The notes below the pieces were generated by a model that was not told the DNA's origin, did no database searches, and worked only from the letters and a program-made list of their open reading frames with translations. Shown one piece after another: positions 1-64,000 of a stretch of 64,000 bases of DNA; the stretch's first letter is position 1, and every line of letters starts with the position of its first letter. The stretch lies in NCBI RefSeq assembly GCF_002198665.1, contig NZ_MWLM01000064.1, positions 20,143 through 84,142 on the forward strand, given 5' to 3'. The position numbers were made by a program, and so were the translations under genes. Origin of the DNA: Novosphingobium sp. B 225 (GTDB taxonomy: Bacteria > Pseudomonadota > Alphaproteobacteria > Sphingomonadales > Sphingomonadaceae).

Positions 1-147
1 CCCCAAAGGGGGAGGTGGCTCGCGCAGCGAGACGGAGGGGGGCTGACAAGCAAAGCCGTGGGTCGCGGCTGCACGCTGCCGCGCGCCATCTGTTGCGCCC
101 CTTCCACCATCCTGCGGATGGTTCCCCTCCCCCAGAGGGGGAGGATC
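1..147. repeat. GC-rich palindromic intergenic repeat at left edge
   Basis: Non-coding DNA downstream of the acid phosphatase gene. It holds a perfect 8-bp inverted repeat CCTCCCCC-AGA-GGGGGAGG at 126-144 and a smaller one, CTCGC-GCA-GCGAG, at 19-31. The two lie in a C/G-run-rich context typical of sphingomonad intergenic palindromes. Neither stem is followed by a T-run on either strand, so it is not a classical terminator, although it could stabilise the 3' end of the phosphatase transcript. The element may continue to the left of the window. Confidence 0.55.
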
Positions 148-175
148 CTATAAGTCTTGATTATGCAATTGGCGG

Positions 176-964
176 TCAGCCCCCCGCCAGCGCCGCCGCC
201 TCCGCAGCACAATCGCGTGACGGGGCCTGACGCGGCTTGGCCAGTTCATCGCGCGCGGCTTGCAGATCCGCCTGATAGGCAGGTTCGCTTTGCAGACGGG
301 CGAACACAGCGGCGGCGATTACGCGGCCTTCCTCGACATCGGCTTGCCAGTGGACGTTGCAGAACCGGCGGCTTTCGCCATAGGCCCGCCCGCGCGCCAT
401 CACTTGCGTGGCGCGGTCCGGGACCAGCTGGGCCAGGACCATGCCCCAGCCGAACCCGATCGCGCTGTGGCCCGAAGGGTAGGATCCGTCCGCCGCCAAC
501 GGCTTGGCTGCTTCGGGCGTGCAGATCGGCTGTTTGTTCAGTTCAAACGGACGGTCGCGGCTGTAAAGCTTTTTGGCCTTGCTGGTGGCCAGTCCGAAAT
601 CGACGATTGAACGCCGCAGCAGCTTGTCCAGCGCGGGGGTGGCGGCGGGCGAGATTTCGAACCCGGCAGCGCAGCTCAAAGCCCCGGTGGCCTTGGCACT
701 GAACAGATCGGCGTCGCTGGTCGCAACATCCCAGCGCGGCTTGCCATGCTGCGCCAGAGCCAGCTTGCTCGCGGCCTTGTCACGCGCTTCGGCACCACTT
801 TTCGCAGCGGGGGCGGGCGGGATCAGTGCGGCACTATCGGGCGCGTTTTCGGCGGAGATATAGCCGGGGGGAAACTTGAACACCGGCTTGGCCGGTTCTT
901 CCGCCAGCACTGCCATGCTGACCGCGCCCAGTGCCGCCAGCCCGATCCATCCCATCCGCGTCAT
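176..964 (-). CDS. Class A acid phosphatase (PAP2 superfamily), secreted
   Basis: A 262-residue protein with an N-terminal hydrophobic signal segment ending near AEEPAKP. The PAP2/acid phosphatase signature is complete: KKLYSRDRP, then PSGH, then SRRFCNVHWQAD, which gives the lysine, arginine, phosphate-binding and catalytic histidine positions. Family members remove phosphate from small phosphomonoesters in the periplasm. The start was placed at the second in-frame ATG (964) because GGGAG sits 6 bases before it, whereas the upstream ATG at 970 directly abuts that GGGAG. It follows an NTF2-like gene by 12 bases and is probably the last gene of a three-gene minus-strand unit starting at 2958. 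Its true substrate is unknown. Confidence 0.85.
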   Translation of the reverse strand: MTRMGWIGLAALGAVSMAVLAEEPAKPVFKFPPGYISAENAPDSAALIPPAPAAKSGAEARDKAASKLALAQHGKPRWDVATSDADLFSAKATGALSCAAGFEISPAATPALDKLLRRSIVDFGLATSKAKKLYSRDRPFELNKQPICTPEAAKPLAADGSYPSGHSAIGFGWGMVLAQLVPDRATQVMARGRAYGESRRFCNVHWQADVEEGRVIAAAVFARLQSEPAYQADLQAARDELAKPRQAPSRDCAAEAAALAGG

Positions 965-976
965 CTGCATCTCCCG

Positions 977-1621
977 TCAGTCTGCCCGCACCTTTACCTT
1001 GGGGGCAGCAGCACCGCGTCGCATGGTTTCCAGGTATTTGTCCAGCGGCGCTGGTTCCGCCACCGGCCCGCCATGATCGCCCTCGCGCGCCCAGTATTCG
1101 GCGTAGCTGGGGAACAGTTTGTGGAAATTGCCTTCTGCCCAGTCCGTTCCCGGCCAGCGCATCTTGTTGTCACCAATCGGCGGCTGGTTGAGATCGGTGG
1201 CGTACCAGTACAGCGGCAAACGTCGCGCGAAGAACCAACGCCCGTCGGTTCTGACATAGTCATCGACATACATCATCTGCATGATCACCCATTCATCGCC
1301 GGTCTCATGCTCGTTCTTGGAATAGACCACGCCGTGGGCATGATCGGGATCGTCGAATTCGATCACATGTCCGCCGATGTGGTGCGACGTGCCGGTGAAG
1401 GGCGAACGCAGTGTGCGGTCCATGTAGGCGCGCAGGGCGAGCCGGCCCGAGGCGTCCTTGCCCACCCGCACGTCCGCCGGGAACAGGCTGACCATCGCGT
1501 CCATATCGCGCATGTCGAGCGCGAGGGCATATTTGGCCGGGAGCTGCCGGATCGCATCGAGCGATTCCAGCCGGTCGATCCGGGCCAGAAGAGCAGCATC
1601 TGGCAGGGCGGCATCAGTCAT
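977..1621 (-). CDS. SnoaL/NTF2-like protein
   Basis: A 214-residue protein of the SnoaL_4/NTF2-like cone-barrel family. The N-terminus has the usual helix pattern (RLESLDAIRQLPAKYALALD) and the body has alternating strands with HHIGGHVIEF and WVIMQMMYVDDYVR. Proteins of this fold act as isomerases, dehydratases or hydrolases of small hydrophobic ligands, and bile-acid 7-alpha-dehydratases (BaiE type) share it. The start ATG overlaps the stop of the upstream DUF1254 gene by one base (TGATG), so the two are translationally coupled. No catalytic residues can be assigned with confidence. The activity is unknown, but the shared promoter region with a TonB receptor suggests a role in uptake or modification of a hydrophobic substrate. 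Confidence 0.75.
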   Translation of the reverse strand: MTDAALPDAALLARIDRLESLDAIRQLPAKYALALDMRDMDAMVSLFPADVRVGKDASGRLALRAYMDRTLRSPFTGTSHHIGGHVIEFDDPDHAHGVVYSKNEHETGDEWVIMQMMYVDDYVRTDGRWFFARRLPLYWYATDLNQPPIGDNKMRWPGTDWAEGNFHKLFPSYAEYWAREGDHGGPVAEPAPLDKYLETMRRGAAAPKVKVRAD

Positions 1622-2958
1622 CAATCGATCCTTTCGACCGGAGGCAGGGCATAGCTGCCGTCGAGTGCAGCGGCATGGGGCAGGTACAGCCGGGCGACAA
1701 GCGTGAAGCCGCTCGCCGGGACCGGCAGCCAGTTGGAGGTGCCCGCACGCGGGCGGGTGTTTGACAGGGTCAGGCTGAGCGATCCGTCTGCGGCGAACTT
1801 CAGCCCCTTGGTGCGGTCACCAATGGTGTAGCGGTGGATCGCGTTTTCGCTCAGCTGCACCCCTTGCGCGGTATAGGCGGTGATTGACCAGAAGGCGCTA
1901 ACCGGGGGCAGCTGACCCTTGGCAAAGCGGATCCGATAGCGCTTGCTGCCGGTCAGCCACTGGCCCGTGCTGTCTTTGATTGCCGCCGGATAAATCGATT
2001 CCTCGCGCGCGTTGACATAGCCGCCGCGCGCGGCCTCGGCTCGCAGCAGGAAATCGTCGCCCGGGTTGTCCATCGCGCGGGACAACAGCCAGCCGTTGGT
2101 GGTCTGGCTGGGGCGGAACCCCTGGGCTTTCAGCACTTCTGGCCCGATCCGCAGCGCACAGGACAGGCCGAGCTTTTGCGCGGGGCTCAGCTGGTCCGGA
2201 TCGAACCGGGCCGTTGGACCGAAACCGGCGCGGTCAAACTGGGCCATCAGGGCGGTCTCGCCGGGCGTGGCCGGAACGCTGTGCAGCGCCTGATTGAGGA
2301 GGGTGAAAAAGGCCAGACTGTCAAACGGCTGCAGCGGCGCGGCATCGCTCACCGGCTCGCCCGCTGCGCCCTGCATCAGAATCGAACGCGCGATCCGCTG
2401 GGCTGCAGCCTCGTCGCCGGGGTCGCTTACCAACACGCGGCCGAGCATCCAGGCAGTGTCGGTCGGCACATGGAACGCGGTATAACCGGGCGGCACTTCG
2501 CCACCCGACGGGCCGACCAGCGCATACTTCGTCGCCTTGCCACCGTTGGTGCGGGTGCCAAGATGATGCGGCTTGCCGTAGAGGTCCATGAAGGCCAGCG
2601 TGTAATAGCGCGCGCCCAGCGCTGGCACATCCAGCAGCACGGGACCGTGCGACAGATCGAGCCAGGCGTTGAGGTACAGTGTGTCGGAATTGGGCGCGCG
2701 CAACTGGCCTTGCGTCGCCGGGGTCAGCAGGTGCGGATAGACCGCGATCTGATTGACTGGCGCGACCACTGGTTGATCGGCCCGGGTCCGGTGGGTTTCG
2801 TTGAAGCGCTGCTTCAGCAGGTCGACCATGGGGAAGCCATAGATATAGCCCTGCAGGCCCATGCTCTGCGCCAAAGCGGCGGTGGGATCGGTGGCGGCTG
2901 TCTGACATTCGCTGGCCGTGGGCAACGCCGCAGCAGCTGCCAGTGCAATCGTTAGCAT
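1621..2958 (-). CDS. DUF1254/DUF1214 family secreted protein
   Basis: A 445-residue protein with a short signal-like N-terminus (MLTIALAAAAALPTASE). An N-terminal DUF1254 region contains GYIYGFPMVDLLKQ and NSDTLYLNAWLDLS, and a C-terminal DUF1214 region contains SNTRPRAGTSNWLPVP. The biochemical role of this family is not established. It is preceded by a strong purine-rich ribosome site (AAAGGGGGG) and is the first gene of a minus-strand unit divergent from the TonB receptor, with two copies of a 28-bp dyad in the 148-bp gap. A DUF1214 protein next to an NTF2-like gene occurs again at 19587-20675, in the steroid operon, which supports a shared pathway role. Confidence 0.75.
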   Translation of the reverse strand: MLTIALAAAAALPTASECQTAATDPTAALAQSMGLQGYIYGFPMVDLLKQRFNETHRTRADQPVVAPVNQIAVYPHLLTPATQGQLRAPNSDTLYLNAWLDLSHGPVLLDVPALGARYYTLAFMDLYGKPHHLGTRTNGGKATKYALVGPSGGEVPPGYTAFHVPTDTAWMLGRVLVSDPGDEAAAQRIARSILMQGAAGEPVSDAAPLQPFDSLAFFTLLNQALHSVPATPGETALMAQFDRAGFGPTARFDPDQLSPAQKLGLSCALRIGPEVLKAQGFRPSQTTNGWLLSRAMDNPGDDFLLRAEAARGGYVNAREESIYPAAIKDSTGQWLTGSKRYRIRFAKGQLPPVSAFWSITAYTAQGVQLSENAIHRYTIGDRTKGLKFAADGSLSLTLSNTRPRAGTSNWLPVPASGFTLVARLYLPHAAALDGSYALPPVERID

Positions 2959-2970
2959 CGCCCCCCTTTC

Positions 2971-2998
2971 GCGTAATTTGTCTTGATTTGAGCTACGC
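2971..2998. promoter_or_regulatory. 28-bp dyad operator candidate, copy 1
   Basis: GCGTA at 2971-2975 and TACGC at 2994-2998, separated by 18 bases, form an exact inverted repeat. It starts 12 bases upstream of the DUF1254 start codon (minus strand). The same 28-bp layout recurs at 3033-3060 and at 29082-29109. It is probably the binding site of a dimeric regulator, with arm centres 23 bp apart. The regulator is not identified. Confidence 0.55.
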
Positions 2999-3032
2999 TA
3001 TCCAATTTTCAATTGTATCGCAACATGGGTTC

Positions 3033-3060
3033 GCGTAAATGATTGGCATCACGGTTACGC
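3033..3060. promoter_or_regulatory. 28-bp dyad operator candidate, copy 2
   Basis: GCGTAA at 3033-3038 and TTACGC at 3055-3060 form a perfect 6-bp inverted repeat with 16 bases between the arms. This is the best-preserved of the three copies. It lies 46 bases upstream of the TonB receptor start and 62 bases from copy 1. The extended right arm TACGCAAATC is identical to the copy at 29105-29114, between the two steroid operons. Confidence 0.6.
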
Positions 3061-3106
3061 AAATCTGGCCGACAAAGGCTGGATCACCACTCTGGGAGGA
3101 GAGGAT

Positions 3107-5467
3107 ATGACCCGACTGCTTGCATCCACCGCGCTGGCTTCGCTTGGCGCACTGATCGCGGCCCCGGCCCTGGCGCAGGACGCCGCTGCAAATAGCGACA
3201 ATTCCGGGATCGGTGAAATCGTGGTGACCGCGCAAAAACGCGCGGAAAACATCCAGGACGTGCCGATCGCGATTTCGGCGGTGGGCAGCAAGTTTCTCGA
3301 ATCGCGCGGGATCACCTCGATCGACGGGCTCGGTTCGGTTTCTCCCAACGTGAAGATCGAACGTGCGCCTTCGAACAAGACCGCGGCGCAGATTTCGATC
3401 CGCGGTTCGGTGACGATCAATCCGGCGATCACCTGGGAACCGGCAGTGGGGCTCTATCTTGACGGGGTCTATGTCGCCAAGGTTCAGGGTTCGATCTTTG
3501 ACATTGCCGATCTGGAGCGGGTCGAAGTGCTGCGCGGGCCGCAGGGGACGCTCTATGGCCGCAATGCGCTGGCCGGGGCGATCAACCTGGTGACCAAGAA
3601 GCCCAGCGGCGAACTGCACGCCAGCGGCGAAGTCAGCTATGGCAATTACGATTTCTGGCGCGCCAAGGCGGTGCTCGATCTGCCCGCAATCGGCCCGCTC
3701 TCAGTCAAACTCTCGGGCCAGCTGACCAAGCGTGACGGGTTCGTGAAGATCACCCCCAACCCCTATCCCGCCGCTTTCCTCGCTCTGCCCAATTCGGTCA
3801 CCTCGACCAACGATGTCGACGGGCAGAGCTTTATGGCGCAGGTCCGGCTGAAGCCGGAAGGGCCGCTGACGATTGATTATACCTTCGATTACAGCCGCAA
3901 CCGTCAGAAGCCGGACTTTGCCCAGCTCTATTCGGTACTGGGCAACAATCCGGCATCGTTCAACGATCTGTGGACCGATCCGGCGATCCTGGCCGCGATT
4001 GCGCCGCTGGGGCTCTATGCCAGCAAGACCCGCCAGACCACCGGCAGTGTCAACGCCAGCCCGTTGTATGAATATTCCCGTTCGATGGGCCATGCGCTGA
4101 CGATCGGGCTAGATCTCGGTAATGTGACTCTGAAGTCGATCACCGCCTACCGCAAGCTCAAGTGGGAAGACTCGCTCGATCTCGATGGCTCGCCACTTGA
4201 TGTGGCCTTTACCCAGCGCCTGTCGGATTTCCGGGCCTGGAGCCAGGAATTGCAGGCCACCGGTTCGGCGATGGATGACAAGCTGAAGTACGTCCTCGGC
4301 GGGTTCTACTACAACGAAAAGGCGGAAACGTTGGGGCCGCAGTTCTTCTTCGGGTTCCTCAATCAGGTTGCGGCGCCCGGCGCGGCGGTGCTGCAATCGG
4401 ACTATGGCGGGCACACCAAGGCCTATGCCGCCTATGCCCAGATCGATTACCAGCTGGCCGATCCGCTGACCCTGACCCTGGGCGGACGCTATACCCACGA
4501 AAAGAAGGACATTCGCCGCTTCTTCGGGGTGGGCAAGCCGGTGATCCCGCTGTTCAACCTGCCCTATGGCGGCGCGCCCGATGCGACCTTCAACAAGTTC
4601 ACCCCGGCGGTGACGCTGGCCTATGAAGCATCACCTGACGTCAATCTCTATGCCCGCTGGGCGCGTGGCTACAAGTCGGGCGGGTTCAATGGGGAAACCG
4701 ACGTTTCGGGCCTGATCGGCAGCCCGTTCTCGTGCTCTACCGCGCCGGGCAAGGCGAGCGAGCTGTGCAATCCCTATCGGCCCGAGCTGGTTGACAGCTA
4801 TGAAGTCGGGATCAAGGCCCGGCTCGCCGATGGCAAGGTGATCCTCAACCTCGCGGGCTTCTGGGACGAGCACAAGGACATCCAGCTTTCGGTCTTCACC
4901 GCCAAGGGAGCCGCCGCTTCCGAAGTGCGCAATGCGGCCAAGGCGCGGATCCAGGGGCTGGAGCTGGAAACCGTGCTCAAGCCGATCCCGGCGCTGACCA
5001 TCAACGGTTCGATTGCGGTGCTTGACGCCAAGTACAAGAGCTACCTTGATGGCGGCGTCGATGTGTCCAACAACCGGGCCTTCCCGCATACGCCCAAGTT
5101 CACCGCCAACCTGGGGGTCAACTGGGATGTCGTGACCGGCGATTGGGGCAAGTTCAGCCTGATCGGCGATCTCAACCACGTGGGCAAGTACTACACCTTC
5201 CCCTATGCGCTGGTCGGTGATCCCTACACCACCCAGGTCGCGGCCACCACGCAGTCCAAGGGCCGCACCATCATAAACCTGCGCGCGGCGCTGGCGGATG
5301 TTTCGGTGGGCGGGGCGAAGTTCGATATTGCGGCCTGGGTCAAGAATGTGACCAAGGAAAGCAATGCCCAGAACTTCATCGATTTCGGCCCCGGTTTTGG
5401 TGGGCTGACCCTGGCCTATTTCCCCGATCCCCGGACCTATGGTCTGACGATCGGCTTCAAGTACTGA
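3107..5467 (+). CDS. TonB-dependent outer-membrane receptor
   Basis: A 786-residue receptor. It has a signal peptide (MTRLLASTALASLGALIAAP, cut near ALAQ), a TonB-box-like GEIVVTAQKR, a plug domain with the conserved RVEVLRGPQGTLYGRNALAG, and a beta-barrel that ends in the aromatic-terminated strand YGLTIGFKY. Such receptors import large or hydrophobic substrates across the outer membrane using TonB energy. The ligand cannot be read from sequence. The shared dyad with the steroid operons' promoter suggests steroids or a related terpenoid rather than iron. It has a ribosome site (GGGAGGAGAGG) just before the ATG and is followed after 22 bases by an SDR gene, probably in one transcript. Confidence 0.93.
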   Translation: MTRLLASTALASLGALIAAPALAQDAAANSDNSGIGEIVVTAQKRAENIQDVPIAISAVGSKFLESRGITSIDGLGSVSPNVKIERAPSNKTAAQISIRGSVTINPAITWEPAVGLYLDGVYVAKVQGSIFDIADLERVEVLRGPQGTLYGRNALAGAINLVTKKPSGELHASGEVSYGNYDFWRAKAVLDLPAIGPLSVKLSGQLTKRDGFVKITPNPYPAAFLALPNSVTSTNDVDGQSFMAQVRLKPEGPLTIDYTFDYSRNRQKPDFAQLYSVLGNNPASFNDLWTDPAILAAIAPLGLYASKTRQTTGSVNASPLYEYSRSMGHALTIGLDLGNVTLKSITAYRKLKWEDSLDLDGSPLDVAFTQRLSDFRAWSQELQATGSAMDDKLKYVLGGFYYNEKAETLGPQFFFGFLNQVAAPGAAVLQSDYGGHTKAYAAYAQIDYQLADPLTLTLGGRYTHEKKDIRRFFGVGKPVIPLFNLPYGGAPDATFNKFTPAVTLAYEASPDVNLYARWARGYKSGGFNGETDVSGLIGSPFSCSTAPGKASELCNPYRPELVDSYEVGIKARLADGKVILNLAGFWDEHKDIQLSVFTAKGAAASEVRNAAKARIQGLELETVLKPIPALTINGSIAVLDAKYKSYLDGGVDVSNNRAFPHTPKFTANLGVNWDVVTGDWGKFSLIGDLNHVGKYYTFPYALVGDPYTTQVAATTQSKGRTIINLRAALADVSVGGAKFDIAAWVKNVTKESNAQNFIDFGPGFGGLTLAYFPDPRTYGLTIGFKY

Positions 5468-5489
5468 TTGCAGGCAGGGAGAAACAGTG

Positions 5490-6233
5490 ATGCGCCGATT
5501 TGAAGGCAAGAACGTCCTCGTCACCGGGGCGGCATCGGGGATCGGGCGGGCGACCGCGATCCGCTTTGCGGCTGAGGGGGCCAAGGTCACCATCGGCGAT
5601 ATCAACGCGGTCGGCCTTTCCGAAACCGCTGCGATGATGGCCAGCCCCCCGCGTGTGCAGCCGTTTGACGCCAGCGATTTTGCCAGTTGCAAAGCGCTGG
5701 TCGATGCGGCGGCGGCGGACGGGCTGGACGTGGTCTGCAACGTCTCGGGCATGCTCAAATGGGGGCCGAGCCAGGATTTCAGCCTCGATGACTTCGAACG
5801 CATTCTGAAGATCAACACCACCAGCGTCTTCGCGATGTGCCAGGCGGCCTATCCGCATCTGGTCAAAAGCAAGGGCTGCATTGTCAACACCGCCTCTACC
5901 GCAGCGCTTCAGGGCATCGCCTATACCATCGCCTATTCGGCATCGAAGCATGGCGTGGCGGCGATTACCAAGGGGCTGGCGGTGGAATGGGCCAGCAAGG
6001 GCATCCGCATCAATGCGATCTGTCCGGGCCACGTCAACACGCCGATGGGCAATGCCCCGCCGCCGCCGGGGGATGTCGACTGGGCGCTGGTGATGCGCAA
6101 CGCGCCCAAGCTGACCGAGGGCATGTGCGAGCCGGAACATATTGCCGGGCTGTTCGCCTATCTGGCGAGTGACGAGGCTTGCAAGATCACTGGTTCACTG
6201 TTCACGATGGATGGTGGTCAATTGGCCGGTTGA
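5490..6233 (+). CDS. Short-chain dehydrogenase/reductase
   Basis: A 247-residue classical SDR. It has the nucleotide-binding TGAASGIG near residue 12, the active-site serine in NTASTAAL, YSASK as catalytic Tyr-x-x-x-Lys, and a C-terminal GGQLAG. The usual NNAG motif is replaced by CNVSG, an uncommon but tolerated change. It probably oxidises or reduces a hydroxyl/ketone on the substrate brought in by the upstream TonB receptor; hydroxysteroid dehydrogenase activity is an inference from context. The ATG at 5490 was chosen (GGGAG 8 bases upstream); a GTG directly before it at 5487 is an alternative. A strong terminator follows at 6315. Confidence 0.85.
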   Translation: MRRFEGKNVLVTGAASGIGRATAIRFAAEGAKVTIGDINAVGLSETAAMMASPPRVQPFDASDFASCKALVDAAAADGLDVVCNVSGMLKWGPSQDFSLDDFERILKINTTSVFAMCQAAYPHLVKSKGCIVNTASTAALQGIAYTIAYSASKHGVAAITKGLAVEWASKGIRINAICPGHVNTPMGNAPPPPGDVDWALVMRNAPKLTEGMCEPEHIAGLFAYLASDEACKITGSLFTMDGGQLAG

Positions 6234-6314
6234 GGGCGTTTTTCTGTGCCCCAAACTGCGCTGACTAGCATTGAAAAACAACGATATTCCTTGAGTTAGT
6301 TGATAAAACACATC

Positions 6315-6348
6315 CTCGCGGCGAGTTTTCGCGCCGCGAGATGTTTTT
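6315..6348 (+). terminator. Rho-independent terminator
   Basis: A perfect 9-bp stem, CTCGCGGCG (6315-6323) and CGCCGCGAG (6332-6340), encloses an 8-base loop (AGTTTTCG) and is followed by ATG and six Ts (6343-6348). ACAT/ATGT outside the stem can extend pairing. It lies 82 bases after the SDR stop and ends the TonB receptor-SDR transcript. Four As on the left side (6305-6308) leave room for weak activity on the other strand. Confidence 0.85.
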
Positions 6349-6607
6349 TGCCTGCCCCTGTGCCGGGGCCGTGCGAATCCAACAATGTCAAAGAGCGGCG
6401 GCGAGTCTGACATTCCGGCGCGATGTAGGAAAATGGTTTTCCGAGGGTGCGCGATTGGCCGCTCCGTCAACGCTTTGCACTGCTACCGCCCCATTTGCGC
6501 TTTGCAAGAATGGAGCGGGATTGCCGGACAGCCAAATCCCCCGCCATTCCTGAATTCACACGCGAAGCACGTGACGGAGGGATAATCCCTGCGCTAGAGC
6601 CAAAGGC
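6349..6607. other. Intergenic region without recognised features
   Basis: Between the terminator and hrpB. I see no supported gene, RNA or repeat. It presumably contains the hrpB promoter; no convincing -35/-10 pair was assigned. Confidence 0.4.
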
Positions 6608-9055
6608 GTGACCGAACCGCTGCCGATCCACGCCGTCCTGCCAGACCTGCTTGCCGCCCTGCGCGCAGGCAGCGGCGCGGTGCTGATTGCGCCGCCGGGG
6701 GCAGGCAAGACCACGGCGGTCGCGCCCGCGCTGCTGGATCAGCCATGGTGCAGCGGCAGCGTAATCGTGCTCAGCCCGCGCCGGGTAGCGGCGCGCGCGG
6801 CGGCAGAGCGGATGGCTGAACAGGTGGGCGAACCCTGCGGCGAGAGCATCGGCTATCTCACCCGGCTTGACAGCAAGCGATCAGCCCGCACCCGCGTACT
6901 GGTGATGACCGAGGCGATTTTCGTCGCGACTATCGCCAGCGATCCCGAACTGGCGGGCACCAGCGCCGTGCTGTTTGACGAGGCGCACGAACGCCATCTC
7001 GACAGCGATCTGGGCCTCGCGCTCGCCATCGAAAGCCAGCAGGTGCTGCGCCCCGACCTGCGGCTGGTGGTGATGAGCGCGACGATTGACGGCACCCGCT
7101 TTGCCAGCCTGCTGGGGGATGCGCCGGTGATCGAAAGCGCGGGCAAGGCCCACCCGCTGACACTGCGCTGGCTGGGCGCGCGGCCTGACCTGAGAATCGA
7201 GGACGCGATGACCAGCGCGGTGCTGACCGCCTGGCGCGAGGAACAGGGCGACGTGCTGGCTTTCCTGCCCGGCGTGGGCGAGATTGAGCGCGTGCGCGAA
7301 CGGCTGGCGGAAAAGCTGCCTGCTGCATTGGTCCTGCCGCTCCACGGGCAATGCGAACCCCAGGCCCAGCGCACGGCGATCCGGCGTGACCCGCAAGGGC
7401 GGCGACGGATCGTGCTGGCCACGGCGATTGCCGAAACCTCGCTCACGCTGGATGGCGTGTCGGTGGTGGTCGATGCCGGGCTGTCGCGCCGGGCGGAGTT
7501 TGACAAGGCCGCCGGGGTGACGCGCCTCGTCACCCACCGCGCCAGTCAGGCCGCCGCTGCCCAGCGCGCGGGCCGCGCGGCGCGGCAGGGGCCGGGCGTG
7601 GCTTACCGGTTGTGGGAAGAGGCGGCGCATCCGGGCCGCGCGCCGTTCGATCCGCCGGAAATGCTGACCAGCGATCTGGCCCCGCTGCTGCTGACGCTGG
7701 CCGGATGGGGCGCGGGTGATCCCGCCGCGCTGCCCTGGCTCGATCCGCCGCCCGGTGCAGCATTGGCTGCAGCAAAGGTGCTGCTGCAGGCGCTCGGTGC
7801 GCTGGACGCAGCGGGCCGGATTACCGATCATGGGCGTGCCGTGGCCAGACTGCCGATGGACCCGCGGCCTGCGCACATGCTGCTCTATGCTGCGCAGCAT
7901 GGGGCACAAGCGGATGCAGCAAAATTGGCCCTGCTGCTGCAGGAACGCGCCCTGGGCGGGCGCGGAGATGATCTGGCCGCACGGCTCGATCGGTGGAATT
8001 CGGATCGTTCCGGGCGGGCGGAAGCGTCGCGCAAATTGGCGGAGCGGTGGGCGCGGGCGGCTGACGGACTGGTGCAGCGGCGCGACACGGACCATCCTCC
8101 GCTCGCAATCCTGCTTTCCGAAGCCTTCCCGGACAACTTGTCCCGCCGCCGCTCGGCATCGGGTGAGGAATGGCTCGCCGCCGGGGGCAGGGGGCTGCGG
8201 CTTGATCCCGCCAGCCCGCTGGTCCGCGCCGAATGGCTGGCGGTGGGTGAAGCGCAGGGCGAGGCCAAGGGCGCGCGGATCACCGGGGCGATTGCCCTGA
8301 CCGAGGGTGAGATCACCCGCTGGCTCGCGCACCGGATCGAACGGCGCTCCACCTTGCGCTGGGTGGCGGACGAACGCCGGGTAGAGGCTTTGCTCGAACG
8401 CCGGATCGGCGCGGTCACGCTGGCGCGCGGCCCCGATCCCGCGCCCGATCCGCAGGCGCTGCGGCTGTTCCTGTGCGAACGGGTGCGCGGCGATGGGCTG
8501 GACTTGCTGCCATTCTCGCCCGCCAGCCACGCCCTGCTGCGGCGTGCGCGCTATGCCGGGGTCGCGGCGCTGGCGGATCAGGCGCTGCTGGACGATTTGG
8601 AACAGTGGCTGGCCCCGCTGCTCGAACGCCGGATCGATGCACTGCCACCGGGAAAACTGCACGAAGCCCTGCGCGCGCGGCTGGACTATGCTGCGCAAGC
8701 CCAGCTCGACAAGCTGGCCCCGCCGCAGTTCACCAGCCCGGCGGGAACCAGCCATGCGATCGATTATGACGATCCCGGCGGGCCATCGGTGGAACTGCGG
8801 GTGCAGGCACTGTTCGGGCTGGAACGCCACCCCATGTTCGGCCAGCCGCCGCAACCCTTACTGCTCAAGCTGACCGACCCGGGCGGCAAACCGCTCCAGA
8901 CCACGCGCGATCTGCCCGGCTTCTGGCGCGGATCGTGGCGCGATGTGGTGAAGGACATGAAGGGCCGCTATCCCAAACACCGCTGGCCGGATGAGCCCTG
9001 GCGGGAGGACCCCAGCCTGAAAACCAAGAATGCGTTTGAGCGGGGGCGGCGGTGA
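6608..9055 (+). CDS. hrpB: ATP-dependent RNA helicase HrpB (DEAH family)
   Basis: An 815-residue helicase of the usual HrpB length. Motif I is APPGAGKTT (about residue 28), motif II is DEAH in LFDEAHERH, motif III is MSAT and motif VI is QRAGRAAR. The C-terminal HrpB-specific region follows, with a basic end (KNAFERGRR). HrpB proteins are DEAH-box RNA helicases; in proteobacteria they have been linked to mRNA processing, but the role here is not known. The start is a GTG at 6608 giving MTEPLPIHAVLPDLL, a typical HrpB N-terminus. It stands alone on the plus strand, upstream of the inverted-repeat region at 9056. Confidence 0.93.
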   Translation: MTEPLPIHAVLPDLLAALRAGSGAVLIAPPGAGKTTAVAPALLDQPWCSGSVIVLSPRRVAARAAAERMAEQVGEPCGESIGYLTRLDSKRSARTRVLVMTEAIFVATIASDPELAGTSAVLFDEAHERHLDSDLGLALAIESQQVLRPDLRLVVMSATIDGTRFASLLGDAPVIESAGKAHPLTLRWLGARPDLRIEDAMTSAVLTAWREEQGDVLAFLPGVGEIERVRERLAEKLPAALVLPLHGQCEPQAQRTAIRRDPQGRRRIVLATAIAETSLTLDGVSVVVDAGLSRRAEFDKAAGVTRLVTHRASQAAAAQRAGRAARQGPGVAYRLWEEAAHPGRAPFDPPEMLTSDLAPLLLTLAGWGAGDPAALPWLDPPPGAALAAAKVLLQALGALDAAGRITDHGRAVARLPMDPRPAHMLLYAAQHGAQADAAKLALLLQERALGGRGDDLAARLDRWNSDRSGRAEASRKLAERWARAADGLVQRRDTDHPPLAILLSEAFPDNLSRRRSASGEEWLAAGGRGLRLDPASPLVRAEWLAVGEAQGEAKGARITGAIALTEGEITRWLAHRIERRSTLRWVADERRVEALLERRIGAVTLARGPDPAPDPQALRLFLCERVRGDGLDLLPFSPASHALLRRARYAGVAALADQALLDDLEQWLAPLLERRIDALPPGKLHEALRARLDYAAQAQLDKLAPPQFTSPAGTSHAIDYDDPGGPSVELRVQALFGLERHPMFGQPPQPLLLKLTDPGGKPLQTTRDLPGFWRGSWRDVVKDMKGRYPKHRWPDEPWREDPSLKTKNAFERGRR

Positions 9056-9241
9056 CGGCAAGGGCGGAATAGTTCACGCAGAGACGCAGAGAAGAAAGGG
9101 GAGACGCAGAGGGTTCTGGCCGCGCCGCAGGCTCTCTTCCCTTTGCCTTGCGCTTGGCGCTGACAGGGGAGTTACACGCGGCTTCGCCGCCAGCGCTACA
9201 GCCTCTGCTCCTCTTTGCTTCCTCTGCGCCTCTGCGTGAAC
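9056..9241. repeat. Long inverted-repeat element, copy A
   Basis: Begins with GGAATAGTTCACGCAGAGA (from 9066) and ends with CTCTGCGCCTCTGCGTGAAC (9222-9241). The two ends are inverted copies of a TTCACGCAGAG-type unit with internal repeats of ACGCAGAG. The interior is about 130 bases with no credible gene. A second copy with the same left end, including the AAGGG-GGAATAG flank, lies at 9330-9519. This looks like a non-autonomous palindromic element or a long hairpin-forming repeat. Confidence 0.7.
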
Positions 9242-9329
9242 CATTCAGAGCCCGCCGCACCAGCAGGCATTTTTTGGCCAGGCCCTGCTTGGCCAATGGA
9301 GCCAGAATGCGCTCGAACTGGGCGCAGTG
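9242..9329. other. Unique segment between two repeat copies, possible gene remnant
   Basis: This 88-base segment shares CGCCGCACCAGCAGGCA with 9588-9604 and an 18-of-20 match around CTGCTTGGCCARTGGA with 9711-9730, inside the NDUFS4-like gene. On the minus strand it reads as a short peptide (ERILAPLAKQGLAKKC), but there is no start or full frame. It may be a degenerate duplicate carried with the repeat. No function is assigned. Confidence 0.35.
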
Positions 9330-9519
9330 GAGGCAAGGGGGGAATAGTTCACGCAGAGACGCAGAGGAAGAAAAGAGGCGCAGAGGGGTAGCGCTGGCGG
9401 CGCAGCCGCATTTCTTCTCCAGCACCGCGCGAAACGGATGGTCGGGAGTGTAAGCGGCGCCTGCGGCGCGGAGCAACATCTTCGCGCCTCCCTTTCTTCC
9501 TCTGCGCCTCTGCGTGAAC
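9330..9519. repeat. Long inverted-repeat element, copy B
   Basis: Left end GAATAGTTCACGCAGAGACG (9342-9361) and right end CTCTGCGCCTCTGCGTGAAC (9500-9519). It has the same ends and similar size as copy A, but the interior is diverged. It lies in direct orientation relative to copy A, about 280 bases downstream. Confidence 0.7.
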
Positions 9520-9660
9520 TAATCTGATCTATCATGTGCCAGAACGTCCGCGGAGGTGGACGAACTGCGCGAACTATCCCGGCATCGCCGCACCAGCAGG
9601 CAGGGCACAAGCCCACAACCCCCCTTGATTCCCGCGCCGTTTCGCCCGAAAGCGCGAGGC

Positions 9661-9939
9661 ATGACCGCACGTATCTATCAGCGCCCGAAAAACGCCATGC
9701 AGTCCGGCAAGGCACTGCTTGGCCAGTGGATCCTCGAATTCGCGCCGTCAGAGGCGCGCACGGCGGACCCGTTGATGGGCTGGACCGGTTCGGGTGATAC
9801 CCAAAGCCAGGTCACGCTGAAGTTCGATTCGGCTGAAGATGCGCAGGCCTATGCCGACAAATACGGTATCGCTGCCGAAGTGCACGCCGTGCCCCCGCGC
9901 CGGTTGAAGCTGCAAAGCTACGCTGACAATTTCCGGTAA
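9661..9939 (+). CDS. NDUFS4-like complex I accessory subunit
   Basis: A 92-residue protein beginning MTARIYQRPKNAMQSGKA, with the family's conserved W-x-L/I-E-F segment (GQWILEFAP), DPLMGWTGSGDTQSQV and FDSAEDAQAYADKYG. This matches the ETC_C1_NDUFA4/NDUFS4 family, a supernumerary subunit of respiratory complex I found in alphaproteobacteria and mitochondria. Start ATG 9661 was chosen over earlier in-frame starts because the family begins here. No strong Shine-Dalgarno is visible (GCGAGGC upstream). The gene is 4 bases from the next one. Confidence 0.88.
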   Translation: MTARIYQRPKNAMQSGKALLGQWILEFAPSEARTADPLMGWTGSGDTQSQVTLKFDSAEDAQAYADKYGIAAEVHAVPPRRLKLQSYADNFR

Positions 9940-9943
9940 GCTG

Positions 9944-10933
9944 ATGCGGACCGCTCTGGCGGCGCTGGTTCTGGCCGGGGCTGCGATGCCCCAGGTCGCT
10001 TGGGCTAATCCGGCCCCGGCTGCGCCAGACATTGCCGCTCTCTGCCCGGTGGGCGGCCCGGCGGGGCTGGCCTTTGGCGTGGAGCGCAAGGGGCAGGATG
10101 CGGCGGCCTTGCGCGCTTTGGAAAGCGACGGCCCGCTGGGTGAGGGTGAGGCGCAGTTCACCGCCTGGTCGGATCAGCTTTACGCGGTTGAATGGCGCAA
10201 GCCGAGCCCGGACGACGCGATCAATCAAGCGTGGCGCGAAAGTGTGGACGCGGCGCTGTTGGCCGCTGGCTGGCGTCCGGTGGATCATCGCAAGCTGAAA
10301 TCATCTTCGGCGATGGACCAGACGATGGTCGAAAAGACTGTGGGCAACCGCACTCTGGTCATCGAATACGATACGTCGGGAATCCAGATGTTGCGTTGCG
10401 GCGATCTGGCCCTGATGGAAATCGATGCGCGCGAACGCGATGGTGATCTGCTGCCGGGCAGCCCGCGTCCGGTTCCGCCAGCCGCACCGGTGGCTCCATT
10501 CACTTTGCCGGACCCGGCGATCTGCGCGCGGCCTGATCTGGTCGCGGCTTTTTCCAGTACCAAATCTTCCCGCGAAATCGGCCCTCTGCTCGAACGCCAT
10601 TTTGATCTGCGCGATCCGGTGGGAGATCAGGAAGAGTTTGAAAGCCGCCTGAAGACCTGGCTGGAATGGAAGCTGCGCACCGCAGGCGGGCTCAGCATGG
10701 AGCAGATCTGGAACCTGACTGAGCCGCCACCGGGAGTGGATGAACTGGAAGAATCGCTGGGTTCAATCAATCTGATGATCGAAGCCGAAGCGGCCAAGGA
10801 CGGCAGGAAATTGTGCCAGGCGGGCCTGGCCATGTTCGGTTCGCTGCAACGCGATATGGCACAGCGCGCTGCGGCCAATCATCGGATCAACGCCGCGCTG
10901 GACGGCGAGCTGCGTCGGCTCAAGCTGGACTGA
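9944..10933 (+). CDS. Secreted protein of unknown function
   Basis: A 329-residue protein with a clear signal peptide (MRTALAALVLAGAAMPQVAW, cut near AWANPAP). The rest is mostly soluble, with two cysteines near the start of the mature part and before the middle, a proline-rich linker (PVPPAAPVAPFTLPDP) near the centre, and a helical C-terminus. I do not recognise a family. It follows the NDUFS4-like gene by 4 bases and may be co-transcribed, but a role in respiration is not supported by the sequence itself. Confidence 0.7.
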   Translation: MRTALAALVLAGAAMPQVAWANPAPAAPDIAALCPVGGPAGLAFGVERKGQDAAALRALESDGPLGEGEAQFTAWSDQLYAVEWRKPSPDDAINQAWRESVDAALLAAGWRPVDHRKLKSSSAMDQTMVEKTVGNRTLVIEYDTSGIQMLRCGDLALMEIDARERDGDLLPGSPRPVPPAAPVAPFTLPDPAICARPDLVAAFSSTKSSREIGPLLERHFDLRDPVGDQEEFESRLKTWLEWKLRTAGGLSMEQIWNLTEPPPGVDELEESLGSINLMIEAEAAKDGRKLCQAGLAMFGSLQRDMAQRAAANHRINAALDGELRRLKLD

Positions 10934-10944
10934 AAGCGGGAAAG

Positions 10945-11000
10945 AGGCGGGCGCGTCGATTGCCTGGGTCGCGCTGTGAAGCAACCGGCGACGCCCGCCT
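10945..11000. terminator. Stem-loop after 9944-10933 gene (terminator-like, no T-run)
   Basis: AGGCGGGCG at 10945-10953 pairs exactly with CGCCCGCCT at 10992-11000, with weaker inner pairing (GTCG/CGAC types). It lies just after the stop codon of the secreted protein gene. No T-run follows, so it may be a transcript-stabilising or Rho-associated hairpin rather than an intrinsic terminator. Confidence 0.4.
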
Positions 11001-11086
11001 CACCCATCCCTGGGTAGGGAAGGGCTGGATGAATCGCCTGAAAGACGAGTCGAGGGGTTGAATAGACCGATTCGCCGCCAACAGAC

Positions 11087-11115
11087 TTGCGCAAACGCGA
11101 CAAGCTCGCCATAGG
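11087..11115 (+). promoter_or_regulatory. Possible sigma-70-type promoter of SRP RNA
   Basis: TTGCGC (11087-11092) and CATAGG (11110-11115) are separated by 17 bases, with the -10 ending 6-7 bases before the predicted 5' end of the SRP RNA. The match to consensus is moderate; position and spacing are the main support. Confidence 0.4.
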
Positions 11116-11121
11116 CCCGCG

Positions 11122-11212
11122 CGGGAGTCGGTCGGACGCTTGCCTCCGCCAACCTGGTCAGGTCCGGAAGGAAGCAGCCACAACGGAATAGCGGCGGGTC
11201 GGCCGGCTCCTT
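11122..11212 (+). ncRNA. ffs: Signal recognition particle RNA (4.5S type)
   Basis: Contains the hallmark SRP domain IV sequence TGGTCAGGTCCGGAAGGAAG followed by CAGCC. The outer stem closes by GGGAGTCGG (11123-11131) pairing with CCGGCTCC (11203-11210), with one G-U pair. Its size (about 90 nt) fits the small bacterial form that binds Ffh. It lies directly upstream of dnaX, a common arrangement in alphaproteobacteria. The ends are approximate. Confidence 0.92.
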
Positions 11213-11341
11213 TCCTTCGTTTTGAAAATTTGGGGCATACCGGCCTGCGCGTGCCGGAGCGCTGCGCTCGTGGCTGAGGAAATTGGACCCGGGCTGAAAG
11301 GGCTTCGACAAGCGGCCTCGGACCTCCTAACTTGGGACGCA

Positions 11342-13138
11342 ATGAACGATTCCCCCGACATCTATGGCGATGAGCCCGAGGACGACGACGGCCCCAGCGC
11401 GGCTGAGCTGGAAGCGGCGGGGCAGGAATCGATGTTTGGCGGGGCGCCTGCCGCGCCGGAACCCGCACCCGCGCCGCCGCCTGTGGCCTCCGCTGCTCCG
11501 GCCCAGCCGTACCGCGTGCTGGCGCGCAAGTACCGGTCGCAGACTTTTGCCGAGCTGATCGGGCAGGACGCGATGGTCCAGACGCTGGCCAATGCGATCC
11601 GGCGGGACCGGCTGGCCCATGCCTTTTTGATGACCGGCATTCGCGGGGTCGGCAAAACCTCTACCGCGCGGCTGATTGCCAAGGCGCTCAACTGCGTCGG
11701 GCCGGACGGGCAGGGCGGGCCGACGATCGATCCTTGCGGCCAGTGCGAACCGTGCCGCGCGATTGCCGAGGGCCGCCATATCGACGTGATCGAAATGGAC
11801 GCCGCCAGCCATACCGGCGTGGACGACGTGCGCGAGATTATCGAGGCGGTGCGCTATGCCGCCGTTTCGGCGCGCTACAAGATCTACATCATCGACGAAG
11901 TTCACATGCTGTCGCGCAATGCTTTCAACGCCTTGCTCAAGACGCTTGAGGAACCGCCCGCGCATGTGAAGTTCCTGTTCGCGACGACCGAGGTGGATAA
12001 GCTGCCGGTCACGGTGCTCAGCCGCTGCCAGCGGTTTGACTTGCGGCGGATTCCGGCGGCGCTGCTGTCGGATCACTTTGCCGCGATCTGCGAAAAGGAA
12101 GGCGTTACGGCCGAGTCCGAGGCGCTGTCGATGATTGCCGCCGCTGCCGAAGGATCGGTGCGCGATGGCCTGTCGATCCTCGATCAGGCGATTGCCCATG
12201 CGGACCTTGGCGGCGATGGCCGGGTTTCGGCGGCGCAAGTGCGTGAAATGCTGGGGCTGGCGGACAAGTCGGTCCAGCGCCGCCTGTTCGCCGCCGTGCT
12301 GGCCGGGGACGGGGCCGGGCTGCTGGAACTGATCGACCACCAGTTTGCGCTGGGGGTGGAGCCGCTGGCCTTGCTGCGCGGGGCGATGGAACTGACGCAC
12401 CGCGTCACCGTTGCCCAGCTGGGCAAGGGCGATGACAGCGCGATCGCGCCGGAGGAAAAGGCCGCGATTGAGGACTGGGCCAAGGGCCTGACCCCGGGCC
12501 AGCTGCACCGGCTGTGGCAATTGCTGCTGAAAGGCCATGACGAGGTCCGAAGCGCGCCCGATCCGCTGGTCGCGGCCAGGATGGCGCTGCTGCGCGTGCT
12601 CCACGCCGCCGACATGCCCGATCCCGGCGCGCTGGTGAAAAAGCTGGAAGAGCTGGCGGCGCAGGGCGGGGCAGCCTTTGCCGCGCCTGCGGGCGGAACC
12701 CCCGCCTCAGCACCAGCCGCCATGGCTCCGCCGCCGCTGGCGCAGGACTGGAAAGCGCTGATCGAACGGGTTGACCAGTCGGGCCAGCTGCGCGTGGCGC
12801 AATTGATGCACGATTGGGTGCGGGTGATCGATCTGAAGCCGGGCGAACTGTTCTATGCCGTGGCCCCCGGCTTTACCGGGGACATGGGCGCAGAGCTGCG
12901 CGATGCCTTGCTGCGCGCCACGGGCGAACGCTGGCAGGTAACCCGCGGCGAAGGCGATGGCCGCCCGACCCTGCGCGAAGAGGCTGAAGCGGCGAAAGGC
13001 GAGGCCAAGGCCGCGCTGCTCCGCTCGCCATTGGTCGAAGCCACTTTCGCGGCCTTTCCGGGGGCCGAACTGCTTGATGAACAGGCCGAAGCCCAGCTTA
13101 GCGGGCGCGATGGCCAAAGCTGGAGAAACCGCGCGTGA
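11342..13138 (+). CDS. dnaX: DNA polymerase III subunits gamma/tau
   Basis: A 598-residue clamp-loader ATPase. An acidic, low-complexity N-terminus of about 55 residues precedes YRVLARKYRSQTFAELIGQ. Then come Walker A GVGKTST, the zinc-binding cysteines around DPCGQCEPCRA, Walker B IIDEVHML and the sensor/SRC motif LSRCQRF. The C-terminal tau-like region (alanine-rich, with LAQDWKALIERV) contacts polymerase and helicase. The ATG at 11342 gives the usual alphaproteobacterial N-terminal extension. The stop overlaps the GTG of ybaB (GTGA). Confidence 0.95.
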   Translation: MNDSPDIYGDEPEDDDGPSAAELEAAGQESMFGGAPAAPEPAPAPPPVASAAPAQPYRVLARKYRSQTFAELIGQDAMVQTLANAIRRDRLAHAFLMTGIRGVGKTSTARLIAKALNCVGPDGQGGPTIDPCGQCEPCRAIAEGRHIDVIEMDAASHTGVDDVREIIEAVRYAAVSARYKIYIIDEVHMLSRNAFNALLKTLEEPPAHVKFLFATTEVDKLPVTVLSRCQRFDLRRIPAALLSDHFAAICEKEGVTAESEALSMIAAAAEGSVRDGLSILDQAIAHADLGGDGRVSAAQVREMLGLADKSVQRRLFAAVLAGDGAGLLELIDHQFALGVEPLALLRGAMELTHRVTVAQLGKGDDSAIAPEEKAAIEDWAKGLTPGQLHRLWQLLLKGHDEVRSAPDPLVAARMALLRVLHAADMPDPGALVKKLEELAAQGGAAFAAPAGGTPASAPAAMAPPPLAQDWKALIERVDQSGQLRVAQLMHDWVRVIDLKPGELFYAVAPGFTGDMGAELRDALLRATGERWQVTRGEGDGRPTLREEAEAAKGEAKAALLRSPLVEATFAAFPGAELLDEQAEAQLSGRDGQSWRNRA

Positions 13139-13473
13139 AGTCGATGGAAGAGATGATCAAGGCCGCCCAGGCTGCCGCCGAGACCATCCAGAAGCAGATG
13201 ACCGAAAGCCAGTCCAAGCTCGACGGGATCGAGGTTGAGGGCAAGGCCGGCGGCGGCCTCGTCACCATCCGCGCCACCGCCAAGGGGCGGATCGTGGGCG
13301 TGGCGATTGATGACAGCCTGCTGGTCCCTGCGGACAAAGGCATCCTCGAAGACCTGATCGCCGCCGCCTTCAACGATGCCCGCGCCAAGGCGGATGATGT
13401 TGCCGGGCAGGAAATGGCCCGGATGCAGCAGGGCATGGGCCTGCCGCCGGGGTTCAAACTGCCGGGGATGTAG
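13135..13473 (+). CDS. ybaB: YbaB/EbfC nucleoid-associated protein
   Basis: A 112-residue DNA-binding protein with the family core: MEEMIKAAQAA, a coiled helix, GKAGGGLVTIRATAKGRI and a C-terminal GMGLPPGFKLPGM. YbaB/EbfC homodimers bind DNA and are classically encoded after dnaX. The GTG start at 13135 overlaps the dnaX stop and has GGAGA 8 bases upstream; ATG 13144 is an alternative start. recR, often the next gene in other bacteria, is absent here; the following gene is convergent. Confidence 0.93.
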   Translation: MKSMEEMIKAAQAAAETIQKQMTESQSKLDGIEVEGKAGGGLVTIRATAKGRIVGVAIDDSLLVPADKGILEDLIAAAFNDARAKADDVAGQEMARMQQGMGLPPGFKLPGM

Positions 13474-13488
13474 CCGCAGTCCGCCCGC

Positions 13489-15360
13489 TCAGTTGATCCG
13501 CGAATTGAAGCTGATGCTGAAGCTGGGCGGGGTGCCGGTGGATCCCGCCATGGTTCCCTTGGGATTGATGCAGATATACCGCACCGCGCTGTCATAGGCG
13601 CCGGTGGGGGAATAGGTGCAGGCCGCGAACGAGGCAGGCGCCGTCGCCGCGTTCGAATAGCGAATGTCGGTGGCGCTGTTGAACGTCAGCGAGGAACTGA
13701 CGCTGCCCTGGGTGAAAGTCGGCGAAGCCGCCGTGCCGACCGCGATCTGCGCCGGCAGGCTATCGATCAGCACAACCGAATTGCTGTCGACCGGCGATGG
13801 TCCGGTGTTCGCCACGCTGAGCATGTAATTGACCACGGCCCCCGGGATCAGTTTCGGGTTGGCCGTGCCATTGACCGGATCCGATACCGGGAAAGACAGC
13901 TTGGTCACGCTTAGCGATGCGTTGGTCCCGCGCTTGGTGTTGGTGATCGTGCAGCGGATGACATCGCCCATCCGGGGCGTGATCGTGCCGCTGGTCACGG
14001 CCCCGCCGGGCAGGGTGGTGGTCGAAGCCGTCCAGCTGTTGGTGCAGCTCATCGCGGGGATATATTGCGTCAGACTGGTGGCACCCGCCCCGGCCTCGCC
14101 CAGGCGATAGGCGGTTGCGGCGTTGACCTGAAGCAGCGCAGTTGAACCCGTGGCAATCGTTGAGCCGGAGCCGGTGGTGGTCGTGCTGGACAGCGTGGTG
14201 GTGCCCTGCGCGATCGACATCACGAACTGGTCAGAGGCATATTGCCGCCCGGTCGAACCCAGCGCCTTGGTCAGTTGCAGATGCGGATAGGGCGTGTTGG
14301 TGAACAGGCATTGCACGTTGTCGCCAAATTGCAGCGTGCCAAAGTTGTATGCGGTGGTCACCACATTCGTGGGCAGCGCTGTGCTGGACACGGCGGAATT
14401 GGTGCAGCTCAGCTTTGACTGGTACTGGCCAAGCCCGCTGGAACTGCCGCTGGCCATGGCCTGCGTCAGGGTCAGCGGCAGCGCCGAACTGCTCGACAAG
14501 GCGGCCGCAGTGAAGGGGCCAAGCCCGGTGCCGGTCGAAGTGCCGCTGGCCAGCACGCTGCCGCTGCTGGTTGCCTTGATGTCGAATTTGAACTGATCGG
14601 CGGCCTGTACACGCGCTCCGGCGATCTGCAGGTTGAGCCGGATCGAAGCAAAGCGAACCGCAAACATCGCCCCTTGCAGGCCGCTGCCAACCAAAGTGCT
14701 GGTCACGGCGGTGGGGGTGGCCGAACCGAAGATATAGGCACCCACTGTCCCGCCGACCCCGGTGGTGGTCACGGTCGAAGTGCCAACCCCGGCGATGGTG
14801 GGATAGGTCGATCCGCTGGTTGGCCCGACCTGATCAAGCTGGACCCAGTTGGCACCGTTGGTCTGGAACGTCAGCGATTCCCCGCCGTTCGAACTTTCCG
14901 CATCGCCCGCCACGAACATATAGGATGTGATCGCGCTGGAACCTGATGGCGGGGTCAGCGTGATGCCGGTGATCTGCACTGTCGTGGTGCCTGCTGCGGT
15001 CTGGTACAGCACCGGGCGCCCGGCAATTCCCAGGAATGCGGTATTGCCCACCGCCGCCCCGCTCCACGAAGGCGATGCCGCACCGGTGACAGCGGCCCCG
15101 GAAACTTTCATGTTGAAAGTCATGGTCGTGCCATCGGGCAGGGTATAGCTGAAGTTCTGGCCGCTGCCCGAACGGGCGGTACTGTCGCTGTATCCGCTCA
15201 GGTCGAGCCAGCAATAGGTCTGCCAGTTGGCAGGCCCGGTGGCCCCTTGCGAAGTTGCATAGTTGCAATTGGCGGCCGCTGCCGGGGCGGCAAAGGCCAG
15301 CGCCGCCAGCAAGGCGGCCAGCACAGCCAGCAATTTCTTGAACGAAGGGATCAATTTCAC
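13489..15360 (-). CDS. Large secreted adhesin-like protein (Ser/Thr-rich, DUF11-like)
   Basis: A 623-residue protein with a signal peptide (LLAVLAALLAALAFAAPAAA) and a very Ser/Thr/Gly-rich, beta-strand-type body. The N-terminal third (NCNYATSQGATGPANWQTYC, then GQNFSYTLPDGTTMTF) resembles CshA-type fibrillar modules. The C-terminal part has DUF11-like NYMLSVANTGPSPVDSNSVVLIDSLP. Paired cysteines recur at SC(T)N motifs before each module end. It ends SFSISFNSRIN, without an LPXTG or visible autotransporter barrel. It is likely exported to the surface or matrix. It is convergent with ybaB (15 bases) and stands alone. Confidence 0.7.
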   Translation of the reverse strand: MKLIPSFKKLLAVLAALLAALAFAAPAAAANCNYATSQGATGPANWQTYCWLDLSGYSDSTARSGSGQNFSYTLPDGTTMTFNMKVSGAAVTGAASPSWSGAAVGNTAFLGIAGRPVLYQTAAGTTTVQITGITLTPPSGSSAITSYMFVAGDAESSNGGESLTFQTNGANWVQLDQVGPTSGSTYPTIAGVGTSTVTTTGVGGTVGAYIFGSATPTAVTSTLVGSGLQGAMFAVRFASIRLNLQIAGARVQAADQFKFDIKATSSGSVLASGTSTGTGLGPFTAAALSSSSALPLTLTQAMASGSSSGLGQYQSKLSCTNSAVSSTALPTNVVTTAYNFGTLQFGDNVQCLFTNTPYPHLQLTKALGSTGRQYASDQFVMSIAQGTTTLSSTTTTGSGSTIATGSTALLQVNAATAYRLGEAGAGATSLTQYIPAMSCTNSWTASTTTLPGGAVTSGTITPRMGDVIRCTITNTKRGTNASLSVTKLSFPVSDPVNGTANPKLIPGAVVNYMLSVANTGPSPVDSNSVVLIDSLPAQIAVGTAASPTFTQGSVSSSLTFNSATDIRYSNAATAPASFAACTYSPTGAYDSAVRYICINPKGTMAGSTGTPPSFSISFNSRIN

Positions 15361-15607
15361 AGTCGGGCAGCCTCGCCCGCAGCGATAGGGAAATTGCCTT
15401 ATGATTCAGTTAAATGTCAGGTAACCCTACTTTTTCCAGGTGAAGCGGCCTTGCCGTACCGCTGCGATCCGAACCGAATGCACCTGCCTTTCTGGCAAGC
15501 GGCCTAGCGCAAGCCGCGGCATTCGGGTGCCGGAACGTGACAATTGCACACTTGCACGGGCCGCGATTTCGCGCAGCATCTGCCTGACTGACCACTGGAG
15601 ACATGCG

Positions 15608-16018
15608 ATGCCCAAAGCAGCAAAAAGCGACAAGATTTTCTTCCCGCGCTATTTCGGGGAAGGCACTGCTAGCGGCCGCGAATTCAGTTTCGATCAGGAC
15701 GTGGAAGGCGGCGGCAAATTTCTCGCTTTCGGACCGACCAGCGTCAGGATTGAAGTCAAAGGACGGCACCCGCGTTCGACCGGGCAGTTCGAAGGGACGA
15801 TTACCTTGCGGGCGACGAGCAAGAGTGCGGAGCTTGACGGCATCATGAACGGTCAAGTCGTCAACTATCGCGGCAAGTGCGAGGTGCGCGGGGACCGGCT
15901 GCTGGCGGACTTCGCGCACACCGTTCACTGCTTTTTTGAACGCAGCCACGCTCATCCAGACCGCACGGACTGCAGCTATAACAGCTCGAAAACCTCACTC
16001 GTCCTCAAATCCGGGTGA
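15608..16018 (+). CDS. Small protein of unknown function
   Basis: A 136-residue protein, MPKAAKSDKIFFPRYFGEGT..., with alternating strands (FEGTITLRATSKSAELDG, VVNYRGKCEVRGDRLLADF) and two cysteines near the C-terminal half. No family recognised. GGAGA lies 8 bases before the ATG. The 247-base gap on its left (15361-15607) separates it from the divergent adhesin gene and should contain promoters for both; no distinct motif was found there. The convergent amidohydrolase stop is 24 bases downstream. Confidence 0.6.
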   Translation: MPKAAKSDKIFFPRYFGEGTASGREFSFDQDVEGGGKFLAFGPTSVRIEVKGRHPRSTGQFEGTITLRATSKSAELDGIMNGQVVNYRGKCEVRGDRLLADFAHTVHCFFERSHAHPDRTDCSYNSSKTSLVLKSG

Positions 16019-16042
16019 AGACCGGGGTGGGGGGTGCTAGCC

Positions 16043-17311
16043 TTACCGCACCACCACGCCGCCTTTCATCACGTGGTCGATCCGTTCCAGCGCCGAAATA
16101 TCGGCCAGCGGATCGGCCCGCACCGCGATCATATCCGCCCAGTGGCCGGGGCTGAGCGCGCCGACTTCGTTGTTCCTGCCCAGCATCTGCGCCGCAACCG
16201 TGGTGGCAGACTGGATCGCCTGCAGCGGCGTCATCCCAAAGCGGACCATATATTTGAACTGCCGCGCGTTGAGCCCGTGGGGATAGACCCCGGCATCGGT
16301 GCCAAAGGCGATCCGGACCCCGGCCTTGACCGCTTTGGCAAAGCCCTGGCGCTGGGCTTCGGTGGTATCGTCGTTCTTGCGCAGGATGTCGGCCGGCCAG
16401 CCGTCGCGCTTGCCCACTTCGGCAATGAAATCACCGTTGTAGATATCCATCGAAAGATAGGCACCTTTGGCCTTGGCCAGCTGGATGCCTGCATCGTCGA
16501 TCAGGCTGGCATGCTCGATCCCGCGCACACCGCCGCGCAGGGCGGCCTTGATCCCCTCTGCACCGTGGGCATGGGCAGTAACCCATGATCCCCGCGCGGC
16601 AGCGGCCTGCACGGCGGCGCGGATTTCCTCCTCGCTCATTTCCTGTGCGCCGGGTTCGGTCCCTTGCGCCAGCACTGCGCCGGTCGCGATCAGCTTGATC
16701 GAATCCGCGCCGTTCTGCAGCAGATAGTTGACCTTCTGCGTCACTTCCGCCGGGCCGCTCGCCACCCCGGCGCGGAAGCTGGCGGGTACGGCGATGTCGG
16801 GGGACAGCCCGGTCACTTCGCCCCCGCCGCCCGGCACGGTGACATAGGCGCCGACCGCCGCGATCCGGGGGCCCGGCACATCGCCGCGGGCGACCGCATC
16901 GCGCAGCGCAACATTGGCAAAGGCGCGGAACGAGCCAACATCGTGAACCGTGGTGAACCCTGCCAGCAGCGTCTTGCGGGCATGGCCCGCGCCGCGCAGC
17001 GCAATATCCGCCTCGCTGTGCAGCAGGGGCTCTGCCACATTGGCGCTCTGCTCCACATCGGCCAGATGGACGTGCATGTCGATCAGACCAGGCAACACGG
17101 TATAGGCCGACCAGTCCACCACTTCAGCGCCCGGCGGGGGCGGGGCCCAGGGGGTTACGGCGGCAACCTTGCCTGCCTCCACGCGCAGCATCCGGTCGGT
17201 CAGCACTTGGCCGGTTTCGGGATCGATCAGCCGCCCGGCATGGACATAGACCGGATCGGCAAAGGCCGGGGCGGCAAAAGCGAGGGCGATAAGGGGCAGG
17301 GCGCGCAGCAT
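16043..17311 (-). CDS. Secreted amidohydrolase (imidazolonepropionase-like)
   Basis: A 422-residue metal-dependent hydrolase with a signal peptide (MLRALPLIALAFAAPAFADP). Metal ligands are visible in order: HVH in GLIDMHVHLAD, the lysine in SIKLIATGA, His in VTAHAHG, His in IEHAS, and Asp in FGTDAGV. This is the subtype I amidohydrolase arrangement seen in Xaa-Pro dipeptidase-like and carbamate/lactam-cleaving enzymes. The start was set at ATG 17311, where the signal peptide begins. It lies 47 bases downstream of the MFS gene on the same strand and may be co-transcribed with it. Substrate unknown. Confidence 0.85.
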   Translation of the reverse strand: MLRALPLIALAFAAPAFADPVYVHAGRLIDPETGQVLTDRMLRVEAGKVAAVTPWAPPPPGAEVVDWSAYTVLPGLIDMHVHLADVEQSANVAEPLLHSEADIALRGAGHARKTLLAGFTTVHDVGSFRAFANVALRDAVARGDVPGPRIAAVGAYVTVPGGGGEVTGLSPDIAVPASFRAGVASGPAEVTQKVNYLLQNGADSIKLIATGAVLAQGTEPGAQEMSEEEIRAAVQAAAARGSWVTAHAHGAEGIKAALRGGVRGIEHASLIDDAGIQLAKAKGAYLSMDIYNGDFIAEVGKRDGWPADILRKNDDTTEAQRQGFAKAVKAGVRIAFGTDAGVYPHGLNARQFKYMVRFGMTPLQAIQSATTVAAQMLGRNNEVGALSPGHWADMIAVRADPLADISALERIDHVMKGGVVVR

Positions 17312-17358
17312 GGCGGCGATGGTGCCGCGAAGCGCGGGCCGGTGCAAGGGCGCGCGGT

Positions 17359-18570
17359 TCAGCGCGCGCTGCTGCGCAAGGTTCGCCACAGGATCACGAT
17401 TGCCACGCTCAGCAAAGCGAATGACAGCACATAGGGTGCACCGGGCAGATAGAGCCCCGTCCTGTCCGAAAAGCGCGCGAAGATCTGGGTCATCAGGACC
17501 GGCCCGATGATCGATGTCAGGCTGACTGTGCTGGCGATCGCGCCTTGCAGTTCGCCTTGCGCATCGCGCTGGGTCCGCGCCGTCATCAGCGCCTGCAGCG
17601 CAGGGAAAGTCATGCCCGTCGCCGCGCCGACCACAATCGCCGCCAGCACCGTCGCGGTCGATCCGGCAAATGCCAGCAGCGCATAGGATGGCAGCCCGAG
17701 CAGCAGCGACCAGCGCGCCGTTTGCACTGCGCCGTACCGTGCGATTGCCTTGCCGGTCAGCATGGCCTGAAACAGCCCCAGCATGAAGCCGTACAGCGCA
17801 ACGGTCAGCCCGCTGATTGCCGGGGTCCAGCCGAACCGCAATTCGCCCCAATAGGCCCAGATCGAAAACTGCGCCTGGGCGGACAGCTGCATGAAGAAGA
17901 CCACCACCAGGCATTTCAGCACGAACGGCGTGCGCGCCATCTGCAGGATCGAACCGAGCGGATTGGCCCGGCGTGGGTCAAACTGGCGGCGGCGATCGGG
18001 CGGCAGCGTTTCCTTCAGCAGGAACAGGCCCAGCAGCGACCCGATCAATGCCAGCGCACCGGCGCACAGGAACGGCACGCGCGTGCCATATTCGCCCGCC
18101 AGCCCGCCTACCACCGGCCCCAGCAGGAACCCTGCCGCCCCCGCGCCGCCCAGCATGCCAAAGGCACCGCCGCGATTATCGTCTTCGATCATGTCGGCCA
18201 CGCAGCTGTTCGCCGCTGCCCAGGTTGCACCCATCAATCCGGACAGCAGACGCCCGGCAAACAGCCAGCCCAGAGTGGGGGCTGCGGCCATCACCAGATA
18301 GTCGATCCCCAGCAGGAACAGGGTGACCAGCAGCACCGGCCGCCGCCCGAACCGGTCGCTCAGTCCGCCGATCACCGGTGCGAACAGGAATTGCATCGCG
18401 GCATAGCTGAACAGCAGCAGCCCGCCGAATTCCGCGGCCTGGCCCAGCCCGGAATGCGTGATCTCTCCGATCAGGCGCGGCATGACCGGCAGGATCAATC
18501 CCACCCCCAGCGAATCGATGAATACGATCAACGCGACAACCGCCAGCGTTGCCTTTTTCTCCCCATCCAT
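17359..18570 (-). CDS. MFS efflux transporter (TetA-like, 12 TM)
   Basis: A 403-residue inner-membrane protein with about 12 hydrophobic segments. Motif A, GGLSDRFGRRP, lies between TM2 and TM3. A motif-C-like GGAGAAGFLLGPVVGG is in TM5, typical of drug:H+ antiporters. The N-terminus FIDSLGVGLILPVMPRL matches tetracycline-class MFS proteins. It may export a toxic intermediate or drug. It is upstream of the amidohydrolase and downstream (63 bases) of the steroid operon's last small gene, so co-transcription with that operon is possible but unproven. Confidence 0.85.
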   Translation of the reverse strand: MDGEKKATLAVVALIVFIDSLGVGLILPVMPRLIGEITHSGLGQAAEFGGLLLFSYAAMQFLFAPVIGGLSDRFGRRPVLLVTLFLLGIDYLVMAAAPTLGWLFAGRLLSGLMGATWAAANSCVADMIEDDNRGGAFGMLGGAGAAGFLLGPVVGGLAGEYGTRVPFLCAGALALIGSLLGLFLLKETLPPDRRRQFDPRRANPLGSILQMARTPFVLKCLVVVFFMQLSAQAQFSIWAYWGELRFGWTPAISGLTVALYGFMLGLFQAMLTGKAIARYGAVQTARWSLLLGLPSYALLAFAGSTATVLAAIVVGAATGMTFPALQALMTARTQRDAQGELQGAIASTVSLTSIIGPVLMTQIFARFSDRTGLYLPGAPYVLSFALLSVAIVILWRTLRSSAR

Positions 18571-18633
18571 GTTGTCAGGATGACATGCGGCTGGGCCTGT
18601 GTCGCGTGGAAAGTATTGATTGGCCGGGAAATG

Positions 18634-19086
18634 CTACCGCGCCAGCAGCGCCCGCGCCGCTGCGTCACCCTGCAACAGGGCATTTTCGCGCAGTGTTACC
18701 TGCCACCCATGCGAACCGCGCGTCAGTTGCCAGCGGTTGGCGGAAACGCGGTGGACTTCAAACGCCTGCCCGGTCCAGCGCAGCACCACCGAATGCCCGC
18801 GCGCCGTGGCTGCATCGCCGCTCAGCTCGATCGCCACCGGGCCGAGCAGGTGGGCGCAGCCATCGGCGAGCAATTGCTGGTGGACCGGGCCGGAAATCAG
18901 CCCGGCAATCGCATCGCGCCCTGCCGCATCGGCAAAGCCTTGCACGGCATAGCTGCCGTCTTTTGCCCACAAGCCTGCCACCCCATCCGCATCGCCGCTG
19001 TCGGCCAGCGGGCCATAGCGGGCGATCAGATCGCGGATCGCCTCGCGGTCTTCCAGCGCTTGCAGGCGGGCCTCAAGCGGCGGCAT
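18634..19086 (-). CDS. SnoaL/NTF2-like protein
   Basis: A 150-residue NTF2-fold protein: LEARLQALEDREAIRDLIARYGPLADSGD is the SnoaL_4 N-terminal helix pattern, followed by strands around AHLLGPVAIELSGD and ENALLQGDAAARALLAR. Related folds catalyse isomerisation or dehydration of steroid-like substrates; no catalytic set can be confirmed here. The reading frame overlaps the upstream SRPBCC gene by 14 bases, so it belongs to the same operon, distal to the hsa genes. Confidence 0.75.
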   Translation of the reverse strand: MPPLEARLQALEDREAIRDLIARYGPLADSGDADGVAGLWAKDGSYAVQGFADAAGRDAIAGLISGPVHQQLLADGCAHLLGPVAIELSGDAATARGHSVVLRWTGQAFEVHRVSANRWQLTRGSHGWQVTLRENALLQGDAAARALLAR

Positions 19087-19594
19087 GCAGCGCTTCGGCG
19101 CGGGCTTTCAGCGCAATGCCGCTGTCGTCGAAGGCACGCTTGATCCACGGGCCGGCAAAGCGGAACACGTGGATGCCGTTGGCGCCCAGGAAGGCGTCGG
19201 TGCTGTAATAGCGGCAACTGGCAGGGCCCGTCGCCTCGATCACCTGATCGCGCCGCGCGGGGTAGGGCCAGAAATCGAGGTTGGGGAATTCCCAGCTGAG
19301 CAGCTTTTCCGGTTCAAACCCGCAGATGTATTCCAGGTTCGGCACGGTCGGTCCGCCCGCGGTGGCATAGCTGATCAAGGTCATCTCGATCGCCGCCCCC
19401 ATTTCCAGCGTGGAGACGGCGCGGATGCAGAACGGGTTCCATTCGTTGTAGCGCGGCAGATCGGTCAGCACTTGCCAGACCACGCTGGCCGGGGCGTTGA
19501 TCTCCACCGTTTCGCTGCGGGTGACGGCATCGGGATCGAAACCCATTACGGGGTCTTCGGCGAGGGTCTTTGCGGCCTTCATCCAGTCAAGCAT
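19073..19594 (-). CDS. SRPBCC (START-like) ligand-binding protein
   Basis: A 173-residue protein of the polyketide cyclase/START-like fold. It shows VEINAPASVVWQVLTDLPRYNEWNPF, the diagnostic first strand and helix, and a late strand GANGIHVFRFAGPWIKRAF. The fold encloses a hydrophobic cavity and often binds or cyclises lipophilic compounds. It overlaps the genes on both sides (8 bases with the DUF1214 gene, 14 with the NTF2 gene), which shows tight operon membership. A role in binding a steroid intermediate is an inference from position. Confidence 0.78.
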   Translation of the reverse strand: MLDWMKAAKTLAEDPVMGFDPDAVTRSETVEINAPASVVWQVLTDLPRYNEWNPFCIRAVSTLEMGAAIEMTLISYATAGGPTVPNLEYICGFEPEKLLSWEFPNLDFWPYPARRDQVIEATGPASCRYYSTDAFLGANGIHVFRFAGPWIKRAFDDSGIALKARAEALHAAA

Positions 19595-20675
19595 GGGTTT
19601 CCTCCAATTCCGCCAGTTTCATCACGCGGGCGTTCGGCAGTGGATGCTCGCTCGCTCCGGCCCAGCGCAGCAGGGCAGTGCCTTCGCGGTGGTCGCAGGT
19701 GTCGATCCAGTTGCCGACTCCCGGATCGCGCGCGGCGCAGATGATCCGCAGCGATCCGTCCGGTTCCAGCCGCGCGGAATGCTTGTTCACGGTGATCTGC
19801 CGGAACCGGTAGTCCAGGCTTTCCATCCACCAATTGTCGAGCTGGAAGTTCCAGTAATAGCAGTCCGGCGGTGTCACTTCGATCACCCAGGCTTCGTCCG
19901 GGGCCAACTGCCAATAGGCATGGGCGTAATAGATGTCCTTGGCCCCGCCGCCTTTCTGGAACATCGCTTGGTCGATGTCGGGGAACTGGTTGGGGTGCTG
20001 CCGGAACAGCCGGGTCCAGTCGGCAAAGGTCTGGGCGACGCCGTTCACGAACTGCGCCGATGCCGCCAGACCCGCGCTGAGCCGCTCCGCGCTGAGCGGG
20101 GCGGGGACCGCCGGGCCGCCGATCCGCTCGATGTGAAACTCCCCGCCGCGTTCGGTGGCGCGGTCCAGTGCGGACTGGCGGATGATGATCACGCTGGCGT
20201 CGGGTTCCAGCTTGAGCCAGTTCTTGCCAGGTTGGGGGGTGCAGCTGGCGATGATTTCCACTACGCCGTCCGGGCCCCATGCGATCTCATCGCTCATCAG
20301 GCTGCCGGTGGCATGAGCGCTGCCATCGATGTGATAGCGCATCGCGTTGGCGACGATCGAGAAATAGAACATCGACCCGCGCCGCCCGGTGATGCGGTAA
20401 TCGTTGCTGCCCGAAATCGAGGCGTTCCAGTATTCATTGTCCGGGTTATCCGCGCCGATTTTCCCGGTCTCGTGGCTCAGTTGGTAGAAGAACGGAAAGT
20501 CCGGATCGCTGGCTTCGACATACTGTTCCAGCGCCAGTTTGCTGAGCCGGGCGAGGTAGCGGAAGCCCTCGGTGCGGATCAGTGGATCGGCGGGAACGTC
20601 CTCGGCCAGGATCACTGCACCCGCATCGGCGAGCCTGGCGCAGTAATCGCGCCATGCCTGCGCGGGATCGGTCAT
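19587..20675 (-). CDS. DUF1214 domain protein
   Basis: A 362-residue cytoplasmic protein (no signal peptide) with a C-terminal DUF1214 domain: YYWNFQLDNWWMESLDY, RIICAARDPGVGNWIDT and a LLRWAGAS end. Its function is not established. The ATG at 20675 overlaps the stop of the upstream SDR by one base (TGATG). It sits in the same operon as hsaA-G, next to NTF2-like and SRPBCC proteins, much like the DUF1254/1214-NTF2 pair at 977-2958, so it probably helps convert or bind a steroid-type intermediate. Confidence 0.75.
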   Translation of the reverse strand: MTDPAQAWRDYCARLADAGAVILAEDVPADPLIRTEGFRYLARLSKLALEQYVEASDPDFPFFYQLSHETGKIGADNPDNEYWNASISGSNDYRITGRRGSMFYFSIVANAMRYHIDGSAHATGSLMSDEIAWGPDGVVEIIASCTPQPGKNWLKLEPDASVIIIRQSALDRATERGGEFHIERIGGPAVPAPLSAERLSAGLAASAQFVNGVAQTFADWTRLFRQHPNQFPDIDQAMFQKGGGAKDIYYAHAYWQLAPDEAWVIEVTPPDCYYWNFQLDNWWMESLDYRFRQITVNKHSARLEPDGSLRIICAARDPGVGNWIDTCDHREGTALLRWAGASEHPLPNARVMKLAELEETHA

Positions 20676-21445
20676 CACGCCGCGACCCAATCGCCGCCGT
20701 TGACGTCGAGCATCGCGCCGGTGACCTCGCTGGCATAGTCCGACAGCAGGAAATAGACCGCCTTGGCGCAGTCCTTGTCGGGCGGGATGTGGCCCACCGG
20801 CACTTCGCTCGCGCGCTGTTTACGGAATGCCTCGCCCGCTTCACCCTGCGAGGCAAAGAACTGGTCGAGCGGCACGCCGTCCATCCAGCCCATCAGTGCG
20901 GTGTTGGCGCGGATGCCGGTTCCGGCCAGTTCCACCGCCAGCTGGCGGGTCAGCTGATTGATCGCGCCCTTGGCCATGGCATAGCCGCCTTCACCGGGCA
21001 TCGGCTTGCGCGTGGCGAGGGTGGAGATGTTGACGATTGAGCCGCTGCCTTGCGCTTTCATTTGCGGCACCACCGCCTTGGCCATGCGCAGCCCGCCAAC
21101 CGCGATCACATCGAGCGCCATCAGCACCTGATCGATCGAATGGTCGATGATGCTGCCCCAGTCGGGGTGGTAATAGGCGGAATGGACCATGCCGTCGATC
21201 CGGCCCCATTTGGCGATCGCGGCCTGGGCGAGGGCGTTGCACTGATCGTCCTTCGACACATCGCAAGGCACGGCAATCGCCTGTCCGCCCGCCGCGTTGA
21301 TCTCTGCGGCCAGCGCGTTGATCGCATCGACTGAACGCGCGGAGACAACCACTTTCGCCCCTTCTGCCGCCGCGCCCCGGCACATCGCCTGGCCCATGCC
21401 GGGGCCTGCACCGGTGATGATGACTACCTTGTCTTTCAGGATCAT
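20675..21445 (-). CDS. Short-chain dehydrogenase/reductase
   Basis: A 256-residue SDR: TGAGPGMG cofactor motif (residues 11-18), a serine in IVNISTLAT, and YAMAK as catalytic Tyr-x-x-x-Lys. The NNAG motif is replaced by HSAYY, so the middle of the Rossmann fold is atypical. It probably acts on a steroid hydroxyl or ketone (inferred from operon). It is preceded by a GAGGAG site 9 bases before the ATG and lies 16 bases after the sulfotransferase gene. Confidence 0.83.
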   Translation of the reverse strand: MILKDKVVIITGAGPGMGQAMCRGAAAEGAKVVVSARSVDAINALAAEINAAGGQAIAVPCDVSKDDQCNALAQAAIAKWGRIDGMVHSAYYHPDWGSIIDHSIDQVLMALDVIAVGGLRMAKAVVPQMKAQGSGSIVNISTLATRKPMPGEGGYAMAKGAINQLTRQLAVELAGTGIRANTALMGWMDGVPLDQFFASQGEAGEAFRKQRASEVPVGHIPPDKDCAKAVYFLLSDYASEVTGAMLDVNGGDWVAA

Positions 21446-21461
21446 GGCGCGCTCTCCTCAA

Positions 21462-22625
21462 TTATTTTGTGAGATATGTGTCGTGGTAAAAGGCAAAATC
21501 CGCCGCGATTCCCTCGGGCGTCAGGCCGAACGCATCGGCGCTGTATTTGTGGCGCGGACGGGCGTCGCGGACATTGCCCGCCACGCATTCTTCCAGCGCG
21601 GCATGGGTCGCGGCATCGGTGGTGAGGCCAAGCTGGCTGAGGATCCGCTCAGCCGTGCCAACGGGATCGCTGACCGTGTCTTCATAGCGCACGTCGATGA
21701 TCTGCCCCGTGGGGAGCTGACCGCGCAGCACTTCCAGCCGCTCCAGCCCCACGCGGAACCGCCTGCTCCAGTGCGCGCCCTCGGTCTCCTTGCGGTAGGT
21801 GGTCGAACTGCCGACCGAGAGCGAGGCACACATCGAACAATAGCTGGGCAGCACTTGCCCGACATGGCGGTGAGTCATCACCAGTTTGACCTGCGGCCAT
21901 ACGGACAGCAGGCCGCCGATCCCGCCCATCAGATGATGCGGAGTCTTGAACACCCATGGCCGCCGCGCCTCACCCTGCGCCACGCGCTGGTGCTGGATCG
22001 CCTGCATGAAGCGATAGAGATCGCGGAACGCCGGGGCGTGATCCTGATCGGCCTGCCAGTAGCCATATTCGTGGATCGGCATCATCGAATCGTAAGTGGT
22101 GGACAGGAACGTGCGGTCCAGCAGCACGACTTCCTCGTTCACCGCCATCGCGTCCATCGGGTCGATCGATTCAAAATCCGGCCATTCGGTCAGCAGCCAA
22201 TCGACCATCGCCTTGGCTGCTTCCTGCCGGGGCGTAGGGTCATTCGCTGCCTCACCGGGGAAAGGCAGGGGAAAGGCGCTTTCCCACCACCACAGTGCGG
22301 TCAGCCGCGGGACGGCGGAGAGCAGGCGGTGGACCATGGTCGAACCTGTGCGCGGCAGGCCGATGATCGCGCAGGCGAGTTGCACTTGTTCGTCAGCGGC
22401 TTCGGGGTGGTCCTTGAAGTATTGCACCAGCTTGAGCCGGTCGCTGAGCGCCGACTGGATGCGGACCCCGGCGGAGCTTTCGGGCGAGACGAGGCCAGCA
22501 TGCTGGTTGACCTCTGCCACCAGCTTGCCAAGCGGGGCCAGGAACCACGGATCGCCAAAATCGGCCAGCCCGGTCTCCGCCTTGGCCTGTTCCATCAAGG
22601 TCTGCGGATCGAGCTGGGTGGTCAT
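21462..22625 (-). CDS. PAPS-dependent sulfotransferase family protein
   Basis: A 387-residue protein of the Sulfotransfer_3 type. The 5'-phosphosulfate loop is GLPRTGSTMVHRLL (about residue 89), and a later MTHRHVGQVLPSY segment fits the 3'-phosphate-binding region. Such enzymes transfer sulfate from PAPS to hydroxyl groups. Here the gene sits between the ketosteroid-dehydrogenase-like gene (4 bases upstream) and an SDR, inside the hsa operon. Sulfation of a steroid or its intermediate, or a different use of this fold, are both possible; the substrate is not readable. Confidence 0.8.
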   Translation of the reverse strand: MTTQLDPQTLMEQAKAETGLADFGDPWFLAPLGKLVAEVNQHAGLVSPESSAGVRIQSALSDRLKLVQYFKDHPEAADEQVQLACAIIGLPRTGSTMVHRLLSAVPRLTALWWWESAFPLPFPGEAANDPTPRQEAAKAMVDWLLTEWPDFESIDPMDAMAVNEEVVLLDRTFLSTTYDSMMPIHEYGYWQADQDHAPAFRDLYRFMQAIQHQRVAQGEARRPWVFKTPHHLMGGIGGLLSVWPQVKLVMTHRHVGQVLPSYCSMCASLSVGSSTTYRKETEGAHWSRRFRVGLERLEVLRGQLPTGQIIDVRYEDTVSDPVGTAERILSQLGLTTDAATHAALEECVAGNVRDARPRHKYSADAFGLTPEGIAADFAFYHDTYLTK

Positions 22626-22629
22626 CGCG

Positions 22630-24090
22630 TTACCCTTGTGCAGCCGTGCGGCCTGCCTGCCGCCCGAAGAAGGTGCAATCGGCCAGGCTCATGCCCGATG
22701 AATAGCCGTGCCCCCAGGCGGGCAGCCCGCTGGTGCAGCGCCCGGCGGCATAGAGCCCCGGCACCGGATGCCCGGCGCGGTCCAGCACTTCGGCCTGGGT
22801 GCTGGTGCGCAGCCCGCCGAGGGTGAAGAAGCTGAAATAGCTGGTCTCGAAATTGAGTTCGAGCGCCACGAACGGCCCCTGATCCAGCGGCTTCAGGATC
22901 GGTTCGCGCTTGCCGAACAGCGGATCGCGGCCTTCCCTGGCGTGGGCGTTGTAGAACGCCATGGTCGCGCTGAGCGTGCCTGCGGGCATGCCCAGTTCGC
23001 CTTCAACCTCTTCCCAGGTGTCGCCGGTGCCGGCGATGGTCATGCGGGCAAAGTCCATCGGCTGGACGAAATTGGCATTGTCGAGCAGCAGATAGACCTT
23101 GCCGCCGCCCTGATCGACCGCACAGCGGCTGACCCGGCCGTGATAGCAGTCCTCATTGATGAAGCGCTGGCCTTGCACGTTCACGAATACGCCGTTGGCG
23201 TGGCTTTCGGGCATGGTCCAGGGGCAGGTGGTGAAGAACTGCTCCATGTGGATCGCCTCGCCCCCCGCGCCCAGGCCCAGCATGATCCCGCTGCCATCGT
23301 CCTTGTCACCGATCGGATCGTTGAGCTTGAACGTTTCAGGGCAGTACTTGCGCCGCATGTCTTCGTTGAACACGAAGCCACCGGTGGCCAGCACCACGCC
23401 CTTCTTTGCCTCAACGAAGCGGTTGATATTGTCGATCCGCACCACCGCGCCAACGATCCGGCCGTGCTGTTCGACCAGCGCGACGGCGCGGGCATCGACC
23501 ACCACTTCGACGCCCTTGGCCTTGGCGCTGGCTTCGAGGATGTCGACCAGCGGACGCCCGCCGCCCCAGCCCATATGCTGGAGCACGTGGCCGCGCGGGG
23601 CGGGTTTGGCCGCATCGCAAAACGGCGCGGCGGCTTCGCTGCCCGACCAGATCAGGGTGCTGTCATCGGTCGGCTCGATATGTTTGCCTGGCAGGTAATT
23701 GCCGCGATAGGGCACGCCCTGTGCCTTCAGCCAAGCGAAGTGGTTCAGCGCCTCCTTGGCATAGAGCTCGCACTTGGCCTCATCCGCGCAGGGACCACCC
23801 GCCATTTTCAGGTACGTCGCGAAGTCCTCGGTCGAATCCTCGAACCCCGCCGCGCGCTGCACTTCAGTGCCGCCATCCCCGCCGATGTAGATTTCCCCGC
23901 CGGACAGGCCAGAGGCCCCGCCGCTGCCCGAATTGCGTTCGAACAGGATTACCTTGGCTCCGGCCTCCGCCGCCTCGATCGCCGCGCAGGCCCCGGCTGC
24001 GCCAAAGCCGATCACGGCGACATCGCAGGTATAGTCCCACGCCTTCACTGCGCTGGCGGGGAGAGGTTTGTGGAGGGATATTTCAGCCAT
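22630..24090 (-). CDS. FAD-dependent 3-ketosteroid dehydrogenase-like protein
   Basis: A 486-residue flavoprotein of the fumarate reductase/KstD superfamily. An FAD-binding Rossmann start ([20 protein letters not shown]) leads to [15 protein letters not shown], and a late FAD motif reads [19 protein letters not shown]. Length and motifs fit 3-ketosteroid 4(5alpha)-dehydrogenase-type enzymes better than classical KstD, but the two cannot be separated by eye. Ring A desaturation would precede HsaA/HsaC chemistry. It overlaps the hsaF-type aldolase gene by 8 bases. Confidence 0.7.
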
Positions 24091-25120
24091 TGCGAGCCTT
24101 CAGAATATCAAGCGCAACATCGACGATCATGTCTTCCTGCCCGCCCACCATCTTGCGGCGGCCCAGTTCAACCAGGATCGCACGGGTATCGAGGCCATAG
24201 GTTTCGGCGGCCTTTTCCGCGTGACGCAGGAAGCTGGAATAGACCCCGGCATAGCCCAGGCTGAGCGTTTCGCGGTCCACCCGCACGGGGCGGTCCTGCA
24301 AGGGCCGGACAAGGTCTTCGGCGGCGTCCATCAGCAGGTTGACGTCGCAGCCGTGGTTCCAGCCCTTCCGGTCGGCAGCGGCGACGAACACTTCCAGCGG
24401 AGCATTGCCTGCGCCCGCGCCCATGCCGGTCAGGCTGGCGTCGATCCGCACCGCACCGCATTGCGCCGCGACAATCGAATTGGCCACGCCGAGCGAAAGG
24501 TTGTGGTGCGCGTGCATTCCGCGCTGGGTTTCGGGCTTGAGCACCCGGTCATAAGCCTCAAACCGCGCCCGCACCCCGTCCATGTCGAGCGCGCCGCCAG
24601 AGTCGGTGACATAGACGCAATGCGCGCCGTAGCTTTCCATCAGCAGGGCTTGGCTCGCGAGCTGTTCAGGCTCGATCATGTGGCTCATCATCAGAAAGCC
24701 CGAGACGTCCATGCCCAGATCGCGGGCGATACCGATGTGCTGCTTGCTTACGTCAGCCTCGGTGCAATGCGTCGCCACGCGGACCGAGCGCACGCCGATG
24801 TCATAGGCGCGGCGCAGTTCTTCAACCGTGCCCAGACCCGGAAGGATCAGGGTGGTCAGCACGCATTTGTCGAGCACCGCGGCAACCGCCTCGAGCCACT
24901 CCCAATCGGTGTGCGCGCCAAAGCCATAGTTGAAGCTGGTGCCGGACAAGCCGTCGCCATGCGCCACTTCGATTGCATCAACCCCGGCAGCCTCGATTGC
25001 GGCGGCAATCGCCTGAACGTGATCGAGCCCGTACATGTGCCGGATCGCGTGCATCCCGTCGCGCAGGGTGACGTCCTGAATATAGAGCTTGTCGCCCGCG
25101 TTGACATCGAACTTGCTCAT
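24083..25120 (-). CDS. hsaF: 4-hydroxy-2-oxovalerate/4-hydroxy-2-oxohexanoate aldolase
   Basis: A 345-residue HMG-CoA-lyase-like TIM barrel: [17 protein letters not shown] (metal-binding RD in TLRDG), [23 protein letters not shown], and the metal ligands in [10 protein letters not shown]. The family (BphI/DmpG/HsaF) cleaves 4-hydroxy-2-oxoacids to pyruvate and an aldehyde, which is channelled to the partner dehydrogenase HsaG. Usual length. Its partner gene lies upstream at 25269 across a palindromic repeat of about 110 bp, an unusual gap for this normally tight pair. Confidence 0.92.
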
Positions 25121-25148
25121 GCGGATTTCCCGTGTTCGGTGGCGAAAG

Positions 25149-25256
25149 CCCCCTCCTCTTCAGAGGAGGGGGTTGGGGGTGGTGTGGTTCCTGCAATGTG
25201 GTCGCATGGGGCCACCACCCCCCGACCCCCTCCTCTGAAGAGGAGGGGGAGGTTGG
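25149..25256. repeat. Nested palindromic repeat between hsaG and hsaF
   Basis: Each end is itself a palindrome (CCCCCTCCTCTTCAGAGGAG at 25149-25168 and a matching CTCCTCTGAAGAGGAGGGGG around 25230), and together they form a large inverted repeat with GGTTGGGGGTGGTG facing CACCACCCCCCGACC. It can fold into a long hairpin in the hsaG-hsaF transcript and may reduce or stabilise distal expression. Confidence 0.75.
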
Positions 25257-25268
25257 TCGCGCCAGCGC

Positions 25269-26201
25269 TCATTGACCCATTCTCCGCGCGGCCAGCAGTT
25301 CCCCGGTGGCCTTGGCCGCAGCGGTCATGATGTCGAGGTTGCCCGAATAGGGCGGCAGGTAATCGCCTGCGCCTTCAACCTCCAGCATGATCATCGATTT
25401 GATGCCGGTGAAATCACCCATGCCGGGGATCTTCAGCTTGTTGTTGTCCCCGAACCGTTCAAACTGCACTTCCTGCTTGAGCCGGTAGCCGGGGACGTAT
25501 TTCTGCACTTCGGCCACCATCTCTGCCACCGAAGCGCGGATCGCGGCTTCATCGCCGCCTTCGCTGAGCGTGAACACCGTATCGCGCATGATCATCGGCG
25601 GTTCGGCGGGGTTGAGGATGATGATCGCCTTGCCCTTGGCTGCGCCGCCGACCACTTCGATTGCGCGGGCGGTGGTGCGGGTGAACTCGTCGATATTGGC
25701 GCGGGTGCCGGGCCCGGCTGAGCGTGACGAGACCGAGGCGACGATCTCTGCATAGTGGACTTTGCCGGTGGCGCGGGCGACGGCATAGACCATCGGGATC
25801 GTCGCCTGCCCGCCGCAGGTCACCATGTTGACATTGGGCTGGTCCAGATGCTCGGCCATGTTGACCGGGGGCACGGTGAAGGGGCCGATCGCAGCGGGGG
25901 TAAGATCCACCACCTGGATGCCGTCCGCGCGCAAGGCTTCGTCATGGACCTTGTGGGCATAGGCGCTGGTCGCATCGAAGGCGATGCCGATTTCGGGATA
26001 GAGCGGATGCTTGCGCAGCCCGTCGAGCCCTTCATGGGTGGTGGCGATGCCATGTTCGCGCGCCATGGCGAGGCCTTCGGAGGCTTCGTCGATCCCGACC
26101 ACGATCGCCAGTTCCATGTTCTGGGGATACTTGATCATCTTCATCATCAGGTCGGTGCCGATATTGCCCGAACCAATGATCGCGGCCTTTACGCGGGTCA
26201 T
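25269..26201 (-). CDS. hsaG: Acylating acetaldehyde/propionaldehyde dehydrogenase
   Basis: A 310-residue CoA-acylating aldehyde dehydrogenase (DmpF/BphJ/HsaG). It has the NAD-binding [14 protein letters not shown] start and catalytic Cys in [10 protein letters not shown]. The family partner aldolase is HsaF. In steroid catabolism it converts propanal from ring A side fragments to propionyl-CoA. The start was set at [12 protein letters not shown] (26201), 14 codons inside the open frame, because AAGGAAA lies 6-9 bases upstream and homologues begin here. It follows the hydratase stop by 10 bases. Confidence 0.92.
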
Positions 26202-26211
26202 TGCAGTTTCC

Positions 26212-26988
26212 TTAGACAAATTTCGCGGTGCAGGTGCCGACACCGTGCAGAGTCATTTCAAACAGATCGCCCTTTATCGCCGGTTCCAGCGGCACGAGGC
26301 TGCCCGAGAGGATCACGTCCCCGGCATCCAGCGTTACGCCATAGGCGCCCAGGGTGTTGGCGAGCCAGGCGACGGCCTGCGCCGGATCACCCTGAACCGC
26401 GCTGCCATAGCCTTCGGACAGCGGAGCGCCGTTCTTGGTCACGGTGACGTGGAGCGCGGGCAGGTCCAGCGTGCGCGGGTCGGCCCTGGCCTCACCCACC
26501 ACGAACACGCCGCAGCTGGCATTGTCGGCCACGGTGTCAATGATCCCGATTTTCCAGTCCTGGATGCGGCTGTCGACGATCTCGAAGCAGGGGGCGATAT
26601 AGTCGGTCGCGGCCACCACATCGGCGGCGGTTACGCCCGGGCCGTTCAGACTGTGCTTGAGCACAAAGGCGATTTCCGCTTCGGCGCGCGGGGCGATCAG
26701 GGCCTTGGCGTCGACATCAATCTCGCCCTCAACCCGCATCCAGTCGGTGAGGAAGCCGAAGTCCGGCTGGTGGACCCCCAGCATGTCCTGCACCGCCTTG
26801 CTGGTGACGCCGATCTTCTTGCCGACCACCCGTTCGCCGTCCTTGCGGCGGCGCGACAGGAAATCGAGGCTGATCGCATAGGCATCGTCCACCGTCAGCG
26901 CGGGATCGCGCGCGATCAGCGGGAGGACGGTGCGGCGTTCGCGCAGGCAGGCGTACAGCTCTGCGCCGTATTTCTCAGCTTTGCTCAT
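26212..26988 (-). CDS. hsaE: 2-hydroxypenta-2,4-dienoate hydratase-type enzyme
   Basis: A 258-residue member of the 2-keto-4-pentenoate hydratase family (BphH/MhpD/HsaE). Shown by [28 protein letters not shown] (metal-ligand Glu pair) and [13 protein letters not shown]. It hydrates 2-hydroxyhexa-2,4-dienoate to 4-hydroxy-2-oxohexanoate in the steroid pathway. Start placed at MSKAEKYG (26988), which overlaps the upstream hydrolase by 14 bases. It lies between hsaD and hsaG in pathway order. Confidence 0.9.
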
Positions 26989-27799
26989 TGAGGAAGTCGA
27001 TCGCATATTTGTTGAACTCGCTCGCGCGTTCGACCTGCACCCAGTGGCCGGTGCGGGCGAAAGTCAGGCAGCGGACGTTCCGGCAGGCGTCGAGGAACAG
27101 CCGCGCGTGGCTTTCCGGGCAGAATTCGTCGTTCAGCCCCCACATCACGAAGATCGGCTTGTCGACCTCGTGCAGTCGCAGCCCCAGGTTGGGGGTCTTC
27201 ATCCGCATCAGCACATCCTTGGGCTGGGTGCGGGCGACGGCGAAGCGTTCGGCCACCAGTTCGTCGGGGATCTTGTCGGCCCAGTCGGGATGCAGCAGGT
27301 TGGTGATCAGGCGGCGCTGTTCGGCCAGGTTGAAATCCGGCCCGCCGAAGTTGGAGACCATCTTGGTGATCCCGGGCATGGTGAAATAGCTCGCCTGCTC
27401 GGCGACGCAGCCCGGCGCCATCAGCACCAGCTTGTCGGTGAATTCCGGATGATCGAGCGTCATCTGCAAGGCGACCCCGCCGCCCAGCGAATTGCCGACC
27501 AGCGTCGCCCGCTCGATCCCGTGCTGGCGCAGTGCATCGTACAAGGTGTCAGTGAACAGCTGCAGGGGATAGTCGATCCCCTCGGGCTTTGAGCTGGCCC
27601 CATAACCGATCATGTCGGGCAGGATCACGCGGTAGCCCGCCGCCACGAAGGCATCGATATTCTGGCGAAAGTTCGATTGCCCCGACGCGCCGGGGCCGCT
27701 GCCGTGGATGAACACCACCACCGGGCCGCTGCCAGTGTCAGCCAGATGGATGTCGTAATCACCCGCGACCCGGTAGGTCGCCTGTTTCAGTTCGGCCAC
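26975..27799 (-). CDS. hsaD: Meta-cleavage product hydrolase (alpha/beta hydrolase)
   Basis: A 274-residue C-C bond hydrolase: oxyanion segment IHGSGPGASG, nucleophile Ser in LVGNSLGGGVAL, Asp in MWGLNDEFCP and His in TGHWVQVE. These match BphD/HsaD enzymes that split the extradiol ring-cleavage product; in the steroid pathway this gives HIP and a hydroxyhexadienoate. The start is a GTG at 27799, with GAAGGA 7 bases upstream; upstream in-frame codons lie inside hsaA. Its substrate is delivered by HsaC, encoded on the opposite operon. Confidence 0.92.
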   Translation of the reverse strand: MAELKQATYRVAGDYDIHLADTGSGPVVVFIHGSGPGASGQSNFRQNIDAFVAAGYRVILPDMIGYGASSKPEGIDYPLQLFTDTLYDALRQHGIERATLVGNSLGGGVALQMTLDHPEFTDKLVLMAPGCVAEQASYFTMPGITKMVSNFGGPDFNLAEQRRLITNLLHPDWADKIPDELVAERFAVARTQPKDVLMRMKTPNLGLRLHEVDKPIFVMWGLNDEFCPESHARLFLDACRNVRCLTFARTGHWVQVERASEFNKYAIDFLNEQS

Positions 27800-27809
27800 G
27801 CTGTGTCCT

Positions 27810-29030
27810 TCAAAGGAAAGTGAATGTCGGCTCTTCGCCGAACATCGAGCCGACCACGTCGCCAAAGCGGTTGTTCGGATCGTTGGCAACGTGCGCGCGG
27901 CCGGCGTTGAGATCGAGCCAGGGCTGGATGATCTCGCTGGTCATGTAGATCGCGCGGCCGCCCAGCTGCTGCATCACATCGTCGATCATCTCGACCAGGC
28001 GGCGCACCACGTTGGACGAATTGTAGGCATAGAGCGCGCGCTTCTCCATCGGAATGGCCTCGCCGCGCTCCGCGTAACCCATCAGGTCTTCAAAGGTGAC
28101 ACGCTGCATCGTTTCCATTTCGATGATCTGCGCATGCGCCTTGGCCATTGCGGCTTGCAGGAACGGATCGGCCTTGCTCGCCTTGCCGGTATTGGTGGAC
28201 ACGCGGCTGGCCATGATGCCCTTCGCCGCATTCAGCGCCGCTTTGGCCCCGCCGAACGCCGCAGTTGAAACCGAACGCACGAATACCTGCGCCCAGGGCA
28301 GGGTATAGAGCGGGCCGGTATTCTCAGCCTGGCCGGGGTTCTGGCACAGGAAACCATCGATTGCGCGGTGGGTGCGGTACTCGGGCACGAACACATCGTT
28401 GACGTGGATGTCATGGCTGCCGGTGCCCTGCAGGCCAAAAGTCTGCCAGGCATCGCGGTCAATCGTATAGTCACTGCGCGGCAGCAGGAAAGTGCGCATG
28501 TCGGGCGGGCCAGAACCGGGCACATCGTCCGGCCAGACCAGCGCGCCCAGCAGCACCCAGCCGCAATGCACCGATCCGGTCGAAAAGCCCCAGTGGCCCG
28601 ACAGGCGGAAGCCGCCTTCGACCGTCTTGACCTGCCCGACCGGCTGATAGGTCGAGCTGACCAGCATGTCGTTGTCATCGGCCCAGACTTCGTCCTGCGC
28701 CTGATCATGGAACAGCGCCATTTCATAAGGGTGGCAGCCCAGCACGCCATACATCCACCCGGTTGACATGCAGCCTTCGGCCAGCGCCTTTTGCACTTCG
28801 AAGAAAGTGTTGGGGTGCATTTCATAGCCGCCCCAGCGTTTCGGCTGGAGGATGCGGAAAAACCCGGCTTGCTTCATTTCGGCGATCGTCTCGTCCGAAA
28901 CGTCGCGATTGGCGGTGGTTGCCTTGGCGCGGGCCTTGAGCGCGGGGATCATCGCGCGGGCACGGGCGACCAGATCGTCATGGGTGGGGATCGCGGCATG
29001 AACCGGATCGGACAAGGCTGCCGTAGCCAT
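27810..29030 (-). CDS. hsaA: Flavin-dependent 3-HSA 4-hydroxylase, oxygenase component
   Basis: A 406-residue acyl-CoA-dehydrogenase-fold monooxygenase of the HsaA/HpaH type: GFFRILQPKRWGGYE, STGWMYGVLGCHPYEMALF, HWGFSTGSVHCGWVLLGAL and TGSHDIHVNDVFVPEYR. It hydroxylates the aromatised ring A (3-HSA to 3,4-DHSA) and needs reduced flavin from a separate reductase (HsaB), which is not encoded in this window. Start at ATG 29030, after GGGAG; longer in-frame starts would run into the divergent promoter. It is the first gene of the long minus-strand operon. Confidence 0.88.
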   Translation of the reverse strand: MATAALSDPVHAAIPTHDDLVARARAMIPALKARAKATTANRDVSDETIAEMKQAGFFRILQPKRWGGYEMHPNTFFEVQKALAEGCMSTGWMYGVLGCHPYEMALFHDQAQDEVWADDNDMLVSSTYQPVGQVKTVEGGFRLSGHWGFSTGSVHCGWVLLGALVWPDDVPGSGPPDMRTFLLPRSDYTIDRDAWQTFGLQGTGSHDIHVNDVFVPEYRTHRAIDGFLCQNPGQAENTGPLYTLPWAQVFVRSVSTAAFGGAKAALNAAKGIMASRVSTNTGKASKADPFLQAAMAKAHAQIIEMETMQRVTFEDLMGYAERGEAIPMEKRALYAYNSSNVVRRLVEMIDDVMQQLGGRAIYMTSEIIQPWLDLNAGRAHVANDPNNRFGDVVGSMFGEEPTFTFL

Positions 29031-29081
29031 GATTGAGCTTCTCCCTAACAGTCGAATCGCACTTGCCTTCAGGCCAAGCAT

Positions 29082-29109
29082 TCGTAAAAATTTCTGCCAT
29101 GCGATACGC
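29082..29109. promoter_or_regulatory. 28-bp dyad operator candidate, copy 3 (hsaA/SDR divergent promoter)
   Basis: CGTA at 29083-29086 and TACG at 29105-29108 form the inverted core, with TACGC and the flanking TACGCAAATC (29105-29114) identical to the TonB-receptor copy. The 18-base spacing is the same as in both upstream copies. It lies 52 bases from the hsaA start and about 100 bases from the divergent SDR start. Confidence 0.55.
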
Positions 29110-29161
29110 AAATCGTCAATTGAAAAGCACTCTGGCTTTCGATATTGGCAGTTTTCGAATC

Positions 29162-29191
29162 TACCGAACGCGATAAACGTGCATTTCGGTA
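29162..29191. promoter_or_regulatory. Inverted repeat before the rightward steroid operon
   Basis: TACCGAA (29162-29168) and TTCGGTA (29185-29191), 16 bases apart, form an exact 7-bp inverted repeat ending 20 bases before the TTG start. The sequence differs from the 28-bp dyad, so it may bind a second regulator or coincide with promoter elements. Confidence 0.4.
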
Positions 29192-29211
29192 TTTCTCGGG
29201 GAGAGTGCGAT

Positions 29212-29979
29212 TTGAGCGGCAGTTTTGCCATCGATCTGGCCGGACAAGTGGCCGTGGTCACCGGGGGGACCCGGGGGCTGGGGCGTCATATTGCAGCGGC
29301 GCTCGCCGGGGCCGGGGCGCAAGTGGTGGTCTGCGGGCGCAATGCCCCGGCAGACCTGCCGCCCGGCGTCACGTTCTTCGCTGCCGACATTCGTGATGCC
29401 GAACAGGCGAAAGCGCTGGTAGACCATGCAGCAGCGCTGCACGGGCGGCTGGACATTGTGGTCAACAACGCTGGTGGATCGCCCGCTGCTGCTTTCGAAG
29501 CAGCCAGTCCGCGCTTTCTGGACGCGATCCTCAAGCTCAACCTGCAGGCTCCGATGTACATGGCGCAGGCCGCACATCCGCATCTGGTCAAGGCGGGCGG
29601 GGGCAATGTGATCAACATCGCGTCAGTAAGCGGCATCCGCCCGTCGCCCGGCACCGCAGCCTACGGCGCAGCCAAGGCCGGGCTGCTCAATCTGACGCAA
29701 AGCCTGGCGCAGGAATGGGGGCCGCAGGGTGTGCGGGTCAATGCGATCATCGCAGGGCTGATGCAGACCGAAAATGCCGAAGCGACTTATGGCGACGCCG
29801 CGGCGCAGGCGGCCGTCGGCCGTTCCATGCCGCTGCAACGCATGGGGCTGGGATCGGACATAGCCGGGGCCGTGCTGTGGCTGTGCAGCGATGCCGCCGC
29901 GTGGGTCAGCGGTGCACGTATCAACGTCGATGGCGGGGGAGAACGACCGTACTTCCTCGACCTCGTGAAAGGGGAGTAA
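29212..29979 (+). CDS. Short-chain dehydrogenase/reductase, first gene of C/D-ring operon
   Basis: A 255-residue SDR: VTGGTRGLG (residues 17-25), VVNNAGG, Ser in INIASVSG, YGAAK catalytic pair and a C-terminal INVDGGGERP. The start codon is TTG at 29212, with GGGGAGAG 7 bases upstream; an earlier in-frame ATG would begin inside the divergent promoter. It may correspond to one of the SDRs of the actinobacterial HIP cluster (Rv3549c-like), but this match is uncertain. It is 4 bases from hsaC, whose ribosome site overlaps its stop. Confidence 0.83.
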   Translation: MSGSFAIDLAGQVAVVTGGTRGLGRHIAAALAGAGAQVVVCGRNAPADLPPGVTFFAADIRDAEQAKALVDHAAALHGRLDIVVNNAGGSPAAAFEAASPRFLDAILKLNLQAPMYMAQAAHPHLVKAGGGNVINIASVSGIRPSPGTAAYGAAKAGLLNLTQSLAQEWGPQGVRVNAIIAGLMQTENAEATYGDAAAQAAVGRSMPLQRMGLGSDIAGAVLWLCSDAAAWVSGARINVDGGGERPYFLDLVKGE

Positions 29980-29983
29980 GGCC

Positions 29984-30922
29984 ATGGGCGTAAAGGCGCT
30001 GGGCTATGTCGTGATCGAAAGTGTCGATCCGGCGCGGTGGGATCGGTTCCTGTGCGAACTGGTGGGCGCGATGCGCGCGCCAGACGGGGCGGACGGGGCC
30101 ATGCTGTTCCGGGTGGACGAACGGGTGTTCCGCATGCGGATCGAACGCGGCGCGCGTGATCATTTCACTGCGGCGGGCTATGAAGTGGCGGACGCGGCGG
30201 CGCTCGATGCACTGGCCGATGCCATTGCCGCAGCGGGCCGCCCGGTTGAACGCGGTAGCGCCGATCTGGCTGCTTCGCGCGGGGTGACCGGCCTGATCCG
30301 CACCAGCGACCCGGCGGGCAACGGACTGGAATTCTACCATGGTGACAGCGCGGCGGACACGCCGTTCGTATCGCCGCTGGGGATCGACCATTTCGTCACC
30401 GGCGATCAGGGCATGGGCCACGCGGTGTTCTCTGCACCCAATTTCGATGAATGCGTGGCGTTCTATCAGGACGTGGTGGGTTTCCATCCCACCGATATGC
30501 CGCGCTTCTATTTCGGCGGGGGCGGGCCGGACGATCCGGGCATGGGCTTTGCCTTCATGCACGCCGATAATGGCCGCCACCACTCGATCGCACTGGGCGA
30601 AGGCCCGGTCCCGCCCTCGGGCGCGGTGCACATCATGCTGCAGCTGCCCAATCTGCTGGAAGTGGGCAAGGCGCATGATCGGATGAAGGCCATGGGCTAT
30701 CCCGAAAGCGCGACGCTGGGCCAGCATTTCAATGACGAGACGGTTGGCTTCTATGTTCAGACCCCGGCAGGTTTCGATCTGGAGATCGGCTGTGACAGCC
30801 TGGTGATCGATCCGGCCAGCTGGGAAGTCACGCAGCACATCGGGATCAGCCAGTGGGGCCATGAATGGGCCTGGCAAAAAGCGATGAAAGAGGCGCAGAT
30901 GAACGCGGCGGCAGCGGAATGA
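29984..30922 (+). CDS. hsaC: Extradiol dioxygenase (3,4-DHSA 4,5-dioxygenase)
   Basis: A 312-residue two-domain VOC-fold type I extradiol dioxygenase. The metal triad is visible as His in GMGHAVFS (about 146), His in AVHIMLQ and Glu in GFDLEIGCD. Homologues (HsaC/TesB/BphC) open the catecholic ring A of 3,4-DHSA using Fe(II) and O2. The product is the substrate of HsaD on the opposite operon. The stop overlaps the IpdA start (ATGA). Confidence 0.9.
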   Translation: MGVKALGYVVIESVDPARWDRFLCELVGAMRAPDGADGAMLFRVDERVFRMRIERGARDHFTAAGYEVADAAALDALADAIAAAGRPVERGSADLAASRGVTGLIRTSDPAGNGLEFYHGDSAADTPFVSPLGIDHFVTGDQGMGHAVFSAPNFDECVAFYQDVVGFHPTDMPRFYFGGGGPDDPGMGFAFMHADNGRHHSIALGEGPVPPSGAVHIMLQLPNLLEVGKAHDRMKAMGYPESATLGQHFNDETVGFYVQTPAGFDLEIGCDSLVIDPASWEVTQHIGISQWGHEWAWQKAMKEAQMNAAAAE

Positions 30923-31803
30923 CAATGCTCGACAAACGCATGACCCCGGCAGAGATCGTCGGGCAGCTTTCGGACGGGATGACGCTGGGAATCGGCGGCT
31001 GGGGCCCGCGGCGCAAGCCGATGGCCTTGGTGCGCGAAGTGCTGCGCTCGGACCTCAAGGACCTGACCATTGTTGCCTATGGCGGCGCGGACGTGGGGAT
31101 GCTGTGCGCGGCGGGCAAAGTGAAGAAACTGGTCTTCGCTTTCGTCAGCCTTGATGCGATTCCCCTGGAGCCGTGGTTCCGCAAGGCGCGTGAAGCCGGG
31201 CAGATCGAGGTGCTGGAACTTGACGAAGGCATGTTCCAGTGGGGGCTGAAAGCGGCGGCGTTCCAGCTGCCGTTCCTGCCGACCCGGGTGGGGCTGGGCA
31301 CCGACCTGGCCGAGCTGGGCGGGCTCAAGACCGTGCAGTCACCCTATGCCGATGGTGAAACGCTGATCGCGATGCCCGCGCTCAAGCTTGATGCAGCGCT
31401 GCTGCACGTCAACCGCTCTGACTGGCGCGGCAATATCCACGCGTTCGGGCCGGACGTTTACTACGACGAATGGTTCGCCCGCGCTGCGGCCAAGACCTAC
31501 GTGTCGTGCGAGGAACTGGTCGATAAGATGGAAGACCACTACGCCGACCAGGCCCAGGCCAACATCGTCGAACGCGCGTTCATTTCGGGCGTCACCCACA
31601 TTCCCTGCGGCGCGCATCCCAGCTCGATGCCGCCGGCCTATGGCTGGGATATGAAGGCGTTCAAGGCCTACACCGACGCCGCCAAGGATCCGGGAGACTG
31701 GAACGCGGTGAAGGACCGTTTCGTCGGCGCGAATGAAGCCGATTACCTTGCAGGCTTTGGCGGAAAGGAGGCGGTCGCGGCTCTCCCGCTTCCGATTTTC
31801 TGA
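30919..31803 (+). CDS. ipdA: Steroid ring C hydrolase, CoA-transferase-like subunit A
   Basis: A 294-residue protein of the CoA-transferase I alpha-subunit fold: GMTLGIGGWGPRRKPMALVRE is the N-terminal nucleotide/CoA loop, followed by VAYGGADVGMLCAAGKV. Length and neighbours match IpdA of actinobacteria, which with IpdB opens the last steroid ring (COCHEA-CoA) by a CoA-dependent retro-Claisen hydrolysis rather than CoA transfer. The ATG at 30919 overlaps the hsaC stop; a second ATG lies two codons later. It is directly followed by ipdB (TGATG overlap). Confidence 0.9.
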   Translation: MTMLDKRMTPAEIVGQLSDGMTLGIGGWGPRRKPMALVREVLRSDLKDLTIVAYGGADVGMLCAAGKVKKLVFAFVSLDAIPLEPWFRKAREAGQIEVLELDEGMFQWGLKAAAFQLPFLPTRVGLGTDLAELGGLKTVQSPYADGETLIAMPALKLDAALLHVNRSDWRGNIHAFGPDVYYDEWFARAAAKTYVSCEELVDKMEDHYADQAQANIVERAFISGVTHIPCGAHPSSMPPAYGWDMKAFKAYTDAAKDPGDWNAVKDRFVGANEADYLAGFGGKEAVAALPLPIF

Positions 31804-32594
31804 TGACTGACGTTACTCTCGCAGAACTCTGCATTTTCGCCTGTTCGGAAGCGTTCCGCAACAACGGTGAGATCATCGCCACCGGGGTCGGCCCGGTGCC
31901 GCGGCTTGCCGCCAGTCTGGCCAAGCTGACCCACAGCCCCGAACTGATGATGACCGATGGCGAATGCTATCTGGTCGAACAGCCGGTGCCGCTGGGGCCG
32001 CGCAAATACGATGATCGCAAGGCGGCGGGTTACCTGCCGTTCAGTCGGTTCTTCGATGCGGCGGTGTGGACCGGGCGGCGTCACGCGATGGTCACGCCGA
32101 CCCAGATCGACCGGTTTGGCCAGATCAACCTCAGCCAGCTGGGCGGCACGCACCAGCAGCCCAAGACCCAGATGCTGGGCGTGCGCGGCTTTCCGGGGAA
32201 CACGATCTACCACCCCAACAGCTTCTTCTTCCCCAGCCACACCACTCGCGTATTCGTGGCGGGCGAAGTCGATATGGTTTCGGGCGTGGGCTATAACCCG
32301 GCCAAGCGCGTTCCCGGCGGGAATTACAGCGCGGTCAGCCTGCGCAGCATCGTGACCAACCTGTGCGTGATGGACTTTGGCGGGCCGGACAATGCCGTGC
32401 GTGTCGTTTCGCTCCATCCCGGCGTGACTTTTGCCCAGGTGCAGGAAGCGACCGGCTTTGATCTGATCGATGCGGTCGCCGGTGAAACGGCGCTGCCGGG
32501 GGCAGAGGAACTGGCGATCATCGCCAGCCTCGATCCGCACAACATTCGCGCCGGCGCAATCAAAGACAACCCTCTTGCAAGGATCCCAGCATGA
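31803..32594 (+). CDS. ipdB: Steroid ring C hydrolase, CoA-transferase-like subunit B
   Basis: A 263-residue CoA-transferase beta-subunit homologue: NGEIIATGVGPVPRLAASLA, then TDGECYLVEQ, and VDMVSGVGYNPAKRVPGG. It forms the active heteromer with IpdA. The one-base overlap with ipdA and four-base overlap with the next gene imply coupled translation and a fixed stoichiometry. Usual family length (about 250-265). Confidence 0.9.
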   Translation: MTDVTLAELCIFACSEAFRNNGEIIATGVGPVPRLAASLAKLTHSPELMMTDGECYLVEQPVPLGPRKYDDRKAAGYLPFSRFFDAAVWTGRRHAMVTPTQIDRFGQINLSQLGGTHQQPKTQMLGVRGFPGNTIYHPNSFFFPSHTTRVFVAGEVDMVSGVGYNPAKRVPGGNYSAVSLRSIVTNLCVMDFGGPDNAVRVVSLHPGVTFAQVQEATGFDLIDAVAGETALPGAEELAIIASLDPHNIRAGAIKDNPLARIPA

Positions 32595-33499
32595 CCAAGG
32601 GACGCGAACTCGTCGAACCGCAGGCGGCGACGCCTGACTACGAAACCACCGAGCCGGTGCTTTATGAAGTGATCGACGGTGTGGCCTGGATCACCATGAA
32701 CCGGCCGGGCTTCAACAATGCCCAGAACGGGCAGATGACCTATGCGCTGGACGATTGTTTCAAGCGCGCGGTCGAAGATGAGAGCGTTGGGGCGATCGTG
32801 CTGGCGGGCGAGGGCAAGCACTTTTCCGCAGGGCACGACATCGGCACGCCGGGCCGCGACTTGCATCACGAATTCGACAAGCGGCTGATGTTTGCCCCCC
32901 ACACCAACAAGCCTGCCGCCGAACTGCTCTATACCCGCGAGCAGGAACAGTATCTTGGCATGTGTCGCCGCTGGCGCGACATTCCCAAGCCGACCATCGC
33001 GATGGTCCAGGGCGCCTGCATCGCGGGCGGGCTGATGCTGGCCTGGGTCTGCGATCTGATCGTGGCGAGCGAGGACGCCTTTTTCCAGGATCCGGTCAGC
33101 CCGATGATGGGGATCCCGGGGGTCGAATATTTCGCCCACGCTTATGAATTGCCGCCGCGCGTCGCGAAGGAATTCCTGCTGCTGGGAGAACGGATGCCCG
33201 CCGCGCGCGCCTATCAGTTCGGCATGGTCAACAAGGTAGTCCCGCGTGAGGAACTGCGTGAAGCCGCCGCCACCTGGGCCGCCAAGCTGGCGGGCGCGCC
33301 GCGGCTGGGCAACTGGCTGTCAAAACAGGCGATCAATCACGTTGAGGAACTGCGCGGCAAGCGCGCGGCGATGGACGCGGTGTTCCATATGCACCACTTT
33401 GCCCACGCTCAGAACGATCTGATGTATGGCAATTCGATTGCCGGGGTGTCGGGCAAGTCGGCTGCGGCGGCGAACAAGTCAAAAGCCGGAGAGGGCTGA
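32591..33499 (+). CDS. Enoyl-CoA hydratase/isomerase family protein
   Basis: A 302-residue crotonase, longer than usual because of an N-terminal extension and an insert (LHHEFDKRLMFAPHTNKPAA). Oxyanion-hole segments are HFSAGHDIGT and GACIAGGLMLAWVCDLIVA; an acidic residue in DAFFQDPVSPMMG may take part in catalysis. It is distinct from the EchA20-type protein at 34574. It probably hydrates an enoyl-CoA during C/D-ring or side-chain oxidation; the exact step is unknown. It overlaps ipdB by 4 bases. Confidence 0.83.
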   Translation: MTKGRELVEPQAATPDYETTEPVLYEVIDGVAWITMNRPGFNNAQNGQMTYALDDCFKRAVEDESVGAIVLAGEGKHFSAGHDIGTPGRDLHHEFDKRLMFAPHTNKPAAELLYTREQEQYLGMCRRWRDIPKPTIAMVQGACIAGGLMLAWVCDLIVASEDAFFQDPVSPMMGIPGVEYFAHAYELPPRVAKEFLLLGERMPAARAYQFGMVNKVVPREELREAAATWAAKLAGAPRLGNWLSKQAINHVEELRGKRAAMDAVFHMHHFAHAQNDLMYGNSIAGVSGKSAAAANKSKAGEG

Positions 33500-33502
33500 A
33501 TC

Positions 33503-34570
33503 TTGATCGACCCGCTTTCCACAGCGCTGACCAAGCGCCTGGGCTGCCGCCTGCCGGTGATCCAGACCGCGATGGGCTGGGTGGCGAAGCCCGAACTGGT
33601 GGCTGCGAGCAGCAACGCCGGGGCCTTTGGCTTTCTCGCCTGCGCGGTGATGACCCCGGCCGAGGCAGCCGAGGAAGTGGCCCGGCTGCGCGATCTCACC
33701 CCGCACAATTTCGGGATTAATTTCCACAGCTTCCAACCGGGAGCTGCGGAGATTGTTGAACTGATCCTGCAGCACAAGGACCGGGTCAGCGCGGTCAGTT
33801 TTGGGCGCGGGCCGGACGCCAAAATGATCGGCCGGTTCAACGATGCCGGGATCCTTTGCATCCCCACGGTCGGCGCGGTGAAGCATGCCGAAAAGATGGT
33901 CCAGCTGGGCTGCGAAATGGTCACTGTGCAGGGCGGCGAGGGCGGCGGGCATACCGGCGCGGTGCCGACTACGGTGCTGCTGCCGCAAGTGCTCGACGCG
34001 GTCGATGTGCCGGTGGTTGCAGCGGGCGGCTTTGGCGACGGGCGCGGCCTTGCTGCCGCGCTGGCCTTTGGCGCCTGCGGAATCGCCATGGGGACGCGGT
34101 TTTTGATGACCGCCGAAAGCCCGGTCCCGGCGGCGCCCAAGGCGGCTTACGTCAAGGCCGGAACCGGCGACATCGCGGTCAGCACCAAGGTCGATGGCAT
34201 TCCCCAGCGGATGATCCTCAACCCTCTGCTGCGGCGGATCGAAGCCTCCGGCAAGCTGTCCATGTGGCTGCGCGCGATGGAGGCCGGGCTGGAAATGAAG
34301 CGGCAATCGGGCATGTCGTGGGGGCAGGTGCTGGCTACCGCGCGCGGGATGACCAGCCACGGCGAAATGCCGCTCGCCCAGGCGATGATGGCCGCCGCCG
34401 CCCCGATGATGATCCAGCGCGCGGTGGTTTCCGGCGACGCGGAGCACGGGCTGATGGCAACTGGCGTCGTGGCCGGGCGGCTCAAGGACTTGCCGACTTG
34501 TGCTGAGTTGATGGCCTCCATCGAAACCGAAGCGCGCGGCCGCATCGCCGCGCTCTGTGCAGGGAACTGA
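33503..34570 (+). CDS. ipdC: IpdC-type flavin oxidoreductase (nitronate monooxygenase family)
   Basis: A 355-residue FMN TIM barrel of the NMO/2-nitropropane dioxygenase family: RLPVIQTAMGWVAKPELVAA, VQGGEGGGHTGAVPT (FMN phosphate/histidine loop) and GGFGDGRGLAAALAFGACGI. In the actinobacterial HIP pathway IpdC (Rv3553) oxidises a hydroxylated indene-carboxyl-CoA intermediate before ring D opening. The start is TTG at 33503, with GGAGAGGG about 8 bases upstream. Gene order ipdA-ipdB-ECH-ipdC-echA20 resembles, but reshuffles, the M. tuberculosis cluster. Confidence 0.87.
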   Translation: MIDPLSTALTKRLGCRLPVIQTAMGWVAKPELVAASSNAGAFGFLACAVMTPAEAAEEVARLRDLTPHNFGINFHSFQPGAAEIVELILQHKDRVSAVSFGRGPDAKMIGRFNDAGILCIPTVGAVKHAEKMVQLGCEMVTVQGGEGGGHTGAVPTTVLLPQVLDAVDVPVVAAGGFGDGRGLAAALAFGACGIAMGTRFLMTAESPVPAAPKAAYVKAGTGDIAVSTKVDGIPQRMILNPLLRRIEASGKLSMWLRAMEAGLEMKRQSGMSWGQVLATARGMTSHGEMPLAQAMMAAAAPMMIQRAVVSGDAEHGLMATGVVAGRLKDLPTCAELMASIETEARGRIAALCAGN

Positions 34571-34573
34571 CCC

Positions 34574-35329
34574 ATGCCTATCACCACCGAAATCAAGGAC
34601 CGGATCGCCGAGATCGTGTTCGACGTTGCCCCGGTCAACGCGTTCGACAGCGAAACCTGGATGTCGCTGCCCGCGATCATCACGGCGGCGGCCAGCAACC
34701 CGGAGGTCAACTGCGTGCTGATCCGCGCTGCCGAAACGGCGCGGGGCTTCTGCGGCGGGGTCGACATCAAGGAAATGCAGGCCCACCCGGAGCGCATCAC
34801 CGTACTCAATCGCGGCAATTACCTGACCTTCAAGGCGATCCGCGATGCGGAAGTGCCGGTGGTGGTCGCCGCGCACAAGTTCGTGATCGGCGGCGGGATC
34901 GGGATCTGCGGCGCCTCCGACACGATCATCGCTGCTGACGATGCCTTCTTCAGCCTGCCCGAGGTTGATCGCGGGGCGATGGGCGGGGCCAGCCACCTCT
35001 CGCGCATGCTGCCGCTGCACAAGGTTCGCGCGGCCTTCTTCACCGGAGGGAATATCCCTGCGGCAGAGGCCTACCGGCTGGGCGCGGTCGAAAAGGTCGT
35101 GCCGCGTGACCAGTTGGTCGAGGAAGCGCGCGCGTTCTGCGCCGTGATCGCCAGCAAGAGCCGTAAGGCGCTGGTGATCGCCAAGGAAGCATTGAACGGG
35201 CTGGAACCGCGCGACGTCGATCGTGGCTACCGCTGGGAACAGGGCTTCACGCTCGAAATGTACATGCACGAAGACAGCCAGAAGAGCCGCGACGCCTTCG
35301 TCGAGACGGGCAAGGCCGCGAAGTTCTGA
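34574..35329 (+). CDS. echA20: EchA20-type ring-opening crotonase
   Basis: A 251-residue crotonase beginning MPITTEIKDRIAEIVFDVAPVNAF, with GFCGGVDIKEMQAHPE, HKFVIGGGIGICGASD and SLPEVDRGAMGGASHLSR. These segments parallel the actinobacterial EchA20 (Rv3550), which hydrolyses ring D of the HIEC-CoA intermediate. The position next to ipdC and ipdAB supports the assignment. The stop overlaps the next ATG by one base (TGATG). Confidence 0.85.
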   Translation: MPITTEIKDRIAEIVFDVAPVNAFDSETWMSLPAIITAAASNPEVNCVLIRAAETARGFCGGVDIKEMQAHPERITVLNRGNYLTFKAIRDAEVPVVVAAHKFVIGGGIGICGASDTIIAADDAFFSLPEVDRGAMGGASHLSRMLPLHKVRAAFFTGGNIPAAEAYRLGAVEKVVPRDQLVEEARAFCAVIASKSRKALVIAKEALNGLEPRDVDRGYRWEQGFTLEMYMHEDSQKSRDAFVETGKAAKF

Positions 35330-36492
35330 TGCAGCTCGCTTACACCCCCGAACAACAGGCATTCCGGGCCGAAGTGCGCGCCTGGATGCAGGCGCACGTG
35401 CCCAAGGAACCGCTCGTCACGCTGGAATGCCGCGAAGGCTATGACCAGCATGTTGAGTGGGAACGCACGCTCGCCAGCGGGAACTGGGGCATGGTCACCT
35501 GGCCCGAACAGTTCGGCGGGCGCGGGCTGGACCTGATCCAGTGGCTGATCTTCGAAGAAGAGTATTTCGCCGCCGGCGGCCCCAACCGGGCCAACCAGAA
35601 CGGCATCTTCCTGCTCGGCCCGACGATCATGGAATTCGGCACCGAGGAGCAGAAGGCGCGCTTTCTGACCCCGATGGCCAAGGGCGAGGTGATCTGGGCG
35701 CAGGCCTGGTCCGAACCCGGCGCGGGCAGCGACATGGCCGCGATTCAGTCCAAGGCGGTGCGCGACGGCGATCACTACGTCATCACCGGGCAAAAGACCT
35801 GGTCGAGCCGCGCGGCCTTTGCCGATTGGGGCTTTGGCATCTTCCGCACCGATCCTGACAGCAAGCGCCACAAGGGGCTGACCTTCATCCTGTTCGATCT
35901 GAACAGCCCGGGCATTACCCGCCGCCCGATCCGCCAGCTGCACGGCGACACCGGCTTTGCCGAACTGTTCTTTGACGAAGTGCGGGTGCCGGTGGAAAAT
36001 TGCCTGGCGGGCGAAGGGCAGGGCTGGAACGTCGCCATGGCCACCGCCGGGTTCGAACGCGGGCTGATGCTGCGCTCGCCGGGGCGGTTTCAGGCGACGG
36101 CGAAGCGGCTGGTGGAACTGTACCGTCAGAACGCCGACAAGGCCTCACCCGCCGCGCGCGAAGCCGTGGTGCAGGCGTGGGGGGCGACGCAGGCCTATGC
36201 CTACAACACCTATGCCGTCGCGGCGAAGATCATGGCCGGGGGCAAGATCGGCGCGGAGGCGAGCCTCAACAAGATCTTCTGGTCCGAATTGGACCGCGCG
36301 ATGCACCGCACCGCGATGCAGCTGCTGGGCGCGGCGGCAGAGCTGAAGCGGTTCGCCGATGGCTCGGTCAACCAGTGGCTCGAAGGCTATATCTTTTCGC
36401 TGTCCGGCCCGATCTATGCCGGGTCGAACGAGGTGCAGCGCAATATCACGGCGGAGCGTCTGCTCGGCTTGCCGCGGGTGGGAGCGGGCTGA
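35329..36492 (+). CDS. Acyl-CoA dehydrogenase, large partner of a heteromeric pair
   Basis: A 387-residue ACAD: WPEQFGGRGL, AQAWSEPGAGSDMAAIQ and VITGQKTWSSRAAFAD (FAD contacts), and a C-terminal GPIYAGSNEVQRNITAERLLGLPR. The position of the canonical catalytic Glu (YEG) is YAG, as expected for heteromeric steroid ACADs that place the base elsewhere. With the next gene it probably forms an alpha2beta2 enzyme like IpdE1-IpdE2/FadE31-33, acting on HIP-pathway CoA esters. It overlaps the neighbours by one base on both sides. Confidence 0.85.
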   Translation: MQLAYTPEQQAFRAEVRAWMQAHVPKEPLVTLECREGYDQHVEWERTLASGNWGMVTWPEQFGGRGLDLIQWLIFEEEYFAAGGPNRANQNGIFLLGPTIMEFGTEEQKARFLTPMAKGEVIWAQAWSEPGAGSDMAAIQSKAVRDGDHYVITGQKTWSSRAAFADWGFGIFRTDPDSKRHKGLTFILFDLNSPGITRRPIRQLHGDTGFAELFFDEVRVPVENCLAGEGQGWNVAMATAGFERGLMLRSPGRFQATAKRLVELYRQNADKASPAAREAVVQAWGATQAYAYNTYAVAAKIMAGGKIGAEASLNKIFWSELDRAMHRTAMQLLGAAAELKRFADGSVNQWLEGYIFSLSGPIYAGSNEVQRNITAERLLGLPRVGAG

Positions 36493-37472
36493 TGGACTTC
36501 CGTTTCTCCGACGATCAACTGAACCTTGCCGAAGGGGTGCGTGATTACCTGAGCGGCACGCACGGCCCGGAAGTGCTGCGGCGTCTGGACGAGCACGGCA
36601 ACCGCGATCCCGCGATCTGGCAAGGGCTGGTCCAAATGGGCCTGACCGGGCTGTGCGTACCCGAAGCACAAGGCGGGCTGGGCATGGGCCTGCCCGAAGC
36701 CGCGCTGATCGCTGCTGAATGCGGGCGGGCGTGTCTGGCCGAACCGCTGGTCGATACCGCCTTTGTCGGCGTGCCCTGGCTGGTGGCGCAGGGTCAGCTG
36801 GGCGGGCTGGAAGACGTGGTGGCCGGCTCCCGGCGGATTGCCGTGGCCCACGCGATCAACCCGTGGGAGGCCGATGGTGACGGGGCAGCGCTGACCAGCG
36901 TCGACCCTCTCAGGAACCTATCCGTTCGTGTCGAGCGTAGTCGAGACACGTCAGCGCCGGGCGTCTCGACTACGCTCGACGCGAACGGAGAGGGGGATGA
37001 TTTGCTCCTCAACCTTGGCGCCTTGATGTCCGCCGCGCAGCTGGTCGGACTGGCCGACGCCATGCTGGACCAGGCAGTCGAATATGCCAAGATCCGCACC
37101 CAGTTCGGTCAGCCGGTGGGGGCGTTTCAGGCGCTCAAGCACCAGCTCGCCAATTGCTCGGTCGCGATCGAGTTCGCCAAGCCGGTGGTCTGGCGCGCGG
37201 CCTCGGCGCTGGAGCACGGGCTGGAAAGCGCCCCGGTCCACGTCAGCCATGCGAAGGTCGCAGCCACCGATGCCGCGATGCTGACCGCCGAAACCGCGAT
37301 CCAGGTCCACGGGGCCATGGGCTATACCTACGAGGTCGATCTGCACTTCTGGATGAAGCGCAGCTGGGCGCTGTGCGGCGCCTGGGGGGATCGGGCCTTT
37401 CACTTGAAGCGGGTCGATGATGCGGTGCTCGGCGGCGCCCTGCCGATCGGCCCGCAGCACACTTTTGCGTGA
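36492..37472 (+). CDS. Acyl-CoA dehydrogenase, small partner, carrying an in-frame palindromic repeat
   Basis: A 326-residue ACAD-type subunit: MDFRFSDDQLNLAEGVRDYL, GLTGLCVPEAQGGLGMGLPE, AVEYAKIRTQFGQPVGAFQALKH (as two motifs) and ETAIQVHGAMGYTYEVDLHF. Between LTSVDPL and LLLNLGALMSAAQLVG lies a stretch (RNLSVRVERSRDTSAPGVST and following) encoded by a 67-bp genomic palindrome at 36922-36988. This makes a surface-loop insertion of about 25-30 residues without a frameshift. It is the likely partner of the preceding ACAD (IpdE2/FadE32-33-like). Function is presumably retained because the frame and core motifs are intact. Confidence 0.83.
   Translation: MDFRFSDDQLNLAEGVRDYLSGTHGPEVLRRLDEHGNRDPAIWQGLVQMGLTGLCVPEAQGGLGMGLPEAALIAAECGRACLAEPLVDTAFVGVPWLVAQGQLGGLEDVVAGSRRIAVAHAINPWEADGDGAALTSVDPLRNLSVRVERSRDTSAPGVSTTLDANGEGDDLLLNLGALMSAAQLVGLADAMLDQAVEYAKIRTQFGQPVGAFQALKHQLANCSVAIEFAKPVVWRAASALEHGLESAPVHVSHAKVAATDAAMLTAETAIQVHGAMGYTYEVDLHFWMKRSWALCGAWGDRAFHLKRVDDAVLGGALPIGPQHTFA
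36922..36988. repeat. 67-bp palindromic repeat inside an acyl-CoA dehydrogenase gene
   Basis: Left arm CCGTTCGTGTCGAGCGTAGT continues with CGAGACAC; the right arm is its inverted copy ending CTCGACGCGAACGG at 36988. The same element occurs between genes at 42560-42624 and 53332-53403. The trailing GAGAGGGGG is also shared with the last copy, so the inserted unit extends a few bases beyond 36988. Confidence 0.9.
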
Positions 37473-37480
37473 GGAAACCA

Positions 37481-38632
37481 ATGGCTGAAGCCTATATCAT
37501 CGACGCTGTGCGCACCCCGATCGGGCGCAAGAAGGGCAGCCTTGCCGGGGTCCACCCCGCCGATCTTGGCGCGCACCCGATCAAGGCGCTGGTGGAGCGG
37601 ACCGGGATCGACGCCAATCTGGTGGACGATGTCGTTTGGGGCTGCTGCGACACGATCGGCCCGCAGGCGGGTGACATCGGCCGCACCGTCTGGCTGGTCG
37701 CGGGCCTGCCGCAGCACGTGCCGGGGACGACGATTGACCGCCAGTGCGGATCGAGCCAGCAGGCGCTGCACTTTGCCGCGCAGGGCGTGATGAGCGGGAC
37801 GCAGGATCTGGTCGTCGCGGGCGGATCGCAGGCGATGAACGCGATTCCAATTTCGGCGGCGATGCTGGCGGCGGAACCCTATGGCTTTTCCAACCCGTTC
37901 AACACCTCGCCCGGCTGGGTCGCGCGCTATGGCGACGGGATCCTCAACCAGATCAATTCGGCGGAAATGATCGCGGCGAAGTGGGGCCTGACCCGCGCGG
38001 AAATGGAAGCATTTGCGGTCGCCAGCCACCAGCGCGCCCAGGCAGCGCAGGACAACGGCTGGTTCGATGCCGAAATCGCGCCGATGGCGGAACTGGCCAT
38101 GGATGAGACGATCCGTCCGGCGACTTCGCTTGAAGGCCTCGCCGGTCTGCGCACGGTGCAGGACGGCGGGATCATCACCGCCGGGATTTCCAGCCAGAAC
38201 TGCGATGGTGCGGCGGCGATGCTGGTCGCCAGCGAACGGGCGGTGAAGGAACACAACCTCAAACCGCGCGCCCGCGTCCACCACATCTCAGTCCGGGCCG
38301 ACGATCCGGTGTGGATGCTGACCGCGCCGATTCCGGCGACCGAATATGCCTTGAAAAAGGCTGGGATGAGTGTGGCTGACATCGATCTGTTCGAATGCAA
38401 CGAGGCGTTCGCCAGCGTGCCGATGGCCTGGATGAAGCAGCTCGGCATTCCGCATGAGAAGGTCAACATTCACGGCGGCGCGATCGCGCTGGGCCATCCG
38501 CTGGGCGCCACTGGCGCACGGCTGATGACCACCATGCTGAACGCACTGGAACGCACCGGCGGCCGCTATGGCCTGCAGACCATGTGCGAAGGCGGCGGGC
38601 AGGCCAACGTCACGATTATCGAGAGGTTGTAA
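37481..38632 (+). CDS. fadA6: Thiolase (FadA6-type)
   Basis: A 383-residue acetyl-CoA acyltransferase. Catalytic Cys is in VDRQCGSSQQALHF (about residue 87), the His in NIHGGAIALGHPLGATGARL and the second Cys in TMCEGGGQANVTIIERL. The close parallel to actinobacterial FadA6 and the neighbourhood fit the thiolysis of the ring-opened MOODA-CoA intermediate. Start at ATG 37481 with AGGAAA 6 bases before it; a GTG at 37469 overlapping the previous stop is an alternative. It overlaps the next SDR start (TAATG). Confidence 0.9.
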   Translation: MAEAYIIDAVRTPIGRKKGSLAGVHPADLGAHPIKALVERTGIDANLVDDVVWGCCDTIGPQAGDIGRTVWLVAGLPQHVPGTTIDRQCGSSQQALHFAAQGVMSGTQDLVVAGGSQAMNAIPISAAMLAAEPYGFSNPFNTSPGWVARYGDGILNQINSAEMIAAKWGLTRAEMEAFAVASHQRAQAAQDNGWFDAEIAPMAELAMDETIRPATSLEGLAGLRTVQDGGIITAGISSQNCDGAAAMLVASERAVKEHNLKPRARVHHISVRADDPVWMLTAPIPATEYALKKAGMSVADIDLFECNEAFASVPMAWMKQLGIPHEKVNIHGGAIALGHPLGATGARLMTTMLNALERTGGRYGLQTMCEGGGQANVTIIERL

Positions 38633-39537
38633 TGGGTATTTGCGAAGGACGCACTGTCATCATCACCGGGGCCGCGCGCGGGCTGGGCCGGGCCTATGCC
38701 CTGGCTTTTGGCGCGGAAGGCGCGAACGTGGTGGTCAACGACATCGGCACCTCGCTCAGCGGGGAAGGGCGCGATACCAGCGCGGCGGACGGCGTTGTGG
38801 CGGAAATCAAGGCCGCTGGCGGGCAGGCCGTGGCCAATTACGAAGACATTACCGATTGGGATGCCGCCGGGCGGATCGTCCAATGCGCGCTCGATGCGTT
38901 TGGCGACCTGCATGTGGTGGTCAACAACGCCGGGATCGTGCGCGACCGGATGTTCGTTTCCGCCACGCTAGAGGAATGGGACGCGACCATGCACGTCCAC
39001 TTGCGCGGGCATTTCTGCCTCAGCCGTCATGCGGTGAACTATTGGCGGGAAAAGCAGAAGGGCGGTGCGAACCCTGATGCGCGGATCATCAACACCTCGT
39101 CCGGTGCAGGGCTGCAGGGCAGCATCGCACAGGCGGCCTATTCAACCGCAAAGGGCGGGATCGCATCGCTGACGCTGGTTCAGGCGGCGGAACTGGGTCG
39201 CTATGGCATCACTGCCAATGCGCTCGCTCCCTCGGCCCGCACCCGCATGACCGAACAGGCCTTTGCCGACAAGATGGCGACCGAAGGCCAGCAGTTCGAC
39301 GTGATGGACCCGGCCAATATCGCCCCGACCGTGGTCTGGCTCGGCAGCGCGGAAAGCGCGGACGTTACCGGCTGCGTGTTCGAACTCGAAGGCGGCAAGA
39401 TCATGCTGGAAGACGGCTGGCGCGAAGGCCCGGTGGTGGACAAGGGGGCGCAATGGGCCCCGGCAGAGGTTGGCGCGGCGGTTGAACAGCTGATCGCCGC
39501 GCGGGTTCAGCCGCGCAAGGTGTGGGGGACCGCGTGA
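38632..39537 (+). CDS. SDR of the HSD17B4-like/Rv3548c type
   Basis: A 301-residue SDR starting MGICEGRTVIITGAARGLGR, with VVNNAGIVRDRMFV, Ser in NTSSGAGLQGS, YSTAK as catalytic pair and a C-terminal extension (FELEGGKIMLEDGWREGP, then ending ARVQPRKVWGTA). The extension resembles 3-hydroxyacyl-CoA dehydrogenases of the 17-beta-HSD4 group and the SDR of the actinobacterial HIP region. It probably oxidises a beta-hydroxyacyl-CoA intermediate. It is coupled to fadA6 and to the following ACAD by one-base overlaps. Confidence 0.83.
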   Translation: MGICEGRTVIITGAARGLGRAYALAFGAEGANVVVNDIGTSLSGEGRDTSAADGVVAEIKAAGGQAVANYEDITDWDAAGRIVQCALDAFGDLHVVVNNAGIVRDRMFVSATLEEWDATMHVHLRGHFCLSRHAVNYWREKQKGGANPDARIINTSSGAGLQGSIAQAAYSTAKGGIASLTLVQAAELGRYGITANALAPSARTRMTEQAFADKMATEGQQFDVMDPANIAPTVVWLGSAESADVTGCVFELEGGKIMLEDGWREGPVVDKGAQWAPAEVGAAVEQLIAARVQPRKVWGTA

Positions 39538-40592
39538 TGCATTTCGCATTCACCGAAGAACAGGCGATGATCGCCGAAACCGTGAAGCAGTTCTTCACGG
39601 AAAACGCCACCAGCCTCCGCACCCGGGCGGCCATGGCCACTGACGGGATCGACCGCGCGCTGTGGGCCAGCTTCTGCGCCGAACTCGGCCTGGCGGGCAT
39701 CGGCATTGCCGAAGAACTGGGCGGCGCGGGCCTTGGTATGGTCGAACTGGCAATTGTGGCCGAAGCTGCCGGCGGCCAGGTGGCGGCCTTGCCTTTGTTG
39801 GGCCACGCCATGGCCGCGCGGGCGATCGCTGCCGGTGGCAGCGCGGCGCAGCAGGGCGATTGGTTGTCCAAGCTGCTTTCGGGTGAGGCCATTGCGGTGT
39901 GCGAGGGCTCGCACAGCCTGACCTGCACCGATGGCAAGCTCAGCGGCACAATGGACTGCGTGCCCCATGGCGGCATTGCCGACTTGTTCGTGATCGTTGC
40001 GCCGGGCCAGGCCTGGCTGGTGCGCGCCGATGCGCCTGGGCTGTCTGTGACCAGTCATGTCACGATGGATCAGACCCGGCCTCTCGCAACATTGCAGTTC
40101 GACGGCGTTGCTGCCGACGCGCTGGCCGATCCTGCCGCCGCGCTTGCCGTGGTGCCGCAGACCGGCTGGATCGTCACCGCCGCCGAGGCCCTCGGCGTAG
40201 CACAGGCCTCGCTCGACCTGACAGTCGGTTATGCGAAGGAGCGGGTGCAATTCGGGCGGGCGATCGGTTCGTTTCAGGCCTACAAACACCGGCTGGCGGA
40301 CATGATGATCGAGATCGAACAGGCCCGCAGCGCGGTCTATTGGGCGGCCTGCGCAGTCGACGAGGGGGCAGAGGAAGCGGCCATTGCCTTGCATTCGGCC
40401 AAGAGTTTTGCCGCCGACACTGCCTTCATGTGCGCGGGCAACATGATCCAGCTGCACGGCGGGATCGGCTTTACCTGGGAACACGATGCCCACCTGTACT
40501 TCAAGCGCGCCCGTGCGCTCCAGTCGATGCTGGGCCACGGCGATTGGCACCGCGAACAGGTGGCCACGATGATTTTGGGAGCAGCGGCATGA
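39537..40592 (+). CDS. Acyl-CoA dehydrogenase, small partner of second pair
   Basis: A 351-residue ACAD-like subunit: MHFAFTEEQAMIAETVKQFF, GLAGIGIAEELGGAGLGMVE, YAKERVQFGRAIGSFQAYKH (two adjacent motifs) and NMIQLHGGIGFTWEHDAHLY. It is shorter at the centre than canonical ACADs, typical for subunits of alpha2beta2 steroid dehydrogenases. It overlaps the FadE30-like gene by 4 bases (ATGA) and probably pairs with it, although actinobacterial FadE30 is not known to need this partner. Confidence 0.82.
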   Translation: MHFAFTEEQAMIAETVKQFFTENATSLRTRAAMATDGIDRALWASFCAELGLAGIGIAEELGGAGLGMVELAIVAEAAGGQVAALPLLGHAMAARAIAAGGSAAQQGDWLSKLLSGEAIAVCEGSHSLTCTDGKLSGTMDCVPHGGIADLFVIVAPGQAWLVRADAPGLSVTSHVTMDQTRPLATLQFDGVAADALADPAAALAVVPQTGWIVTAAEALGVAQASLDLTVGYAKERVQFGRAIGSFQAYKHRLADMMIEIEQARSAVYWAACAVDEGAEEAAIALHSAKSFAADTAFMCAGNMIQLHGGIGFTWEHDAHLYFKRARALQSMLGHGDWHREQVATMILGAAA

Positions 40593-41767
40593 AGCTCGGT
40601 TTCTCGCCTGAGGAAGAACTGTTCCGCGCCGAATGTGCTGACTGGCTGCAAGGCCAGATGGCCGGCGAATTCAAGGACATCAAAGGCATCACCACGCTGA
40701 CCGCCAAGGCGGAACGGCGCAAGGAATGGGAGCAACAGCTCGCCGCGCACAAATGGTCGTGCATCGGCTGGCCGAGCCAGTGGGGCGGGCGCGACGCGAC
40801 GCTCGCGCAGCAGGTAATCTTTGCCGAAGAATATGCCCGTGCGGGCGTGCCGGGGCGGGTTAATCACATCGGCATCGAACTGGCCGGGCCGACCATCCTG
40901 ACCTTTGGTACCGAACAGCAGAAGGCGCGCTTTCTGCCGGGGATCGCGGCCGGGCAGACGATCTTCTGCCAGGGCTTTTCCGAACCCGGCGCGGGCTCCG
41001 ATCTCGCTTCGGTCCGCACCAAGGGGCGGCTGGAAGACGGCGAGTGGGTGGTGAATGGCCAGAAGATCTGGACCAGTCTGGCGCACATTTCCGACTGGAT
41101 CTTCGTCGTCACCCGCACCGAAGAGGGATCGAAGGGCCCCAAGGGCCTGTCGTTCCTGATGATGGATGTGAAGCAGCCCGGGATCGAGATCCGCGGGATC
41201 AAGCAGATCAACGGCGACGCCGAATTCAACGAAACCTTCTTCACCGATGCGCGCTGCCCGGCGGACAGCCTGATCGGCGCGGTCGGCGATGGCTGGAAGA
41301 TCGCCATGGGCCTGCTGGCGTTTGAGCGGGGGGTTTCCACGCTGGGCCAGCAGATGGCCTTCCGCAATGAACTCGACGCGATCATCGCTGCGGCCAAGGC
41401 GAACGGGCAGGCCAGCAATCCGCTGATCCGCCAGCGGATTGCCAAGGCAGAAATCGGCCTGCGGCTGATGCGTTACGGCGCGCTGCGGATGCTGTCGAAC
41501 ACCGATCATTCCAAGATCGACGGCGCGGCGCTGACTTACAAGATCCAGTGGGCCACCTGGCGGCGCAGCCTGGGCGAACTGGCGATGGACGTGCTAGGGC
41601 AGGCCGGGGAAGTGGCTGAGGGCAGCGAATACGAGTGGGGCATGCTGCCCAACCTGTTCCTCTTCAGCCGCAGCGACACAATCTATGGCGGCACCAACCA
41701 GATCCAGCGCAACCTGATCGCCGAACGCGGTCTGGGCATGCCGCGCGAACCGAGGGGTGATTTGTGA
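40589..41767 (+). CDS. fadE30: Acyl-CoA dehydrogenase, FadE30-like
   Basis: A 392-residue ACAD: AGEFKDIKGI, KWSCIGWPSQWGGRD, CQGFSEPGAGSDLASVRTKG, GQKIWTSLAHISDW and FERGVSTLGQQMAF match the FadE30 group, which dehydrogenates 5-OH-HIP-CoA. The C-terminus SDTIYGGTNQIQRNLIAERG has Gly at the canonical Glu position. Immediate downstream ipdF (GTGA overlap) mirrors the ipdF-fadE30-fadD3 neighbourhood of Mycobacterium, which strengthens the call. Confidence 0.85.
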   Translation: MKLGFSPEEELFRAECADWLQGQMAGEFKDIKGITTLTAKAERRKEWEQQLAAHKWSCIGWPSQWGGRDATLAQQVIFAEEYARAGVPGRVNHIGIELAGPTILTFGTEQQKARFLPGIAAGQTIFCQGFSEPGAGSDLASVRTKGRLEDGEWVVNGQKIWTSLAHISDWIFVVTRTEEGSKGPKGLSFLMMDVKQPGIEIRGIKQINGDAEFNETFFTDARCPADSLIGAVGDGWKIAMGLLAFERGVSTLGQQMAFRNELDAIIAAAKANGQASNPLIRQRIAKAEIGLRLMRYGALRMLSNTDHSKIDGAALTYKIQWATWRRSLGELAMDVLGQAGEVAEGSEYEWGMLPNLFLFSRSDTIYGGTNQIQRNLIAERGLGMPREPRGDL

Positions 41768-42546
41768 GCCTTATCCCGACTTATCCCGAACCCCGCGGCC
41801 TGCTGAAAGGCAAGACCGTGGTGGTCACCGCCGCCGCCGGCACGGGCATCGGTTATTCCGCTGCCAAACGCGCTGCGGAAGAAGGCGCGACCGTGCTGAT
41901 CAGCGATTTCCATGAACGCCGTCTTGGTGAAGCGGCGGACCGGATCGCGGCGGAAACCGGTCTTGCCCGGCCCGCGACCGTGGTTTGCGATGTCACCAGT
42001 CAGGACCAGGTCGATGCGCTGCACGCCGCCGCGCTGAAAGAGCTGGGCCGGATCGACGTGCTGATCAACAATGCTGGCCTCGGCGGCGAAGTCGATGTGG
42101 TCGACATGACCGATGAGCAGTGGTTCCGTGTGCTCGACGTCACGCTTAATTCGGTGTTCCGGATGAGCCGGGCTTTCCTGCCCGCGATGTACGCGCAGCA
42201 AAGCGGCGTGGTGGTCAACAACGCCTCGGTGCTGGGCTGGCGCGCGCAAAAGGGACAGGCGCACTATGCTGCAGCCAAAGCCGGGGTGATGGCCTTTACC
42301 CGCTGCTCTGCGGTTGAGGCCGCCGAACATGGCGTGCGGATCAACGCCGTCGCGCCATCGATCGCGATGCACGCGTTTCTGGCCAAAGTGACCACGGATG
42401 AACTTCTGGCCGAACTGTCGAGCAAGGAAGCCTTCGGCCGCCCGGCGGAAGTTTGGGAAGTGGCCAACGTGATGATGTTCCTCGCCTCTGACCTGTCGAG
42501 TTATATGACCGGAGAGGTCGTTTCGGTATCGAGCCAGCGGGCGTGA
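41764..42546 (+). CDS. ipdF: IpdF-type SDR of the HIP pathway
   Basis: A 260-residue SDR with the unusual cofactor loop VVVTAAAGTGIGYSAAKRA, SDFHERRLGEAADRI, NNAGLGGEVDVVDMTDEQW, VVNNASVLGWRAQKGQAHY and AAAKAG (Tyr-x-x-x-Lys). These segments parallel actinobacterial IpdF (Rv3559c) over their whole length. IpdF acts on the keto/hydroxy group of the HIP-CoA ring. Start is GTG at 41764. A palindromic repeat follows before the MaoC gene. Confidence 0.9.
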   Translation: MSLIPTYPEPRGLLKGKTVVVTAAAGTGIGYSAAKRAAEEGATVLISDFHERRLGEAADRIAAETGLARPATVVCDVTSQDQVDALHAAALKELGRIDVLINNAGLGGEVDVVDMTDEQWFRVLDVTLNSVFRMSRAFLPAMYAQQSGVVVNNASVLGWRAQKGQAHYAAAKAGVMAFTRCSAVEAAEHGVRINAVAPSIAMHAFLAKVTTDELLAELSSKEAFGRPAEVWEVANVMMFLASDLSSYMTGEVVSVSSQRA

Positions 42547-42559
42547 AAACGCTCCTCAT

Positions 42560-42624
42560 CCGTTCGTGTCGAGCGAAGTCGAGACACCTGCGCGCGGCAT
42601 CTCGACTTCGCTCGATGCGAACGG
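42560..42624. repeat. 65-bp palindromic repeat before the MaoC gene
   Basis: CCGTTCGTGTCGAGCGAAGT-CGAGACAC faces its inverted copy ending CTCGATGCGAACGG. The CGGGAGA at the right end serves as, or overlaps, the ribosome-binding site of the MaoC gene whose ATG is at 42635. Same family as 36922-36988 and 53332-53403. Confidence 0.88.
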
Positions 42625-42634
42625 GAGAATTTGA

Positions 42635-43096
42635 ATGACAAAAGTGTTTGAGAGCCCCCGCGATTTGATCGGCCAGGAAGGCACCGCACTCGGCCCGACC
42701 AACTGGCTTGCCATTGAACAGGACCGCGTCAACGGCTTTGCCGAAGTGACCGGCGATCACCAGTGGATCCACGTCGATGTCGACCGCGCGAAGGACGGCC
42801 CGTTCGGCGGGACCATCGCCCATGGCTATCTGACAATGAGCCTGGTCAACTTCTTCCTGCCCGACCTGATCGAAGTGCGCGGGTTCACCCACGCGGTCAA
42901 CGTCGGCGCGGACCGGTTACGGTTCCTCAGCCCCGTGAAAGTCGGCAGCCGCATTCGCGGGGTGGGCGAGATCGTCTCGGTCGAAGAGGTCAAAGGCGCG
43001 ATCCAGTCGGTCGTGCGCGTGACCGTGGAGATCGAGCATAGCGACAAGCCCGCCTGCGTTGTCGATACCATCAGCCGCTATTTTCCGGAGTCCTGA
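42635..43096 (+). CDS. MaoC-like (R)-enoyl-CoA hydratase
   Basis: A 153-residue hot-dog-fold hydratase: FAEVTGDHQWIHVDVDRAK carries the catalytic Asp/His pair of the hydratase-2 motif, followed by GPFGGTIAHGYLTMSL. It hydrates trans-2-enoyl-CoA to (R)-3-hydroxyacyl-CoA. Its likely substrate here is an unsaturated CoA ester made by one of the two ACAD pairs. The ribosome site comes from the end of the palindromic repeat just upstream. Confidence 0.88.
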   Translation: MTKVFESPRDLIGQEGTALGPTNWLAIEQDRVNGFAEVTGDHQWIHVDVDRAKDGPFGGTIAHGYLTMSLVNFFLPDLIEVRGFTHAVNVGADRLRFLSPVKVGSRIRGVGEIVSVEEVKGAIQSVVRVTVEIEHSDKPACVVDTISRYFPES

Positions 43097-43097
43097 C

Positions 43098-43472
43098 ATG
43101 TCCACACCCGAACAGATGCTCGCTGCCGTCCACGCCTATGTCGCCGCGTTCGACGCAGGCGATCCTGAGATGGCCGTGGCGATTTTTGCCGAGGATGCGG
43201 TGGTCGAGGACCCGGTCGGCACCCCGCTCAAGCGCGGGCATGAAGAGATCCGCGCGTTTTATGTTGCCTCGATGGCGACCGGCGCGAAGCTGGTGCTGGA
43301 CGGCCCGGTGCGCCTGGCCGAGGGGCATGCCGCCTTTGCCTTTCACGTGCCGTTGCACTTTGACGGGAAGGACATGGAAATCCACGTGATTGATACTTTT
43401 GCCTTCAATGCGGAGGGCAAAGTGCGCGAAATGCGGGCCTTCTTCGGCCCCGGTAACATGATCGCGAAATGA
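43098..43472 (+). CDS. ksi: Steroid delta-isomerase (ketosteroid isomerase)
   Basis: A 124-residue protein that parallels the classical Comamonas testosteroni enzyme from MSTPEQM to the end. Catalytic residues occur at the canonical numbers: Tyr14 (VHAYVAAF), Asp38 (VVEDPVG) and Asp99 (HVIDTFAF), with Tyr55 also kept. It moves the double bond of 3-keto-delta5-steroids to delta4, an early step in steroid breakdown. Its position between MaoC and fadD3 in a C/D-ring operon is direct evidence that the pathway's substrate is a steroid. The stop overlaps the fadD3 start. Confidence 0.93.
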   Translation: MSTPEQMLAAVHAYVAAFDAGDPEMAVAIFAEDAVVEDPVGTPLKRGHEEIRAFYVASMATGAKLVLDGPVRLAEGHAAFAFHVPLHFDGKDMEIHVIDTFAFNAEGKVREMRAFFGPGNMIAK

Positions 43473-45001
43473 CCGGACTCCCGCCGACCATTCCCCACGC
43501 TGCTCAGGCCGCCGCAGCGCGCTGGCCAGAGGCGACGGCGCTGATCGAGGGCGAGGTCACCTGGACCTTTGCCGAGCTGTGGCAGCACAGCCGCGCCGCC
43601 GCTGCGGCATTGATCGCGCGCGGGGTGGGGCCGGGGGACAGGGTGGCTATCTGGGCGCCCAACCGGCGCGAATGGGTGGTTGCTGCGATTGCGACGATGA
43701 CCTTGGGTGCAGCAGTGGTAACACTCAATACCCGGCTCAAAGGGCGTGAGGCGGGAGACATCCTGCGCCGCACCCACGCGCGGTTGCTGTTCACCGTCAC
43801 CGACTTTCTGGGCATCGATTACCAGGCACTGCTGGTGGATGAGGATCTGCCGGACCTGCGCGAAACGGTGATGCTGGACCGCGATTTCGATGCGTTCCTC
43901 GCCAGCGGCCAGGGCGCGGACGATCCTGCGGTAGATAGCGCGCTGGCGGCCATCGACGCCGATACGATCAGTGACATCCTGTTCACCAGCGGCACCACCG
44001 GCAGCCCAAAGGGCGTGCTGATGACCCACGGCCGCGTCCTGCCGCAATGCGGGGTCTGGATCGGCAACACTGGGCTCTCATTCGGCGAACGCTACCTGAT
44101 CGCCAACCCGTTCTTCCACTCGTTCGGGATGAAAGTCGGCTGGGTCGCCTGCCTGCTGTCGGGCGCGGTGATGGTGCCGATGGCGCAGTTCGACGTGGCC
44201 GAAGCGATCGCGCTGATCGAAAAGCTCAAGATCAACTTCTTCCCCGGCCCGCCGACCGTGTTCCAGATGATCCTGGCCGAAAAGGACAAGCGGCCAATCG
44301 ACACCTCCAGCCTGCGCGGCGGCACCACCGGCGCGGCCACCGTGCCGCCGGTACTGGTCCAGCGGATCCGCGACGAGCTGGGGATGAAGGACATCATCAC
44401 CGCCTATGGCATGACCGAATGCGTCAACATCACCTCTTGCCGCCCGGGTGACCCCGCCGAGACCATCGCCCAGACCTGCGGTGCGGCGATTCCCGGCAAC
44501 GAGGTGATCATTGCCGACGATAATGGCAACGAAGTGCCGCGCGGTGAAACCGGTGAGATCCTGGTGCGAGGGCAAGGGGTAATGCTGGGCTATCTCGATG
44601 ATCCCACAGCCACTGCCGAAGCCATCGACACGGCAGGCTGGCTCCACACCGGCGATGTCGGAACGATGGACGAAGCCGGCTATGTCCGCATCACCGACCG
44701 CAAGAAGGACCTGTATATTTCGGGCGGTTTCAACGTCTATCCGGCCGAAGTTGAGAAACTGCTTTCGGTACATCCTGCCATTGCCATGGTCGCCGTGGTG
44801 GGCGTGCCGGATGAGCGGATGGGCGAAGTGGGCAAGGCCTATGTCGTCCTGCGCCCCGGTGCAGCGGCGAGCGAAACGGACCTGATCGCCTGGTCGCGCG
44901 AAAATATGGCCAATTACAAGGTTCCGCGTTCGGTCGTGTTCGTGGAGGATTTGCCAAGGAACGCCAGCGGCAAGGTGCTGAAGACCGAGCTCAGAGGGTA
45001 G
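43469..45001 (+). CDS. fadD3: HIP-CoA ligase (FadD3-type acyl-CoA synthetase)
   Basis: A 510-residue ANL-superfamily ligase: P-loop-like DILFTSGTTGSPKGV, NPFFHSFGMKVGW, TGAATVPPVLVQRI, AYGMTEC, GWLHTGDVG and the C-terminal ASGKVLKTELRG catalytic lysine. Several blocks, among them RVAIWAPN, LNTRLKGREAGDIL and FPGPPTVFQMIL, mirror actinobacterial FadD3, which activates HIP (the C/D-ring propionate) with CoA. It is the last gene of the rightward operon; an inverted repeat with 29-bp arms follows. Confidence 0.9.
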   Translation: MTGLPPTIPHAAQAAAARWPEATALIEGEVTWTFAELWQHSRAAAAALIARGVGPGDRVAIWAPNRREWVVAAIATMTLGAAVVTLNTRLKGREAGDILRRTHARLLFTVTDFLGIDYQALLVDEDLPDLRETVMLDRDFDAFLASGQGADDPAVDSALAAIDADTISDILFTSGTTGSPKGVLMTHGRVLPQCGVWIGNTGLSFGERYLIANPFFHSFGMKVGWVACLLSGAVMVPMAQFDVAEAIALIEKLKINFFPGPPTVFQMILAEKDKRPIDTSSLRGGTTGAATVPPVLVQRIRDELGMKDIITAYGMTECVNITSCRPGDPAETIAQTCGAAIPGNEVIIADDNGNEVPRGETGEILVRGQGVMLGYLDDPTATAEAIDTAGWLHTGDVGTMDEAGYVRITDRKKDLYISGGFNVYPAEVEKLLSVHPAIAMVAVVGVPDERMGEVGKAYVVLRPGAAASETDLIAWSRENMANYKVPRSVVFVEDLPRNASGKVLKTELRG

Positions 45002-45024
45002 GGGCTTCCGTTCGACCGCTTGTT

Positions 45025-45131
45025 CGTCATCCTGAACTTGTTTCAGGATCCATTTCGCGGTTGGCTCAGTTTTGGCCGGCGGGAAACTGGGATTGCGGCA
45101 AGATGGATCCTGAAACAAGTTCAGGATGACG
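45025..45131. repeat. Inverted repeat with perfect 29-bp arms, between convergent genes
   Basis: Left arm CGTCATCCTGAACTTGTTTC continuing to 45053, and right arm 45103-45131, an exact inverted copy, with 49 bases between. It sits between fadD3 (plus) and the NTF2-like gene (minus), where it can act as a bidirectional hairpin. A related element lies at 49123-49261. Confidence 0.9.
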
Positions 45132-45156
45132 GCGTTTGATGGTGGGAGCGGGTGGG

Positions 45157-45588
45157 CTACCCCCCGAACACCTCAAAACTGCCTACATGCGCGCGGTTGA
45201 GCTTGGTGCGGTGGCACAGCTTCCACTGGCCGTCCACGCGCCGCCAGCGGTCGTGGTAATCGCCCAGCGTGGCGAAAGTCACGTGTTCCTTGCCCGGCGG
45301 GCCCAGGTGCATGTCGCTGACGTAGCAGCGGCTTGTCGCCTCGTTCCCGTCGACTTCGACCAGCAGGTTGCCGAGCAGGTGCTGAGTTGGCCCGCAGGGG
45401 TCGAGATAGCGGCGGATCAGCGCGACGATCTCTGCCGGGCTGGCCAGCGGGCCGGTGCCGAGTTCACCGGTGGCGTCTTCGGTCAGTTCCGCCAGCAGCC
45501 CCGGCCAGTCGCGCGCGTCCATTGCCCGGGCCATCCGGATGAGCGCGCGGGCGATGTCGCGTTCGGCCAGCAGCAGGTCCAGGCTCAC
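45157..45588 (-). CDS. SnoaL/NTF2-like protein
   Basis: A 143-residue NTF2-fold protein: LAERDIARALIRMARAMDARDW is the SnoaL_4 N-terminal helix, followed by strands around LLGNLLVEVDGNEATSRCY and HDRWRRVDGQWKLCHRTKL. Start is GTG at 45588, which overlaps the stop of the BaiH-like flavoprotein gene (GTGA), so the two proteins are made together. Members of this family include hydroxysteroid dehydratases; a dehydratase role on the flavoprotein's steroid substrate is an inference. Confidence 0.78.
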   Translation of the reverse strand: MSLDLLLAERDIARALIRMARAMDARDWPGLLAELTEDATGELGTGPLASPAEIVALIRRYLDPCGPTQHLLGNLLVEVDGNEATSRCYVSDMHLGPPGKEHVTFATLGDYHDRWRRVDGQWKLCHRTKLNRAHVGSFEVFGG

Positions 45589-47711
45589 GTTCCAGCCACC
45601 GCCTTCACCGCTGCCAGCGCCCCGGCCATCGCGCCTTCGATATAACCGACCCCGGTGGCATCGCCGATCGGGTGGACGGTAAAGCCTGCGGCCTGCAAGC
45701 TGTCCGCCAGCGTCAGGTCGCCCACCGCGCCCTTGGCGACGATCACGTTGTCGGCGGGGATGGTCTGCACTGCGCCCTTGGCGTCGGCGAAGCTGATCGC
45801 TTCCTTGGTGATGGCAACGTCCCTGGCCCCGCCGTGCAGGCCGACGCCGTGCTCGGCCAGTTCCGACAAAATCCGCATCCGCCGCACCAGCGTCAGCCCT
45901 TTGCCCAGTCGCGGTGCTTCTTCGATCACGTGCACTTTGCGCCCACGCTCGCTCAGGAATTCGGCCAGTTCGATCCCGACCAGCTCGCCGCCGATGATCG
46001 CGATATTGTCCCCCAGCGGCATCCACGCGTGGGTCGCCTTGCGCACCAGCGCCAGGTTGGCAGTCGCCCCCGTCGCCGCGCCGACTTTGGTGGCAAGGCG
46101 CGTGAACAGCCCGGTCTTGCGTTTGATCTCGTCGCTGCTTTCGCCCAGCATCATCCCGCGCATGTCATCGCCCGAGAATACGTGCGGCAGTTCGCCGCCC
46201 GGAATTTCGGGCATTCCGCGCACCGCGCCAGTGGCGACGATCACTTCGTCCACGCCCAGCGCGCGGAGCAATTCGGGGGTCGCCGTGGTGCCGAGCTTAA
46301 CCGTGACTGGCGCTTCTTCCACTTCCTGCCGCAACCAGTCGAGCAGGCGTTCGTTGGCAGGATAGGCCAGGCTGGCAAAGCGCAGCGTGCCGCCCAGCCG
46401 GTCGCTCTGTTCGATCAGTGTCACCTTGTGCCCCAGCGCTGCCAATCGCCGCGCGCTTTCCATGCCGCCGGGGCCGCCGCCGATCACCGCGACATGTTTG
46501 GGCGTGGCGGCAGGCAGGGCGGGGGCCTGATCCTCGAACCCCAGCTCCGGATTGACCGCGCAGCGCGCTGAACCGCCCATATAGATGGCGCTGATGCAGG
46601 TGTAGCAATAGACGCAGGGTCGCACTTTGTCGGGGCGGCCCGCCAGCAGCTTGTTGGGCAGATGCGGATCGGCCAGCAATTTGCGGCCCATCGCGACGAA
46701 ATCGAGTTCGCCCTTGCTGATCCCGCTGTCCGCCGCTTCGGGTTCAACCCGGCCCGAGCCCAGCACCGGGATTGAAACCGCCCTCTTCAACTCTGCCGTG
46801 GCCGACAGGTTGAAACTTTCGACATGCGGGGTGTGCGATTCGCTGTGCAGCGCGCCGTCGCCGGTCTCGTGATAGGTGGTGACGGTGATCGCATCCGCCC
46901 CCGCTTCCTCGACCATTTTGGCGTGGGCCTTGGCATCCTCGATCGTGATCCCGGCCTTGCCGATTTCGCGCGAATCGAGCTTTACCCAGAACGGGTAATC
47001 CGGCCCAACTTCGGCCCGGATTGCGCGGATCACTTCCAGCGGGAAGCGCATCCGGTTTTCGCGGCTGCCGCCGTACTGATCAGTGCGCTGATTGGTGTAG
47101 GGCGAAATGAACGAACTGAGCAGATAGCCGTGCCCGGAATGCAGCTCGATCCCGTCAAACCCGGCTTCCTTGGCGCGGCGTGCCCCGGCGGCAAACTGGC
47201 TGACCGCCAAGGCGATGTCAGCCTGTTCCAGCACCTTGATCTCGGGCATTTTCATGCCGGACAGCCCGGCCAGTTCCTCCATCAGGAAATAGTCGGTGAA
47301 ATTGCCCTTGGGGGCAGGGGGATAGCCCGGCGCCCACAGCGGATGGCCCCAGCGCATGTGCGAATAGCCCGCCACCAGCCCGCCGTGGTGGAGCTGCGCG
47401 GCGATCTTCGCGCCGTGGCGGTGGACCCGTTCAGTCAGCGCCTTCAGCCCCGGCAGGAACTTGTCGTCCGAGATTGCCGTCTGCCCCATGGCGACGCAGC
47501 CGAGCGGCCAGGCGACCCCGGTGACTCCAGAGATGATCAGGGCGACCCCGCCCTTGGCCTGCTCCTCGTGATAGGCGATCAGCCGTTCACCCACTGTGCC
47601 ATCATCTTCTGACAGGCTGACCCCCATCGCGGTCACGGCGATGCGGTTTTTCAGCTCCATCGTGCCGATCCTGCCGGGGGAGAGCAGGTGCGGATAGCGG
47701 TTGCTGGTCAT
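45585..47711 (-). CDS. NADH:flavin oxidoreductase of the DCR/BaiH type
   Basis: A 708-residue three-part protein. The FMN TIM barrel of the Old Yellow Enzyme type holds AQLHHGGLVAG, DGIELHSGHGYLLSSFISPY (as two motifs) and NQRTDQYGGS. A [4Fe-4S] cluster motif with cysteines in CVYCYTC and SARC lies at about residues 366-384. The C-terminal FAD/NAD half has VIGGGPGGMESARRLA and IIGGELVGIELAEF. This is the layout of 2,4-dienoyl-CoA reductase and of bile-acid BaiCD/BaiH flavoenzymes, which reduce or desaturate ring A of steroids. Start at ATG 47711; ATGA overlap with the upstream isomerase gene. Confidence 0.87.
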   Translation of the reverse strand: MTSNRYPHLLSPGRIGTMELKNRIAVTAMGVSLSEDDGTVGERLIAYHEEQAKGGVALIISGVTGVAWPLGCVAMGQTAISDDKFLPGLKALTERVHRHGAKIAAQLHHGGLVAGYSHMRWGHPLWAPGYPPAPKGNFTDYFLMEELAGLSGMKMPEIKVLEQADIALAVSQFAAGARRAKEAGFDGIELHSGHGYLLSSFISPYTNQRTDQYGGSRENRMRFPLEVIRAIRAEVGPDYPFWVKLDSREIGKAGITIEDAKAHAKMVEEAGADAITVTTYHETGDGALHSESHTPHVESFNLSATAELKRAVSIPVLGSGRVEPEAADSGISKGELDFVAMGRKLLADPHLPNKLLAGRPDKVRPCVYCYTCISAIYMGGSARCAVNPELGFEDQAPALPAATPKHVAVIGGGPGGMESARRLAALGHKVTLIEQSDRLGGTLRFASLAYPANERLLDWLRQEVEEAPVTVKLGTTATPELLRALGVDEVIVATGAVRGMPEIPGGELPHVFSGDDMRGMMLGESSDEIKRKTGLFTRLATKVGAATGATANLALVRKATHAWMPLGDNIAIIGGELVGIELAEFLSERGRKVHVIEEAPRLGKGLTLVRRMRILSELAEHGVGLHGGARDVAITKEAISFADAKGAVQTIPADNVIVAKGAVGDLTLADSLQAAGFTVHPIGDATGVGYIEGAMAGALAAVKAVAGT

Positions 47712-48535
47712 GTTTGGGTTCCCTGGGACAGACAGAAATCGAGCGCTGCGGCGCATTGCCGCGCACTTTCGGCGGGGGGCAGCGCATCTAGCGCGGCGGA
47801 GAACATTTCGATGCCGGTCGGAGCCGTGGTGCCAGTGGCGGCCAGGGCCTGCATGAACGCGGCAAAATCAATCACGCCTGCGCCGGGCATCAGCCGGTCC
47901 TGCATCCGGTTGACCATCTGCGCATCGGCATCGGCGGGCACATCGGCCAGTTGCACGCTGTAGATGCGGTCGCCGGGAATGCTGGCCAGCAGATCGAGCG
48001 AGGACTGGCTGGTGTGGAAATGGCAGCTGTCGATCATCAGCCCGCCGTTGTTTGCCCCGGCACGTTCGACAATCTCCCAGGCTTCAGCCAAGCCAAAGAT
48101 CCCGCCCGATGGCACGAATTCCAGCGCCACGCGCAGCCCGTGATCGGCGGCACGCTGGCACAGCGCCTTGAAGGTCGCGGCCATGGCCGGGCCGTGAAAC
48201 GGCAGGCCGAACAGTTCGGCGGCGGAAATGGTGTGGGCGCCCAGCGCCTGCGCCATCGGCAGCATCCGTTCCGGCGTCTGCCATTTCAGCATGTCCCACA
48301 TCGACGGTGGCGCTTCGGCCTGACCGGGCAGCCAGCAGCAGAGTACCTCCATCTCGCTCACCGTCAGGCCCGCAGCGGCCACGGCAGCGCGCAATTCGGA
48401 CAGATCTGCATCGCGCACATCACTGGGCCAGATCGAAACTGCATCGAACCCGGCGGCGCGGGCGTGGGCCAGCCGGTCTTGCACCGGCAAGAGCCGCTGC
48501 GATCCCGAATAGAGCACGCGCTGCTGCGGGGTCAT
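47708..48535 (-). CDS. Sugar phosphate isomerase/epimerase-like TIM-barrel protein
   Basis: A 275-residue AP-endonuclease-2/xylose-isomerase-like TIM barrel: ARAAGFDAVSIWPSDV, RVALEFVPSGGIFG, GLMIDSCHFHTSQSSLD and YSVQLADVPADA carry the expected metal-binding Glu/His/Asp positions. Its substrate is unknown; in this operon it accompanies a BaiH-like flavoprotein and an NTF2-like protein rather than sugar genes. It is first in a three-gene minus-strand operon whose promoter region (48536-48658) is shared with a divergent NTF2-like gene. Confidence 0.75.
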   Translation of the reverse strand: MTPQQRVLYSGSQRLLPVQDRLAHARAAGFDAVSIWPSDVRDADLSELRAAVAAAGLTVSEMEVLCCWLPGQAEAPPSMWDMLKWQTPERMLPMAQALGAHTISAAELFGLPFHGPAMAATFKALCQRAADHGLRVALEFVPSGGIFGLAEAWEIVERAGANNGGLMIDSCHFHTSQSSLDLLASIPGDRIYSVQLADVPADADAQMVNRMQDRLMPGAGVIDFAAFMQALAATGTTAPTGIEMFSAALDALPPAESARQCAAALDFCLSQGTQT

Positions 48536-48622
48536 CGGCGGCAGTCTCCTCTCCTGGCCGTCATCGGCTAAACCTGACTATGCCCTTGGCCCGGGCCCCG
48601 CAATCGGCCAGACCTGCCGTTC

Positions 48623-48637
48623 GGCACACATTGTGCC
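48623..48637. promoter_or_regulatory. Palindrome in the divergent promoter 48536-48658
   Basis: GGCACA-CAT-TGTGCC is a perfect 6-bp inverted repeat with a 3-base spacer. It ends 21 bases before the plus-strand NTF2-like start and 88 bases before the divergent isomerase gene start. Its size fits a compact repressor operator. Confidence 0.4.
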
Positions 48638-48658
48638 AAGAACCCCGGAGAGGCCAGC

Positions 48659-49087
48659 ATGAACGCCGAGACCGCCATCACGAATTTGCTCTATCGCTAC
48701 GCCGAACTGATGGATGCAGGTAATCTGGCAGGGACGGCGGCACTGTTCGATCACGCCCGGATCATTCTGGCGCAGGGCTATGAAACCGACAGCGCCGGGC
48801 TGCTCGAAGTCTGGAAAGAGCGCGTGATGATCCATCCTTGTGGCACCCCGCGCACCAGACATGTCGTCACCAACCCGATCATCGAGATTGACGAAGCGGC
48901 AGGCGCGGCCAGCTGCCGATCATATTACACCGTGCTGCAGCAGACCGAGACCCTGCCGCTGCAGATAATCGCAGCGGGGCGTTATCATGATACCTTTGCG
49001 CGGGTGGACGGTGTGTGGCGCTTTGCCAGCCGGGATTACAGCCTGTTTGACATGCAGGGCGACTTGTCGCAGCATTTGCGGGGTTAG
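48659..49087 (+). CDS. SnoaL/NTF2-like protein
   Basis: A 142-residue NTF2-fold protein: AITNLLYRYAELMDAGNLAGTAALF, RHVVTNPIIEIDEAAGAA, AAGRYHDTFARVDGVWRFAS and a final QGDLSQHLRG. GGAGAGG precedes the ATG. It is divergent from the isomerase/BaiH-like/NTF2 operon. No catalytic residues can be named; the fold and neighbourhood suggest action on, or binding of, a steroid-like compound. Confidence 0.75.
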   Translation: MNAETAITNLLYRYAELMDAGNLAGTAALFDHARIILAQGYETDSAGLLEVWKERVMIHPCGTPRTRHVVTNPIIEIDEAAGAASCRSYYTVLQQTETLPLQIIAAGRYHDTFARVDGVWRFASRDYSLFDMQGDLSQHLRG

Positions 49088-49122
49088 GCTGTTGGGGGAG
49101 AGCAATTAACTCACCCCAACCT

Positions 49123-49261
49123 CGTCACCCTGAACTTGATTCAGGGTCTATCGTGCAGCAAGCCCGGAGCAGGCCGGAAAGACGCAAACCGGTCGGTTTC
49201 ATTCGGAGTCAATGCTCCGGTGTTGAGGCGAAATGGACCCTGAAACAAGTTCAGGGTGACG
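49123..49261. repeat. Inverted repeat with 26-bp arms, between convergent genes
   Basis: CGTCACCCTGAACTTGATTC continuing to 49148, facing GACCCTGAAACAAGTTCAGG continuing to 49261, with one mismatch. It is the same family as 45025-45131 (CCTGAACTTG-T-TTCAGG core). The pair of repeats brackets the block 45157-49087. Confidence 0.88.
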
Positions 49262-49265
49262 AAAA

Positions 49266-49823
49266 TCAGGTGTTCCGCCGCTTGCGATCCGTCCCGAACA
49301 GGCCGAGCCGGGCATAGACCGGATCATCCGCCCCGCCTCGCCCCAGCTCAACCCCATCATTCACACCGTCGCCAGGAGTGGGGGCATTGGCGCGCTCTTC
49401 CATCCAGTCCAGCACCAGATTGCGGCGTTGGAATTTCCATACGCCGTCGCGGCGTTCGTAGCGGTCGAGGTAGCGCCCGTGCGCAATCAGATCGCGGGTG
49501 CCGTCGGTGGTGCGGTGCCAGGCGGTGGTGGGGTGCTCGCCCTCGGCTGTGTCACCCTCGATCAGGAACAGCATGTTGCTGACCGTGTGGCGGGTCGCCT
49601 GCCAGTTCGCCAGCATGCCGGGCAGCCAGGCGACGTATTCATCCGGTGACCCGCAGAACATCGCGCCGTGATCGTCCACCGCATCGTCGTGATAGAGGCT
49701 GCGCACCAGCTTCAGATCACTGCGGTCGATGCCGTGGCAATAGCTCAGCACCAATCGTTCCAGCGCTGCCTGGTCCAGCAAGTGCTGCAAATCCAGCGCG
49801 CGCGGCTCCAGCGTGTCAGACAC
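49266..49823 (-). CDS. SnoaL/NTF2-like protein
   Basis: A 185-residue NTF2-fold protein with a longer C-terminal tail: LLDQAALERLVLSYCHGIDRSD, LYHDDAVDDHGAMFCGSPDEYV and YERRDGVWKFQRRNLVLDW, then a Gly/Asp-rich end (NAPTPGDGVNDG). Start is GTG at 49823, overlapping the SDR gene by 8 bases; no ATG is available nearby. It probably works with the upstream SDR on one substrate. A hydroxysteroid dehydratase-like role is possible (similar N-terminal pattern) but unproven. Confidence 0.75.
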   Translation of the reverse strand: MSDTLEPRALDLQHLLDQAALERLVLSYCHGIDRSDLKLVRSLYHDDAVDDHGAMFCGSPDEYVAWLPGMLANWQATRHTVSNMLFLIEGDTAEGEHPTTAWHRTTDGTRDLIAHGRYLDRYERRDGVWKFQRRNLVLDWMEERANAPTPGDGVNDGVELGRGGADDPVYARLGLFGTDRKRRNT

Positions 49824-50586
49824 CGAACCCGCCTGAGACCGATATAGTCTGCCCGGTGACGTAATTGGCCTGATTGGAGGCAAAGAACACGGCCGCCGCG
49901 CCGATGTCTTCCGGCTGGCCCCAACGCCGCAGGCACAGCAGCTTGTGGGTTTCGGCGATCCATTCTTCACCAAACACGCCCTGTTCGGACAGTTCGTGGA
50001 ACATGCCGGCATCGATCACGCCGACCAGCACTGAATTGGCGCGGATGTTGTGTTCGCCTTCTTCCTTGGCGATGCCCTTGATCAGCGCTTCGTTGGCGGC
50101 TTTGGGCACCACCGAGAGCCCGTCGAGCTTGGGAAACCAGTCATGCCCGGCCGAGCCGAGGTGGACAAAGCTGCCCCCACCGTGCGCGCGCATGTGCGGG
50201 ATCAGCGCGCGGGTGGCGGTGAAGAAACCGAAGGCTTCGATCTCCATCGCGTTGCGGAATGCTTCGTCGCTCCATTCGGCTAGCGGGGTCTGGCCGACCA
50301 GCGGCCCGGCGCCCCAGACCATCGAATGGATCCGGCCATGTTCAGCTGCGGCGGCGGCAACGGCGGCTTCCACCGCCGCGCGGTCACGAACGTCAAGCTG
50401 GTGGGTGGAGGCTCTTGCCCCGGTCGCGCGAATTGCAGCGGCGGTGCGTTCGGCGACGTCCTGCTTGGAGCGATAGCACACCGCGACATCGCTGCCCGCC
50501 TTGCCGAATTCCAGCGCCACGCCCTGGCCGATCCCGCCGCTGCCGCCGAATACCATGCAGGCCCCATCCGGAAACCGTTCACCCAT
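49816..50586 (-). CDS. SDR-fold protein lacking the catalytic tyrosine
   Basis: A 256-residue SDR-fold protein: VFGGSGGIGQGVALEF cofactor loop, VWGAGPLVGQ in place of NNAG, Ser in VHLGSAGHDWF, and SVVPK where YxxxK is expected 13 residues later, so Tyr is replaced by Ser while Lys is kept. The C-terminus VTGQTISVSGGFGV is typical. Either the active site differs or the protein serves a non-redox role. A LuxR-box-like dyad at 50641-50658 lies upstream, shared with the divergent monooxygenase. Confidence 0.82.
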   Translation of the reverse strand: MGERFPDGACMVFGGSGGIGQGVALEFGKAGSDVAVCYRSKQDVAERTAAAIRATGARASTHQLDVRDRAAVEAAVAAAAAEHGRIHSMVWGAGPLVGQTPLAEWSDEAFRNAMEIEAFGFFTATRALIPHMRAHGGGSFVHLGSAGHDWFPKLDGLSVVPKAANEALIKGIAKEEGEHNIRANSVLVGVIDAGMFHELSEQGVFGEEWIAETHKLLCLRRWGQPEDIGAAAVFFASNQANYVTGQTISVSGGFGV

Positions 50587-50640
50587 CGCACTCTCCCGTT
50601 CTTGCTTGACGGCAAGGTGCCACAGCGCGGAGTGATAGCC

Positions 50641-50658
50641 ATAACCCTTTCGGGTGAT
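50641..50658. promoter_or_regulatory. ATAACCC-N4-GGGTTAT-type dyad, site 1
   Basis: ATAACCCTTTCGGGTGAT, an 18-base near-perfect dyad (one mismatch), in the 135-base gap between the SDR (minus) and the Baeyer-Villiger-type monooxygenase (plus). Two further copies lie at 53274-53291 and 54645-54662. It is a candidate binding site of the LuxR-type regulator at 52188-53264. Confidence 0.5.
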
Positions 50659-50721
50659 GTTGATGCTTTTTGGCTGTGTCAGTTCCGCCTCTGACAAGAC
50701 AACCGGCAGAGGAATTGAACA

Positions 50722-52191
50722 ATGGCGAATGAACCGCGCAAGCTGCGTTACGCAATCATCGGTGCGGGGATGGCCGGGATCCTGGCGGGCATCAAGCTGA
50801 AGGAGCGCGGCGAGGCGTTCACGATCTATGAAAAAGCCGCCAAGCTGGGCGGCACCTGGCGCGAGAACCGCTATCCGGGGCTGACCTGCGACGTGCCGGC
50901 GCATGCCTATACCTATTCGTTCGAACCCTGGGCGGAATGGGACGCGTACTATTCCACCGGGGCGCAGATCCAGACCTATTTCGAGCACGTTGCGGACAAG
51001 TACGAGATCATGCCCTCGATCCGGTTCGGGCATGAAGTGACCGCCGCCGTGTTCGACGATGACACTGCCGTTTGGACACTGACCTTTGGCAATGGCGAGA
51101 CGGCGGAAGCTGACGTGGTGATCGCTGCCTCGGGCGTGCTGCACCACCCCAGGCTGCCGGACATTGCGGGGCTCGATACGTTCAAGGGCCCGGCGTTCCA
51201 CACCGCCCGCTGGGACGACACTGCGCCGATCGCAGGCGCGCGGGTCGGGCTGATCGGGTGCGGTTCGACCGGGATCCAGATCGTCACTGCGCTGGCGGGC
51301 AAAGTGGACAAGCTGGTCCATTTCCAGCGCTCGCCGCAATGGGTCATGCCGGTGCCGCAGTTCCCCTATACCGATGATGAGCGCGCGGCGTTCCGTCAGG
51401 ACCCGGCGCTGATCGATGCGATCCGGTACAACGAGGAATACATCGGGGCGATCAAACGCTTCACTGACGGGATCACCGATATTGACGGCCCGCAAATGAA
51501 GATGATCGAGGACGCCTGCCTGCAGAACCTCGAAAATTCGATCCGTGATCCGGAGCTTAAGGAAAAACTGCGCCCCAATTACCGCGCGGCGTGCAAGCGG
51601 CTGATCTATTCGTGGAACTATTACGAGCAGGTGCAGGACCCGACGGTTTACGTCGAAACCGGCGGGATTGAGCGGATCGAGCCGGCCGGCGTGCGGATGA
51701 AGGACGGCACGTTCCACGAACTCGACACCTTGGTGCTCGCCACCGGCTTCCGCGCCGACCGGTTCATCCGCCCAGCGGTGGTGACCGGGGCGGGCGGGGT
51801 CAGCCTTGATGATTTCTGGGCAGTGCGCCCGCGCGCGCATTACGCCATGACCATGCCGGGCTTTCCTAACCTGTTCATGCTCAACGGCCCGACCGGCCCG
51901 GTCGGCAATTTCTCGCTGATCGATATCGCCGAGCGGCAGTGGGAATATATCGACCAGTTGCTCGACCAGCTGCGCAGCGGCGCGGCGCGCAAGGTAGAGC
52001 CCAGGGCAGAAGCCTTTGAGGACTATGAAACCCGCCGCATCGCCGCGGCCAAGACCACGATCTTCGGATCGGGCTGCAACTCGTGGTATCTCGACGGCGA
52101 GGGCGTGCCCGCCAGTTGGCCGTGGTCCTATGATGCATTTGCCGAAGCCATGACCAAGCCGGTGCTGAGCGAGTTTGAACTGGCGGCCTAA
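50722..52191 (+). CDS. Baeyer-Villiger-type flavin monooxygenase
   Basis: A 489-residue class B flavoprotein. It has the FAD motif AIIGAGMAGILAGIKL, the diagnostic BVMO fingerprint FKGPAFHTARW (F-x-G-x3-H-x3-W), the NADPH motif LIGCGSTGIQIV, and LATGFRADRF. Such enzymes insert oxygen next to a ketone; a steroid ketone (for example C17) or side-chain ketone is a reasonable but unproven substrate. AGAGGAA precedes the ATG. The 3' end overlaps the convergent luxR-type gene by four bases. Confidence 0.87.
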   Translation: MANEPRKLRYAIIGAGMAGILAGIKLKERGEAFTIYEKAAKLGGTWRENRYPGLTCDVPAHAYTYSFEPWAEWDAYYSTGAQIQTYFEHVADKYEIMPSIRFGHEVTAAVFDDDTAVWTLTFGNGETAEADVVIAASGVLHHPRLPDIAGLDTFKGPAFHTARWDDTAPIAGARVGLIGCGSTGIQIVTALAGKVDKLVHFQRSPQWVMPVPQFPYTDDERAAFRQDPALIDAIRYNEEYIGAIKRFTDGITDIDGPQMKMIEDACLQNLENSIRDPELKEKLRPNYRAACKRLIYSWNYYEQVQDPTVYVETGGIERIEPAGVRMKDGTFHELDTLVLATGFRADRFIRPAVVTGAGGVSLDDFWAVRPRAHYAMTMPGFPNLFMLNGPTGPVGNFSLIDIAERQWEYIDQLLDQLRSGAARKVEPRAEAFEDYETRRIAAAKTTIFGSGCNSWYLDGEGVPASWPWSYDAFAEAMTKPVLSEFELAA

Positions 52192-53264
52192 CCGCTCAGC
52201 GCGCCCAGCAGGTTCACCAGCTGCGCCTGCCGGTGGACCTGGGTCTTGGCGAAGATCGAGCGGAGCTGGGCTTTGGCGGTGTTGTGCGCCACGCCCAGCC
52301 GCCGCGCGGCTTCGACCAGTGAATGGCCTTGTGCCAGCACCGCGCACAGCTTTGCCTCGGCTGGAGTCACACCCAGCAGTTCGCGGATCGTATCGGGTTC
52401 CAGCACCAGATCGTTGCCCGGCCGCGCGAGGAACAGCGCCAGCGCGCCGGTGCCGCTGTGAATCGCGGGCAGATCGATCGCACGGGCGGTCGCGACCAGA
52501 TCGCCACGTTCGGGGCGGGGGACACGAAAGCGGGTGACACTGTCTGCCGCCTCGCCCGACTGGAGCAGATGCTCGATCTTCTTGCGCAAGGCGGCGCTGG
52601 CAAAGCGGACTTCGTCCCCGGCCCGGCGCAGCCCTTCGCCTTCGCTCAGAATGCGGTCGGCCAGGGCATTGCTGCTGACCAGGCGGCATTGCCGGTCAAG
52701 CACCAGCAAGGCCAACCCCAGCCCGTCAGTGGCGCTGCGCAACAGGGCGTGTTCGGCCCATGCGAACTGCTGCTTTTCGAACAGCGAGACCGCGATCCGC
52801 AGGTGTGGGACCAGCTCCTGAAACCGCGCGCGGTCTTCGGCGGTGAATTCAGACATGTCCTGGGTGCGGGTAGTGCGGAACCGGGCTTCGAACTGGCCGG
52901 AAAAGCGCAGATCCACCCCCAGCACCTGCTCCCCGCCGGTCAGCGCGAGGTATTCGCGGTAGGCTGCGAAGCGTTGTGGGTCTTGCCCGGCCATGAACTC
53001 GCCAAAGCTGGTGACTTTGCCTTCGGGCAGGCCCTGAAACGGATCACTGGCGAAGTAGCTTTCTATGTAGCTGGCGCTGAATCGGGGATCGGCGCCGGGG
53101 GTCACGAATGTCCCCGGCTGCGCCCGCCCGGGCGAAGTGATGATCAGCGTGGCGAAAGCGGTCCCCAGCCACCCGGTCAGCGCCTTCAGGAACGCTTCCC
53201 ACGGACGTTCGGCATCGATCCCGTCATAGAGGTGGGCGAGCAGGTCTGAAAACCGGGGGTCCAT
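52188..53264 (-). CDS. LuxR-family transcriptional regulator
   Basis: A 358-residue regulator with a long N-terminal sensor-like part (AFATLIITSPGRAQPGTF, FQELVPHLRIAVSLFEKQ) and a C-terminal LuxR HTH: VTPAEAKLCAVLAQGHSLVE, AARRLGVAHNTAKAQLRSIF. There is no receiver Asp motif and no acyl-homoserine-lactone domain that I recognise. A dyad (53274-53291) lies 9 bases before its ATG, suggesting autoregulation, with further copies at two flanking promoters. It is paralogous to the regulator at 59028-59978. Confidence 0.87.
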   Translation of the reverse strand: MDPRFSDLLAHLYDGIDAERPWEAFLKALTGWLGTAFATLIITSPGRAQPGTFVTPGADPRFSASYIESYFASDPFQGLPEGKVTSFGEFMAGQDPQRFAAYREYLALTGGEQVLGVDLRFSGQFEARFRTTRTQDMSEFTAEDRARFQELVPHLRIAVSLFEKQQFAWAEHALLRSATDGLGLALLVLDRQCRLVSSNALADRILSEGEGLRRAGDEVRFASAALRKKIEHLLQSGEAADSVTRFRVPRPERGDLVATARAIDLPAIHSGTGALALFLARPGNDLVLEPDTIRELLGVTPAEAKLCAVLAQGHSLVEAARRLGVAHNTAKAQLRSIFAKTQVHRQAQLVNLLGALSG

Positions 53265-53273
53265 CCCCGGACT

Positions 53274-53291
53274 TTAGCCCATTTGGGTTAT
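53274..53291. promoter_or_regulatory. ATAACCC-N4-GGGTTAT-type dyad, site 2
   Basis: TTAGCCCATTTGGGTTAT (reverse ATAACCCAAATGGGCTAA), 9 bases upstream of the luxR-type start codon (minus strand). Its position over or beside the start region suggests autoregulation, perhaps repression. Confidence 0.55.
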
Positions 53292-53331
53292 GCGCGGCTA
53301 GTTCCTTCTTTAACTGTCCAACTCCCTACCT

Positions 53332-53403
53332 CCGTTCGTGTCGAGCGTAGTCGAGACACTCCAGCGCTGCGTGCGGTGTCTCGACTACGCTCGACACGAA
53401 CGG
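53332..53403. repeat. 72-bp palindromic repeat
   Basis: CCGTTCGTGTCGAGCGTAGT-CGAGACAC and an exact inverted copy ending GACACGAACGG. It lies between the luciferase-family gene and the luxR promoter and is the most symmetrical of the three copies. It may serve as a hairpin at the 3' end of the luciferase-family transcript. Confidence 0.9.
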
Positions 53404-53429
53404 AGAGGGGGGTGGGGGCGGGGGAGGAG

Positions 53430-54575
53430 TTACTCCGCCGCCACCGCCTGTTTCGCCCGGAAGTGCGGGATCACTTTTTCACCGATGTTGCGGATCGTTT
53501 CCATGATCACGTCGTGCGGAATGCCGCCCATCTGGAACATGAACAGGATCTCGTCGGCCCCGGCGTCCTGCAGCCGCTGGACATAGCGGATGCAATCGTC
53601 GGGCGTGCCATAGGCGTCCTGCGCGATGGTGTAGTTGGACAAATGCTCGTCCCCCACCGGGATCGCCTCTTCAGACAGATAGGCGATGGTCGCCTGCTTG
53701 CCCTGTTCCAGCACCTTGGCGTGGTCTTCGGCGGTCAGGTCTTCGTCCACGGTCGGCAGCGGGCCGCCCTGATACCAGTATGCGATGCTTTCCGCGAAAA
53801 AGCGCTGCCCGCGCAGCCCGATCTTGCGGGCCTTTTCGCGGTCATCCAGCACGGTCGCGGCGCACAGCGCCGCAAGGTGTTCGGTCGGGCGGTAACCGAC
53901 CTGATCCTCGGCCTTGCGAGTGGCAAAGGCCTCACGGTAGATCGCGTTCTTCTTGGCAATTTCGTCCGGCCCGGAAAAGCCCAGCACCAAGGCCCCGATC
54001 CCGCGACCACCAGCCTGAAGCAAGGTCGCCTCGCGCGTGCAGGCCATGTACAGCGGTGGGTGCGGGTCCTGATAGGGGGCGGGGTGGATCGGCCGGGCGG
54101 GGATCTTGATATAGGTCCCGTCGTGCTCGACCTTGCCTTCCTTCAGGATCTTGGGGACCAGATACATCGCCTCATCGATCATCGGCCCCAGCTCATTGAG
54201 GTCATAGCCGAAAGTCCCCGCTTCCTGCTGGGTGCCGCCTTTGCCCATGCCAAAGTGCAGGCGGCCCTTTGACAGCACGTCCAGCGTCGCGATCCGCTCG
54301 GCCACTTTGACCGGGTGGTTCATCGCCGGGGGCAGGCAGACGACGCCGTGGCCAACATGAATCCGGCTGGTCGCCCCGGCGATGAAGGCCAGCACGGTTT
54401 CGGGCGCGGACATGTGGGCATACTGGGTCAGCGCAGTATGTTCGACGCACCAGATACAGTCGAAGCCCATTTGTTCGGCATACTTCGCCTGATCGACGAT
54501 CTGGTGGAACACTGCCGCTTCGTTAGCGCGGCTGGTATCGACCATTTGTGCTTCATAGATGATCGAGAATTTCAT
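53430..54575 (-). CDS. Luciferase-like (LLM) flavin monooxygenase
   Basis: A 381-residue TIM-barrel LLM protein: QAKYAEQMGFDCIWCVEHTA, HVGHGVVCLPPAMNHPVKVA, ERIATLDVLSKGRLHFGMGKG and DAGADEILFMFQMGG. The family uses reduced FMN or F420 to oxidise aldehydes, ketones or other substrates, and is related to LuxA. A LuxC/LuxE pair encoded at 59975-62856 makes an aldehyde substrate conceivable. Upstream lies site 3 of the ATAACCC dyad (70 bases before the ATG). Confidence 0.87.
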   Translation of the reverse strand: MKFSIIYEAQMVDTSRANEAAVFHQIVDQAKYAEQMGFDCIWCVEHTALTQYAHMSAPETVLAFIAGATSRIHVGHGVVCLPPAMNHPVKVAERIATLDVLSKGRLHFGMGKGGTQQEAGTFGYDLNELGPMIDEAMYLVPKILKEGKVEHDGTYIKIPARPIHPAPYQDPHPPLYMACTREATLLQAGGRGIGALVLGFSGPDEIAKKNAIYREAFATRKAEDQVGYRPTEHLAALCAATVLDDREKARKIGLRGQRFFAESIAYWYQGGPLPTVDEDLTAEDHAKVLEQGKQATIAYLSEEAIPVGDEHLSNYTIAQDAYGTPDDCIRYVQRLQDAGADEILFMFQMGGIPHDVIMETIRNIGEKVIPHFRAKQAVAAE

Positions 54576-54644
54576 GGCGCAGCTCTCCCGTGCTCCGGCT
54601 GTGGCCGGCTGCGGGAGAGGCTAACGCGAGTCTGCGGGGCTTGC

Positions 54645-54662
54645 ATAGCCCAATTGGGTTAT
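54645..54662. promoter_or_regulatory. ATAACCC-N4-GGGTTAT-type dyad, site 3
   Basis: ATAGCCCAATTGGGTTAT, with a perfect central CCCAATTGGG. It lies 70 bases upstream of the luciferase-family start and touches the stop codon of the cytochrome b561-YceI gene. Confidence 0.55.
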
Positions 54663-55921
54663 TACTCCGCCTTGCGCTTCGCCTGCACGGAAAAGTTCAC
54701 GCCCACCGCATCGGGAATCTGATCGGTCGCCTGCCATTCATCCGTGCCGACGTTGAAGGCCAGGCGGCTGAGCGAAGCGTTGCCGCTGGCGACTGCACGG
54801 TCGCCGTCGATCTTGACGGTGAAGCGCAGCCGCGCCGGGCGGGACACGCCGTTGAGCGCAAGGGTTCCGTCGGCAGTATAGCCTGCTCCGGCCTTGCTTA
54901 CCTTGCTGGAGACGAATTTTGCGCGCGGATGCGCGGCGGTGTTGAAAAACTGCGCCCCCTGGATCGATTCATCGCGGCTAGAATCGCCGCTGCTGCTGGA
55001 TGCCAGATCCACGTCGACGGCGATCCGGGCGTCCGCCAGGTTTTCAGGATCGAACCGGATCTGGGCTGTCCAACGCTTGAAGCTGCCCTGGATCGCACTG
55101 CCCGACCAGTTTGTGCTCCAGCCAAGCTTGCCGCCTTGCACGGCCCAGTCAGGGCTGAGTGCGGCCTTGGCGTCGGCACTGTCACTGGCCGCTGCGCTCG
55201 GTTCCGCTGCGGCGCTTTCGGTCGCCGCAATCGCATCTTCAGAGGCTGCTTGGCTCGGTTCTTCCACTGGCTCTGTCGATGCCGCGCTTCGCCACAGGTT
55301 GGGCACGGGGCCGGCAAAGCCCAGCCAGGCCGCGCCTGCGAGCAGCACGCCCGCTATCCCCAGCGCCGCGTTGAGATTGCGCCCCGCTGGCATCATCCGC
55401 GCCAGCACTTCATCCTTTTGCAGATGATGCCACAGCGCCGCGCCAACATGCAGTGCAATCAGGGCCGGGAGCAGCCAGCCCAGCACGGCATGCGCCACCT
55501 CTGCCGGTTCATGCGCCCCTGGTCCCAACGGCAGGTGCGGCCAGGGGGCCACGCCAAACAGCATGGTTGGCAGCTTGATCCTGGCAGTGGAAACCAGTGC
55601 CCAGCCGCTCAGCGGGGCACCGATCATCACGACATAGAACAAGGCATGCGTCGCCCGGGCGGCCAGCAAGGACAGGCCGGAACCAACCTCTGCCGGACGC
55701 GGCAGGGCAAAGCGCAGCGCCAGCCGGGCCAGGCTGAGCAGCAAAATGCTGATCCCCAGCGTCTTGTGCCACTGGAACGCATCAAACTGCAGCGTCCCGC
55801 GCGGGATGCTTTCCAGCCGGAACCCCAGCGCCAGTTGCAGAACCAGCGCCAGGGCAATCAGCCAATGCAGGGCAATCGCGGCGCGGTGATAGCGCGCCGG
55901 GGTCTCGGCCGGACTGGTCAT
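54662..55921 (-). CDS. Cytochrome b561 - YceI fusion protein
   Basis: A 419-residue inner-membrane fusion. The N-terminal 200 residues form a four-helix cytochrome b561: heme-binding His in ALHWLIALALVLQLALGF, QWHKTLGISILLL, HALFYVVMIGAPLSGWAL and LPALIALHVGAALWHHLQ. A fifth hydrophobic segment and an acidic Ala/Ser/Glu linker lead to a YceI-like beta-barrel domain (GQ...IQGSFKRWTAQIRFDPE, then NGVSRPARLRFTVKIDGD). YceI domains bind polyisoprenoid lipids. It lies 4 bases after a free YceI gene, forming a two-gene unit. Confidence 0.85.
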   Translation of the reverse strand: MTSPAETPARYHRAAIALHWLIALALVLQLALGFRLESIPRGTLQFDAFQWHKTLGISILLLSLARLALRFALPRPAEVGSGLSLLAARATHALFYVVMIGAPLSGWALVSTARIKLPTMLFGVAPWPHLPLGPGAHEPAEVAHAVLGWLLPALIALHVGAALWHHLQKDEVLARMMPAGRNLNAALGIAGVLLAGAAWLGFAGPVPNLWRSAASTEPVEEPSQAASEDAIAATESAAAEPSAAASDSADAKAALSPDWAVQGGKLGWSTNWSGSAIQGSFKRWTAQIRFDPENLADARIAVDVDLASSSSGDSSRDESIQGAQFFNTAAHPRAKFVSSKVSKAGAGYTADGTLALNGVSRPARLRFTVKIDGDRAVASGNASLSRLAFNVGTDEWQATDQIPDAVGVNFSVQAKRKAE

Positions 55922-55925
55922 GCGG

Positions 55926-56537
55926 TCAGGGCTTGCGGGCGAGTTCGAGGTCGACTTCCAGCGCGACATCGTCGCCCACCGCCGGAACGAAGGCCTTCAT
56001 CCCGAAATCGCTGCGCTTGATCGCCGCCTTGGCTGCAAATCCGATCCGCGGCGCACCGTCCATGCCTTTGCCGAAGCCGGTAAACTTTACTTTCAGCGTC
56101 ACCGGCTTGGTCACACCCAGCAAAGTCAGCTGGCCGGGCAGGTCGGCGGTATCTGCGCCGGTCTTGACCAGCTTGTCAGCCTTGAAGGTCGCGCTCGGGA
56201 AAGCGGCGGTGTTGAAGAACATCGGGCTCTTCAGGTGTTCATCGCGCTTGGCGAAGCCGGAATTGAGCGTCGTGGTGTCAATCGTGATATCGGCGGTGCT
56301 TGCCTCGGGCTTGGCGGGATCATAGCTCACCGCGCCGTTGATCGTATCGAACCGCACGGTGTTGACCGAAAAGCCCAGGTGATCGACTTTCGCCAGCACG
56401 GTGGCATGGGTGTTGTCCACCAGATAGGTTCCGGCCAGTACGGCGGCGGGATCGGCGGTTTCCTTTACCGCGCTCAGCGGGGCGGCCAGGGCTGCCACGG
56501 CAAACGCAGGGGCAATCAGCAGGGTTACGGGGCGCAT
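55926..56537 (-). CDS. YceI-family periplasmic lipid-binding protein
   Basis: A 203-residue YceI protein with a signal peptide (TLLIAPAFAVAALAAPLSA). Family strands follow: YLVDNTHATVLAKVDHLGFS, STADITIDTTTLNSGFAKRD, EHLKSPMFFNTAAFPSATF and ITKP-type TLLGVTKPVTLKVKF. YceI proteins carry isoprenoid quinone-like lipids in the periplasm. The ATG at 56537 has AAGGAGT 9 bases upstream. A small inverted repeat (56572-56586) lies upstream in the gap shared with the divergent sulfatase gene. Confidence 0.87.
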   Translation of the reverse strand: MRPVTLLIAPAFAVAALAAPLSAVKETADPAAVLAGTYLVDNTHATVLAKVDHLGFSVNTVRFDTINGAVSYDPAKPEASTADITIDTTTLNSGFAKRDEHLKSPMFFNTAAFPSATFKADKLVKTGADTADLPGQLTLLGVTKPVTLKVKFTGFGKGMDGAPRIGFAAKAAIKRSDFGMKAFVPAVGDDVALEVDLELARKP

Positions 56538-56571
56538 AGATTCATACTCCTTGGGGGGACGCCGAACAGAA

Positions 56572-56586
56572 TGCGAGTTATTCGCA
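56572..56586. promoter_or_regulatory. Small inverted repeat in the yceI/sulfatase divergent gap
   Basis: TGCGA-GTTAT-TCGCA, an exact 5-bp dyad 34 bases before the yceI start. The 204-base gap (56538-56741) also holds a direct repeat TGATACA (56640-56646 and 56650-56656, approximate). Either could be a regulator site; support is modest. Confidence 0.3.
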
Positions 56587-56741
56587 AAACTGGCAAGTCC
56601 AGCCATTCTAGCGCCGGACAAAGGCGATCTTTGCGCGACTGATACACATTGATACAGAATTTGTGGCCGGTTGTGTTCTTGGCCCCGCGACCCCACCGGC
56701 CTAGTCTGCAGCCAAAGCAAAGTTGGCGATGGAGAAGATGG

Positions 56742-59027
56742 ATGCGCAAGGTTCTGCGACGCTCGATGACGGCAATGGTGACGGTGCTGGCTTTGGCCGG
56801 GCCGGGCATGGCCATGGCGCAAAGCGCGGCCCAGCCGGCGCCCTCACCTGAATGGCAGCGCAAGGCCCCCGCTGGCGCGCCGAACGTGGTGCTGGTGCTG
56901 CTGGATGATGTGGGATTTGGCGCTGCGTCGACCTTTGGCGGCGCGGCGCAGACTCCGGCGCTGGAGGAACTTGCGCGCGACGGACTGCGTTACAACCGCT
57001 TTCACACCACCGCGATCTGTTCTCCCACGCGCAGCGCCTTGCTGACTGGCCGCAATGCTCATGCCACCGGGATTGGGGCAGTGATGAATTCCGCCGATAG
57101 TCGCCCCGGCTATTCCGGCTTTCATACCAAGGATACGGCCACGGTCGCCGAAGTGTTGCGCCAGAACGGCTATTCCACCGCAATGATCGGGAAATGGCAC
57201 CAGACCCCTGACTGGGAACTCAGCCCCAGCGGACCGTTCGATCGCTGGCCGACCGGTGAGGGGTTTGAGAAGTTCTATGGCTTTCAGGGCGGGGAGACTG
57301 ACCAGTTCGAGCCCAGCCTGTTCGATGGCACAACCCCGATCATGCGTCCGGCCGGCAAGGGTTATCATCTGACCAACGATCTGGTTGACCAGTCGATCGG
57401 CTGGATCCGCACACAGAAGTCGGTCACGCCGCAAAAGCCGTTTTTCCTCTACCTCGCCACGGGGGGAACCCATGCCCCGCTGCAAGTGCCGCAGGACTAT
57501 ATCGAGCGGTACAAGGGCAAGTTCGATCAGGGCTGGGACAAGCTGCGGGAAGAAACCTTTGCCCGGGAAAAGCAGCTGGGCGTGATCCCCAAGGATACCC
57601 GGCTGACCCCGCGCCCGGCCCAGATGCCCGCGTGGGACAGCCTTACTCCCGATCAGAAGAAATTCGCCAGCCGAACGATGGAAGCCTATGCGGGGTTCCT
57701 GGCCCATACCGACGAGCAGATCGGGCGGCTGGTCAAGCAGCTCAAGGCTGATGGGCTCTATGAAAACACGCTGTTCATCTACATCGTGGGTGACAATGGG
57801 GGGAGCGCCGAAGGCGGACTGGGGGGTAGCCTCAACTATATGGGTCAGCTGATGGGCCTGCCCGAAAGCGATGCCACCAAGGCGGCCGGGATTGACCGGA
57901 TCGGCAGCGAGAAGGCCTATGCCCACTATAACTCCGTCTGGGCCTGGGCGACCAATGCCCCGTTCCAGTGGACCAAGACCGTTGCCAGTTATCTGGGCGG
58001 TACCCGCAATGCCATGGTGGTCTCCTGGCCGAAGGGAATCCAGGACAAGGGCGGGCTGCGCAGCCAGTTCGGCCATGTCAACGATATCACCCCGACGATC
58101 CTGGAAGCTGCCGGGATTGCCGCGCCGTCAGAGGTGAACGGGATCAAGCAGAAGCCGATGAACGGTACCAGCCTGGTCTATTCCTTTCAGGACCCAAAGG
58201 CACCCGAACGCCATACCACCCAGTATTTCGAGATTTATGGCCACCGCGCCATCTATGACCGCGGCTGGATGGCCAGCGCGATGCACGATCGGCTGCCATG
58301 GCAAGCCTATGCAACCAAGAACACGCCGTTTGATCAGGACAAATGGGAACTCTATGACCTGACCAAGGACTTTTCGCAGTCCAAGGACCTTGCTGCCAAG
58401 GAACCCCAGAAGCTTGAAGAGCTGAAAGCATTGTTCATGCGTGAGGCTGAGGCAAACCAGGTTCTGCCGCTGGGCGGCCAGAATTTGAATAACGGCCTGC
58501 CCAGCCTGTCAGCCGGTGTGAAAAGCATGACCTATCATGCTGGCGCGATTGGCATTCCTGAAAAGGCCATGCCCTTCACGTTCAACCGGTCCTGGACCAT
58601 GACGGCCAATCTGGCCGCCGGGGCGGCCACCCGCGGGGTGGTCGCGACGATGGGCGGCAGTTCGGGCGGCTGGTCGCTCTACATCGATGCTCAGCGCCGC
58701 CCGGTGTTCACCTATCGCAATTTTGAAGTGAAGACGGTCAACCTGGTCGGTCAGCCGCTGGCCGCGGGTGAGAACCGGCTTGAGGTGCTCTTCGATTCAT
58801 CTGGCCCCGGTTATGGCAAAGGCGGCACGCTGCGCCTGCTGGCCAATGGTCAGCCAATGGGGAGTGACGATCTGCCGCTGACCTCGCCTGGGGCGTTCTC
58901 GATCAACGAGACCTTCGATGTCGGGTTGGACACGGGCTCTGCCGCCGGTTTTTATCCGGAAGATGCCGCACCGGGTTACAAGTTCGAGGGCGGTGAACTG
59001 AAGGACGTGACAATCACGCTGCGGTAA
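56742..59027 (+). CDS. Formylglycine-type sulfatase, secreted
   Basis: A 761-residue arylsulfatase-family protein with a signal peptide (TAMVTVLALAGPGMAMAQS). Active-site cysteine is in ICSPTRSALLTGRNAHATG (C-x-P-x-R, converted to formylglycine). Metal ligands appear in VLLDDVGFG (Asp-Asp) and VGDNGGSAEGG. A C-terminal beta-rich domain follows the catalytic part. It hydrolyses sulfate esters in the periplasm; steroid sulfates are a possible substrate given the neighbourhood. Start ATG 56742 chosen (GGAGAAG upstream, signal peptide next); a longer in-frame start exists at 56649. It needs a formylglycine-generating enzyme, not seen here. Confidence 0.88.
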   Translation: MRKVLRRSMTAMVTVLALAGPGMAMAQSAAQPAPSPEWQRKAPAGAPNVVLVLLDDVGFGAASTFGGAAQTPALEELARDGLRYNRFHTTAICSPTRSALLTGRNAHATGIGAVMNSADSRPGYSGFHTKDTATVAEVLRQNGYSTAMIGKWHQTPDWELSPSGPFDRWPTGEGFEKFYGFQGGETDQFEPSLFDGTTPIMRPAGKGYHLTNDLVDQSIGWIRTQKSVTPQKPFFLYLATGGTHAPLQVPQDYIERYKGKFDQGWDKLREETFAREKQLGVIPKDTRLTPRPAQMPAWDSLTPDQKKFASRTMEAYAGFLAHTDEQIGRLVKQLKADGLYENTLFIYIVGDNGGSAEGGLGGSLNYMGQLMGLPESDATKAAGIDRIGSEKAYAHYNSVWAWATNAPFQWTKTVASYLGGTRNAMVVSWPKGIQDKGGLRSQFGHVNDITPTILEAAGIAAPSEVNGIKQKPMNGTSLVYSFQDPKAPERHTTQYFEIYGHRAIYDRGWMASAMHDRLPWQAYATKNTPFDQDKWELYDLTKDFSQSKDLAAKEPQKLEELKALFMREAEANQVLPLGGQNLNNGLPSLSAGVKSMTYHAGAIGIPEKAMPFTFNRSWTMTANLAAGAATRGVVATMGGSSGGWSLYIDAQRRPVFTYRNFEVKTVNLVGQPLAAGENRLEVLFDSSGPGYGKGGTLRLLANGQPMGSDDLPLTSPGAFSINETFDVGLDTGSAAGFYPEDAAPGYKFEGGELKDVTITLR

Positions 59028-59978
59028 TCATCCGCTGAGCGAGGCGACCGAACCCAGCAGCAGCAGCGCCAGTTCACTTTGCCGGGCGACCCCGGTCTTG
59101 CGGAACACGGCCTGCAACTGACTGCGCGCGGTGTTGCGGCTGATGTCGAGTGCAGCGGCGGCATCGTCGAGCGTCAGGCCCTTGGCCAGCTCGCTCGCCA
59201 GCGCGGCCTCCGCTGGGGTCAGTTCGAACAGTTCGGCCAGGGTCTCGGGCGACAGGCTGGACCGGCGCGCGGGATCGCGCACGATCAGAATCGCACTGCG
59301 CTGGAGCGGTTCGTTGACCGGTTCGTAAGCCGGGCCGGGGCGGACCAGCACGGTCAGCGACGCGCCGTGATCGGCGCGGGGCAGGGCGAGCGGGGCGAAC
59401 AGTCCGCGGGTGGAAGTGGCGCGCTGCTCTCCGGCAAAGTGGCGCACCAGTTCGATCAGCCGCGCTGTGGTGCGCGGATCGGTGCAGGCGATCCGGCCGT
59501 GGTGCAGCGACAGCCCATCCTGGCGCGCGAGCAACGCACGGGCGAGCGGGTTGGCGTAGAGTAGCTGCCCCGCCGGATCGAGCGCCAGCACGGCGAGATC
59601 CCCGGCCTCTGCCGCCGCGCCCAGGATGCCTTGTTCGCGCAGCACTTCGGCCTGATCCAGCAGCAGCGCGACGCCGGCATCGAGCAGCGGCTTCAGCGCG
59701 TCCAGACGCCGCTGCGCCTCTGGCGGGAAGGCCGGGTTGCCGCGCCACAAGCCCAGTTCCGCGCCGGTCAGGGTCAGGGCAAGAACCTGTCCGTCGAGCC
59801 CCGGCGTGCCGTGCGAGAACGCCATTGCCGGTCCGCCGCCGGTGGGTGGATCGAAAGTGAGATGAACGTGGTCTGCCCCGAACCGCCGGGCCAGTTCGCG
59901 CAACAGGCCCTGCCACATCGGCCGTTCGGCGAACCCGCCGAGCAGCGCGAGCGACAGGGCCTGCCAGTCGTCTGTCAT
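59028..59978 (-). CDS. LuxR-family transcriptional regulator
   Basis: A 316-residue LuxR-type regulator: a sensor-like N-terminus (GADHVHLTFDPPTGGGPAMA, LALDPAGQLLYANPLARALL resembling a PAS core) and a C-terminal HTH (LTPAEAALASELAKGLTLDD, AAAALDISRNTARSQLQAVF). It is related in sequence to the regulator at 52188-53264. Its start overlaps the LuxC-like stop (ATGA), so it is produced with luxE-luxC and probably controls that unit. Its stop directly abuts the convergent sulfatase stop. Confidence 0.86.
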   Translation of the reverse strand: MTDDWQALSLALLGGFAERPMWQGLLRELARRFGADHVHLTFDPPTGGGPAMAFSHGTPGLDGQVLALTLTGAELGLWRGNPAFPPEAQRRLDALKPLLDAGVALLLDQAEVLREQGILGAAAEAGDLAVLALDPAGQLLYANPLARALLARQDGLSLHHGRIACTDPRTTARLIELVRHFAGEQRATSTRGLFAPLALPRADHGASLTVLVRPGPAYEPVNEPLQRSAILIVRDPARRSSLSPETLAELFELTPAEAALASELAKGLTLDDAAAALDISRNTARSQLQAVFRKTGVARQSELALLLLGSVASLSG

Positions 59979-61435
59979 GTCAGAGCCTGCGCCTCAAGCG
60001 CGGCCTCATCCCCGCTTTCATCGACGATCCATTTGACCATCCGGCGCAGCGGCTCGATCCCGTCCTGCGGCCCTGGTGCCTGGTTGAGCGTCGTCGCGCC
60101 GCCCAGCGAAACCAGCCGCTGCGCGCCGTGCCAGGCGAGTTGATCGCGCAGCCGCTGCTTCAGGCTTTCGGGATAGATGCCAATCGTTTGCGTGTAACTG
60201 TTCACACTGCGCACTGCCTGTTCGACCGTATCAACCGGCACAATATTCGCCACCCGGCAGGCCAGCTGCCGCGCGAAATCGACCGGACCTGCTGAATGCG
60301 AGACGATCACCGCGCCCTCATTATGGCGTCCACCAAACACGGTATATTCGTCGTCGACGAACGCCAGCGCGTCAATCTCGTCCTTTAATTCGCGGTCAAA
60401 GGCTTTGTGCGGGGTGGAAAGGTGCTGGGGCAAGGCTTGCAGCGCGGCAAAGGTCAGTTCGCCCAGCCGCCGGGCGCGGGCGATCCCCTCGGCATCGGTG
60501 CCGCTTTCAACGTGGACCACCCGCGCGTTGACGCAGCCTTCCTGGTTCATCGCCCCGATGTCCACCGCCAGCCGCCGCGCGACATGTTGCAAGGTCGCTT
60601 CGTCCGCAAAAGCCTCGCGCCCGATCAGCGAACCGGAATGCTTGGGATCAAGCGCAATCAGGTCCAGCCCCGGCTGCAGGTACTGCGTCAGATGTTTGAT
60701 CCCGGCAAACCCGCCCCAGGCCACGATCTTTTCGATCCGGCGCGGGTCATAAAGCGCGGCCTCGATCCGTTCGTCTCCGCCCTTCCAGTATGCGACTGAG
60801 ACGTGGCGCGTGAGCGGATGGTCGGGGGCCATGCCGATCATCGTCCGCACGATTGCCGCGGTGGTCAGGGGATCGTTCGACGGGGTCTTGATCACGGCAT
60901 CGCTGCGGGTGATGGCGTTGCGGATCACCGTGGTTACCCCCACTACTGGCACGTTCCCGGCGATGATGTGGACAGCGCGCGAACCGACCGCGCGGATCGA
61001 TACCGGCGGCGCGTTGCGATCAGCGGTGGGCTGGCGCACCCAGCCTTCCAGATAGTCTACCCCGATCGTTCGCTCGGCAATGTCGCGCACCGATTGTGGG
61101 CGGAAATAGGCCGGGATCATATCATAGTGATAGCGCAGGATCGGGTCCGACAGGCCCGAAGTCTGCCGCGACAGTTCAAAGGCTTCCTGCAAATAGGGGT
61201 TCTCGGCCAGCACCAGCCGCTCACCCAGCTGGCCCAGAAAGGCGATGATCTCATCCAGCGACAGCGCATAAAGCTCACCCAGCGACGCGGGGTTGGTGAG
61301 TGGCAGCCGCGGCAAGTAGGCGGCGAGATCGGGCGCGGAAAACTGCGCTCCGCCGCGCCGTCCGCCGAAATCGACCCAGTCAGCCTCGATCACTTCGCCG
61401 CGCAGCAGCAGCGGCACCTTGAACGCGGCGCTCAC
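59975..61435 (-). CDS. LuxC-like acyl-CoA reductase (aldehyde dehydrogenase fold)
   Basis: A 486-residue LuxC-family protein: VHIIAGNVPVVGVTTVIRNA and KTPSNDPLTTAAIVRTMIG (cofactor region), catalytic Cys in AMNQEGCVNARVV, and a final ALEAQALT. LuxC enzymes reduce acyl-CoA or acyl-enzyme to aldehyde with NADPH and work with LuxE. Start is GTG at 61435, overlapping the LuxE-like stop (GTGA). Its presence outside a bioluminescence operon suggests reduction of a carboxylic acid/CoA ester. Confidence 0.86.
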   Translation of the reverse strand: MSAAFKVPLLLRGEVIEADWVDFGGRRGGAQFSAPDLAAYLPRLPLTNPASLGELYALSLDEIIAFLGQLGERLVLAENPYLQEAFELSRQTSGLSDPILRYHYDMIPAYFRPQSVRDIAERTIGVDYLEGWVRQPTADRNAPPVSIRAVGSRAVHIIAGNVPVVGVTTVIRNAITRSDAVIKTPSNDPLTTAAIVRTMIGMAPDHPLTRHVSVAYWKGGDERIEAALYDPRRIEKIVAWGGFAGIKHLTQYLQPGLDLIALDPKHSGSLIGREAFADEATLQHVARRLAVDIGAMNQEGCVNARVVHVESGTDAEGIARARRLGELTFAALQALPQHLSTPHKAFDRELKDEIDALAFVDDEYTVFGGRHNEGAVIVSHSAGPVDFARQLACRVANIVPVDTVEQAVRSVNSYTQTIGIYPESLKQRLRDQLAWHGAQRLVSLGGATTLNQAPGPQDGIEPLRRMVKWIVDESGDEAALEAQALT

Positions 61436-62856
61436 CGGCTTTGCTCCAGCAGGAAGTCAATCGCCTTGTCATGCGCTTCGGGCGCGCCGGCGCAATTGAT
61501 CTTGTCATCGCCGTCCTTGATGTCGCTGAACCGGGCGATGTCGGGTTCCAGATAAGGGCCGTGCCGCCCGCAGGCGCAGGGCGCATCGAACCCGGCCATG
61601 GTAACCCGGTCACCCGAAACCAGCCCGCCCCAATAGCTTTCGGGCAGCAGATCCAGCAGTGCCAGCCGCCCCGTACGCCGCCCGTCGCGCGGCAGCATCG
61701 CGCCGCTATCGGGATCGAGCAGGAACGGCACCACCACCGGCGGGAAGTGGAAGTTGCCATGTTCGCACTTGGGGGCATTGGCCATCAGTTCAGTCATGCC
61801 GAAAAATTCGAGGCAGCGGTCAAACCCCAGGAATTCAAAGATCTGCTGCTTGTAATCGGCGGGCATGACCTTGCCCTTGGAGCCGCCGCCGCTGGTCAGG
61901 ATCGATCCGGGACCGAACACGTTTTTCAGCCCCCGCTTCAGCCCTTCCTCGGCCCATTCGAACAGGATCGGCCAGACCGCGAACAGGAATACGTCCTGCC
62001 CGCCAAAGCGGTGCAGCGCTTCGTCAAAGAACCGGTCCATGTCCGCACCGCGACTGGCCTCGCGCGCAGCGAATTCGTTTCGGCGGGCGATCAGGCTGGC
62101 GGGGAGGGCCAGGTTCCCGGCCTCGCCCCGCGCCTCGGCCGCGCGTAGCCGCCCGGCGAGTGAGAGCACGTCGGCGCTGAACCAGGCGTCGGGATAGAGG
62201 AACAAGGCATTGTCCTGCCCCCCGGCGTAAAGTTCCGCCTGCCGGTTCATCCCCCGCGCGATCGAGCTGGCGCCCATGCGGTAGGAAGGTGAGATCAGCG
62301 GCAGGTGATCGACCAGAAGATCGCGCTTCTGGCCGCCTGATTCGGGTGCAAAATCGCGGATGCAGTTGGCGTTGATCCGCACGGTCAGGTCCAATTGCGC
62401 CTTGGTGCGCGGCAGGATCGACAATTTGCCGCTGGTGCCAAAGGTGTGGATCGGGGCGAGGTCACTCCCTGCCTCCAGCGCGCGCAGCCAATCGTCGATA
62501 GTGTCCACGCCGTCCAGGATCACGCGTGACAGATCGGTGGTGGTGAGCGAGCCGAGCCATTTGGTCATCCGGTCAAATCGGCCCTGTTCGATGAAGCTCA
62601 AAGGATAGCTTTTGTACACCGTGTGCGGGAACAGCAGCGGAGCAAGGTCCTGCCAGCAGTTGATTTCGGTGATCCCGTTTTCCGCGGCCATCCGCCCCAG
62701 TGGTGCGATCCGGGGGGACAGCGCGGCGAAACGCTGGCGCGCTGCTTCAAGCTGGGCCTGGTCTCGCTCCGGCGCGCTCACGGCAAAACCTGCGGCATAG
62801 TCGCACTGGACGAAGCTTTGCGGATTGGCGGCCAGCTGGGTAGCAAGATCGGTCAT
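61432..62856 (-). CDS. LuxE-like acyl-protein synthetase
   Basis: A 474-residue LuxE-family/ANL-like protein: IHTFGTSGKLSILPRTKAQL (P-loop-like phosphate motif), GPGSILTSGGGSKGK, EFFGMTELMANAPKCEHGNF (acyl-adenylate motif) and cysteines in CACGRHG. LuxE activates a carboxylic acid as acyl-adenylate and hands it to LuxC. Start ATG 62856 has AAAGGAGA upstream. First gene of the luxE-luxC-luxR unit; divergent from an aldehyde dehydrogenase gene. Confidence 0.85.
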   Translation of the reverse strand: MTDLATQLAANPQSFVQCDYAAGFAVSAPERDQAQLEAARQRFAALSPRIAPLGRMAAENGITEINCWQDLAPLLFPHTVYKSYPLSFIEQGRFDRMTKWLGSLTTTDLSRVILDGVDTIDDWLRALEAGSDLAPIHTFGTSGKLSILPRTKAQLDLTVRINANCIRDFAPESGGQKRDLLVDHLPLISPSYRMGASSIARGMNRQAELYAGGQDNALFLYPDAWFSADVLSLAGRLRAAEARGEAGNLALPASLIARRNEFAAREASRGADMDRFFDEALHRFGGQDVFLFAVWPILFEWAEEGLKRGLKNVFGPGSILTSGGGSKGKVMPADYKQQIFEFLGFDRCLEFFGMTELMANAPKCEHGNFHFPPVVVPFLLDPDSGAMLPRDGRRTGRLALLDLLPESYWGGLVSGDRVTMAGFDAPCACGRHGPYLEPDIARFSDIKDGDDKINCAGAPEAHDKAIDFLLEQSR

Positions 62857-62951
62857 GCGGTTCTCTCCTTTGGCCGATAGTTCGCACGGACCGGACCGCG
62901 CCGCATCATGCAAACGGATGACGCCTCGCGCATATTGACGCCGCACTGCAC

Positions 62952-62972
62952 ATTGCTATGTTCTATAGCAAT
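62952..62972. promoter_or_regulatory. Perfect inverted repeat before aldehyde dehydrogenase gene
   Basis: ATTGCTAT-GTTCT-ATAGCAAT: exact 8-bp arms, 5-base spacer, ending 14 bases before the ATG of the aldehyde dehydrogenase gene and 95 bases before the divergent LuxE-like start. It lies where a repressor would block transcription of the dehydrogenase. Confidence 0.6.
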
Positions 62973-62986
62973 TCGGGAGAGTCGAT

Positions 62987-64000
62987 ATGGAATTCACGCG
63001 CATCAATCCGATTACCGGCGAAGCTGCCTCGACCGCGCAGGCGATGAAGGCGGGCAATATTCCCGCGATTGCGGCCCGCGCTGCCGCCGCGTTTCCGGCC
63101 TGGTCCGCGCAGGGGCCCAATGCCCGCCGCGCAGTGCTGATGAAGGCTGCCGCTGCGCTCGAAGCCAAGCAGGATGCTTTCGTCGCGGCGATGATGGCGG
63201 AAACCGGCTCGACCGCGGGTTGGGCGATGTTCAACCTGGGGCTCGCTGCCGGGATGGTACGGGAAGCTGCGGCGATCACCACCCAGATCACCGGCGAAGT
63301 GATCCCCAGCGACAAGCCCGGCTGTCTGGCCATGGCGCTGAAGGAACCGGTTGGCGTGATTCTGGGGATCGCCCCGTGGAACGCGCCGATCATTCTGGGC
63401 GTGCGCGCGATCGCCGTGCCGCTGGCCTGCGGCAACAGTGTGATCCTGAAAGCCAGCGAAACCTGCCCGCGCACCCACGCCCTGATCATCGAGGCCTTTG
63501 CCGAGGCGGGCTTTCCCGAAGGCGTGGTCAATGTCGTCACCAACGCGCCCGAAGATGCTGCCGAAGTGGTCGGTGCGCTGATCGACGCGCCTGAGGTCAA
63601 GCGGATCAACTTCACCGGCAGCACCAATGTCGGCCGGATCATCGCAGTTCGTGCGGCGCAGCAGCTTAAGCCGTGCCTGCTCGAACTGGGCGGCAAGGCC
63701 CCGCTGATCGTGCTGGAAGACGCTGATCTTGACGAAGCGGTCAAGGCGGCGGCGTTTGGCGCTTTCATGAACCAGGGCCAGATTTGCATGAGCACCGAGC
63801 GGATCGTCGTGGTCGAAAGCGTGGCGGACGAATTCGCCAGACGCTTCGCCGCCAAGGCCGCTTCCATGCCCGCCGGTGATCCGCGAGAGGGCAACACCCC
63901 GCTGGGCGCAGTGGTCGATCAGAAGACCGTGAGCCACGTGAACGCGCTGATCGACGATGCCCAGGCAAAGGGTGCCAAAGTGATCGCGGGCGGCAAGGGT
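62987..64000 (+). CDS. NAD(P)-dependent aldehyde dehydrogenase (partial, cut by window end)
   Basis: 338 residues visible, open at the right edge. ALDH motifs: IAPWNAPIILGVRAIA, ILKASETCPRTHALII, the FTGSTNVG cofactor loop, the general-base Glu in LLELGGKAPL and the nucleophile Cys in NQGQICMSTERIV. It resembles salicylaldehyde/vanillin-type dehydrogenases. GGGAGAG precedes the ATG. It oxidises an aldehyde, which could counterbalance the aldehyde made by the divergent LuxE-LuxC pair. Confidence 0.88.
   Translation, partial: MEFTRINPITGEAASTAQAMKAGNIPAIAARAAAAFPAWSAQGPNARRAVLMKAAAALEAKQDAFVAAMMAETGSTAGWAMFNLGLAAGMVREAAAITTQITGEVIPSDKPGCLAMALKEPVGVILGIAPWNAPIILGVRAIAVPLACGNSVILKASETCPRTHALIIEAFAEAGFPEGVVNVVTNAPEDAAEVVGALIDAPEVKRINFTGSTNVGRIIAVRAAQQLKPCLLELGGKAPLIVLEDADLDEAVKAAAFGAFMNQGQICMSTERIVVVESVADEFARRFAAKAASMPAGDPREGNTPLGAVVDQKTVSHVNALIDDAQAKGAKVIAGGKG

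Follow-up and report, generated by a model that had tools for sequence, protein, structure and literature searches.

A conserved 28-bp dyad is a predicted operator of steroid uptake and catabolism genes in Sphingomonadales, with a tandem Lrp/AsnC gene pair as candidate regulator

A 28-bp dyad of the form GCGTA-N18-TACGC is a conserved predicted operator of a steroid uptake-and-catabolism regulon in Sphingomonadales, recurring at the same kinds of gene in related genomes. From sequence comparison, the dyads are likely to be the operators of a single regulon that takes in TonB-dependent uptake and ring catabolism (KshA, HsaA-, HsaB- and HsaC-like proteins, SDRs), most likely run by a tandem pair of Lrp/AsnC genes.

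Dyads in the window and in the genome

The window, the whole 64-kb stretch of DNA analysed here, spans C61:20143-84142 in a genome of 3.71 Mb and 73 contigs. The initial annotation had described three copies of the dyad with identical spacing, and re-reading of the window confirmed the sequence and position of each. The dyads, with their scores in a position matrix, and the genes beside them are as follows.

2971-2998: dyad 1 (GCGTA-N18-TACGC), GCGTAATTTGTCTTGATTTGAGCTACGC, in the DUF1254/TonB gap; matrix score 29.6
3033-3060: dyad 2, GCGTAAATGATTGGCATCACGGTTACGC, 46 bp before the TonB ATG; matrix score 26.1
29082-29109: dyad 3 (TCGTA-N18-TACGC), TCGTAAAAATTTCTGCCATGCGATACGC, between divergent hsaA and SDR genes; matrix score 25.2
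1621..2958, minus strand: DUF1254/DUF1214 protein, predicted divergent target of dyads 1 and 2
3107..5467, plus strand: TonB-dependent outer-membrane receptor (Pfam TonB_dep_Rec_b-barrel and Plug), predicted target of dyads 1 and 2, candidate steroid importer
5487..6233, plus strand: SDR (short-chain dehydrogenase), just 3' of the TonB gene
27810..29030, minus strand: HsaA-like flavin monooxygenase, first gene left of dyad 3
29212..29979, plus strand: SDR, first gene right of dyad 3

CGTA-N18-TACGC gives five strand-matches at three places in the window, against 0.12 +/- 0.36 expected from 100 shuffles. When up to two mismatches are allowed, the window holds 19 matches for 23.3 expected, a count at chance level; hence only near-perfect copies carry signal. 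With the position matrix, built from other loci, dyads 1-3 are the only window matches of at least 7 bits, in agreement with the earlier claim that the sites are confined to the TonB/DUF1254 and hsaA/SDR gaps. Dyads 2 and 3 have TACGCAAATC in common. Dyads 1 and 2 lie 62 bp apart, start to start, as they do at the homologous promoter of G004 (L052), where the divergent DUF1254/TonB arrangement recurs. A sigma-70 consensus scan of the DUF1254/TonB gap found one promoter-like site, on the minus strand, and none on the plus strand. The SDR gene at 5487..6233 is probably on one transcript with the TonB gene; in L173, L176, L177, L178 and L179, too, the TonB gene is followed by an SDR-like gene (by sequence start). 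The best NCBIfam match of the 27810..29030 product is HsaA, at 356 bits, under that model's 450-bit cut-off.

Genome-wide, CGTA-N18-TACG occurs at 12 places and the same pattern read backwards at 46. Six of the 12 are gaps beside steroid genes:

C61:23113 and C61:23175: DUF1254/TonB gap
C61:49224: hsaA/SDR
C61:10288: SDR/SDR
C25:71395: upstream of kshA, whose product is a Rieske protein with a KshA_C match of 179.9 bits
C55:47103: flavin reductase (hsaB) / HsaC-like dioxygenase (hsaC), then an HsaA-like protein and a second KshA

The remaining places lie inside ORFs as drawn by a simple gene caller (L001, L004, L006, L012), read as coding by eye (L003, VVIDTRNDYE) or abut an ORF start and have a GC-rich core (L011). 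The scan was extended to copies of GCGTA-N18-TACGC with up to one mismatch, of which there are 29 in the genome: six score at least 17 bits with the matrix from other loci, the next reaches 9.5, and all six adjoin steroid genes. The other one-mismatch places, with scores below 10, were rejected as operators. The genome-wide scan that the initial annotation had proposed thus returned six steroid promoters apart from low-scoring matches, and its prediction of one regulator for uptake and catabolism is supported on the sequence side: the dyad precedes kshA, hsaB/hsaC, hsaA, SDR and TonB genes here, and KshA, TonB, SDR, OYE, HsaC and HsaA genes in relatives. The dyad can serve as a rule for listing steroid genes genome-wide.

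Conservation of the dyad and its neighbours

Four genomes of the same genus (G001, G003, G004, G007) carry exact dyads at KshA, HsaC-like, HsaA-like, OYE, SDR and TonB promoters. A perfect site is present in 21 of 41 genomes; the sites of G000, G001, G003, G004 and, in part, G007 were inspected, and many of the others have GC-rich cores by eye. For a broader sample, 80 named loci were fetched with an alignment of the first Lrp/AsnC protein (1.40 Mb in total; Novosphingobium, Sphingobium, Sphingomonas, Sphingopyxis, Sphingorhabdus, Croceicoccus, Chakrabartia and others). CGTA-Nx-TACG occurs in these loci 110 times at x = 18 and 0-7 times at each other x from 10 to 30; for the longer GCGTA-Nx-TACGC the figures are 70 at x = 18 and 0 or 1 at other spacings. 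All but five of the 110 N18 sites (105) are intergenic. At least one of them is found in 64 of the 80 loci, and 13 of the remaining 16 loci have a matrix match of at least 8 bits. The two-mismatch count in the window, equal to chance, is what would be expected if the dyads were matches of chance or composition, without function; a maximum of 7 at any other spacing, the intergenic placement and the gap in the own-genome scores speak against that origin, which we regard as refuted by spacing specificity and placement and whose probability we put close to nil.

The matrix was built from the 105 intergenic sites, 101 after removal of identical cores; it has half-sites WTWTGCGTAAWW and a spacer of 70% A+T. 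At 14 bits or more it finds 214 sites in the loci and 8 in the reversed sequence, the training set of 101 being among these sites. We clustered the neighbours of 117 unique dyads from the 80 loci, relatives' regions and the own genome, taking gene positions from a simple ORF caller and cluster names from Pfam scans of representatives or homologues, or from the sequence start. KshA stands beside the dyad in 32 loci, a TonB receptor in 19, an SDR in 12 and an OYE-type flavoprotein in 9; there follow further SDRs (7 and 7), HsaC-like proteins (5), the TonB group of the window (4), the Lrp/AsnC pair (4), HsaA-like proteins (4), CoA-ligase-like proteins (4, by sequence start) and an FAD-binding protein (3). 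Singletons made up 29 of the 43 neighbour clusters in an earlier clustering of 124 sites, from which dyads well within ORFs of more than 150 aa had been removed and in which some genomes were counted twice. One dyad of G004 (L053 9167, C8:49166) has a non-steroid context, between a fatty-acid desaturase and a weak acetyltransferase match.

A tandem Lrp/AsnC pair as candidate regulator

Beside the kshA dyad, on another contig than the window, lie two Lrp/AsnC genes:

C25:72224-72712, and the gene just upstream of it: Lrp/AsnC pair beside the kshA dyad
L062, 10221-10712 and 10728-11210, minus strand: the same C25 pair in the numbering of locus L062

We consider it likely, from the sequence comparisons that follow, that this pair is the regulator of the dyads. 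The two proteins match HTH_AsnC-type at 52.8 and 56.6 bits (cut-off 27) and AsnC_trans_reg, the C-terminal ligand-binding RAM domain, at 41.2 and 51.8 bits (cut-off 25), and there are Lrp-type relatives in the PDB. The first gene was scored in 79 loci, and in 75 of these the second stands in tandem with it; measured between longest ORFs, the median gap is -3 bp. In 55 of the 79 loci a dyad of at least 14 bits overlaps the stop codon of the pair or follows the pair by no more than 150 bp, and three of these loci have another within 150 bp upstream; in 18 every dyad of that strength is more distant, and the last six lack one. Dyads stand at the pair's own promoter in L106, L108 and L140 (= G007), and before the OYE gene that heads the pair's operon in L054 (= L089), L070 and L071, a placement that suits autoregulation.

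Because the 80 loci were chosen by their Lrp gene, linkage inside them is conditioned on it, and co-occurrence was examined anew in 119 genomes of the genus, a set independent of Lrp selection, although some genomes are in both sets and relatives are not independent samples. The first Lrp/AsnC gene is present in 28 of the 119 and the second in 27, all among the same 28; in the exception, G114, the first gene is at contig ends. KshA above 170 bits, a threshold set after the scores were seen, is found in 26 genomes, all with the first Lrp/AsnC gene; the two genomes with that gene and no such KshA are G067 (63% complete) and G090, and in 15 genomes without it KshA_C matches are weaker, with scores of 150-166 bits in six. 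The 28 genomes with the first gene hold on average 2.71 perfect GCGTA-N18-TACGC sites, the 91 without it 0.70 (Mann-Whitney p ~1e-9, relatedness ignored), and among the 75 of 140 sites listed the core is AT-rich in 28 of 46 with the gene against 2 of 29 without. G018 and G024 have no perfect site despite their Lrp/AsnC gene.

The TonB receptor of the window follows the same distribution. Counting the own genome, 24 of the 119 have an orthologue (58-68% identity in the 23 others), and all 24 belong to the 28 with the Lrp/AsnC gene, and the sole match at E <= 1e-120 in the 91 genomes without that gene is a protein of 44% identity in G047 (Fisher p ~2e-21, with G047 set aside and relatedness ignored). 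A dyad of at least 10 bits precedes the TonB gene in 8 of 10 loci, own included, L172 and L173 having none. The earlier suggestion that this receptor is a candidate steroid importer gains support from both observations, and a role in steroid import is plausible because EdcT, another TonB receptor, has experimental support as an estrogen importer in N. tardaugens (PMC7793797). With the second, larger TonB group there are two dyad-linked receptor groups to consider as candidate importers.

The same steroid regulon might instead be controlled through the dyad by an AraC-, TetR- or LuxR-type factor, the Lrp/AsnC pair merely travelling with the kshA cluster. An AraC-family gene (L013 7866-8816) does lie 1.5-2.4 kb from the SDR/SDR dyad, in the gene run behind it, yet its relatives above 230 bits are confined to 10 of the 119 genomes, counting its own. 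All 10 have the Lrp gene, but 18 of the 28 Lrp-gene genomes, the dyad-rich G004, G112 and G115 among them, lack such a relative; on that absence the AraC gene was rejected as dyad regulator. The window itself has two possible LuxR-like single genes, at 52188-53264 (no Pfam match) and 59028-59978 (weak GerE match). The latter is the LuxR candidate for the dyad, but in the genus sample it has merely partial relatives, of at most 44% identity, in six other genomes, and we rejected it as not conserved with the dyad. For TetR, genes of that look (by eye) come after a dyad in L101 and perhaps in L067, and the published estrogen regulator EdcR is a TetR protein (PMC8700777); a search of the window for the EdcR operator, TnnCnnTACnAnTnGTAnnGnnA, that tolerated one mismatch gave no match, and this operator was rejected as the identity of the dyad. 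Given also that in most loci the dyad sits directly beside the Lrp/AsnC pair (55 of 79), we think a regulator from one of these other families unlikely.

A second, more distant tandem Lrp/AsnC pair (~180-211 bits) is present in four genomes on the contig of the main pair, and perhaps regulates another steroid branch:

G007 C12:113295-114232: second Lrp/AsnC pair
G095 C86:51118-52055: second Lrp/AsnC pair
G112 C4:277626-278587: second Lrp/AsnC pair
G123 C31:377266-378206: second Lrp/AsnC pair

The Sphingobium loci carry a variant of the half-site. In Chol11, S. vermicomposti and S. estronivorans the dyad just downstream of the Lrp/AsnC pair has CGGA/TCCG half-sites with N18 kept (CGGA-N18-TCCG; L135 for Chol11, L132, L126). 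The recognition helix reads NEGTVR in place of TEGTVR in L126, L132, L133, L135, L136 and L137. Its change in step with that from CGTA to CGGA is suggestive, with L133, where the helix has changed from T to N and CGTA is kept, as an exception. CGGAW-N16-WTCCG matches the Chol11 genome at 36 places, and the backward pattern does so at 30; when the 36 are ranked by A+T in the core, the first three (14-17 of 18; the fourth has 12) all lie on contig C6 near the pair, one of them, at 235418, being inside an ORF of unassigned function and giving no matrix match. The Chol11 CGGA dyad precedes an acyl-CoA-dehydrogenase-like gene (by sequence start).

Promoter architecture, proposed mechanism and known regulators

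At a class of promoters the predicted operator overlaps a -35-like element: among 101 unique sites read in both orientations there are 18 cases of TTGAC at dyad position 12. In this class, that of relatives' TonB promoters, the right half-site would therefore come between -35 and -10, and the accompanying -10 elements are weak. In the window, dyad 1 carries TTGATT (2983-2988) at this position. The placement of TTGAC favours repression by occlusion, and on balance we incline to the pair repressing rather than activating. As an activator or dual regulator, it would activate from dyads upstream of kshA and repress from those over the -35. The strong kshA dyad, ~100 bp before the gene start, lies upstream of a plausible promoter and so would also suit an activator, with a weaker copy ~63 bp on in some loci. 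At the relatives' TonB promoters, however, TTGAC is inside the dyad, where a bound protein would block polymerase, and a TTGCC -35-like element (by eye) lies under the weaker kshA dyad as well; activation or dual control is, in our judgement, a doubtful alternative to repression. By eye, kshA leaders (e.g. from L073 10498 to the kshA ATG) show a recurring TTGCC-N17-CTATTG-like promoter, and the weaker dyad over it is ~63 bp downstream of the strong one.

This spacing is frequent. Secondary dyads lie 62-64 bp away in 16 of the 29 relaxed matches within 27-150 bp of the 117 unique dyads, and in 13 of 21 matrix matches of at least 2 bits, counts in which a pair of listed dyads enters twice, once for each member, and in which related promoters are not independent samples; the TonB promoters of the window and of G004, kshA, the second TonB group and others contribute. 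The half-site WTWTGCGTAAWW is itself a rough palindrome, for which reason we propose two Lrp dimers per dyad, and half-sites stand 24 bp apart (2.3 turns). The recurrence of 62-64 bp together with the enclosed -35-like TTGAC suggests repression by a multimer.

In the mechanism that we propose, two Lrp dimers would bind one dyad, 24 bp apart; dyads 62-64 bp, or about six helical turns, apart would be bridged or wrapped by a multimer; the bound multimer would cover the -35 region and repress transcription; and a steroid or steroid-CoA intermediate would change the multimer, ending repression. For the bridging multimer and the steroid-derived ligand the chances seem to us about even. More speculatively still, a pair of Lrp/AsnC paralogues might have been recruited from amino-acid to steroid sensing, its mixed multimer wrapping paired dyads six turns apart and acting as master repressor across Sphingomonadales, with CGTA shifted to CGGA in Sphingobium.

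The dyad and the Lrp/AsnC pair supply a concrete operator and a concrete candidate regulator for steroid genes; the dyad might also be built into biosensors that respond to steroids, or serve to mark steroid degraders in metagenomic data. The KstR regulon likewise has a single dispersed palindromic operator for its uptake and ring-degradation genes. A KstR-type operator, which we take to have the form TnnAACnnGTTnnA, has one match in the window, inside a gene, with 0.20 expected; at this chance level the KstR operator was rejected as the identity of the dyad. The statement in the initial annotation that the window holds no KstR-type gene is consistent with the scans for the KstR and EdcR operators and with the search for relatives of the Lrp/AsnC pair, which found none in the window, L013, L014 or L061. 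The KstR regulon works alike but differs in its operator, in a regulator of TetR rather than Lrp/AsnC type, and in governing cholesterol catabolism in actinobacteria, whereas the regulon described here is alphaproteobacterial.

KstR and KstR2 are TetR repressors whose regulons control the steroid-degradation pathway (PMC8700777). EdcR, the TetR estrogen repressor of Caenibius tardaugens, recognises a palindrome over promoters, and the edc cluster under its control includes the TonB-receptor gene edcT (PMC8700777, PMC7793797). Like our candidate, EdcR is a sphingomonad steroid regulator; unlike it, EdcR governs an estrogen-specific upper pathway, from another operator. TeiR/TesR of Comamonas testosteroni, a LuxR-type regulator of steroid catabolism (PMC6895838), is also proteobacterial, but is an activator of another family.

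Two contiguous Lrp/AsnC genes, NCHOL11_RS15865/15860, were noted in the bile-salt cluster of Chol11 in 2026 (PMC12882949), with a suggested role in amino-acid metabolism and, in the parts of that paper covered here, no operator. To judge by the cluster description, they are very probably the pair of L135, with the dyad just downstream. In the open-licence literature searched we found no description of this operator or of the role of the Lrp/AsnC pair. Known ligands of Lrp/AsnC proteins are mostly amino acids. Lysine, arginine, leucine and others are named in a review of the family, which describes Lrp-type sites as imperfect inverted repeats of 13-17 bp in helically phased clusters two or three turns apart, and multimers with DNA wrapped round them (PMC2995911). 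The half-sites of the dyad, about two turns apart, and the paired dyads, about six turns apart, resemble such clusters, and local regulators of the family, such as FL11 and Ss-LrpB, share with the candidate pair the HTH and RAM domains and perhaps the clustered, phased imperfect palindromes. What sets the present system apart from known Lrp/AsnC regulators is its strict 28-bp dyad, its adjacent paralogue pair and the predicted steroid regulon.
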